Part shown: positions 1 through 33,964 of the stretch, piece after piece
Position numbering within the stretch: position 1 is the stretch's first letter
Layout of the letters: the number at the start of each line of letters is the position of its first letter
Assembly (NCBI GenBank): GCA_007376485.1
Contig: VMGJ01000008.1
Coordinates: forward strand, 1 to 33,964
Length of the DNA stretch: 33,964 bases
From: Parcubacteria group bacterium Licking1014_17
Lineage (GTDB): Bacteria; Patescibacteriota; Minisyncoccia; 2-02-FULL-40-12; IGHO2-01-FULL-4-A
Direction of reading: 5' to 3'
Notes under the pieces: generated by a model
Databases searched by the model: none
Seen by the model: the letters and a program-made list of their open reading frames with translations, nothing else
What the model was told of the DNA's origin: nothing
Position numbers and translations under genes: made by a program

Positions 1-249
1 GAATCCATATCCCCAGTCAATTGTTTCGCCCTACCGAGCCCGCATTAGTTTTCGGGGTTCTCTGCAAAATGGGTTCTGACTTTTTCAAACAAACACCACT
101 GAAGCAAACCACCTGCGCGGTTTGCATGGGGATTCGAACGGCGTAGCATGTCCCGAGCGCAGTTGGTGCGAGGGGCGCGAGTCGGTGGCTAGGCCAAATT
201 TTCGGAAGAAAATTTGAGCCGAAGCCAATTCCCGGTAGGTCCACCAAAT
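1..249. other. Unexplained tract with hairpins, no convincing gene
   Basis: I cannot assign this stretch. On the minus strand a frame is open from about 268 to 17, but its composition does not look like a normal protein and it covers the start of the next gene. Visible structure: a 7-bp hairpin GCAAACC/GGTTTGC near 103-124 and a 9-bp hairpin CAAATTTTC-ggaa-GAAAATTTG at 195-216. A T-loop-like string GATTCGAAC (about 132-140) and a CCACCA-like string (241-246) suggested a tRNA or tmRNA, but no matching T-stem or acceptor stem can be drawn. Confidence 0.3.
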
Positions 250-438
250 ATGTTTCAATTAGAACCACAATTCTTTGATATTTTTGGAGTTATTGGTTTT
301 ATTTATATTGTTATTTTGTCTTTGTTGACGTTGCGCGGTAAAATTCTACCAAAATGGGTATTTATCATATTATTTTTAATAGGGATCACCGGGTTACTCG
401 TTGATAGTTTAGTGGTTTTCACATTCTACTTGAGATAG
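250..438 (+). CDS. Small two-helix membrane protein, unknown function
   Basis: A 62-residue protein starting at ATG 250. An in-frame start at 214 would add 12 residues that lie in the upstream structured tract and is less likely. It has two hydrophobic segments, about residues 9-25 and 33-57, separated by a short basic turn containing LRGKILPK, so it should be a hairpin-like inner membrane protein. There is no recognisable domain and no Shine-Dalgarno site. It stands alone, about 45 bases before the DUF3850 gene on the same strand. Coding is supported by the AT-rich codon use typical of membrane proteins and by a clean stop after FTFYLR. Function is unknown. Confidence 0.55.
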   Translation: MFQLEPQFFDIFGVIGFIYIVILSLLTLRGKILPKWVFIILFLIGITGLLVDSLVVFTFYLR

Positions 439-484
439 ACCGCACTATATTTTCAAGTCTTGTATCGACTGTCTCCAAGCATTT

Positions 485-766
485 ATGAAAATATTTAAGA
501 AAGTACAACACGAATATTTTGAAGCAGTGTCAGAAGGCAGGAAGCAATTTGAAATTCGCCTGGCGGATTTCAAATATAAACCCGGCGACACGCTGGTATT
601 AATGGAGCAAAAACAGGGTAAAAAAGAATTAAGCGGCAGGAAGATAGAATGTGAGATACTTTTTACGATTAACACAAAGACCGCCGAAAAGTTTTGGACC
701 AAGAAAAAAATTAATAAATATGGGCTGGCGGTTTTATCTCTCCGGAGAAAATTCAAGTTTAAGTAG
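485..766 (+). CDS. DUF3850 / ASCH-like (PUA-fold) protein
   Basis: A 93-residue protein resembling the DUF3850 family. The pattern is an N-terminal VQHEYFEAVSEGRKQFEIRL (residues 7-26), then a KPGDTLVLME strand (about 32-41) and a late basic tail. In the family the motif 'YF.AV..G.K.FEIR' followed by 'GD.L.L.E' marks a small PUA/ASCH-type beta-barrel, thought to bind RNA or modified nucleotides. The substrate here is unknown. The protein is near the usual length for a free-standing DUF3850 domain. The gene is monocistronic: a strong intrinsic terminator follows the stop at once. The very basic C-terminus (RRKFKFK) fits nucleic-acid binding, which is inference. Confidence 0.75.
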   Translation: MKIFKKVQHEYFEAVSEGRKQFEIRLADFKYKPGDTLVLMEQKQGKKELSGRKIECEILFTINTKTAEKFWTKKKINKYGLAVLSLRRKFKFK

Positions 767-774
767 GAATTGAA

Positions 775-815
775 AAAGCCCGCTGACACTGTAAGCATAA
801 GTATCAGCGGGCTTT
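775..815 (+). terminator. Intrinsic terminator after the DUF3850 gene
   Basis: A 12-bp perfect stem AAAGCCCGCTGA (775-786) / TCAGCGGGCTTT (804-815) with a 17-base loop, starting 8 bases after the stop codon at 766. The A-rich 5' and T-rich 3' arms mean it could work in both directions. A weak open frame running through this hairpin to about 1012 is not credited as a gene. Confidence 0.8.
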
Positions 816-1002
816 ACTCCAGACTCTCACACCAAGAGAAAAATGAGCATCATACTTTCTGGAAAGGCGGCATAATTAGACCTCCCTTTCTCGTGACATT
901 ATCTATAGGTTTATGCCAATACCCCGCACCATACTTGGAATTTTGTATGGCGACTGCATTATACCAGAACTATCAACAAGCGCAAGCCCCAAAACCCATA
1001 TA

Positions 1003-1030
1003 TTGTTTTTGAGTTGATTTGTGTTAAATT
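1003..1030 (+). promoter_or_regulatory. Predicted infC operon promoter (leaderless layout)
   Basis: TTGTTT (1003-1008) and TAAATT (1025-1030) with a 16-bp spacer. The -10 box ends only 8 bases before ATG 1039, so transcription would begin at about the first base of the start codon and the infC mRNA would be leaderless. There is no Shine-Dalgarno site in between. The call is from sequence only. Confidence 0.45.
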
Positions 1031-1038
1031 TATCCCAG

Positions 1039-1581
1039 ATGCAGAAACAATATACCCAGCGCTTTGAGCAGAGGCCGAGATTGAACCACCAGATCAAGGC
1101 ACCGGAAGTTAGAGTCATTGGCCCCGAGGGCGAGAATCTGGGCGTCTTGGATATCCAGACCGCTTTGCGCGCCGCCGAGGACAGGGGGCTTGATTTGGTT
1201 GAAATAAACGCCACCGTCAAGCCGCCGCTGGCCAAAATTGTGGACTACAACAAGTATCTTTACATGAAGGAAAAGCGCGAACGCGAGTCAAAAGCCAAGC
1301 AATCCAAAGGCCATGCCGGCGAGATGAAAGAAATACAGGTAGGTTACAAAACCGATACCCATGATCTGGGAATAAAAGCCAAACAGGCGGATAAATTCCT
1401 GGCGAAGGGTTACCGGATTAAAATTGTCCTAAGGTTGAGAGGCAGGGAAAAAACCATGGTAAATATCGGCAAACAGAAGCTTGAGGGCTTTACAAAACTC
1501 ATAAGTTTAATTTATACTGTTGAAACGCCTATTAAGGCATTCCCGGGTGGCGTCTCGATATTAATCAAGCCGGGGAAGTAA
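1039..1581 (+). CDS. infC: Translation initiation factor IF-3
   Basis: IF-3 binds the 30S subunit, blocks early joining of 50S and proofreads the start codon and initiator tRNA. The protein has the two-domain layout. The N-domain carries RLNHQIKAPEVRVIGPEGEN and DRGLDLVEINATVKPPLAKI-like family signatures. A charged linker (YMKEKRERESKAK) follows, then the C-domain with EIQVGYKTDTHDLGIKAKQA and VLRLRGREKTM. Length is 180 residues, normal for the family. I chose ATG 1039 over GTG 1021 because the predicted -10 box overlaps the GTG. It is the first gene of the conserved infC-rpmI-rplT operon, and rpmI begins 2 bases after its stop. Confidence 0.95.
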   Translation: MQKQYTQRFEQRPRLNHQIKAPEVRVIGPEGENLGVLDIQTALRAAEDRGLDLVEINATVKPPLAKIVDYNKYLYMKEKRERESKAKQSKGHAGEMKEIQVGYKTDTHDLGIKAKQADKFLAKGYRIKIVLRLRGREKTMVNIGKQKLEGFTKLISLIYTVETPIKAFPGGVSILIKPGK

Positions 1582-1583
1582 TC

Positions 1584-1802
1584 ATGCCAAAAATGAAACT
1601 GAAAACATCAAAATCCGCCCTAAAACGGTTCAGATTCACGGCTACCGGGAAGGTTTCGAGGCGTAAAACCAGACTGAATCATTTTAACGCCAAGGACACC
1701 GGAAGCACCCGCAGAAATAGGCGAAAAACCAAGAACATAACCGTCAGCCAGAAAAAAGACATAAAGAATTTAATGCCGTATGAAAATGTTCTTGACCGCT
1801 AA
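1584..1802 (+). CDS. rpmI: 50S ribosomal protein L35
   Basis: A very basic 72-residue protein with the L35 pattern: MPKMKLKTSKSALKRFR at the N-terminus, TGKVSRRK in the middle and a histidine/asparagine segment LNHFNAKDT. L35 is a late-assembling 23S rRNA-binding protein of the large subunit. Length is slightly above the usual 64-66 residues because of a C-terminal tail ending YENVLDR. It is tightly packed between infC (2-base gap) and rplT (20-base gap), as in most bacteria. It is expected to be co-transcribed from the promoter before infC. Confidence 0.95.
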   Translation: MPKMKLKTSKSALKRFRFTATGKVSRRKTRLNHFNAKDTGSTRRNRRKTKNITVSQKKDIKNLMPYENVLDR

Positions 1803-1822
1803 TTTTTAATCATAAATAAAAA

Positions 1823-2176
1823 ATGCCAAGGGTTAAAAGGGGCAAAACAGCCAACAAAAGAAGAAAGAATCTGCTTAAGCACACCAAGGGCTTTAAGTGG
1901 ACGCGCAAAAGCAAATACCGCCAGGCGAAAGAAGCCTTGCTTCACGCCTGGTCTTTTCAGTTTAAAGACCGCCGGGTAAAAAAAAGGAATTTCAGAAGAC
2001 TGTGGCAGATTCAAATCGGGGCGGCCGCGAAAGAGCACGGCATTTCATACAGCAAGTTTATAAACGGACTGAAGAAAGCAAAAATAGAAATCGACAGAAA
2101 AATACTGTCGTTGCTGGCACAAAAACACCCGGAAATTTTCAAAAAAATCATCGAGGTAGCGCAGTCTTCAAAGTAA
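1823..2176 (+). CDS. rplT: 50S ribosomal protein L20
   Basis: L20 binds 23S rRNA early in large-subunit assembly; in some bacteria it also represses its own operon. The 117-residue protein starts MPRVKRGKTANKRRKNLLK, a long basic N-terminal helix. The globular C-domain carries the family signatures RRLWQIQIGAAAKEHGISYS and FINGLKKAKIEIDRKILS. Length is exactly typical. It is the last gene of the operon and a terminator hairpin begins about 10 bases after the stop. No L20-binding leader structure is evident upstream of infC or rpmI, so autoregulation cannot be claimed. Confidence 0.96.
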   Translation: MPRVKRGKTANKRRKNLLKHTKGFKWTRKSKYRQAKEALLHAWSFQFKDRRVKKRNFRRLWQIQIGAAAKEHGISYSKFINGLKKAKIEIDRKILSLLAQKHPEIFKKIIEVAQSSK

Positions 2177-2185
2177 CGGCAACAT

Positions 2186-2226
2186 AAAAAAAACCGCCCC
2201 TTCGGCAAGCCTAGGGTGGTTTTTTG
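2186..2226. terminator. Bidirectional terminator between rplT and the surface-protein operon
   Basis: Stem AAAAAACCGCCC / GGGTGGTTTTTT (one G.T pair) closing a loop that contains cttcggcaagccta. An A-run on the left and a T-run on the right give a U-tract to transcripts from either side. It lies between the rplT stop (2176) and the stop of the convergent minus-strand surface gene (2250). Confidence 0.8.
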
Positions 2227-2249
2227 TTGGTAGCAAATTTCGTGTCACA

Positions 2250-5200
2250 TCAGTAAAGGCGTGGTACGGAGAACAGCCAGAAGATAAAGCCCTGTAAATT
2301 ACTGCTTGCCACCGTGGTGGAATCCGCCATGGAATCCAGTATATTTTTAAGACGATTGCTAACGGAATCAAAATAATAATCCAGCCGCAACAAATCTATA
2401 TATCCATTAAAATTTGTGTGTTCGGCGGGTGTTGGAGTTACTGTTTCCAAAATTGTTTTGTCCCGCAATATTACGGGGGGTTCCGATTGTTCCCGCGCGC
2501 CGGAAATGAAGCCCTGCAACTGCTGGGTGATTCTGTAAATAAAGTCCACCGGCAAGCCCAAATAGTTCTGGATGCTATCGCCGACTAAGCTTATGTAGTA
2601 GCCGAGTGTTACCGCGCTTTCGCCCTTAACTTTACCTTTGCCTTTGTCTTTTTCTTCAGGGGTAGGAGTAGATGTGGGCGACGGAGTTGGGGTTAGAGTT
2701 TCAGTCGGGGTCGGGGTCGGAGTAGCGGAAGCGGTAGCAATAGGCGTGTTTGATGGAATTACTGATTCAGTGGGAGTCGGGGTCGCTGAAGGAGAAACAG
2801 TTGGCGACTCCAAAATAGTCGGCGACGGTATGATAGATACGGATTCAACAGGAGTTGAACTTGCGTTTGGCGATGGTGAATAAGATTCGGAAGGCGTCGG
2901 GCTGGATGTCGGCGATGACACAGGCGATGACGAAGATAGTAAATCCGAAGGAATTATCGGCGGTTCGCAATACCCCGGCGCGGTCTTGGTTACACCGTTT
3001 TCCACGGCCAGACAGTATGGCTGGCTGGTCGCAGTGTCGAACATCGTTATGCCTTTGGTGATTTCCATACTGCTGGCTTTGCCCCTGCCAGTCTCCAACG
3101 TGTCAACCGTCAACCGGCTGGTTTTCATCATATTCAGAAGAATTGCCAATAAAGATTTAATATTTTTCGCTTGAGAGCCGTTACCGTTTCCATTGTTAAA
3201 ACTGGAAGAAGCAAACTCGCCGAACAGTTGGTCAAGCGCCGATGAAGAAGAACCGCCCGAACTGTTGTCTAAACTGGCATCATACCAGATAGAATTAATG
3301 CGGGCGACAATCCGGCGTTGCTTGCCCGTAAGATCGGGAATATCACGGGTTGCGTCCAGATTCGATTCGGCTAAAGTTTTCGGGTCGGTGCCGTCAAAAT
3401 CTTCCAGCGCCGTGCCGATGATTTTACCGGAAGACGCCGCTTTCATCGCTACGCCTGGAACTGATGAAGACGTGAGATAGTCTCCCTTCTTCACAGAACC
3501 TCCATCCAGAGAAACATTAATTGCCGTTCTGCCATTCACCGCCACATTGACCGTGTTGCTGTCCCGAGTTCCAAGTGAAAGCGCCCCGGTGTCACTGATG
3601 ACACCCAATACGTCCCTGTCATATGAACCGCTGCTCAATCTTACATAAGCCGCGAGGTTTGAAGCCGTATCCAGACTGACGACATCGCCAACGGTAAATA
3701 GTGATTTATTATCAACATAATATTGTTCTGAAATATTGGCAGTACTGATAATATCTTTTTCGGTGGTATCACCTTTAACTACACCTACAACTTTACTTTT
3801 GACGACATTAAGCGCCAGTTGAGGACTTAAATCCGGGTCATCAACCCAGACTCTCATATAGCCGATATCAAGATTAGAATTTGCCGGCAAAGTGCTTATT
3901 TCATGCGCCGCGACGCTTAAAGTAAGATTCGCTGAAGGCACGTTGTTTGCCCCGTTATGGGTAACAACCAGTCTATCGTCAATATAAAACTTCACTTGAT
4001 TTGGATTCGTCGTTCCGTCAATATCGGCTCTCATGCGGTGAAAGGCGGTGGTATCAACTGAAACACTTGTTGAGGAAGTAGTAGTAACTCCGCCATTTAT
4101 AGTCACCGCCTCCCAGCTCGAATCCTGGTCTTTTCTGAAATAAACGCCATTGGTGGGGGCGGCCGACAAATCAGCGTCATTTCCCCTATTCGTAAAACCG
4201 AACTCCACGCCAAAACCTTTGTTCGTAACGGATGGTTTAACGGAAATATCAAACGAGGGGCTGTTTGAAGCCTGAATGGCGTAGGACACGTCATCCACGG
4301 TTCCGAAATAGATATACCCAGACCCCCCCGTTCCATCGTTGCTGGCATCTACAGCAATCCGCGCGTAAGGAATTGTATCATCAGGAATACTGAACTGTCC
4401 GTTTCCGGCATTAACACTGTTGGTTGAATCAAAAGCGATTCTGCAGGCTGTAAAGTTGGTATCGCTCGTTGTCGGAACAGGGATTTGACTGGTACCACTA
4501 AAGGCAATGCCGCAGGCGCCCAACCAGCTTTCGTCAAAAAACTTGTATTTGGTGTTGATTATCCTTCCCCTTAAATACACGTCGCCCGAAATTGAAGCCG
4601 TGCCGCCGACCTCAAGAGCCGTGTCCAAATTATTGCCGCTATTGACGCCCAATCCGGTGCTGAAGTAGCCGCTCTTCCACCGGTAATTTGGATCGCCAAG
4701 ATAATAAGCATTGTCGCTCCCCGGGTCAAAATTAGCGGAGCTGGAAGCGGCTGTCGTCTGGTCAGTTCCGCAACTGAATTTTCCGGTGCTCACATCCCAC
4801 AAAAGCTTGCTGGTATCCGCCGTATCGCAGTCCACCAGATTAGCCCCAAATAACTGGGAGACTGAAGCGCGGCCGACGTCCAAATTGCCCGAAATGGAAG
4901 CATACCCGCCTACCCAAAAATTTCCGGACATGGAGGCGGCACCAAGTATTTCCAGTGATTGTTCGGGAGTACTTGTCCCAATTCCCACTCTATTTACTCC
5001 CGAATCTATCACGAAAGTGTTTGAGTCAAAATTCCACTCGCCGGCGGCGGTGTGGGAAGCAGTGTTAGAGAAATTCCAATTACCCGAAACGGTTGAGTCC
5101 TGCGAGAGCGAAGCTGGGCCGCCGGTGCCCCAATCCATATTGACAATGCTTTCGGTTGAACCGGAAGCAGTCAAAGTGAATTTGCCCGGGTCAAAATTCA

Positions 5201-5930
5201 AAATGGTTGCGGCGGCAAGATTTTGAACTCCGCCTTCTTCGGTTTTAATGCCGCCCGCATCGGTTCCGCAGCTAAACTTGCCGGTGGAATAATCCCAAAG
5301 TAATTTTGAAGATGTCGTGTTATCGCAGTCCACCAGTCCCGAACCAAAAGTTTGCGAAGCCGAAGCCCAGCCGAGAGTTTCGAAATTGCCGGCAACCGAA
5401 GCGTTGCTGTCGAAATACGCCTGACCGTTGGTTTCAAGCAAGCCGGAGATCAAGACGTCGCTGACGGCAGAAAGACTATGGCCGGTGAGGTCGGTGCCAA
5501 AACGGGAATACGAGCGGCTGGCGCTCGTTGTACCGCCGACCTGTAGTCCGCCTGAAGTGAAAAGATTTGAAGCGCTGGCGGTGCCTTCAACCTCAAGCTT
5601 GGTGAGAGGCATACTTGTCCCGATTCCGACTTTTCCGCTGTTGGTATTATAGATGTCGCTACTTGAAGAAGCCCAGCCAAGATTGCTGTTTATGTATTTC
5701 AAAATCTGGAGCAGGCTCCCGTTCTGACTGGCGGAAATAGCGGATGAATCGTAGGAAGTACTGGCGATGGATTCATAAATCTGTTCAAGAGTATACATCG
5801 TTGAGGCGGGGCTTGATGAGGGCGTGAGAGAACCGGCACGAACGGCAACAACGACAAATAAGGTCGCCGCAACAACAATGAAACCAAACTTGGCAAGGTC
5901 GGCAATTAGATTGTGGCGATTATTGGTCAT
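2250..5930 (-). CDS. Large secreted, tail-fibre-like surface protein with Ser/Thr/Pro stalk
   Basis: A 1226-residue envelope protein. Order of parts: an N-terminal membrane segment (about residues 15-32); a [10 protein letters not shown] module (46-55); beta-rich fibre-like segments with VGIGTS(M/T)P (101-108, 315-322) and many SG(N/G) turns; a duplicated 27-residue unit at 198-224 and 364-390 (LVDCD...[16 protein letters not shown]); a LamG/concanavalin-like stretch (about 460-700); and a region resembling phage tail-fibre C-terminal modules (about 745-845, [30 protein letters not shown]). A Ser/Thr/Pro stalk (about 995-1091), a Lys/Gly-rich [10 protein letters not shown] patch and a final domain with a short hydrophobic end follow. 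The likely role is adhesion or surface display, which is inference. It is the last gene of a four-gene operon, and its ATG overlaps the gpmI stop (ATGA). Confidence 0.85.
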
Positions 5931-7531
5931 ATTAATCTGCTCCCCGTCATTTCTTGCGGTTTTTCAAACCCAAGCAAAGCCAAAACGCTCGGGGCTACAT
6001 CAATAACACTGGCGGTATAATTTTCCGAAGCCAGAGAAATTAAACTTTTTCCGGTAGCGCCAACTTCCAAGCCCTTGCCTACAAAAATTGTCACCACGTT
6101 GTTTGACGAATGCTGGGTGTCTGGACCGCCGGTAAGCGGGTCAATCATTTCTTCAACGTTCCCATGGTCGCAGGTGATGATGACCGCCGTTTCCGGATTT
6201 TTCACCGCTTCGGTCACGACTTTCTGGACGCATTGGTCAACGACAGTAACACCTTGGGTACCGGCTTCAACGTTGCCTGTGTGTCCTGTCATATCGGGAT
6301 TGGCGTAATTAATCACGTACAGCGACGTGTCATCCCCAAGTCGTTCAAGAATTTTTTGCGTCACTTCGTCGGCTGACATTTCTGGATGCTCAATATAGCC
6401 CTTGCCCTTCAATTTCCGCGACGATATGATAATCCTCTCTTCCCCCGGATATGGATCCTGTTTGCCGCCGCCGAAAAAGCTCGTAACGTGGGCTTCTTTT
6501 TCTTTTTCAGAAATCCTAAGCTGCTTAAGATTATTCTTGCTTATAAAATCGCCCAAAGAATTAACAATATTTACCGGTCTGTAGGCGACTTCCTGAACGG
6601 GAATTTTATCTGAATAAAACGACATTGTGCAGAGGAAAAGATTCTGGGGACGATTGCCTTTGGGAACGAACCCCTCCTTCGCCAAGGATTCGGAGGGCAA
6701 GGCGAAAGCGCTGACGATCTGCTTCATGCGGTCATTGCGATAATTGAAGAATAAAACCGCGTCATTGTCCTTGATGGTAGCCACCGGCTGCCCGCCCGAG
6801 TCGGGCTGCGTTACCGCCGCCGGCGGAATAGAATCGTCTATTTCGCCTTTCACATGGTGTGCTTTCAGGTATTCTTTGACGTTTTCGGTTTTTTCACCTT
6901 CGCCGTCCACCATAACTTTCCATGCTTTTTCTATGAGGTCCCAGTTAAGAACGCGGTCCATGGCAAAAGTTCTGCCGCCGATAGAGGCGATTTTTGCGCC
7001 TGATTCAATCAAAAACGGAGCAAGACGGTCTAAACTTGCCAGCGATTCCGTTGGTCCGCAGTCCTCGCCGTCGGTAATTAAATGCAGATAAACCCTGCTG
7101 AAACGGCTCATAATCATGAGTTTAAGAAGCGCGAAGAGATGGTCTTCGTGGGCGTGAATCCCGCCCGGGCTGAAACAGCCGATAATGTGAATGTTTGATT
7201 TGTTCTGCCGACAGTGCTCAATGGTTTTCAGAAACGCCTGATTCTGGAAAAAATCGCCGCTGGTTATGTCCCTGTTTATGCGCGACCAGTCCTGGACGAT
7301 AATTCTTCCCGAGCCGATGGCTGAATGGCCGACTTCGGAATTGCCGAATTTTCCCCAAGGCAGGCCCACCGCCAGCCCGGCGGCGACGGTGCTGAACGAG
7401 GGATAATTTGCCACGAGCGAATTTATAAAAGGCGTGCCCGAAAGCGTGACCGCGTTGCCCGGCCCGGCATTAGCCAAGCCGAAGCCGTCAAGAATAATTA
7501 TTAAAACTTTTTTGAACGAATAATTCTTCAT
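5927..7531 (-). CDS. gpmI: 2,3-bisphosphoglycerate-independent phosphoglycerate mutase
   Basis: Interconverts 3- and 2-phosphoglycerate in glycolysis using two metal ions (Mn2+ in the well-studied family members) and a phospho-serine intermediate. The protein is 534 residues, slightly longer than the usual 510 or so. Visible family motifs: LIILDGFG at the N-terminus, GNSEVGH (63-69) with nucleophile Ser65, [43 protein letters not shown], and [10 protein letters not shown] with the late metal-binding histidine in TQHSSNN. All look intact. It shares 4-base ATGA overlaps with the genes on both sides, so it is translationally coupled to secreted surface proteins, an odd setting for a glycolytic enzyme. 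Confidence 0.95.
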
Positions 7532-9255
7532 AAATCGAATATCCGTGCTATCCAGCCGCGTTTGGCTGTTATCGGAACGTTAACTGAACGCTGGGGCATT
7601 ACATCAGCCGGCGTTACTGCTGAAATTGTGTACTCCCCTTTATCCGAAAGCAGGAAGTATCTGCCCATGGAATCAGATATGGCAAAGTTCTTCCTTAGGC
7701 CCATCATGTCATCGAGCATCACCAAGGCGTAAGGCAGGGGACGTTTCGATTCTCTGTCCTTGATGACGCCGAAAGACCTTTCTCTGATTTCACCGACGAA
7801 GCGGAATAAATTCACCAAAGCAAAAACGGCAAGCACCAGAAAATTAGGCCAGGTCGGGTGAATAATAAATATCAAGGGCAGGATAACGAGCGAAACCCAG
7901 AATGCCACGTCAGCCAGGATAATCATTCCCCTGCTTAATTTCATATTTGATACGGACCATATTTTTTTCTTGGCTTCGCCGACGGGGTCGATCGGGATGT
8001 CGAACATTACGGGCTTACCGGGTTCAATTTTAACCATTTCCCCATGATAAATATTCTGGTATAAAATTTGGTCGCTGTTGTCCGGCGTTTTGGCGCTCGG
8101 AAAAACAAAATCCTTACCTTCGACATTCAGTTTGCATTCAAGAAAACTGCCCATAATAGTTTCAGGGCTGACCAAAAATCCGTATCTTCCCTGGCGGTCG
8201 GTGACTCTCGATTCAAGCACGCGCATATCCTTGCTGATTACCTGAACTCTGATGAACGGAAGTGGTTCTTTCGTCACCGAATTATAAACTATACCCCAAT
8301 GACCCCGGCGTTTTCTGATCCCGAACAGTATTAGAAAATTATCTAATAAATAAGCCAGAAAGCCGGTGATACTTGAACCGGGAGATAAAAGCGATAGTGC
8401 GCTGGCGGCTGTTGAGGCGGAAAATAACAGCGTGGTCGTAGTCGAAACTTTTTCCGAAACGCTGACAACCTTTTCGGGCATGACCGTATTGATATCTATT
8501 CCCGGCGGCGCGCCTGGAGGAATCGAACCTGACGGCGGGCTGCTTGGACCGACGCTTGTTGAAGGCGGTGTTGTCGGCAGTCCGCTGTTCATCGGCGGTT
8601 GCAAAACTGACGCTGAAGGCGTTGGTGTTACAACCGGCAATACCGTTGGGCCGAAAGATACTGCGGGTGTTGTCGTCGGGCTCGAAGAAATTGTCGGATT
8701 GGCTGTAACAACCGGGCCGCCCGGGCCGTTTGTCGTTGGTATCGGAGTTGGTGTCGGACCCTGACCACCTAATACTCCGGGCCGCCAGCTTGTTTTAACT
8801 TTAAAATCAACTGCTCCGCATGAATTTTGATTGCTGCAGTTAAAATTAACCCAGCCGATATTTTCTCCCCAGGCATAACCCTCGAAATAGCCGTCTTTAT
8901 TTATCGTTACACCGCCGGCAGTTGGTTGAAAATTAATCCAGCCGATATTTTCCCCCCAGGCGTAACCGCTTAACGATCCAACCACGGTATTTTTAACTCC
9001 ATAATTTACGGTTGCGCACGAATCCGTGTTCGAGCAATTCAAACTAACCCAGCCCCCATTTTCGCTCCAAGCATAACCGCTCATATCACTATCACTGATA
9101 ATCACGCTTCCCTGCAATGCGCCGAAATTAACCCAGCCCAAATTTTCGGACCACGCGTATTTGTCACTACTGTCAATCGTCCCTGTCGCGGCGTTCACGT
9201 TATTTGTTTTTATAAGTAATGCCATTATTAACAACACCAAAAAATATTTATTCAT
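7528..9255 (-). CDS. Membrane-anchored surface protein with four AW(S/G)ENxGW repeats
   Basis: A 575-residue protein. A signal peptide (about 1-22, ending NNVNAATG) leads to four copies of a YAW(S/G)EN(x)GW(V/I) motif at residues 33, 61, 98 and 127, with two Cys pairs in NCSN...SC segments. A Pro/Thr/Ser stalk (about 165-255) follows, then a hydrophobic region (about 275-312), a carboxypeptidase-regulatory-like beta-sandwich (about 318-400), two membrane helices (about 445-487) and a second similar beta-sandwich (about 494-560) with SDSMGRYFLLSDKGEYTI. The repeat family is common in secreted CPR proteins. Its ligand is unknown. It precedes gpmI with a 4-base overlap. Confidence 0.85.
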   Translation of the reverse strand: MNKYFLVLLIMALLIKTNNVNAATGTIDSSDKYAWSENLGWVNFGALQGSVIISDSDMSGYAWSENGGWVSLNCSNTDSCATVNYGVKNTVVGSLSGYAWGENIGWINFQPTAGGVTINKDGYFEGYAWGENIGWVNFNCSNQNSCGAVDFKVKTSWRPGVLGGQGPTPTPIPTTNGPGGPVVTANPTISSSPTTTPAVSFGPTVLPVVTPTPSASVLQPPMNSGLPTTPPSTSVGPSSPPSGSIPPGAPPGIDINTVMPEKVVSVSEKVSTTTTLLFSASTAASALSLLSPGSSITGFLAYLLDNFLILFGIRKRRGHWGIVYNSVTKEPLPFIRVQVISKDMRVLESRVTDRQGRYGFLVSPETIMGSFLECKLNVEGKDFVFPSAKTPDNSDQILYQNIYHGEMVKIEPGKPVMFDIPIDPVGEAKKKIWSVSNMKLSRGMIILADVAFWVSLVILPLIFIIHPTWPNFLVLAVFALVNLFRFVGEIRERSFGVIKDRESKRPLPYALVMLDDMMGLRKNFAISDSMGRYFLLSDKGEYTISAVTPADVMPQRSVNVPITAKRGWIARIFDL

Positions 9256-9259
9256 TTTA

Positions 9260-9514
9260 TCAGCATGAATTTCCGTTCATTTTTTTTATAATGCACTTGC
9301 CGATTTCAATCGCCGATTTGTTCGCGTCGCCGGAGTACGAAGAAGAATCAAAAGTCCCGAGAATCGCTTTATAAATTTGTTCGCTGGTGGACATGCTTGC
9401 TCCAAAACTCCCGCCGGAATTATTGATGTTTCCCGCGCTGACATATTTGACGATCAAAACCGTCGCAAATAGCGCGACAACAAAAACTATGACTTTCTTT
9501 TTACTCAAGCCCAT
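9260..9514 (-). CDS. Small membrane-anchored protein sharing a module with the 1226-aa protein
   Basis: An 84-residue protein with a basic start (MGLSKKK), one membrane or signal segment (about 8-27, ending YVSAG) and a short exported domain. The exported part contains SMSTSEQIYKAILGTFDSSS (about 40-59), which matches the [20 protein letters not shown] segment just after the membrane helix of the 1226-residue protein. Two Cys (73 and 84) could form a disulphide. It is the first gene of the envelope operon, 4 bases before the 575-residue gene. It may be an assembly partner or minor subunit; that is inference. Confidence 0.7.
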   Translation of the reverse strand: MGLSKKKVIVFVVALFATVLIVKYVSAGNINNSGGSFGASMSTSEQIYKAILGTFDSSSYSGDANKSAIEIGKCIIKKMNGNSC

Positions 9515-9557
9515 ATCAAATATTTTTTATTAATTTTTCTATCCACCAACGATAAAA

Positions 9558-9566
9558 TTATAACAT
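9558..9566 (-). promoter_or_regulatory. Extended -10 promoter of the surface-protein operon
   Basis: On the minus strand the string TGTTATAAT is a consensus extended -10 element. No good -35 box is seen 17 bp upstream, as expected for extended -10 promoters. It would give a leader of about 36 bases before ATG 9514. Confidence 0.5.
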
Positions 9567-9853
9567 CAAACGAGCAGTATCCGCCTTATTTTCGTTGAAA
9601 AATGTGGATAAATAACATTCCATCTTTAATCAACAAGTCGATAGAAAAAGTGTTGATGAATTTTGGGGCTTATATTCCCAATTTTTACCCCAAAAAGCTG
9701 ATTTCTTAACTACAAACACAATATTAGTAATTTAACTTGTCATTAGAATTAAACTATTCTCCCCAAACAAAAAATAAATTATTCTTATAAAAATCGTATT
9801 TAACATTATATATCTTACATATACATATATAGCTGTTTAACGAATACCAAAAC
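9567..9853. other. AT-rich intergenic spacer
   Basis: About 290 bases of strongly AT-rich sequence between the envelope operon promoter and the tRNA-Glu terminator. I see no gene. One perfect DnaA-box-like string (TGTGGATAA, near 9603) is present but isolated. A run of TATATA-type steps sits near 9805-9832. Confidence 0.5.
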
Positions 9854-9874
9854 AAAAAACCCGATTTTGGGGTT
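9854..9874 (-). terminator. Terminator of tRNA-Glu
   Basis: On the minus strand AACCC-caaaatc-GGGTT followed by TTTT, starting 7 bases after the tRNA 3' end. The stem is short (5 bp) but has a proper U-tract. Confidence 0.6.
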
Positions 9875-9881
9875 AATTAAG

Positions 9882-9956
9882 CAGCCTCGACGGGATTCGA
9901 ACCCGTGTTACCGCCGTGAAAGGGCGATGTCCTAGACCAGGCTAGACGACGAGGCC
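9882..9956 (-). tRNA. tRNA-Glu (anticodon UUC)
   Basis: 75 bases on the minus strand. Acceptor GGCCTCG pairs with CGAGGCT (one terminal G.U). The anticodon stem CGCC/GGCG closes the loop CTTTCAC with anticodon TTC, and the T-arm is CGGG-TTCGAAT-CCCG. The discriminator is G and the CCA end is not encoded, unlike the tRNA-Leu in this window. Confidence 0.93.
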
Positions 9957-9985
9957 ATATATATTTACTTGCAATTAATTCATAA

Positions 9986-10014
9986 ATTATACAGTATTAT
10001 ATAGTCTTCTGCAA
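9986..10014 (-). promoter_or_regulatory. Promoter of tRNA-Glu
   Basis: On the minus strand TTGCAG (10014-10009) and TATAAT (9991-9986) with a 17-bp spacer, about 22 bases before the predicted transcription start-to-tRNA junction. The best sigma70-type match in the window. Confidence 0.75.
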
Positions 10015-10029
10015 TAAAATCCGCATTCT

Positions 10030-11031
10030 ATGATCACCCTAGGCGTTGAAACTTCCTGCGATGAAACTTCTTGCTCGGTACTTGACAGCAATCCGGAATC
10101 ACAAAAAATACTGACCAATATCATATCGTCGCAGATAAAATATCACGAGCCATTCGGCGGCGTTGTCCCGTCAATTGCCGCGCGCGAGCACGCGATTAAT
10201 CTGCCGATTGTTTTTAATAAATCCATCAGGGATATCGGCATCAATGATATCAATTTGATTTCCGTCACCTGCGGACCGGGTTTAATTTCCTCTTTGTTGG
10301 CCGGGGTTACATTCGCGAAAACTCTCTCATGGAAATACAAAATACCGATAATCGGCGTTAACCATCTTGAAGGCCACGTGCATTCCGTTTTTATCAACCG
10401 CCCGGATATCAACGTCGCCGAAAAAAATATCTATCCGCAAGTCTGCTTAATTGTTTCGGGCGGGCACACTGCTTTGTATAGAATCCCCAAACCGGGTAAA
10501 ATATCGCGCATACTCGGGCTTGGCTATCCCGGCGGTCCGGCAATATCCAAAGCGGCGTTATCCGGCGAACACGGAATATTTTCTCTTCCTAGACCGATGT
10601 CAAAAACAAAAAATTACAACTTCAGTTTTTCCGGATTAAAAACGTCTGTTCTTTATTTAGTTAAAAAAATAAGCCCGAGCGGAAATTATTCTGATTTAAA
10701 AAAACAAACGATGGCAGATATCGCGCTTGAAGCTCAGGAAGCGATTGTTGACGTGCTAACTTCAAAAACAATCCGGCTTGCCAAGGAAACAAAAGTAAAA
10801 TCAGTCATTGTCGCCGGCGGCGTTTCGGCAAACGAAAGATTGCGGGAGGAAATTATATCCCGTGCCGCCAAAATCAATCCCCCGCCGCTTGTCCTTATGC
10901 CGGCGCCCGAATTCAGTACGGATAACGCCGCGATGATCGCGATGGCCGGATACCATCGGTATATAAACTCTCGCTGCGGAAAGTTTTCGTGGGAGAAAGT
11001 TAAAGCGGAGGCTGATTTAGAACTAAATTAA
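10030..11031 (+). CDS. tsaD: tRNA N6-adenosine threonylcarbamoyltransferase TsaD, with an internal deletion
   Basis: TsaD transfers the threonylcarbamoyl group to A37 of ANN-decoding tRNAs (t6A). Seen motifs: VETSCDETSCSV at the N-terminus, metal ligands His112 and His116 in NHLEGH, SGGHT (143-147), YPGGP (166-170), SFSGLKT, VAGGVSANERL and STDNAAM with Asp298. The spacing between SGGHT and YPGGP is only 18 residues. In E. coli and most homologues it is about 36 and contains the highly conserved DDAAGEAFDK loop, including a substrate-binding Asp. That loop is absent. The rest of the ASKHA-fold protein is full length (333 residues). It starts at ATG 10030, 9 bases after a TAAAAT box, without a Shine-Dalgarno site. 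Activity is therefore uncertain. Confidence 0.92.
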   Translation: MITLGVETSCDETSCSVLDSNPESQKILTNIISSQIKYHEPFGGVVPSIAAREHAINLPIVFNKSIRDIGINDINLISVTCGPGLISSLLAGVTFAKTLSWKYKIPIIGVNHLEGHVHSVFINRPDINVAEKNIYPQVCLIVSGGHTALYRIPKPGKISRILGLGYPGGPAISKAALSGEHGIFSLPRPMSKTKNYNFSFSGLKTSVLYLVKKISPSGNYSDLKKQTMADIALEAQEAIVDVLTSKTIRLAKETKVKSVIVAGGVSANERLREEIISRAAKINPPPLVLMPAPEFSTDNAAMIAMAGYHRYINSRCGKFSWEKVKAEADLELN

Positions 11032-11071
11032 TTTCCAATGAAAATCTAAAATTTCGTGTTAATATTTCAAT

Positions 11072-13183
11072 ATGGAGCTGGAAAAATCATATAATTATAA
11101 GACAACCGAGAGCCGCATTTACGAACTCTGGGAATCCAGCGGTTGTTTCAACCCCGACAAACAGCCCAATATCGACGCGAAAAAGGGAAATTATGTCGTT
11201 ATGATAGCTCCGCCGAACATCACTGGTTCTCTGCACATGGGCCACGCCCTCGAAAATACCATTTCGGATATTCTGGTCCGTTATCACCGAATGAGCGGTT
11301 TCAAGACTTTATGGGTGCCAGGCACCGACCACGCGGGGATTTCCACTCAAAGCGTTGTTGAGAAAGACCTTGCGAAAAAAGGCATCAGTAAGCACGATCT
11401 GGGGCGGGAAGAATTCATAAAAAAAATATGGGAGTGGCGCGAAAAGTACGGCTCTTTAATTTTAAACCAGCTGAAAAGGCTCGGCTGTTCTCTGGATTGG
11501 TCGCGAACCGCGTTTACAATGGACGCCGGATACAAGGAAGCAGTGAAATACGTATTTGAATATTATTTAAAGAAGGGCTGGATTTACAAAGGCAAGCGAG
11601 TTATCAATTGGTCGGTCAAAGACCAAACCTCGCTGTCCGATTTGGAGATTTATTATAAAGAACATAAAGATTCTCTGTGGTATATAAAATACCCCATCGC
11701 CGGCAGGCCAGATGAATTCATAACTGTCGCCACCACCCGCCCCGAAACCATGCTTGGCGACACCGCGGTCGCGGTTAATCCCGATGATGAACGTTATAAA
11801 AAATTCGCCGGACAGAAAGCAGTTGTGCCGCTTGTTAATCGCGAGGTACCGATTATATCCGACGCCGCGGTTGACCTTAAATTCGGCACCGGAGCGGTAA
11901 AAGTCACGCCGGCACACGATATCGCCGATTTTGAAATCGGACAGCGCCATAATCTTCAAGCTGTGGAGGTAATCAATACTCTGGGGAAAGTCAATGAAGC
12001 TTTCCCGGAATTCAAAGGGCTTAAAGTTACCGACGCCAGAAAGAAAATCGTGGAAAAACTTAAAGAGCTGGGTCTTATTGAAAAAGAGGAAGAGTATACA
12101 CACAACGTCGCCTACGGTGAAAGATGCCACACCATTATTGAACCAATGTTGAGCAATCAGTGGTTCCTGAATATGAAAGAACTGGCGAAGATGGCAATCG
12201 ACGCCGTAGAATCCGGAGAAGTAAAATACCACCCCGAAAAATGGAAGGATATGGCATTAACCTGGCTGAAAAATATCAAAGACTGGAATATATCGCGTCA
12301 GATATGGTGGGGGCATCCGGTACCCGTTGACCCCGAAGGAAATAAAATTTCCAACGGGGCAGGTGGTAGCACCGATGTTCTGGACACCTGGTTCTCCTCC
12401 GCTTTGTGGCCGTTTGCTTCGCTCGGCTGGCCCAACCCAACGGATGATTTTGAAAAATATTACCCGACAAACGTCATTACCAGCGCCAGAGATATTTTAC
12501 ATCTTTGGATTTCAAGAATGATTTATTCCGGTTTGGAATTTACCGGCAAGGTTCCTTTTAAGGACGTGCTAATCCACGAAACAATCCTGGCCAAGGACGG
12601 CAAGAGAATGAGCAAATCCCTGGGCACCGGTCTGGACCCGATGGATTTTATAGAAAAATACGGCGCCGATGCGGTGCGTTTCGGTTTAATTTACCAGTCA
12701 CTGGGATGCCAGGACATCAAGTTTGGCGAGGAGTTTATTGTTACGGGCGGCAGATTCGCCAATAAACTTTGGAATATCGCCAGATTTATTATGATGAAAA
12801 TAGGTCCGGATTATGTATTCAGGAAATACGAATCATTTGAAGATTTGCGGAATCAAAATCCCGGACTGGCGGAGAAATACGCCAAAGAATTAGCTCGAAT
12901 CAATGAGCTATCCATGGCCGTGTCAAAAGGGCTGGGCGAATATAAATTCGGCGAAACCCTCCACGAACTTTACCGATACGCATGGCATGAATTGGCGGAC
13001 AAATTGATAGAAGAAACCAAGAGTAAAGACGATGAGGTTACAAAAGATATGTTGACCTATATTTTACAAACTATTTTAAGGCTTTTGCACCCTTTTATGC
13101 CTTTTGTAACCGAAGAAATTTACTCCCATCTGCCGATTCCTGATAAATCAATGCTCCTCGTTGAGCACTGGCCGGAAAAATAA
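11072..13183 (+). CDS. valS: Valyl-tRNA synthetase, short form
   Basis: Class I synthetase that charges tRNA-Val. Seen: PPNITGSLHMGHAL with the HIGH-type motif at 55-58, WVPGTDHAGISTQ, the CP1 editing domain with ATTRPETMLGDTAV and GTGAVKVTPAHD, SRQIWWGHPVPV, DVLDTWFSSALWPF, and the KMSKS-type RMSKS at 512-516. It has 703 residues against about 850-950 in most bacteria. The insert between GHPVPV and DVLDTWFSS is about 25-30 residues shorter than in E. coli. The protein stops just after HPFMPFVTEEIYSHL, so the last part of the anticodon-binding domain and the C-terminal coiled coil are missing. An extended -10 box (TGTTAATAT) ends 6 bases before the ATG. Confidence 0.95.
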   Translation: MELEKSYNYKTTESRIYELWESSGCFNPDKQPNIDAKKGNYVVMIAPPNITGSLHMGHALENTISDILVRYHRMSGFKTLWVPGTDHAGISTQSVVEKDLAKKGISKHDLGREEFIKKIWEWREKYGSLILNQLKRLGCSLDWSRTAFTMDAGYKEAVKYVFEYYLKKGWIYKGKRVINWSVKDQTSLSDLEIYYKEHKDSLWYIKYPIAGRPDEFITVATTRPETMLGDTAVAVNPDDERYKKFAGQKAVVPLVNREVPIISDAAVDLKFGTGAVKVTPAHDIADFEIGQRHNLQAVEVINTLGKVNEAFPEFKGLKVTDARKKIVEKLKELGLIEKEEEYTHNVAYGERCHTIIEPMLSNQWFLNMKELAKMAIDAVESGEVKYHPEKWKDMALTWLKNIKDWNISRQIWWGHPVPVDPEGNKISNGAGGSTDVLDTWFSSALWPFASLGWPNPTDDFEKYYPTNVITSARDILHLWISRMIYSGLEFTGKVPFKDVLIHETILAKDGKRMSKSLGTGLDPMDFIEKYGADAVRFGLIYQSLGCQDIKFGEEFIVTGGRFANKLWNIARFIMMKIGPDYVFRKYESFEDLRNQNPGLAEKYAKELARINELSMAVSKGLGEYKFGETLHELYRYAWHELADKLIEETKSKDDEVTKDMLTYILQTILRLLHPFMPFVTEEIYSHLPIPDKSMLLVEHWPEK

Positions 13184-13251
13184 AACGATAAGATGCAGTT
13201 TTCCCGGACACGCCCTTACCAAACATTTCTCGGATATGTTAAAATATAGCC

Positions 13252-13944
13252 ATGCCCATGTTGTTCAACAACGGTTTTGCCGTGTCCTTGGGAATGGTGC
13301 CAAGCCTGACGTGGCTTATTTTTTATCTCCATAAGGACAAAAATCCCGAGCCGAAATATCTGGTTTCCCGGACTTTTTTCATGGGAATAATTCTGGCGCC
13401 GATCGCGGCGGTGTTGCAGCTTTTTTTCAGCCAGCAATGGGAAATGTCCCAGACGACCTTTGTCCTTATTTCCGCTTTTATTGAAGAAGTAATAAAATAC
13501 TCGGCGGTCAGATTTCTCATTCTTCATAATCCCGAGTTTGACGAGCCCGCCGACGCGATGATTTACATGATAGTCGCCGGTTTGGGTTTCGCCGCCATTG
13601 AGAACACGCTGGTTTTGTTCAGGGCCGTGGAAATGGGAGCGCTGGTCGCGTCAAAGATACTTTTCTTCAGGTTTGTGGGCGCGACCTTGCTCCACGCGCT
13701 GTCTTCGGGGTTGGTGGGATATTTTTTGGGTCTGGCGTGGTTTTACCACCGCCATTCGAGGAAAATAATTTTTCTGGGCATCGCGCTTGCTTCCATTTTC
13801 CACTTCGCGTTCAACATCATCCTTGTTACGGTGAGCGGGACTCAAGGTTTCTTTTACTCGACTATTCTGCTCGTGTTTTCCGCCCTTATTATCTCTCTGC
13901 TATTCAAAAACCTTTCCAATAAAACCAGAAAGTTTAACGGTTGA
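13252..13944 (+). CDS. PrsW-type intramembrane metalloprotease (CPBP/PrsW superfamily)
   Basis: A 230-residue polytopic membrane protein with about seven hydrophobic segments. It has the PrsW-family signature: FIEEVIKY with Glu78-Glu79, FAAIENTLV with Glu117, LLHALSSG with His148 and HFAFN with His184. These are the likely metal and catalytic residues within the membrane. In Bacillus, PrsW cleaves an anti-sigma factor at site 1; no anti-sigma gene is visible here, so the substrate is unknown. The gene starts at ATG 13252, preceded by TGTTAAAAT whose end is 6 bases from the start codon. It lies between valS and the Hsp20 gene in the same direction. Confidence 0.85.
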   Translation: MPMLFNNGFAVSLGMVPSLTWLIFYLHKDKNPEPKYLVSRTFFMGIILAPIAAVLQLFFSQQWEMSQTTFVLISAFIEEVIKYSAVRFLILHNPEFDEPADAMIYMIVAGLGFAAIENTLVLFRAVEMGALVASKILFFRFVGATLLHALSSGLVGYFLGLAWFYHRHSRKIIFLGIALASIFHFAFNIILVTVSGTQGFFYSTILLVFSALIISLLFKNLSNKTRKFNG

Positions 13945-13976
13945 TAAATCTTTGTGATACAATACAGCTATATACC

Positions 13977-14315
13977 ATGATGAACGCCAACGAGACAAAA
14001 TTAAATAAACTACCCGGGCGCGCCACTGTTGATGTTTCCAGCAATCCGAAAGAGATAATCATCCGATCCGCTCTCGCCGGCGTGACCGAAAACGACATTG
14101 AAATAACCGTGGCGCCGGACAGAGTTACGATAGCCGGCAATCGCTCCCAGCCGGCGGCGACCGCGGTTTCAACATATCATCATAAAGAAATCCATTGGGG
14201 ACCGTTCTCCCGCACTATAATATTGCCCGAAAAAATAGACCCCAGGGGAGTCAATGCCACGATGAAAAACGGAATATTCACGATAATTCTTCCTAAAGCC
14301 GGAAAAAATACATAA
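13977..14315 (+). CDS. Small heat shock protein, Hsp20 / alpha-crystallin family
   Basis: A 112-residue ATP-independent holdase chaperone. The alpha-crystallin domain is recognised by SNPKEIIIRSALAGVTENDI near the start, VTIAGNRS, a central GPFSRTIILPEKID segment and the closing GVNATMKNGIFTIILPK motif. The N-terminal arm is very short and the C-terminal IXI extension is missing, so large oligomers may not form (inference). I start it at ATG 13977; a TTG 12 codons upstream overlaps the promoter-like TGTGATACAAT (13953-13963). The gene has its own terminator at 14367. Confidence 0.88.
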   Translation: MMNANETKLNKLPGRATVDVSSNPKEIIIRSALAGVTENDIEITVAPDRVTIAGNRSQPAATAVSTYHHKEIHWGPFSRTIILPEKIDPRGVNATMKNGIFTIILPKAGKNT

Positions 14316-14366
14316 CGCGAGGTCCGTAACTTATAACACTTTCCGAAATTTGAAACTTATGAAATT

Positions 14367-14400
14367 AAGCTCCGAACCAAATACGGGTTTAGGGGCTTTT
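14367..14400 (+). terminator. Intrinsic terminator after the Hsp20 gene
   Basis: Stem AAGCTCC (14367-14373) / GGGGCTT (14392-14398, one T.G pair) with an inner AACC/GGTT helix, followed by TTTT. It lies 51 bases after the stop codon and immediately before the VanW gene. Confidence 0.7.
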
Positions 14401-14417
14401 AAATTGCAAGCTGATCA

Positions 14418-15632
14418 ATGGCCGAGATGATAAATAAAAAATTCGAATTGAAAAGCCGGTATCCGGGTTATAAAAACCTTATTTTTGTCTGCCTGATCGC
14501 GCTAGTCGCAGGTATAGGATCCGGCATCGTCATAGAATCATATTACAACTATCTGGCGCGGCGGTCTTTTGAAAACACAAGACCGGCCGGCGAAGGAAAG
14601 GCGAGTAAAAATTTAAGGCAGGCCGTATCTGTTCCGTTTACCGTCAACGGGCCCGATTTCAGTACGACTATAGACCCCGCGATAATGTCGTCTTGGGTAG
14701 AAACATATTTCAGGTCGTATACCAACGCCGAAGAACTTAGATTTATTAGCGGTAAAATAAAAGATACAATCGCCGATTATTCAAAAAAAATTGATTCTTC
14801 GCCGGTGAATGCCATACTGACGGCTGACGAAAACGGCAAAATTAAAGAATCGGTTCCGGCGAAAGCGGGAGTAATTTTTGACGCTAACGCCAGCGAAAAC
14901 GCGATCAGGATTGTGCTGATAAACGGCAGGCATGAAGCGGATCTAGTTGTAACCGAGATGACGCCGCCAATCTCGGCGGACTCGTTGTCTAAGTTGGGGA
15001 TAATTAATCTTCTCGGGCACGGCGAATCGGATTTCAAGGGCTCTTCCGTTTCAAGAATACATAATATAAAAATGGGGGCGGCAAAATTCAACAACATGTT
15101 TTTGGACCCGGGCTCTGAATTTTCGTTCAATAATCTTCTGGGCGAAGTAACGGCATCTACTGGTTACGTTCCGGAGATGGTGATAAAAAATAAACAGATT
15201 ATTCCCGAATACGGCGGCGGTTTATGCCAGGTGGCGACGACAATGTTCAGGTCGGCGATTTATTCCGGCCTGCCGATAACGGAACGCCAGGCGCATTCTA
15301 TTCCCGTCCGCTATTACAACCCGCAGGGTTTTGACGCGACCATCTATCCCCCGACGGTTGATTTGAAATTTTTGAACGATACCGGCAACCAGATTTTAAT
15401 CCAAGCCCGCGCCGTCGGAACAAAACTTTTCATAGATTTTTTCGGGCACAGCGACGGCAGAAAGGTTGAATTGGTCGGGCCGGACATTCTGGAAACCACG
15501 CCCGAAGGCTCAATGAAAATGATTTTGAAAAGAATAGTGAAAAAAGAAGGTGAACCGGACATTATCAATGTTTTCCGGTCATTTTACCGCTCGCCGGCGG
15601 AATATCCGGTGGTGAGAAATCCGTTGGAGTAG
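14418..15632 (+). CDS. VanW family protein with N-terminal membrane anchor
   Basis: A 404-residue exported protein. A cytoplasmic basic N-terminus and a membrane helix (about 21-43) lead to a putative peptidoglycan-binding-4-like region (about 75-195). The VanW domain follows, with the family hallmarks RIHNIKMGAAKFNNMFLDPG, EFSFNNLLGEVTASTGYVPE, YGGGLCQVATTMFRSAIYSG and HSIPVRYY. The C-terminal part (about 330-400) is a beta-rich extension (VRNPLE end). VanW is named from the vancomycin vanB operon but is widespread, and its biochemical role in the cell wall is not settled; resistance must not be inferred. No operon partner is seen. A 70-base palindrome follows the stop by 10 bases. Confidence 0.9.
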   Translation: MAEMINKKFELKSRYPGYKNLIFVCLIALVAGIGSGIVIESYYNYLARRSFENTRPAGEGKASKNLRQAVSVPFTVNGPDFSTTIDPAIMSSWVETYFRSYTNAEELRFISGKIKDTIADYSKKIDSSPVNAILTADENGKIKESVPAKAGVIFDANASENAIRIVLINGRHEADLVVTEMTPPISADSLSKLGIINLLGHGESDFKGSSVSRIHNIKMGAAKFNNMFLDPGSEFSFNNLLGEVTASTGYVPEMVIKNKQIIPEYGGGLCQVATTMFRSAIYSGLPITERQAHSIPVRYYNPQGFDATIYPPTVDLKFLNDTGNQILIQARAVGTKLFIDFFGHSDGRKVELVGPDILETTPEGSMKMILKRIVKKEGEPDIINVFRSFYRSPAEYPVVRNPLE

Positions 15633-15642
15633 TTTTGTGTCT

Positions 15643-15712
15643 GTATTCTTGAATTAGTCCGAACGCATTTCGCCGCAGGCGGCGAAAGCGGTTCGGACTA
15701 ATTCAAGAATAC
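15643..15712. repeat. Large palindrome (about 31 bp of stem)
   Basis: Outer arms GTATTCTTGAATTAGTCCGAAC (15643-15664; 22 bp, perfect inverse at 15691-15712), a 3x3 internal mismatch, then TTTCGCCGC / GCGGCGAAA. There is no U-tract on either side, so it is not a standard terminator. It sits between the VanW stop and the left end of the recombinase element, one base before GCACCA at 15714. It may be a transcription block, an insertion or a recombination-linked structure. Confidence 0.85.
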
Positions 15713-15713
15713 T

Positions 15714-15814
15714 GCACCACGTAGGAAATTGCAAGTTTGTAAGGTTCGCCTCGCTTCGCTCGGCGACTAATTTGTATTCAATTTTGGGGGCAAAAACGAA
15801 TTGGCGGTTTCGCA
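15714..15814 (-). repeat. Left inverted copy of the recombinase 3' end
   Basis: Bases 15743-15814 are a perfect 72-bp inverted copy of 17209-17280. Outside this, a 23-base stretch with 11 matches (including CTTG and TTTCCT) and then GCACCA (15714-15719) mirror the right end, where 23 bases and TGGTGC (17304-17309) follow. Read on the minus strand, the copy stays in frame with the recombinase tail (A-N-x-x-x-L-x-F-P-x-W-C). So it is probably the 3' remnant of a second recombinase gene in the opposite direction. Confidence 0.85.
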
Positions 15815-15848
15815 TTTTGGGGGAAAGAAAATTTTTAATTCAAACACT

Positions 15849-17396
15849 ATGAAATACATACTTTACGCAAGAAAATCTACCGAGGAGGACGACAGACAAG
15901 TGCTTTCGATTGAAGCCCAGTTTGTTGAGTTAAAAGAATTTGCCGCCAAAGAAAAACTTGAAATTGTCGCTTCCTTTCAGGAAGCAAAAACTGCCAAAGA
16001 ACCTGGACGAATTAAATTCGCAGAAATGTTGTCGCTAATTGAAAGAGGAAAGGCGGACGGGATAATTTCTTGGCATCCGGATCGTCTCGCTCGCAACTCG
16101 GTAGACGGCGGAAAGATTATCTATTTTGTAGATCGCGGCCTGATTAAGTCCCTCAAATTTCCCACTTTTTGGTTTGAACCTACGCCGCAAGGTTTGTTTA
16201 TGTTGAATATCGCTTTTGGCCAATCAAAATATTTTGTGGACAATTTGCGAGAGAATGTGAAGCGCGGTTTGAGGCAGAAAATACGAAATGGTGTGTGGCC
16301 CGGTTGGGCTCCGGTGGGCTATCTTAATAACCCCAAGACACGCGGTATTGATGTTGATGGTGATAAAGCACCAAAAGTCCGCAAATTGTTTGAAATGTAT
16401 GCCACCGGAGCATACACCCTCCATTCTCTCGCAAATTGGTGCAAGGAACACGACTTATGCGGTAACCTCGGCAAAGAGATAGCGTTGAGTAATGTGCAAA
16501 GTATTCTACAAAATATTTTCTACATCGGATTCATGAAATATGGTGGGGAAATTCATGAGGGACAGCACGAGCCGTTAATTTCAAAGAAACTTTTTGATAA
16601 ATGCCAAGAAGTGATGGAAAAGCGTGGAAAATTCCATCATGTGAGAAAAAACAATTTTGCTTTTCTTGGCCTCTTGAAATGCGCTTCGTGCGGTTGTTCA
16701 ATTACCGCCGAGAAACAGAAAGGTCATCACTATTACCGATGCACTCGCAAAAAAGGACTTTGCCAAGAAAAGCATTATTTGAGAGAAGAAGCACTAACCG
16801 AGCAAATCAGAACATTTCTGAAAAAAGTTTCTTTATCGAGTCAAGACACCGAAAAAGTTTTGGCGGTGTTGGACAGCGAGCAGGATAAAGCGCGACAGGA
16901 CGCACAAGGGGAGGTTATTATTCTGAAAGAGCGGTTAGCACAGGATCAGGCAAAACTTCAAAAGCTGTTGGACATCTATCTCGCCGACGCTTTATCCACA
17001 GAAGAATACGCCGCCAAAAAACAGAGTTTATTGTCTCAAAAAGTTTCGTTATCTGAGAAAATTAACGATTTTGAAACAAAAGGGTTGTCTTGGCTCGAAC
17101 CGGCTCGTGAATTCGTAAAATCCTTAAATCAAGCCGCTAATCTGCTTTCCTCTCAAAACAAATCGGAAATGACAACATTTCTGAAAAACATCGGCTCGAA
17201 CCATATTTTGCGAAACCGCCAATTCGTTTTTGCCCCCAAAATTGAATACAAATTAGTCGCCGAGCGAAGCGAGGCGAACCAAAACTCCTTGACTTTTCCT
17301 TTCTGGTGCCCGGGGTCGGATTCGAACCGACACGCCTTACGGCACGAAGTCCTAAGCTTCGCGCGTCTGCCAGTTTCGCCACCCGGGCTTAATTAA
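15849..17396 (+). CDS. Large serine recombinase (site-specific recombinase)
   Basis: A 515-residue DNA recombinase. The catalytic resolvase domain (about 1-150) has YARKS with nucleophile Ser10 and WHPDRLARN with active-site Arg. A recombinase domain (about 170-270), a zinc ribbon with CASCG and a later Cys pair (about 278-310) and a coiled-coil region (about 335-430) follow. ATG 15849 is preferred over a TTG at 15801 that lies inside the inverted repeat. The reading frame has no stop of its own: it runs through the right inverted repeat and then through tRNA-Leu in antisense (tail with WCPGSDSNRHALR), stopping 8 bases beyond it. No cargo genes are present. Confidence 0.93.
   Translation: MKYILYARKSTEEDDRQVLSIEAQFVELKEFAAKEKLEIVASFQEAKTAKEPGRIKFAEMLSLIERGKADGIISWHPDRLARNSVDGGKIIYFVDRGLIKSLKFPTFWFEPTPQGLFMLNIAFGQSKYFVDNLRENVKRGLRQKIRNGVWPGWAPVGYLNNPKTRGIDVDGDKAPKVRKLFEMYATGAYTLHSLANWCKEHDLCGNLGKEIALSNVQSILQNIFYIGFMKYGGEIHEGQHEPLISKKLFDKCQEVMEKRGKFHHVRKNNFAFLGLLKCASCGCSITAEKQKGHHYYRCTRKKGLCQEKHYLREEALTEQIRTFLKKVSLSSQDTEKVLAVLDSEQDKARQDAQGEVIILKERLAQDQAKLQKLLDIYLADALSTEEYAAKKQSLLSQKVSLSEKINDFETKGLSWLEPAREFVKSLNQAANLLSSQNKSEMTTFLKNIGSNHILRNRQFVFAPKIEYKLVAERSEANQNSLTFPFWCPGSDSNRHALRHEVLSFARLPVSPPGLN
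17209..17309 (+). repeat. Right inverted repeat of the recombinase element
   Basis: The mate of the left repeat. 17209-17280 is the perfect 72-bp part and lies inside the recombinase coding sequence (residues of QFVFAPKIEYKLVAERSEAN). The next 23 bases are partly conserved, and TGGTGC (17304-17309) is the 3' end of tRNA-Leu. The junction with the tRNA 3' end marks this as the probable attachment-site side of the element. Confidence 0.85.
17304..17388 (-). tRNA. tRNA-Leu (anticodon UAG)
   Basis: 85 bases on the minus strand, class II with a long variable arm. Acceptor GCCCGGG / CCCGGGC, discriminator A and encoded CCA (17306-17304). The anticodon stem CGAAG/CTTCG closes the loop CTTAGGA with anticodon TAG. 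The T-arm is GTCGG-TTCGAAT-CCGAC. The whole gene is overlapped in antisense by the recombinase reading frame. Confidence 0.93.
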
Positions 17397-17397
17397 A

Positions 17398-17426
17398 ATC
17401 TTACTCACTTTCCGCAGGAAAAACAA
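17398..17426 (-). promoter_or_regulatory. Predicted promoter of tRNA-Leu
   Basis: On the minus strand TTGTTT (17426-17421) and TAAGAT (17403-17398) with a 17-bp spacer. The start would be about 3 bases before the tRNA 5' end. It shows that the tRNA can be transcribed independently of the pilin operon, which is terminated at 17463-17504. Confidence 0.5.
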
Positions 17427-17432
17427 CTTAAA

Positions 17433-17461
17433 GCGCTTGCCCGCCCCAGGCGGGCAAGCGC
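17433..17461. repeat. Perfect GC-rich palindrome
   Basis: A 13-bp perfect stem GCGCTTGCCCGCC (17433-17445) / GGCGGGCAAGCGC (17449-17461) with a 3-base loop. It is adjacent to the operon terminator. It has no U-tract and resembles the short GC-rich palindromes dispersed in many genomes. Function unknown. Confidence 0.8.
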
Positions 17462-17462
17462 A

Positions 17463-17504
17463 TCAAAAACCCGTTCCTTCAATAAACTTAGGACGGGTTT
17501 TTGA
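17463..17504 (-). terminator. Terminator of the pilin-like operon
   Basis: A 12-bp stem TCAAAAACCCGT (17463-17474) / ACGGGTTTTTGA (17493-17504), with an inner CC/GG pair, 37 bases after the stop of the last pilin-like gene. The T-rich arm is built into the stem, so it should work in both directions. Confidence 0.75.
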
Positions 17505-17541
17505 TTAGTAACTAAAGAAACAATTATTATATCCCCGGGAC

Positions 17542-17928
17542 CTATGCGCCACCTCCGCCACCTTCGAAGAACGAACCCGAAACAAGCGCGCTGATGGTTG
17601 AAAGTATGATACCGACGCCAAGCACAATCGCCGCGCCGATAAGACCGTTCCAAATTCTCGTCTTGGCTTTTTTCTCGGATTCAGGATTCCCGCCAGCCAT
17701 CATATAAGTAACACCACCCCAGACAATGAAAATAACGGCCACAATCACGCCGAATATAATTGCAAATTGCCCTACCCTACTGATATCAGTTCCTAACATA
17801 TCTAGAGTCCATCCGCCGGAACCTTCAACAGGGCTAGTTGGTGCTGTTAACGCCAACACGACTGCCGGAATGGCACACACGGCAAAAGCCGCAACAAGGG
17901 GAATCACTTTTCTTAATTTTTTTCCCAT
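17542..17928 (-). CDS. T4SS-pilin-like (VirB2/TrbC-type) membrane protein, most distal copy
   Basis: A 128-residue protein with an N-terminal signal or membrane segment (about 10-28), a short exported loop and two further helices (about 52-78 and 93-116). Between the last two is the CPR T4SS-pilin signature GGVTYMMAGGNPESEKKAK followed by a hydrophobic IGAAIVLGVGIIL. It ends in a Gly-rich tail (EGGGGGA). VirB2-type pilins form extracellular filaments in type IV secretion systems, but no VirB4, VirB6 or other secretion components lie in this window. It is separated from the other pilin genes by 148 bases with hairpins, so it may be made at a different level. Confidence 0.8.
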   Translation of the reverse strand: MGKKLRKVIPLVAAFAVCAIPAVVLALTAPTSPVEGSGGWTLDMLGTDISRVGQFAIIFGVIVAVIFIVWGGVTYMMAGGNPESEKKAKTRIWNGLIGAAIVLGVGIILSTISALVSGSFFEGGGGGA

Positions 17929-17945
17929 ATAATTTTCGTTGTTCC

Positions 17946-18039
17946 TTTCTGAACGCTTAGCGCGTCAGGAAGGACATTAAATGATAATTAAATAATTTAT
18001 TAATGAAGGCAGGTCTGGCCGATTATCGACATATCGGCC
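17946..18039. other. Two hairpins in the spacer before the last pilin-like gene
   Basis: One hairpin near 17943-17974 (CCTTTCTGA / TCAGGAAGG, one wobble) and one at 18017-18039 (GGCCGAT / ATCGGCC). Neither has a U-tract in the operon direction. They could stabilise or attenuate mRNA for the distal gene; this is inference. Confidence 0.4.
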
Positions 18040-18076
18040 GCGGCTTGCTTTTAAAAAAACTTTAGTTCCAAAAACT

Positions 18077-18448
18077 TCAACTCCCGGGCGGTTGGACCAT
18101 CAGCTTTACCGTTTCAATTATAGCAAGGACGCCGAAGATAACAACCGCGCCTATCAACAAGTATTTGAATCTCGTTTTTTCCTTGGCGTACTGGTTTGGG
18201 TCGCTGGCAGACCCTGACCACATAATCCGGACTCCCTGATATATTATGGCGATAACCAAAACCGTGCCGATAATCCCCAACAGCCAGCCTGCGAGCCGGT
18301 AGATAGCATCCCTGACCTGTTGATAGCTCAAATTATCAAACTCGCCCGCCGCTTTTACAATCAAGGGCGAAAGCAAAATAAACAGCAAAACAAGCGCGCC
18401 CGCGAATCCAATGATGGCTTTTCTATTTTTTTTGATAAAGGCAACCAT
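18077..18448 (-). CDS. T4SS-pilin-like membrane protein
   Basis: A 123-residue protein with a basic start (MVAFIKKNRK), a first membrane or signal helix (about 12-32), then GEFDNLSYQQVRDAI, a helix (about 52-72), a polar loop with SGSASDPNQYAKEKTRFK and a last helix (about 88-108). This is the same fold plan as its neighbours, without the strict GGNP motif. I start it at ATG 18448, one base after the upstream stop (TAA-A-ATG). An ATG at 18466 would overlap the upstream gene by 17 bases. Probable filament subunit or membrane partner; specific role unknown. Confidence 0.75.
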   Translation of the reverse strand: MVAFIKKNRKAIIGFAGALVLLFILLSPLIVKAAGEFDNLSYQQVRDAIYRLAGWLLGIIGTVLVIAIIYQGVRIMWSGSASDPNQYAKEKTRFKYLLIGAVVIFGVLAIIETVKLMVQPPGS

Positions 18449-18449
18449 T

Positions 18450-18806
18450 TTATTGCTGGGCTCCAAGGATGCTTTTAATCAAGCTCACGAACCCCTTACC
18501 GATAAAAACAATCGCGAGACCGATGATAGCGTACCACAGGGCTTTCTTCGCTTTCCCGACTTTTGTCGGGTCGCCGCTCGAAGTCAGAAACAAGATGCCG
18601 GCGTAAATGATTATTATCACTGCGATCGGGATGGCGATGTCGTAAATGGCGGCACCGATTTTGTCTATTAAACTCTGAATGGTGGCTCCCTTAAGAGGAT
18701 CATTTATATCCGCGTAAGCGGTTGGAGCAATCCTAAATAATAAAGTCCTTAAAACAAAGAGCGCGGGTACGTATCTTCCAATTTTTTTGATTATTTTATT
18801 ATTCAT
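18450..18806 (-). CDS. T4SS-pilin-like membrane protein
   Basis: A 118-residue protein. A basic N-terminus and signal segment end near AYADINDPL (about residues 30-38). A helix (about 53-74, IAIPIAVIIIIYAGILFL), the loop SSGDPTKVGKAKKAL typical of this family and a final helix (about 90-110) follow. The loop 'SGDP.KV.KAKKAL' is a strong match to the CPR T4SS-pilin pattern. It lies 36 bases after the M15-like fusion gene and just before the next pilin-like gene. Three such proteins in a row plus the fusion suggest subunits of one envelope structure. Confidence 0.82.
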   Translation of the reverse strand: MNNKIIKKIGRYVPALFVLRTLLFRIAPTAYADINDPLKGATIQSLIDKIGAAIYDIAIPIAVIIIIYAGILFLTSSGDPTKVGKAKKALWYAIIGLAIVFIGKGFVSLIKSILGAQQ

Positions 18807-18842
18807 AAAAATTTTTTAACAAAATATTATTGCTACCCAGCG

Positions 18843-19748
18843 TTATCCACCCCTAATATCCACGTCCCAGTGAGGAGGAGCGCTTTCAAGCACCCAAACC
18901 GCGCCGGTGGTATTATTTTTGTATTTTGGACCGCCGTGAGCCCCGCCTCTTTCGCCGATGTAGGTGTAATTCCCGGACGTTTCAATGTAATTATCCACTC
19001 CCGTGTTTGAACTCACATCCACTTTATATCCGTAATGATGGCCATCGCTGTGCCCCGCCTCGGTCCCACCGGTAACGGTAACGGTGCAACTCGGACATCC
19101 TTCTTTAACATCAATCACCTCCGCCAGGGTTTGATCTTTTATTCCGGTTAAGCTGGTGCAACCGGTAGTTTGCCCCTCGGCGCATTCGTTCGGATGATTA
19201 ATTCCCACTCCGGCTTGTGCCAGATTATTTCTGGCATTCACTCCGGACACTCCGCCGATGTTTCTATCCGTGGGCGGCGCTATAGGCATAACCCCGCTTG
19301 AAGATCCGCCGCTGGCGGCTGATGTCCCCGCCGAATAACTGCATTCAATTTTAAACCAGCTGCCTGAAACATTGCTGTCCACCGTCAAAGTTTGCAAAAT
19401 AAAATTGGTTATCATGAACGAGCAGTAGATAATAATGACGCCATAGATGGTATCCCAGAAAAGACTTTTAGCCCTGTTTAGATAGCCGGGGTTGGCACCG
19501 CTCAATAAATAGAAAAAGCCGGCGGCAAGAAACAGGAGTCCCGCCACAGACGGAACAATTATGCTGACGACATAATCTATTATGTCCGAACCCATCTGCA
19601 AAAGATTGCACATGCCGCAGAGCGGCTCGCCGCTTCCGCCGCAGGGCACGAGTCCAGCGGCATTGACCGAAGGAATCGTCAGAACAAACGAAAAAATGAC
19701 TATCACTGCCGGCAGAATTATATTTTTAAATCTCGCTCTGCTCATCAT
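18843..19748 (-). CDS. Pilin-like membrane region fused to an M15-like peptidase domain
   Basis: A 301-residue protein. Residues 1-30 are a signal segment. A Cys-rich piece (CGGSGEPLCGMCNLLQ) and two helices (about 58-83 and 98-120), with SGANPGYLNRAKSLF between them, match the pilin-like plan. After a Gly/Ser linker (about 140-165) comes a domain with GGTEAGHSDGHHYGYKVDVS (227-246) and PPHWDVDI (291-298). The H..xxGxxxD...HxD spacing resembles M15/hedgehog-type zinc peptidases that cut peptidoglycan stem peptides. Probable ligands are His237 or His238, Asp244 and His293. Its ATG overlaps the solute-binding protein stop (ATGA). A wall hydrolase attached to a pilin-type anchor is inference. 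Confidence 0.75.
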   Translation of the reverse strand: MMSRARFKNIILPAVIVIFSFVLTIPSVNAAGLVPCGGSGEPLCGMCNLLQMGSDIIDYVVSIIVPSVAGLLFLAAGFFYLLSGANPGYLNRAKSLFWDTIYGVIIIYCSFMITNFILQTLTVDSNVSGSWFKIECSYSAGTSAASGGSSSGVMPIAPPTDRNIGGVSGVNARNNLAQAGVGINHPNECAEGQTTGCTSLTGIKDQTLAEVIDVKEGCPSCTVTVTGGTEAGHSDGHHYGYKVDVSSNTGVDNYIETSGNYTYIGERGGAHGGPKYKNNTTGAVWVLESAPPHWDVDIRGG

Positions 19749-21070
19749 CTTATTTTAGCAAATAATACGTTAACCTTGCTTTGGGCGGTTTGAATTGCCT
19801 CTCTGGGCGTGGCTTTGCCGTAATTGACGTCATTAATTGCCTGGGCGAATATCGTCTCCACGGCTTTGCTGTCCGGCTGGTACCAAGACCTCGCGGTCAG
19901 CGACTGGTTGGCGAAAACTCCCAAGTCGGGGTCGCTCTGCTGTAATTCTAACAAATCGCGGCGGGCGGAGGGACGTCCGGTTGCTTTCAAATAAAATTTG
20001 GCTCCTTGATTCGAAGTCAGATAAGTGAGGAAGCGCCAGGCTTCGTAAGAATACTGCGACTGTTTGGAAACCGTTGCCGCCCAGTAATTGGCATAGCTCA
20101 CGTTTATGGAAGCCCCTGCTGGCTGGGGAGCCGGCGCCACCCCAAAATTAAGCCGCCCGGATTTGCCTCTTAATATGCTTATGTTGTGGGAGTAGTTGAA
20201 CATCATCGCCGCGTTGCCCTCGGCAAAAGCGTCAATTGAATAATGCTGCGACTCATTCCAGGTGTACCGCTCGCCTTTTATCGGCTGGGCAAAATCCGTG
20301 TAGTATTGCAAACTTTTTTCGCCGACGCTAACGCCTTCAACCTGGTCGGCGAAAGTCGCCGTCTTGGCTTCATCATCGGTCATAATCGTTCCATGCTGAA
20401 TCATTATCATTGAAAGAATGTCGGTGGAGCGGTTGATATTTTGAGCCGTGCCAATAGCCGCTCCCGAACGGATAATATTTCCGCGTTCGTCTTTCAGGGT
20501 CAATCTTTCAACATCAGTATTAAAATCATCCCACGTTCTCGGCGGGTTGGCTATGCCGGCGGTGTTAAACATATCTTTATTATAAAAAAGAGCCAGATTG
20601 TCGGTGTAGAGCGGCAGCCCGTAAATTTCCTGATTAAATGTCAGGTCTTTATCGGTAACATCCACGAACTGCTCCTGAAATTGCTTATAAGTAAATAGCG
20701 GTTTTTTCTCGCCTTTCGCCGCGGTTTGAGGCAACTGCAATATTTTATCCCAGTGTTTCAAAAGCCAGGTGTTGTGCATCATCCAAATATCCGGTCCGCT
20801 GTTTGCCGCGAAAGCCTGGATTAAAGAGTCCTCGTATTCGTTCGGGAGAAGCTGCCTGTATTCTATGTGGATGTTCGGATAAGTTTTTTCATACGCGCTT
20901 ATGGCGTCCCTGAAAGCGACCGACGAATCGTATGTTCCCCAAAAGGACAAGCTGATGCTCTGGGGGATTTTCCCGCCGCTGCCTATACCCCTCAACACCA
21001 AGAAAAGCGCGAGAACCAAAACCACCAACCCCGCCGGCACCCCGATTATTATCATTTTCTTGTTCTCCAT
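19745..21070 (-). CDS. Orphan extracellular solute-binding protein (family 1, sugar-type)
   Basis: A 441-residue periplasmic-binding-fold protein of the maltose/sugar type. It is held by an N-terminal membrane helix (about 6-27) rather than a lipobox cysteine. Family features: SLSFWGTYDSSVAFRDAISA at the start of the domain, YEKTYPNIHIEYRQ, GPDIWMMHN, YGLPLYTDNLALFYNKDMF, FAEGNAAMMFNYS and AWRFLTYLTSNQGAKFY. No ABC permease or ATPase gene is nearby. The gene sits between a methyltransferase (its start directly follows that stop) and the pilin-like genes (4-base overlap), so it may capture a ligand for the envelope structure. The ligand is unknown. Confidence 0.88.
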   Translation of the reverse strand: MENKKMIIIGVPAGLVVLVLALFLVLRGIGSGGKIPQSISLSFWGTYDSSVAFRDAISAYEKTYPNIHIEYRQLLPNEYEDSLIQAFAANSGPDIWMMHNTWLLKHWDKILQLPQTAAKGEKKPLFTYKQFQEQFVDVTDKDLTFNQEIYGLPLYTDNLALFYNKDMFNTAGIANPPRTWDDFNTDVERLTLKDERGNIIRSGAAIGTAQNINRSTDILSMIMIQHGTIMTDDEAKTATFADQVEGVSVGEKSLQYYTDFAQPIKGERYTWNESQHYSIDAFAEGNAAMMFNYSHNISILRGKSGRLNFGVAPAPQPAGASINVSYANYWAATVSKQSQYSYEAWRFLTYLTSNQGAKFYLKATGRPSARRDLLELQQSDPDLGVFANQSLTARSWYQPDSKAVETIFAQAINDVNYGKATPREAIQTAQSKVNVLFAKIR

Positions 21071-21622
21071 TTACGGCTTCTTAAAAATTAAACCAAAATG
21101 ATGGCTTCCCGTGTCAAACGCTCTGTCAAACATAAAGCTGATGCCCTCGGCGATATTTTTTATTGTCTCTTCGTCTTCGGCATACAGCTCGCTGGATGAT
21201 CCCGGTCCCGCCGTTCCCTTGCGCCAGTCAACAATAACCAATGACCCGCCGGGTTTTAATATCCGGTACGCCTCCTTCAGCATGTCTTCTTTATTGGGAG
21301 TCATAAAAAGAGTATTGACGATGGTTACCATATCCTGGGAATTATCGGTTGCTCCCGAACCGCCTTTAACTTCCAAATTCCCCCTGTGGGTTTTTACGTT
21401 CTTCAGCCCTTCGGCTTTGGCTCTTGAGGCAACCGATTCCAAGGCGGCGTCAAGCACGTCTATCGCCGTGACTGTGCCGGATTCGCCCACGGCTTTAGCC
21501 AAAAAAACCACAAGATGGCCGGTGCCCGAACCGAAATCGGCAATTTTCATGCCCTCCGCGACACTGACCTGGCTGACAATATTTTCGGGGCTAACAAAAC
21601 CGCTGGGATTCAAAGCGCTCAT
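21071..21622 (-). CDS. Class I SAM-dependent methyltransferase
   Basis: A 183-residue Rossmann-fold methyltransferase. Motif I is ADFGSGTGHLVVFLAK (about residues 29-44), the acidic motif II residue is in TVTAIDVLD, motif IV is near QDMVTIVNTLF and motif VI is YRILKPGGSLVIVDWRK. This pattern is that of the UbiE/Methyltransf_11 group. The substrate is not readable from sequence. It is the first gene of the pilin-like operon; its stop abuts the ATG of the solute-binding protein, indicating co-translation. Confidence 0.88.
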   Translation of the reverse strand: MSALNPSGFVSPENIVSQVSVAEGMKIADFGSGTGHLVVFLAKAVGESGTVTAIDVLDAALESVASRAKAEGLKNVKTHRGNLEVKGGSGATDNSQDMVTIVNTLFMTPNKEDMLKEAYRILKPGGSLVIVDWRKGTAGPGSSSELYAEDEETIKNIAEGISFMFDRAFDTGSHHFGLIFKKP

Positions 21623-21650
21623 AAATATAAGATATACCTAACCTTTGATT

Positions 21651-21679
21651 ATTATAACACGCGCAAGCGCGGCAAAAAA
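21651..21679 (-). promoter_or_regulatory. Predicted promoter of the methyltransferase-pilin operon
   Basis: On the minus strand a consensus TATAAT (21656-21651) with only a weak TTTTTG/TTTTTT -35 region near 21673-21679. The leader to ATG 21622 would be about 22 bases and has no Shine-Dalgarno site. Confidence 0.5.
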
Positions 21680-21746
21680 CGAAAATGTTTATAACATTAG
21701 CGGAACCCGCTTAATGTTTAGCGAAGCCGGATTGTTATTTTTGAGT

Positions 21747-24188
21747 TTAGAACAAAACCACGGATGCCAGCGCGTCGGCAGTATCCATTTTCATGATTCT
21801 GACGCCCTGCGTGGCTCTTTGAAGTATCGAGATGGTTTTGAGTTCCGTCCTGATAACCTGTCCTTTCCTTGAAACGGCTATTATTTCTTCGTTTTCCGGG
21901 CTGGTAACATGAGCCGAAACGATATTGCCGGTTTTGGCGGTAATTTTCGCGGTCAGAACGCCCTTGCCGCCGCGCTTCTGGACTTTGTATGAGCCGATTT
22001 GGGTGCGCTTGCCATAGCCCTTCTCCATAACCACAAGCAACTTCAGGTCTTTAACGTCGCTTCCGGATCTAATGACGTCGGCGCCGATAACCAGCGCGTC
22101 CTTGTCCAGCCGTATGCCGATGACGCCGGCGGCGTTCCTACCCATGGCTCTAACGTCTCTTTCCTTGAAGCGGACAGCCATACCGTCGGATGTAACCAAA
22201 ATAATTTCGTCGGAGCCGCTTGTGGCACCCACCCACTTCAGCTGGTCGCCGGATTTCAGCTTGATGGCAATCATGCCGCTTTTTCTTATCTGCCCGAATT
22301 CATCCGTCGCGACTTTTTTAATTACGCCTTTGGCGGTCACCATTAGTAAATATTTCTTTTCCTTGTCATTTTTCGAAATCGGAATAATCGCCGTAATTTT
22401 GTCTTCGGCGCCGACCTGCAGGAAATTGACGATTGACCTCCCTTTTGACTGCCTCGTGGATTCCGGTATCTCATAGCCCTTTGTCTGAAAAACTTTGCCG
22501 GAGTTGGTGAAAAACATTATGTCGTCGTGGGTGTTGGCGACAAAAAAGTGGCTGACGATGTCTTCGTCTTTTGTAGCAATGCCCATCAGCCCTTTGCCGC
22601 CCCGTTTCTGGGCTTTCAGGGAATTCGGCGGCATCCGCTTGAGGTAGCCTCCTTGGGTCATCATGAAGAGCGAATCCGCTTCCGGAATCAATTCTTCTTC
22701 TCCGATTTCTCTTAGCGCCGACTTCACAATCCTGGTTTTTCTCTCATCGGCGAATTTTTCCTTGACTTCCGCGAACTCTTTTTTGATGACGATGAGCATT
22801 TTCTTCTTGCTTGCCAGAAGGTCTTCAAGATACGCAATGAGCCCCTTTTTTTCTTTCAGTTCGTCTTCGATTTTCTTGCGCTCAAGCCCGGCGAGGGTCT
22901 GCAGGCGCATTTCCAGAATAGCCGTCGTCTGGGCATCGCTGAAAGAGAATTTTTTCTTTAGATTGACAAAAGCGTCTTCCTTTGAAGCGGAACTTTTTAT
23001 CAGCTTGATAATTTCGTCAATGTGATCGAGCGCTTTTTTGATGCCCTCCAGAATGTGCGCTCTTTCTTTGGCTTTGCGGAGGTCAAACTCGCTCCGGCGG
23101 CGGACGACTTCCTGCCGGTGTTCGATGAATTTGTGGAGCAGCTCTTTGAGATTCAAAATCTGGGGCTGAATCCCGTCCACGAGCGCCAGCGTGTTAACAT
23201 GAAAAGATTTTTGCAGTTCGGTGTATGAAAATAGTTGGTTGAGGACTTTGCGGGGAAAGGCGTCCTGCTTTAAATCTATCGCTATGCGCATTCCATCCCT
23301 GTCCGATTCGTCTCGGACATCCCTGATGCCTTCGATTTTTTTGTCCTTCACCAGATCGGCGATTTTCATTATCAGTTCCGCCTTGTTAACCTGAAACGGA
23401 ATTTCGGTAATGATTATCTGGAAGCCCCGCTTTTCGGATTCCACGATGTCGGCTTTCGCCCTCATGATTATGGGTCCCCTGCCCGTGGAATAGGCGTTCC
23501 GGATGTCGTTTTCGTTGTAAATAATACCGCCAGTCGGAAAATCCGGGCCCTTAATAAACTGCATAAGGTCATCAACGCCCGCGTCGGGATTGTCGGCAAG
23601 ATAAACCGCTCCGTCTATGACCTCGGCAAGATTGTGGGGCGGAATGCTGGTTGCCATACCCACAGCAATACCCATAATACCATTAATCAAAAGGTTGGGG
23701 ATTATCGTCGGCAAAACCACCGGCTCCTGCACTCTGCCGTCAAAATTATCCTTAAAATTTACGGTTTCTTTTTCAATATCAGCCAGCAGCGATTCCGCAA
23801 TCGGCGCCAGTTTTGCCTCCGTGTACCGGTAAGCCGCCGCCGAATCACCGTCAATAGAACCAAAGTTCCCCTGCCCTTTGACGAGCGGGTATCTCAAGGA
23901 GAAATCCTGCGCCAAACGAACCATAGCGTCATAAACCGCGATGTCGCCGTGCGGATGGTAAAGCGCCAGCACTTCTCCGACTACCGCCGCCGATTTTCTG
24001 AATTTCGCCTGCGGAGAAAGCCCCATTTTATACATGGCGTAAAGAATCCTCCTGTGTACCGGCTTCAACCCGTCGCGGACATCGGGCAGGGCGCGCGAAA
24101 CGATTACGCTCATCGCGTAATCCAGATATGACTCCTGCATTTCCTGAACAATCTCCCTTGGTTTTATTAAACCTTTTAATTCGCTCAT
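21747..24188 (-). CDS. gyrA: DNA gyrase subunit A
   Basis: GyrA cuts and rejoins DNA in the A2B2 gyrase that adds negative supercoils. It has 813 residues. Seen: catalytic Tyr122 in [30 protein letters not shown], the quinolone-pocket segment [17 protein letters not shown], the coiled-coil region (about 360-480) and a beta-pinwheel C-domain with a GyrA box QKRGGKG and a second QKRGGKG near the end. Numbering equals E. coli in the N-domain. Position 83 is Ile instead of Ser, and the usual GK before YHPHGD is replaced by AL. It is the last gene of the MBL-membrane protein-gyrA group. Confidence 0.96.
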
Positions 24189-24204
24189 ATAAATAGGCAG
24201 GGGC

Positions 24205-24564
24205 TCAATCTAATGGCGGGGTCTTTGGCGGCAACGGCGAAAAAGTCGGTCTTGCGGCGCCGGTATTCCCGCCAGCCGTGATATTGCTGCTTGAGCTGAA
24301 CAATTCCCCTATATTCGCGCTGAAATTTTTCAGTGAGCTGAATAGGCCTCCGAAGAACGGCTCGCTCTCGCCGGCAACTTTGTTTGCGCTGCTCTTAACC
24401 GCGTCCAAGTTTCCGGAAGGATTGAGTAAGTTCGCAAACTGTTTCTGTGTCGTCCTGAACCAGCCGAAACCGATAATCGAAAAAACAATAATCACGCAAA
24501 CCCACATAAAAATTTTTCTTATGTGCTCCGGCTGATTTTTGATTTCGTTTAATAATTCTTTCAT
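24205..24564 (-). CDS. Single-pass membrane protein, unknown function
   Basis: A 119-residue protein with a charged cytoplasmic start ([18 protein letters not shown]), one membrane helix (about 18-36) and an exported part of low complexity ([13 protein letters not shown]) ending in [10 protein letters not shown]. There is no recognisable domain. It lies 11 bases after the MBL gene and 16 bases before gyrA, so it belongs to the same transcript. The PEHIRK start resembles small membrane proteins of other CPR genomes, but I cannot name a family. Confidence 0.65.
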
Positions 24565-24575
24565 AATCTAACCGC

Positions 24576-25217
24576 CTATCGTTTGAAAACTATTAATTTA
24601 GTTTCCTCCTGCGGCAGTTGTTTTACATTTATTTTTAAAACATCGACCTCTTCCGGCTTAATGCCGATTTCCTTGGTAAATTTTTTGACGTCATCCAGCT
24701 CAATACTTAATCCGGGTATTTTATAATGCATCGGAATTATTATCTTCGGCTCAATTTCTTTGACGAGCTCCACCGCTTCGGCGGCATTCACGGTATAGGT
24801 CCCGCCGACCGGCACGAACAAAATATCTATGTCCGCCCAGTTAATCGCGTCCAGTTGCTCTTGCGTAAATTGTTTCTGCCCGATGTCGCCCAAATGGCAT
24901 AACATCATTTCATCCATATGAATCATGTAAATGGTATTCGATCCCCTTTTGGCTCCTTTTTCATTGTCATGGTACGATTCAATCCCCGTTACCGAAACTC
25001 CCAGCTTTTCGTATTCACCCGGCCCGCCGATGACAAATGTCTCGGGACCGGCGCCTTCAAGGTTGTTGTGGTCAATATGGTCGTGCGTTTTAAGCACGAT
25101 TTGGTCGTTTATTCTGGGCGGTTTCAAGCCGATTTCTTTGGAAAAGGGGTCTATTAAAACGTTCGCGTCTTTGCCCGCTAAACGAAAACACGACTGCCCG
25201 AACCAAGTAATAATCAT
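24576..25217 (-). CDS. MBL-fold metal-dependent hydrolase (UlaG-like group)
   Basis: A 213-residue metallo-beta-lactamase-fold hydrolase. The zinc-binding motif THDHIDH is at 44-50 (His45, His47, Asp49, His50). HLGDIG gives the later metal-bridging Asp and MHYKIPG the last His. The size and the start MIITWFGQSCFRL are typical of the UlaG-like Zn-dependent hydrolase group, often found as conserved single-domain proteins of unknown substrate. There is no beta-CASP domain, so it is not an RNase J type. First gene of the group that ends with gyrA; the promoter ends 11 bases before the ATG. Confidence 0.88.
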   Translation of the reverse strand: MIITWFGQSCFRLAGKDANVLIDPFSKEIGLKPPRINDQIVLKTHDHIDHNNLEGAGPETFVIGGPGEYEKLGVSVTGIESYHDNEKGAKRGSNTIYMIHMDEMMLCHLGDIGQKQFTQEQLDAINWADIDILFVPVGGTYTVNAAEAVELVKEIEPKIIIPMHYKIPGLSIELDDVKKFTKEIGIKPEEVDVLKINVKQLPQEETKLIVFKR

Positions 25218-25228
25218 ACATTAAGTTT

Positions 25229-25258
25229 ACTATAAACAACCCCGAAATTCAATATCAA
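25229..25258 (-). promoter_or_regulatory. Promoter of the MBL-gyrA group
   Basis: On the minus strand TTGATA (25258-25253) and TATAGT (25234-25229) with an 18-bp spacer. Predicted start about 5 bases before ATG 25217, hence a nearly leaderless mRNA. Confidence 0.55.
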
Positions 25259-25330
25259 TTTGGGGCCGGTGAGTGATTTTCAGTAAAGCCCAGCGACGAG
25301 ATGATGCCTCATATCACCATTCACCCTCAC

Positions 25331-26128
25331 TTACAATATTGTTTTTTTGTTTTCGTATAACATGGGCAGATAATCTTGTCTCATTCGGAATTTAGTGCCG
25401 TGATTGTGCCCTGTACGTGCGTCAAAATCCACCAGAATTTTGCCTTGCCCCAATGCTTTCAAAAATCCCTCGAAGCTGAATCTACGCAACATCATTACTT
25501 TGTTGTATTTGTAATATTCTTTTCCGCGTTCCTTCTTCACGTCAGCTTGAACGTAAAAAGCATTGAGTAATTTTGTCCCTGCTTTATGTTTCAAATCATC
25601 AAAGCCCCAGTACGGTTGCGGGCTAAGTTCGTTAAGTCCAATACGTTTTTTGACTGATTCGAGCCATTTTTTGTGTCTGCTATCAACACTGCCAGAATTA
25701 AACGAAATTAAAATTTTCTTAGCCTTGCGATTAATCACAACCTTAAATCCGCGATCGCTTCGCGATCGGCCGTGAATTGTTTGCCGAAAGCTCATCTCAT
25801 TTCTGGGGTAAAGTTTTCCGGCTTCCTCGTGCGGCCAACCATATTTTAATAAGAGAACCTGTGGTACAAATTTGATGGCACGCGGCGAAGGTTCAATATG
25901 GAAAAGTGTTGTTAATGACGAAGTGTTTCTACGCTGAGTTTTTAATTCCCACTCGGTTGCATTCGGTATGGGTAAATTATTTTCTTCAATGCCGAGTAAA
26001 TCCTCAAGAGTATTGCCAATACCACCGGCATTACCCCGTCTTGCGTTTGGGATCCAGCCCATTGCTGAAATCTTCTTGAGCTTATTTATCAATCCCTGTT
26101 TTGTGTAAATTTTAGGCCCTTTCGTCAT
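25331..26128 (-). CDS. Type II restriction endonuclease, MvaI/BcnI family
   Basis: A 265-residue endonuclease. The family signature is the N-terminal segment GGIGNTLEDLLGI (about 35-47) followed by ATEWELKTQRRNTSSLTTLF (57-76), where the E-L-K triad gives the metal-binding active site. MvaI and BcnI cut CCWGG and CCSGG as monomers, nicking one strand at a time; the specificity here cannot be read. It lies 2 bases after the methyltransferase gene and is co-transcribed with it, so the methylase is made first, as expected for safe establishment. Length equals the family norm. Confidence 0.88.
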   Translation of the reverse strand: MTKGPKIYTKQGLINKLKKISAMGWIPNARRGNAGGIGNTLEDLLGIEENNLPIPNATEWELKTQRRNTSSLTTLFHIEPSPRAIKFVPQVLLLKYGWPHEEAGKLYPRNEMSFRQTIHGRSRSDRGFKVVINRKAKKILISFNSGSVDSRHKKWLESVKKRIGLNELSPQPYWGFDDLKHKAGTKLLNAFYVQADVKKERGKEYYKYNKVMMLRRFSFEGFLKALGQGKILVDFDARTGHNHGTKFRMRQDYLPMLYENKKTIL

Positions 26129-26130
26129 GG

Positions 26131-26877
26131 CTATAATAGCTTAATCTGGGGCTTATGGTGTTTTATTCTCTTTAATGCCATACCGCAGTATTCTGGCGAA
26201 ATATCAATCCCGATATAATCTCGCTTGAAATTGATCGCAGAAATAGCAGTGGTACCCGAACCCATAAATGGGTCCAAAATAATTTTTGCATTTGTGGAAG
26301 AAACAATCCTGTTTATAAGATTTACTGGAAAGGCAGCCGGGTGTTCGTTTTTCATTTCTTGAGTAAATTCCCAAACGTCTCCGTGTGCATTTGCTTTCGG
26401 AGATAGTTTGAATTTCGGCTTTGCGATCACATAAATGACTTCGTATGTTGGCAGAAAATAACCGGGATTAAAATTGAGACCACCTTTTCTCTTCCAAATA
26501 ATAATTTGCCGCACCGGAAATCCATTTACAATATCCTGCCTGTCTTGAAGCAAACCATCTTGGACCCGCCACTTATGATTGTAAAAAATCGCACCCGTGC
26601 CAGGAATAACGCGCATCATTTCAGTAAGACATTTTCTCTGCCAATTTACATACTCTTCGTGTGGCATGCAATCATTATAATTAGCATATCCTTTTTGAAG
26701 TGCCGCATTTGCCCATTTGCCGCCCCGACCATCTTTGAGTCCGTTTCCGGTGGAATTTTTGATATTGTAAGGCGGCGAAGTGATAACCAAATCCGTGGCT
26801 CCGTCTGGTATTTTTTTCATCACCTCAACGACATCGCCACAGATTATTTTGTTTATAAAATCATTAGGCCATTTCAT
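26131..26877 (-). CDS. DNA methyltransferase (probably N4-cytosine) of the MvaI/BcnI-type system
   Basis: A 248-residue beta-class amino-methyltransferase. Motif order is IV (TSPPY, 33-37) before I (DPFMGSGTT, 202-210), with VFYN/IFYNHKWR and GVDIS-like GIDISPEY after it. TSPPY is the usual catalytic motif of N4-cytosine methylases, which agrees with the known partners of MvaI and BcnI. There is no separate target-recognition domain beyond the region between the motifs. It protects host DNA from the adjacent endonuclease. Codon use looks more AT-rich than that of gyrA, in line with recent acquisition (impression only). Confidence 0.9.
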   Translation of the reverse strand: MKWPNDFINKIICGDVVEVMKKIPDGATDLVITSPPYNIKNSTGNGLKDGRGGKWANAALQKGYANYNDCMPHEEYVNWQRKCLTEMMRVIPGTGAIFYNHKWRVQDGLLQDRQDIVNGFPVRQIIIWKRKGGLNFNPGYFLPTYEVIYVIAKPKFKLSPKANAHGDVWEFTQEMKNEHPAAFPVNLINRIVSSTNAKIILDPFMGSGTTAISAINFKRDYIGIDISPEYCGMALKRIKHHKPQIKLL

Positions 26878-26880
26878 AAT

Positions 26881-26913
26881 ATTATATTTCCATCCTACCC
26901 TGATTTTAGGGTA
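26881..26913 (-). promoter_or_regulatory. Promoter and operator-like palindrome of the R-M operon
   Basis: On the minus strand a TATAAT box (26886-26881) ends 3 bases before ATG 26877. The palindrome TACCCT-gatttt-AGGGTA (26896-26913) covers the place of the -35 box. Such a site could bind a repressor or the methylase itself; no C-protein gene is present. Confidence 0.5.
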
Positions 26914-26940
26914 AGTTCAATGGCGAAAAGTTGAACGTGA

Positions 26941-27075
26941 GCCGACTCTTTTTCGGGCTATTGAGATTGTTGCCAGCATGGTTTTGTCAACGGCTGGAAT
27001 GCCTTGACAAATGGCGGCAATCTCACAGATGGATTTTCGTCGCTGGCGAAAATCCAGTCCCGAAAAAGGGTTGGC
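26941..27075 (+). ncRNA. Predicted structured RNA with a three-way junction, upstream of the S1 gene
   Basis: 135 bases fold by eye into a closed three-way junction. P1 is 17 bp (26941-26957 with 27059-27075). P2 is 13 bp (26962-26974 with 27013-27025), capped by an 8-bp helix (26983-26990 with 27004-27011). P3 is 10 bp (27030-27039 with 27047-27056). The joints are 4, 4 and 2 bases. All four non-Watson-Crick pairs (26944-27072, 26947-27069, 26970-27017, 26971-27016) are G.U only when read as plus-strand RNA; on the minus strand they would be A.C. It ends 62 bases before the S1 start codon. It is either a 5' leader or a free-standing RNA. No known class is recognised. Confidence 0.65.
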
Positions 27076-27109
27076 GAGCAATAGATAAAACGATCCGTCG
27101 GCTTGCGAT

Positions 27110-27176
27110 GCTAATAATATCGTGTTATTCTCCCTGAATGGATTCAATCTACAACAACGCCGCTAATAATATCGTG
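27110..27176 (+). repeat. 15-bp direct repeat around the S1 start codon
   Basis: GCTAATAATATCGTG occurs at 27110-27124 (14 bases before the S1 ATG) and again at 27162-27176 (codons 9-13 of the gene). The first copy fills the gap between a TTGCGA (27104-27109) and a TATTCT (27126-27131), a weak promoter. It may be a repeated binding site or a small duplication. Confidence 0.6.
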
Positions 27177-28268
27177 ATAAAAGAACTTCTGGCGAGGGCG
27201 GAATACGGTTTACCAAAGCCGGGGCAGATTCTTGAGGGCGCCGTTATTTCAAGTAATAAAAATATGGTTCTCGTGGACCTCGGAATGTTCGGAATCGGAG
27301 TCGTCTACCCCGGCGAATTTTATGATAACCCTGACCTCCAAAAATCCATCAAGAAAGGACAAAATGTTTCCGCCATTCTTTTGGAAGTGGAAAACGCCGA
27401 CGGCTACCGCGAGCTCTCGCTCAAACGGGCTCAGGTTATGACCGCGTGGGAATACATAAGAGGCAAAAAGGAAAGCGGCGAAATAATAACGACCAAGGTG
27501 ATAAACATCAACAAGGGCGGATTGATTGTTGAGATCAGCGGCATCCAGGGATTTTTGCCTTTGTCCCAGCTTGCCCCGAACCACTATCCAAAAGTTGGCA
27601 GCGGCAACACTTCGCTGATCGTTCAGGCGCTTCAGAAATTCAGAGGGCAGGATTTTCAAATCAGGATAATCGATTACTCCGAAACAGATAATAAATTAAT
27701 CGTTTCCGAAAAAGCGGCTTTTGACGACAAACTGAAAGAAAAAATCGCCAAACTTAAAGTCGGCGACACGGTCAGCGGCACCATTACGGACGTCACCGAT
27801 TTCGGAGCTTTTGTCGCCATAAATATTCCGGGCGAGCCGGCGACTGAAGCCAACCCCGAAACGCCGGCGACCGACAGGCTTGAAGGACTTATCCATATTT
27901 CCGAAATAGACTGGAAAATAGTCGAGAACCCGCGCGACTTTCTGGCGGCGGGACAGGAGGTACAGGCAAAAATCACGAATATCGAAGGAACGAAAGTTTC
28001 GCTGTCACTGAAGGCGCTAAAAGCCGACCCATGGGCAAACGCGGAAAACACCACGCCGGTTGGCACCAAGACCGAAGGCGAAGTCGTAAAAGTCACCAAT
28101 TACGGATTACTGGTATCCCTGCCCAATAATATTTTGGGGCTGATACCGGCCGCTGAACTAAACCAGAGAAAGCCGGAAGAGACGCCGAAATTAGGCCAGA
28201 AAGTTCCGGTCGCTATTATTTCAATAGACCCCGCTGACCATAAAATGCTTCTGACTCTCTTGTCGTAA
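27138..28268 (+). CDS. rpsA: S1 RNA-binding domain protein (ribosomal protein S1-like)
   Basis: A 376-residue protein with four S1 (OB-fold) domains at about residues 29-97, 113-190, 205-290 and 303-376. Each has the pattern G..V.G.V......G..V......G....SE or a variant: GQILEGAVISSNKNMVLVDL, GGLIVEISGIQGFLPLSQL, GDTVSGTITDVTDFGAFVAI and GTKTEGEVVKVTNYGLLVSL. Domain 3 has an insert (PGEPATEANPETPATDR) in its loop. E. coli S1 has six domains; four is common in smaller bacteria. S1 holds mRNA on the 30S subunit and helps start on mRNAs lacking Shine-Dalgarno sites, which fits the rarity of such sites here. A terminator follows 27 bases after the stop. Confidence 0.9.
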   Translation: MDSIYNNAANNIVIKELLARAEYGLPKPGQILEGAVISSNKNMVLVDLGMFGIGVVYPGEFYDNPDLQKSIKKGQNVSAILLEVENADGYRELSLKRAQVMTAWEYIRGKKESGEIITTKVININKGGLIVEISGIQGFLPLSQLAPNHYPKVGSGNTSLIVQALQKFRGQDFQIRIIDYSETDNKLIVSEKAAFDDKLKEKIAKLKVGDTVSGTITDVTDFGAFVAINIPGEPATEANPETPATDRLEGLIHISEIDWKIVENPRDFLAAGQEVQAKITNIEGTKVSLSLKALKADPWANAENTTPVGTKTEGEVVKVTNYGLLVSLPNNILGLIPAAELNQRKPEETPKLGQKVPVAIISIDPADHKMLLTLLS

Positions 28269-28295
28269 CCGGCAAGCCCAATCGGATTCTCAAAT

Positions 28296-28321
28296 ATCGC
28301 GCCAAAGACCGCGATTTTTTT
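28296..28321 (+). terminator. Intrinsic terminator after the S1 gene
   Basis: ATCGCG (28296-28301), loop of 8, CGCGAT (28310-28315), then seven T to 28321. Confidence 0.8.
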
Positions 28322-28344
28322 GTTTTAATTATCAACATATCCGA

Positions 28345-28373
28345 TTGTCGGGGAAGTGGGGTTGATTTAAAAT
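28345..28373 (+). promoter_or_regulatory. Promoter of the coiled-coil gene pair
   Basis: TTGTCG (28345-28350), 17-bp spacer, TAAAAT (28368-28373). Predicted leader of about 8 bases to ATG 28388. Confidence 0.6.
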
Positions 28374-28387
28374 GAAAGAAGACAAAT

Positions 28388-30439
28388 ATGTCTGATATCA
28401 AAATAAAAACTGCCGATTATACAGCCGGCGAAGATGCGGTTAATTTGGCGCACAGAATAAAAGTCACGGGTATCAGTATGGAATCCGCGCCATCAATAGC
28501 CCCAGGTTCTGAAGTGGTTGAGGAACCAGTAAAAGAGGCGGGAATAAAGGAAGTGGAGGAAAAAGGATTTGATATTACGCCAGAACAACAGCTTGGAATT
28601 GAAATAAATAAAGAAAGATTTAATGCTACAGATGCTTACAAAAAAGAAATAGGGCTATCTCGGGAAGTGGTAGATGTTCTTACAAAAAATCCGGAGATTC
28701 CAGCAGGAAACATAGAAGATTTGAAAAAAATAGAAGAAGCAGCAGAACTTAAAAAAGCATTGACGGAAGGGACTACAGTCAATGAAGTGACCGATGAAAC
28801 GAAAAGATTAGCCGAAGAAGCCGAAGTAAATGATTCGCCTCAGAAAAACAGTAATAAGATGTTTTACGTTGCTGGTGGAGCAGTGGGTCCGCTCAAAAAA
28901 AAGCCGACGAAAGAGGCTGAAGCAGAAAAACCCGAATTTGATAAAGATAATCCGCTGGGTCCGAATCTGGAATTTCCTCGAGAATTAGCGAATAAAGAAG
29001 GGGTTGTATTTACTGAAAAGATTACAGATAAACCAAATCAACTGAAAAAAGAAGAACCCAAAAGGGAATCAACGGTCCAAGAAAAAGAGCCCGCCGTCTC
29101 TGTCAAGAGTGAAAAAAGACCAAGCGAATTACCAAAAGCACAAAAAGAATCTTCCGAACCACCACTTGAAAAATCCGCTGAGCCGCCTGAGATACCGCCC
29201 ATCGAGAAAAAGACCGAAGAAAAACTAGAAAAACCAAAGCAAACACCAGAAATAAATCTGAAAAGGCAGGAGGACCTTGAATATCTTAAGCGCATGACCA
29301 AGGGCTGGTTTGGAAAGGCATGTGAAAAAACGAAGCAGTTTGCTGGCGAATTATACACCCGTCATGGTAAAACTTACGTTACCAGAATGCTGGCTCTCTG
29401 GCCAAGTCTTGAAATAAAATGTTCAAAACACTGGGAGTACGAGGCAAAAACCAAAAAAATCAGATGGGAAGAGGAAGAGAAAGGATGGCGTGATCAGCTG
29501 AATGAAATAAATCAAAATATCGCGCAGACCGGAGATAAACTGGAAAAACTGGAATTGATGCAGGAAAAAAGGAAGATTGAAATAGAACTAATCAAAACGG
29601 GGACCAAGAAGGAACGCTACATGGGAAAATTCAACGTGTGGAAAAGCAACACCGAGCGTTATGCCACGCGTATTAGAAACACCGCGGAAAGAACAATGGG
29701 CGGTCTGCTTATTTTATCCAGTCCATTAAAAACCAAGTTGAATGAAATAGGTAAGAAAAGAGAAGAAGTAAATGTGAACATCAACCTGATTAATGAAGAG
29801 CTGGCTGGCTGTGATGCCTTAAAACAGGATATTGTTAAACAGCTTCATAATGCCAAAGGACTGAGAAGGTCTGAGAAGTATGGTCTTAAAAGGCAAATGA
29901 AGAAGATTGATATCAAAATAAATAATCTTTTAAGAACAAAGAAAGTGGAAGATAAAAGGGACACAAATTTGTCGGCAAGATTTTCCCGCCTCAAGAGAAA
30001 AGATAACTACCTTGACGGAAGAATCGGAGAGATGAAAGCACTAATGGATGAAGCCATGGTTAATAAAGAAGAGGAAACCCCCTATGAGGAAATAAAATCT
30101 TATAAGTTTACCGATTTTCAGAGAGAGGCCGGAGTAAAAAAAGAAGAATCCGCGGGCGGGGTTACATTTGAATCAACAACCGAGGCGGGACAGGAAGAAA
30201 TTAAAATGAAAGGTGAGAAATTTCTGGAAAATTGGAATAAAATATTAGGGAACCCAGAAATCAATCCCAATAAACTTAAAGCGCTTATGGGTAATTCTTA
30301 TAACCCCGAGGAAGAAATGCCAATATCTAAATTTACCCGAATGATGAAAGTTTTTCTGAAGAGGATTGGCGAGGAGAATATAGCCGATGTCAGAATCAAT
30401 AAATTCATTAAAGAAATGAAAAAACAAAAAGTCGCTTAA
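28388..30439 (+). CDS. Large charged coiled-coil protein, unknown function
   Basis: A 683-residue soluble protein without signal peptide or membrane helix. The first 300 residues are Glu/Lys/Pro-rich and probably disordered (for example repeated EKP, PPEIPPIEKK stretches). From about residue 300 a basic region (TKGWFGKACEKTKQFAGEL) is followed by long heptad-like helices (about 350-440 and 455-560) such as EIGKKREEVNVNINLINEEL. The C-terminal 90 residues (EKFLENWNKILGNPEINPNK) form a small helical domain. No family is recognised. Its own promoter lies just upstream, and a 105-residue acidic coiled-coil gene follows 11 bases after the stop. A scaffolding or cytoskeleton-like role is possible but unsupported. 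Confidence 0.75.
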   Translation: MSDIKIKTADYTAGEDAVNLAHRIKVTGISMESAPSIAPGSEVVEEPVKEAGIKEVEEKGFDITPEQQLGIEINKERFNATDAYKKEIGLSREVVDVLTKNPEIPAGNIEDLKKIEEAAELKKALTEGTTVNEVTDETKRLAEEAEVNDSPQKNSNKMFYVAGGAVGPLKKKPTKEAEAEKPEFDKDNPLGPNLEFPRELANKEGVVFTEKITDKPNQLKKEEPKRESTVQEKEPAVSVKSEKRPSELPKAQKESSEPPLEKSAEPPEIPPIEKKTEEKLEKPKQTPEINLKRQEDLEYLKRMTKGWFGKACEKTKQFAGELYTRHGKTYVTRMLALWPSLEIKCSKHWEYEAKTKKIRWEEEEKGWRDQLNEINQNIAQTGDKLEKLELMQEKRKIEIELIKTGTKKERYMGKFNVWKSNTERYATRIRNTAERTMGGLLILSSPLKTKLNEIGKKREEVNVNINLINEELAGCDALKQDIVKQLHNAKGLRRSEKYGLKRQMKKIDIKINNLLRTKKVEDKRDTNLSARFSRLKRKDNYLDGRIGEMKALMDEAMVNKEEETPYEEIKSYKFTDFQREAGVKKEESAGGVTFESTTEAGQEEIKMKGEKFLENWNKILGNPEINPNKLKALMGNSYNPEEEMPISKFTRMMKVFLKRIGEENIADVRINKFIKEMKKQKVA

Positions 30440-30450
30440 TGTAAACAAAT

Positions 30451-30768
30451 ATGACCGACGAAGACGATAAAAAAAATAATCAACAGGGTCAGGATGAAGA
30501 TATAACTCTCGCGCCGTCAGATGAGGAAATTGATATTGAAAACCAAATGAATGATTTGGTTAAACGGCTTGAAGAAGTTTCGGTTAGCATGGAAGAAAGA
30601 AAAAAACTGCTTGATGAAACCGAAACAACCGTCAAAGAAGCGGAGAAAATAACAAAACGGGTTGACGATATTGAAAAACAAGCCGAGAAGGACGTGGATT
30701 CGGCTCTTAAAGAACAGATCGCCGACATCGACGAGGCCATGAGAGAAGAGGAAAAAGAAGAAAAATAA
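30451..30768 (+). CDS. Small acidic coiled-coil protein, partner of the preceding gene
   Basis: A 105-residue, very acidic protein (start MTDEDDKKNNQQGQDED). A long single helix from about residue 28 to 100 has hydrophobic heptads (MNDLVKRLEEVSVSMEERKK, LLDETETTVKEAEKI). It ends in a Glu/Lys cluster. No domain is recognised. It is co-directional and 11 bases from the 683-residue gene, and a bidirectional terminator follows. The charge is opposite to the basic core of its neighbour, which suggests an interaction (inference). Confidence 0.7.
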   Translation: MTDEDDKKNNQQGQDEDITLAPSDEEIDIENQMNDLVKRLEEVSVSMEERKKLLDETETTVKEAEKITKRVDDIEKQAEKDVDSALKEQIADIDEAMREEEKEEK

Positions 30769-30791
30769 ATAGGATATAATCAAATAATAAA

Positions 30792-30822
30792 AACACGTCT
30801 CGGATGGAGACGTGTTGTGTTT
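30792..30822. terminator. Bidirectional terminator between convergent genes
   Basis: A 10-bp stem AACACGTCTC (30792-30801) / GAGACGTGTT (30807-30816) with a 5-base loop. TGTTTT on the right and AATAAAA on the left give U-tracts in both directions. It separates the 105-residue gene from the minus-strand gene ending at 30844. Confidence 0.85.
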
Positions 30823-30843
30823 TAGAAATACGGCTGTTTATTA

Positions 30844-31392
30844 TTAGGATGCGGATATTTTGAACCCCCCGGTCGGATAATCCTTGTAATTTTTGTAATT
30901 TACGCCGAGAATCTCATCAAAACTGAAATGAAGCGAACGTAGAGTGCCATCCAGCGAGTCATTTGGGCGCCAAATTGACAAATTATACTCTTGCCTTTCA
31001 AGCACCTCCCGAGCTTGCGAAGATCCTTTCTCCGCAAGCACCCAAAGCAGATCATATGCAGCAAACGCATCGCTGCCGGGGTTCCCCAAAATACCTAGCC
31101 CCGCCTTGTCTTTCGAATCAAAAAGATAAAAAGCAAATAGTTTCCCTGGCGGTTTTCTGAAGATTTTCCTGTTTGCACTCGCTCTCAAGGAGATTATATA
31201 GCTGTTGCGAGTATCGCCGGGATGAAATGTAATTTCTATTTCATACAACGGGGTTGTTTTGGAATTTAAAACAAACTTCACCTTTTCCCTGCTTTTATCA
31301 TCTTTGATTACTTGGCAACATCCAAATCCTCCCAGTTGGAAAATGTCGGTAATATAATGAGCGGCATGTTGCCAGTTACCTTTCTTTCCCAT
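30844..31392 (-). CDS. Soluble protein of unknown function with a true Shine-Dalgarno site
   Basis: A 182-residue protein. I start it at ATG 31392 because AAGGAG stands 8 bases upstream; an earlier in-frame start at 31425 would place that site inside the gene. There is no signal peptide or membrane helix. The protein is mixed alpha/beta, with GGFGCCQVIKDDKSREK near the start, a strand-rich part (YEIEITFHPGD, YIISLRASANRK), a helical part (AAYDLLWVLAEKGSSQA) and an end GGFKISAS. No family is recognised. A good promoter lies at 31466-31494, making it a separate unit convergent with the coiled-coil pair. Confidence 0.75.
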   Translation of the reverse strand: MGKKGNWQHAAHYITDIFQLGGFGCCQVIKDDKSREKVKFVLNSKTTPLYEIEITFHPGDTRNSYIISLRASANRKIFRKPPGKLFAFYLFDSKDKAGLGILGNPGSDAFAAYDLLWVLAEKGSSQAREVLERQEYNLSIWRPNDSLDGTLRSLHFSFDEILGVNYKNYKDYPTGGFKISAS

Positions 31393-31400
31393 AACACATT

Positions 31401-31406
31401 CTCCTT
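31401..31406 (-). promoter_or_regulatory. Ribosome binding site AAGGAG that sets the start at 31392
   Basis: A minus-strand AAGGAG with an 8-base spacer to ATG. It is the only clear Shine-Dalgarno sequence I found among the genes of this window, and it decides between the two candidate starts. Confidence 0.7.
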
Positions 31407-31465
31407 CCCCGCTGTGCGCGGACAAAAAATCCCATTTTTCAAACAGCTAAAGAACAGCCGCCAAT

Positions 31466-31494
31466 AATATATACCTATTCTCATACTTTTGCAA
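31466..31494 (-). promoter_or_regulatory. Promoter of the 182-residue protein
   Basis: On the minus strand TTGCAA (31494-31489), 17-bp spacer, TATATT (31471-31466). The leader would be about 67 bases and contains the AAGGAG site. Confidence 0.6.
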
Positions 31495-31521
31495 TAAAAA
31501 GAGAGCAATCCAATCAAATCT

Positions 31522-31550
31522 TTGCGAAAATAAACTTTTTGTGCTAATCT
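31522..31550 (+). promoter_or_regulatory. ftsH promoter (leaderless layout)
   Basis: TTGCGA (31522-31527), 17-bp spacer, TAATCT (31545-31550). The -10 box ends 8 bases before ATG 31559, so the transcript would start at about the start codon. It overlaps back to back with the divergent promoter at 31466-31494. Confidence 0.55.
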
Positions 31551-31558
31551 CTTTTATT

Positions 31559-33382
31559 ATGCGGTCACTGGCGAAATACATTTCGGTAATAATACTCATA
31601 CTCTTGGTCACCTCCGCCTTGGTGGTCGTTTTCGGTTCGCCGTCCGGCACCGCCCCTGAAACCGTATCTCTAAGCAAACTGGTCACTCAAATCAACGCCG
31701 GGCAAGTCAAAGACATCACCGTAAGGGACAGCAATCTGGATATTACCCTCATTGAGGGCGACAAAAAGGAAACTGCTCAGAAAGAAACCGAGAGCTCGCT
31801 TAGCCAAACGCTCGCCGATCTCGGCGTGGATAAAAATCAACTCGCCAAAGTTAATATAGATATCGGCCAGAATAACAGCGTCCTCCAATACATGGGGAAT
31901 CTTCTGCCGATCGTCCTGCCCTTTATTTTTGTAATGCTTATTTTTTGGTATATGTTCCGCCAAGCTCAAAGAGGCACGATGAACGCCATGAGTTTCGGCA
32001 AAACTAAAGCCCGCCTGGCGACTGAATTATTCGGCAAGAAAAGAATCACTTTCAAAGATGTCGCCGGCCTTGCCGAAGCCAAAGAAGAAGTTTCGGAAGT
32101 TGTGGAATTTTTAAGAGACCCGACGAAATTCCGCCGGCTCGGCGCTCGAATGCCCCGCGGCGTGCTGTTGGTCGGCTCGCCCGGCACGGGAAAAACTCTG
32201 CTTGCCAAAGCCGTGGCGAATGAAGCCAGTGTCCCCTTTCACTTCGTTTCCGGTTCCGAGTTCGTGGAAATGTTTGTCGGCGTGGGAGCAACGAGGGTCC
32301 GCGACACTTTTGAAAACGCCAAAAAAACCGCGCCCGCGATAATTTTCATAGATGAAATTGATGCCGTCGGCAGGCACCGCGGAGCCGGTCTTGGCGGCGG
32401 GCACGATGAAAGAGAGCAAACCTTGAACCAGATTCTCGTTGAAATGGACGGATTTGACACCAACGATGCGGTTGTCGTCATCGCGGCAACCAATCGTCCT
32501 GATATTTTGGACCCGGCGCTTCTGCGCCCGGGCAGGTTTGACCGCCGGATAGTGCTTGATGAGCCGTCAATCAATGACCGCGAAGCAATCCTGAAAATCC
32601 ACTCTGCCGAAAAACCCCTCGCGGATGACGTGAATTTGCGCGTGGTCGCCGAGCGCACCGTCGGCTTTTCCGGCGCCGACCTCGCCAACATCGTAAACGA
32701 GGCGGCAATTCTCGCGGCAAGAACAAACCAATTCGAAATCACCCAAAATAATCTTTTAATCGCGATAGAGAAGGTTATGCTCGGTCCCGAAAGAAAGAAT
32801 CACATTTTTACCGAAAAAGAAAAAAAAATCACCGCTTATCATGAAGCCGGCCACGCGCTGGTCGCGGCGTCGCTTCCCAACACCGACCCGATTCACAAGG
32901 TCTCCATTGTTTCGCGGGGGCACGTCGGGGGCTACACCTTAAAACTGCCCAGCGAAGACAAACATCTCCGAACCAAGTCGGAATTTGAGTCCGAACTCGC
33001 CGTTCTTTTGGGCGGATTTTCGGCTGAACAGGAAACGTTTAAGGATACCACCACTGGTGCCTCAAGCGACCTGAAAATCGCTTCCGAGCTGGCAAGAAGA
33101 ATGATTACCGAATACGGAATGTCGGGCAAACTCGGGCCAATTACGTTTGGCGACAAGGAACAGCTGGTTTTTCTCGGCAAAGACATCGCTAACCACCAAA
33201 ATTATTCAAACGAAATTGCTTACCAGATAGACCAGGAAGTAAAAAATATGATTGACGCCGCCCTCAAGCGCGCCGGAGAAATAATTTCCAAAAAAATTGA
33301 CCTCCTCAAAAAAATCGCCGAAGAACTTCTCCAAAAAGAAACTCTTGAACAGGCGGAGTTTTATGCTTTAGTAAACGCGTAA
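31559..33382 (+). CDS. ftsH: ATP-dependent zinc metalloprotease FtsH
   Basis: Membrane-bound AAA+ protease for quality control of membrane and short-lived proteins. It has 607 residues. Two membrane helices (about 6-25 and 112-132) flank an extracytoplasmic domain of about 85 residues. Walker A is GSPGTGKT (206-213; the usual second Pro is Ser), Walker B IIFIDEID (261-268), [23 protein letters not shown] (310-329), the zinc site HEAGH (428-432) and a later Asp ligand in TTGASSDLK. The C-terminal tail is short. ATG 31559 is used instead of a GTG at 31541 because the -10 box overlaps the latter. Convergent terminator follows. Confidence 0.96.
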
Positions 33383-33388
33383 TAAAAA

Positions 33389-33415
33389 AAGGGCTGGCGA
33401 ACTCTGCCAGCCCTT
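33389..33415. terminator. Bidirectional terminator between ftsH and the next minus-strand gene
   Basis: A 10-bp stem AAGGGCTGGC (33389-33398) / GCCAGCCCTT (33406-33415), 6 bases after the ftsH stop. An A-run lies to the left (a U-tract for the minus strand); the right side has a weaker T-run (GGTCTTTTG). Confidence 0.75.
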
Positions 33416-33431
33416 GCTTCGGTCTTTTGTA

Positions 33432-33872
33432 TTATATGCTACTCACCTTCCTGTAGAGACCCACGGTTTTGATTTCTTCAAATACTTTCTGCTCAAGATC
33501 TAACTTCGTGACTAAAAAACCCTTCCCCCATTCACTTGTCAAAAAGTATTTGGAGGAATCAGGGATACCTCTATGGCCAAGATCATGAAGTACACGCACT
33601 GTGTCCCAGTAGGTTTTCTTGTTTTTTCCTACAATTTCCTGCAGAGTGCTAAGACTAACAATTCTCGCGCCTATCGCAAGCACCCGGCCATCGTCGTCCA
33701 ACTTACTGGAATCTACAGACACTTTTAGGAGTTTGGCCTCCTCATCACATGCCTTATGGAACTCTTGTGACAGAACGGCCAGGTATCCCAGAACACCAAG
33801 AGGATGCTTCCTAATTATACCCTTCAGAAGTTCCTCGAGCTCTTTTCTCATGTCCCGCTCGTCACCGTTCAT
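33432..33872 (-). CDS. Soluble helical protein of unknown function
   Basis: A 146-residue protein starting at ATG 33872 (a TTG two codons upstream is also in frame). It is mostly helical: RKELEELLKGIIRKH, GVLGYLAVLSQEFHKACDEE, LSTLQEIVGKNKKTYWDTVR, then a short beta/turn part with GHRGIPDSSKYFLTSEWGKG and a final amphipathic helix. The region VGKNKKTYWDTVRVLHDLGH may form a winged-helix-like unit, but I cannot name a family. There is no signal peptide. It is divergent from the truncated gene at 33912, with the inverted repeat 33889-33911 in the 39-base gap between them. Confidence 0.6.
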   Translation of the reverse strand: MNGDERDMRKELEELLKGIIRKHPLGVLGYLAVLSQEFHKACDEEAKLLKVSVDSSKLDDDGRVLAIGARIVSLSTLQEIVGKNKKTYWDTVRVLHDLGHRGIPDSSKYFLTSEWGKGFLVTKLDLEQKVFEEIKTVGLYRKVSSI

Positions 33873-33888
33873 TCCCAAATGTATTAGG

Positions 33889-33911
33889 ACACTCTTGTAA
33901 AATAAGAGTGT
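33889..33911. promoter_or_regulatory. Operator-like inverted repeat over a -10 box
   Basis: ACACTCTT (33889-33896) - GTAAAAT - AAGAGTGT (33904-33911), a perfect 8-bp inverted repeat whose spacer holds the TAAAAT -10 box. The right arm abuts ATG 33912. It is placed to be bound by a repressor of the downstream gene, or it may be the terminal inverted repeat of an insertion element. Confidence 0.55.
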
Positions 33912-33964
33912 ATGGAATTTAGAAATATTTCCGCGGCGGAACGGCTGGAAATCTCAATACTTCG
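33912..33964 (+). CDS. Start of a gene cut by the window end; possibly a helix-turn-helix transposase or regulator
   Basis: Only 17 codons are seen, beginning MEFRNISAAERLEISIL. The pattern 'ISAAERLEISIL' resembles the first helix of the HTH_38 domain found in IS30-type transposases and related regulators. The fragment is too short to be sure. The perfect inverted repeat just before the ATG would suit either an element end or an operator. Confidence 0.35.
   Translation, partial: MEFRNISAAERLEISIL

What the first reader, a model, noticed from the sequence alone, without database searches (positions are those of the whole stretch)
26941..27075. Undescribed three-way-junction RNA candidate in front of the S1 gene
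A 135-base segment folds into a compact three-way junction with stems of 17, 13 (+8) and 10 bp and only 10 unpaired joint bases. All four mismatches from strict complementarity become G.U pairs on the plus strand only, which argues for selection on a plus-strand RNA rather than a chance palindrome. It lies 62 bases before an S1-type gene and after the R-M operon. S1 genes are autoregulated through their leaders in some bacteria, so a cis-acting leader is one option. A stand-alone RNA or a decayed mobile element is another.
Basis: partly seen in the sequence, partly recalled or inferred. Interest (0 to 1): 0.75.

Follow-up and report, generated by a model that had tools for sequence, protein, structure and literature searches.

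The report
Dispersed three-way-junction RNA repeat family
The 135-base fold in front of the S1 gene is one of at least 61 copies of an apparently undescribed folded element scattered through this tiny bacterium's genome and found in many of its relatives; evolution keeps its shape and two loops but not its letters, which points to a new kind of RNA-like repeat rather than a switch for the S1 gene.

Summary
The fold is real (-76.2 kcal/mol, z -9.5), but it is not an S1 leader. It is one of at least 61 copies (three subfamilies) in this 790-kb Patescibacteria genome. The family occurs in 67 of 286 sampled genomes of the class and sporadically in other classes of the phylum. S1 loci of named relatives (Ca. 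Yanofskybacteria) lack it.

Covariation is extreme. In a 65-sequence alignment all 54 pairs change on both sides and 91% of cells stay paired. A bulge (GCNNGG) and a hairpin loop (CGCNGG) hardly vary. G.U outnumbers A.C 129:40, whichever way the neighbouring gene runs, so the plus strand is the one selected to fold. At three sites occupied in both of two relatives, 18 pairs changed on both sides in place (about 3 expected by permutation).

Copies sit a few to ~60 nt past a stop codon, antisense to that gene (44:11), sometimes inside operons such as rplN-rplX. Nine of eleven comparable sites in two congeneric genomes are empty in one, so copies come and go.

No Rfam, attC or REP membership; no Y1 transposase in this genome; no earlier description found in the open-licence literature searched. 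Identity as a new dispersed structured family is well supported. Function is inferred: a strand-specific RNA (less likely ssDNA) signal read by an unknown factor.

The parts
26941..27075 (+). Whole three-way-junction element, subfamily A copy (extends to 26937-27079 if the outer tandem G.A pairs are counted)
   Evidence: R2 score 121.6 bits, E 3e-27
26941..26957 (+). Stem P1, 5' arm (GCCGACTCTTTTTCGGG)
   Evidence: pairs with 27059-27075; 11 of the 16 P1 pairs counted change on both sides among 14 own-genome copies
27059..27075 (+). Stem P1, 3' arm (CCCGAAAAAGGGTTGGC)
26962..26975 (+). Stem P2a, 5' side; pairs with 27012-27025 (26958-26959 with 27027-27028 at its foot)
   Evidence: 12 of the 17 P2 pairs change on both sides
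27012..27025 (+). Stem P2a, 3' side
26976..26982 (+). Seven-base bulge GCATGGT, nearly invariant in the family (GC 61/64 each, GG 62/64 and 64/64)
   Evidence: columns 42-48 of A6
26983..27011 (+). Stem P2b/P2c hairpin (26983-26990 with 27004-27011; 26992-26994 with 27001-27003), apical loop variable in length and sequence
   Evidence: loop lengths differ among copies
27030..27056 (+). Stem-loop P3: 27030-27039 pairs with 27047-27056
   Evidence: 7 of 10 pairs change on both sides
27040..27046 (+). P3 loop TCGCTGG, nearly invariant (C 62/63, G 63/63, C 61/61, T 51/61, G 61/61, G 61/61)
   Evidence: columns 176-182 of A6
27138..28268 (+). S1-domain protein gene, neighbour only, not part of the element
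   Evidence: PF00575, 3 repeats
25331..26877 (-). MvaI/BcnI-type restriction-modification pair, neighbour only; absent from the syntenic relative

Best explanation
This is one copy of a large, dispersed family of structured elements of Patescibacteria. The plus strand folds into a three-way junction: an outer stem P1, an arm P2 with a 7-nt bulge (GCNNGGU) and an arm P3 with the loop UCGCUGG. Shown: many copies, gain and loss of sites, selection on the fold of one strand, near-invariant bulge and loop, and a position a few to ~60 nt past a stop codon, antisense to that gene. Inferred: the bulge and the loop are the contacts of one RNA-binding factor, and the stems only hold them in place. Once inserted, a copy works as a strand-specific RNA signal on transcripts that run through it in the plus direction. 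Next to a gene's 3' end these are transcripts heading antisense into that gene, so the copy would stop or process antisense and read-through RNA while leaving sense transcription of the operon alone. In this window the copy lies between two divergent genes and would act on RNA running toward S1 from upstream.
For: Fold z -9.5. At least 61 copies in the genome. Covariation in 14 own-genome copies: 33 of 54 pairs with both-side changes, 0/500 shuffles, slid controls at most 48% paired. In 65 sequences: 54/54 pairs, 1193 double-change cells against 336 shuffled. Near-invariant bulge and loop. G.U:A.C 129:40 and 81:25, the same sign for antisense (34:12), sense (11:3), convergent (14:3) and divergent (10:3) copies, so it follows the element's strand and not a mutational bias of the gene's strand. 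In-place double changes at three sites shared by two relatives: 6, 7 and 5, permutation means about 1, 0/2000 each. Nearest stop antisense 44:11 here and 33:11 in relatives; the excess is similar for genes on the minority strand (9:3), so it follows the gene and not the replication direction. Copies lie inside rplN-rplX in two species, so the element cannot be a sense-direction terminator there. No terminator-like U-run on either side.
Against: No transcript data; nothing shows that the plus strand is transcribed, and no promoter of its own was recognised (one search is only a consensus scan of the window copy). Nine of eleven comparable sites in two congeneric genomes are empty in one, which fits a dispensable or mobile element better than a needed host function. 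Antisense orientation could also come from the insertion mechanism or from removal of sense copies. Single-stranded DNA would also tolerate G.T better than A.C. The plus-strand preference is equally present in sense and divergent copies, so the preferred place is not what selects the fold. The in-place structure of each shared site was taken from one of the two sequences.
Confidence: 0.4

Rival explanations
1. Recombination or transposition site that folds as single-stranded DNA. A recombinase or HUH-type nuclease recognises the bulge and loop of the folded strand antisense to the gene, as IntI does with the folded bottom strand of integron attC sites; copies move by this enzyme and the stems vary freely.
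For: Gain and loss of sites, nested copies and half copies, position after stop codons with the folded strand antisense to the gene. In integrons the bottom strand of attC is the recombining one and in most sedentary arrays lies on the leading-strand template (PMC5371416).
Against: No attC core boxes in any of 44 copies. No Y1 transposase in this 99.75% complete genome with at least 61 copies, while several copy-poor genomes have one. Orientation follows the gene, not the replichore proxy. Mobility alone does not explain compensatory change in place at sites shared since two species split.
Confidence: 0.25
2. Family of stand-alone non-coding RNAs: multi-copy trans-acting RNAs, each with its own promoter, spread by duplication.
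For: Near-invariant unpaired motifs, strong covariation and plus-strand G.U excess are typical of functional RNAs.
Against: No conserved sequence outside the outer stem and no recognisable promoter was noticed among the aligned copies; positions cluster against stop codons of unrelated genes in one orientation. More than 60 paralogues per 790 kb would be unusual for a trans-acting RNA.
Confidence: 0.15
3. Mostly selfish dispersed repeat (MITE- or REP-like) with no function at its site; perfect stems are maintained by template-switch correction of imperfect palindromes, and sense copies are removed because the plus-strand fold harms the mRNA.
For: High copy number, patchy presence, nested insertions, empty sites; copies collect where insertion does least harm.
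Against: Template-switch correction treats both strands alike and does not explain G.U over A.C (129:40) or the near-invariant loops. No terminal sequence conservation at the ends and no clear target-site duplication at the rplN site.
Confidence: 0.15
4. Cis-acting S1 leader that controls the S1 gene in the window.
For: Position 62 nt before the S1 start in this genome only.
Against: S1 loci of relatives lack it; the other copies sit beside unrelated genes.
Confidence: 0.03

Closest known systems
REP / BIME repeats (repetitive extragenic palindromes) with RAYT transposases
   Same: High-copy extragenic palindromic elements, mostly downstream of genes between tandem or convergent genes, with mosaic and nested arrangements (PMC3733652).
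   Different: About 135 nt three-way junction instead of 20-40 bp hairpins; no GTAG or CGTC tag family resemblance was apparent; no Y1/RAYT gene in this genome; compensatory change at fixed sites; near-invariant internal bulge and loop.
Integron attC sites
   Same: Structure conserved while sequence varies; one strand folds; lies just after a stop codon with the folded strand antisense to the gene (PMC5371416).
   Different: Three-way junction with near-invariant internal motifs instead of one imperfect hairpin with R boxes; boxes not found (0 of 44); next to housekeeping genes, not in a cassette array.
Structured bacterial RNA families of Rfam
   Same: Covarying helices with conserved unpaired motifs.
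   Different: No Rfam family matches at gathering score or at E <= 1 apart from chance-level hits to unrelated families.
Intrinsic transcription terminators
   Same: Strong hairpin shortly after a stop codon.
   Different: No U-run after either strand's stem; found inside operons; selected strand is the antisense one.

Membership tests
S1 (rpsA) leader RNA | Conserved upstream of S1 genes of relatives | tested here: not met
   Two Ca. Yanofskybacteria S1 loci without an element
S1 (rpsA) leader RNA | One locus per genome | tested here: not met
   61 copies
Integron attC | RYYYAAC / GTTRRRY boxes at the foot of the folded site | tested here: not met
   0 of 44 copies
Integron attC | Folded strand antisense to the gene it follows | tested here: met
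   44:11 and 33:11
Integron attC | Recombination by an IntI-type integrase | not tested
   Tyrosine recombinases were not surveyed
REP / RAYT system | RAYT (Y1_Tnp, PF01797) gene in the genome | tested here: not met
   0 matches in G000; present in 20 of 30 genomes searched, including copy-poor ones
REP / RAYT system | 20-40 bp palindrome with GTAG/CGTC tag | tested here: not met
   Length and architecture; definition from PMC3733652. The tag itself was judged by eye only
DNA transposon-type MITE | Conserved terminal inverted repeats with a target-site duplication | tested here: inconclusive
   Outer arms differ from copy to copy; rplN empty and occupied sites show no clear duplication
Intrinsic terminator | Hairpin followed by a U-run | tested here: not met
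   5 or more T in the first 7 nt in 1 of 44 (plus) and 2 of 44 (minus)
Structured RNA family in general | Base-pair covariation beyond controls, with conserved unpaired motifs | tested here: met
Structured RNA family in general | Transcribed as RNA | not testable with these tools
   No transcriptome available here
Known Rfam family | Score above a family's gathering cut-off | tested here: not met

The most novel reading that the evidence does not exclude
A new class of strand-specific cis-acting RNA element of Patescibacteria. It spreads through genomes, docks just past stop codons in antisense orientation, and once there is held by selection as an RNA roadblock or processing site for antisense and read-through transcripts, read by an unknown protein through a GCNNGG bulge and a CGCNGG loop.
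Probability: 0.3. Interest if true: 0.88.

Novelty: new variant of a known kind. Interest (0 to 1): 0.74.

Why it matters
Patescibacteria have very small genomes with little non-coding DNA, yet this one keeps at least 61 copies of a 120-180 nt structured element (about one per 13 kb), and relatives carry copies even inside ribosomal-protein operons. The family shows unusually clear in-place compensatory evolution and two near-invariant contact motifs, so it should lead to an RNA- or ssDNA-binding factor unknown today. It also gives a ready covariance model for annotating structured repeats in a large part of bacterial diversity that Rfam does not cover.

Tried and rejected
S1 leader: rejected, S1 relatives lack it. 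Known RNA family: Rfam at gathering and at relaxed thresholds, only chance hits. Phage-borne copies: two pattern scans of viral contigs; the four loci that matched hold no element. Y1 transposase as mobiliser: none in G000 although it carries at least 61 copies. Small reverse transcriptases (RVT_1, 330-400 aa) are in 27 of 30 genomes including copy-less ones, so they do not discriminate; one element lies about 330 nt upstream of such a gene (L132), not followed further. Intrinsic terminator: no U-run, occurs inside operons. attC: no boxes. Replication-strand rule for orientation: genes on the regional minority strand follow the gene rule too, 9:3. Transcription-coupled mutation bias as the cause of the G.U excess: rejected, the excess has the same sign in sense and antisense copies. 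Literature: no description found in four searches of the open-licence library; subscription papers are not covered.

Full report
WHAT WAS CLAIMED AND WHETHER IT IS THERE. The 135-base stretch 26941-27075 folds on the plus strand into a three-way junction at -76.2 kcal/mol, z -9.46 against dinucleotide shuffles. The minus strand folds less well, -59.6.

IT IS REPEATED. A DNA search of the window's own genome (G000, 790,175 bases, 11 contigs; the window is contig C1 entire) with the element gave 24 matches, most of which stop near the ends of the fold. All contigs were read in stretches. A profile search found 16 full copies of the window's type, subfamily A. Inspection of partial hits showed a second type, B, with at least 28 copies and the same architecture but little sequence in common. 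A covariance model from 14 A copies (R1) then found a third type, C. A combined model (R2, 65 sequences) finds 61 copies in G000 at E <= 0.01. About 9% of the genome as held reads N, so this is a lower bound.

IT IS SELECTED FOR SHAPE. In 14 own-genome A copies, 33 of 54 pairs change on both sides, 95.1% of cells are paired, no shuffle of 500 reaches this, and slid versions fall to 36-48%. In 65 sequences from this and related genomes all 54 pairs change on both sides, 91.1% of cells pair, and 1193 cells carry double changes against 336 in shuffles. That second alignment was fitted to the model, which leans towards the structure; the first was not. The unpaired parts behave in the opposite way. 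The 7-nt bulge of arm P2 (GC, then A or T, then T or C, then GG) and the loop of arm P3 (CGC, usually T, GG) are almost invariant. Many copies also carry tandem G.A pairs in the stems near the junction.

WHICH STRAND. In stems, G.U on the plus strand outnumbers A.C 129:40 in the first combined alignment and 81:25 in the alignment of relatives. The excess has the same sign whether the copy is antisense (34:12), sense (11:3), convergent (14:3) or divergent (10:3) to its neighbours, so it is not a by-product of transcription-linked mutation. The plus strand is the one that must fold. G.U tolerance favours RNA but does not exclude single-stranded DNA.

WHERE IT SITS. In G000 the nearest stop codon belongs to a gene antisense to the element in 44 of 55 cases. 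Between co-directional genes the count is 32 antisense to 9 sense. Genes on the regional minority strand show a similar ratio (9:3), so gene direction and not replication direction is the better predictor. In relatives the nearest-stop count is 33:11, and 8 of 44 copies lie exactly 10 nt from the stop. Genes were called by a simple ORF rule, so single cases may be wrong. Neighbouring genes in relatives are ordinary housekeeping genes: recA, dnaK, tRNA synthetases, RNase J, a Mur ligase, ribosomal proteins. In two congeneric species a copy starts at the stop codon of rplN inside the ribosomal-protein operon, while another congener has only two bases between rplN and rplX there. The window copy is one of the minority between divergent genes.

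IT COMES AND GOES, BUT IS KEPT WHERE IT STAYS. Large parts of two congeneric genomes (G001, G005) hold 32 elements. Of 11 distinct sites with a clear syntenic partner, nine are occupied in one genome only and two in both. At those two sites and at rplN (G005/G006), the paired copies differ at 15-19% of paired positions, yet 7, 5 and 6 pairs have changed on both sides and still pair, against about 1 each by permutation (0 of 2000). Over the three sites G.U cells number 23 against 3 A.C cells; the A.C cells were counted in one member of each pair only. So the fold is maintained in place. Nested copies (B inside A-like arms) and half copies show that elements also insert into each other and decay.

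HOW FAR IT REACHES. R1 hit 26 of 58 relatives. R2 hit 67 of 286 genomes of the class and 11 of 380 spread over the phylum, six of them outside the class. The large panels scored only 8-11 candidates per genome, so both prevalence and copy numbers are underestimates. The nearest named S1 relatives are Ca. Yanofskybacteria genomes.

NOT AN S1 LEADER. The S1 loci of those two named genomes have no element. One of them keeps gyrA, a hypothetical gene and the lactamase-fold gene next to S1 without the restriction-modification pair or the element.

WHAT IT IS NOT. No Rfam family. No integron core boxes (0 of 44) and no terminator U-run. No Y1 transposase in G000; small reverse transcriptases are nearly everywhere, including copy-less genomes. 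No element on the viral contigs found by pattern. No earlier description was found in the papers that could be searched.

HOW IT MIGHT WORK. Free stems with near-invariant bulge and loop suggest that stems are a scaffold and the bulge and loop are the contacts (inference). Because the fold is maintained at fixed sites, a pure transposition signal is not enough (inference). My preferred reading is a strand-specific RNA signal, acting on RNA made in the plus direction, which beside a gene's 3' end means antisense or read-through RNA. This leaves sense transcription of an operon alone and explains why copies are tolerated inside rplN-rplX. It is a proposal, not a demonstration; I give the function alone about 0.35-0.4. 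The closest alternative is an ssDNA-folding recombination site that works like attC without belonging to that family.

RELATION TO KNOWN SYSTEMS. In distribution it resembles REP repeats, which also lie mainly downstream of genes between tandem or convergent genes (PMC3733652). In strand logic it resembles attC (PMC5371416). It fails tested defining features of both. Within the general class of dispersed extragenic palindromic repeats it is a new variant: larger, a three-way junction, with RNA-style covariation in place. That it is a categorically new RNA class is possible but needs transcript evidence.

Noticed in passing
window 15743-15800 and 17223-17280: A 58-base perfect inverted repeat encloses most of a large serine recombinase gene (15801-17396, PF00239/PF07508/PF13408) beside tRNA-Leu (17304-17388): looks like a serine-recombinase mobile element.
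   Followed up: partly
window 15643-15712: Long near-perfect stem-loop (TTGAATTAGTCCGAACGC...GCGGTTCGGACTAATTCAA) with similar copies at C6:72061-72105 and C6:73188-73245 of the same genome; a second, unrelated dispersed hairpin.
   Followed up: partly
window 27110-27127 and 27162-27179: 18-base direct repeat GCTAATAATATCGTGWTA, one copy before and one inside the start of the S1 gene.
   Followed up: no
L107, L110, L111 (after the rplN stop): Other relatives carry different, unrelated-looking long inverted repeats in the same rplN-rplX gap, so this gap seems to be a hot spot for several kinds of palindromic inserts.
   Followed up: partly
L024, L025, L027 and C11:39357-39479: Nested elements: B- or C-type copies lie inside A-type outer arms; small hairpin repeats also sit in the loops of other copies (e.g. 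C11:155541-155686, C7:76070-76249).
   Followed up: partly
L045:9867-15151 (G000 C6:129867-135151): The 23S rRNA gene spans about 5.3 kb, which suggests one or more large insertions or introns.
   Followed up: no
L132 (G062 C14): A family member lies about 330 nt upstream of, and in the same direction as, a small reverse-transcriptase gene.
   Followed up: partly
G000:C8:23866-24030: A very divergent copy that groups with B lies among tRNA genes and keeps the junction, bulge and loop with changed stems.
   Followed up: no
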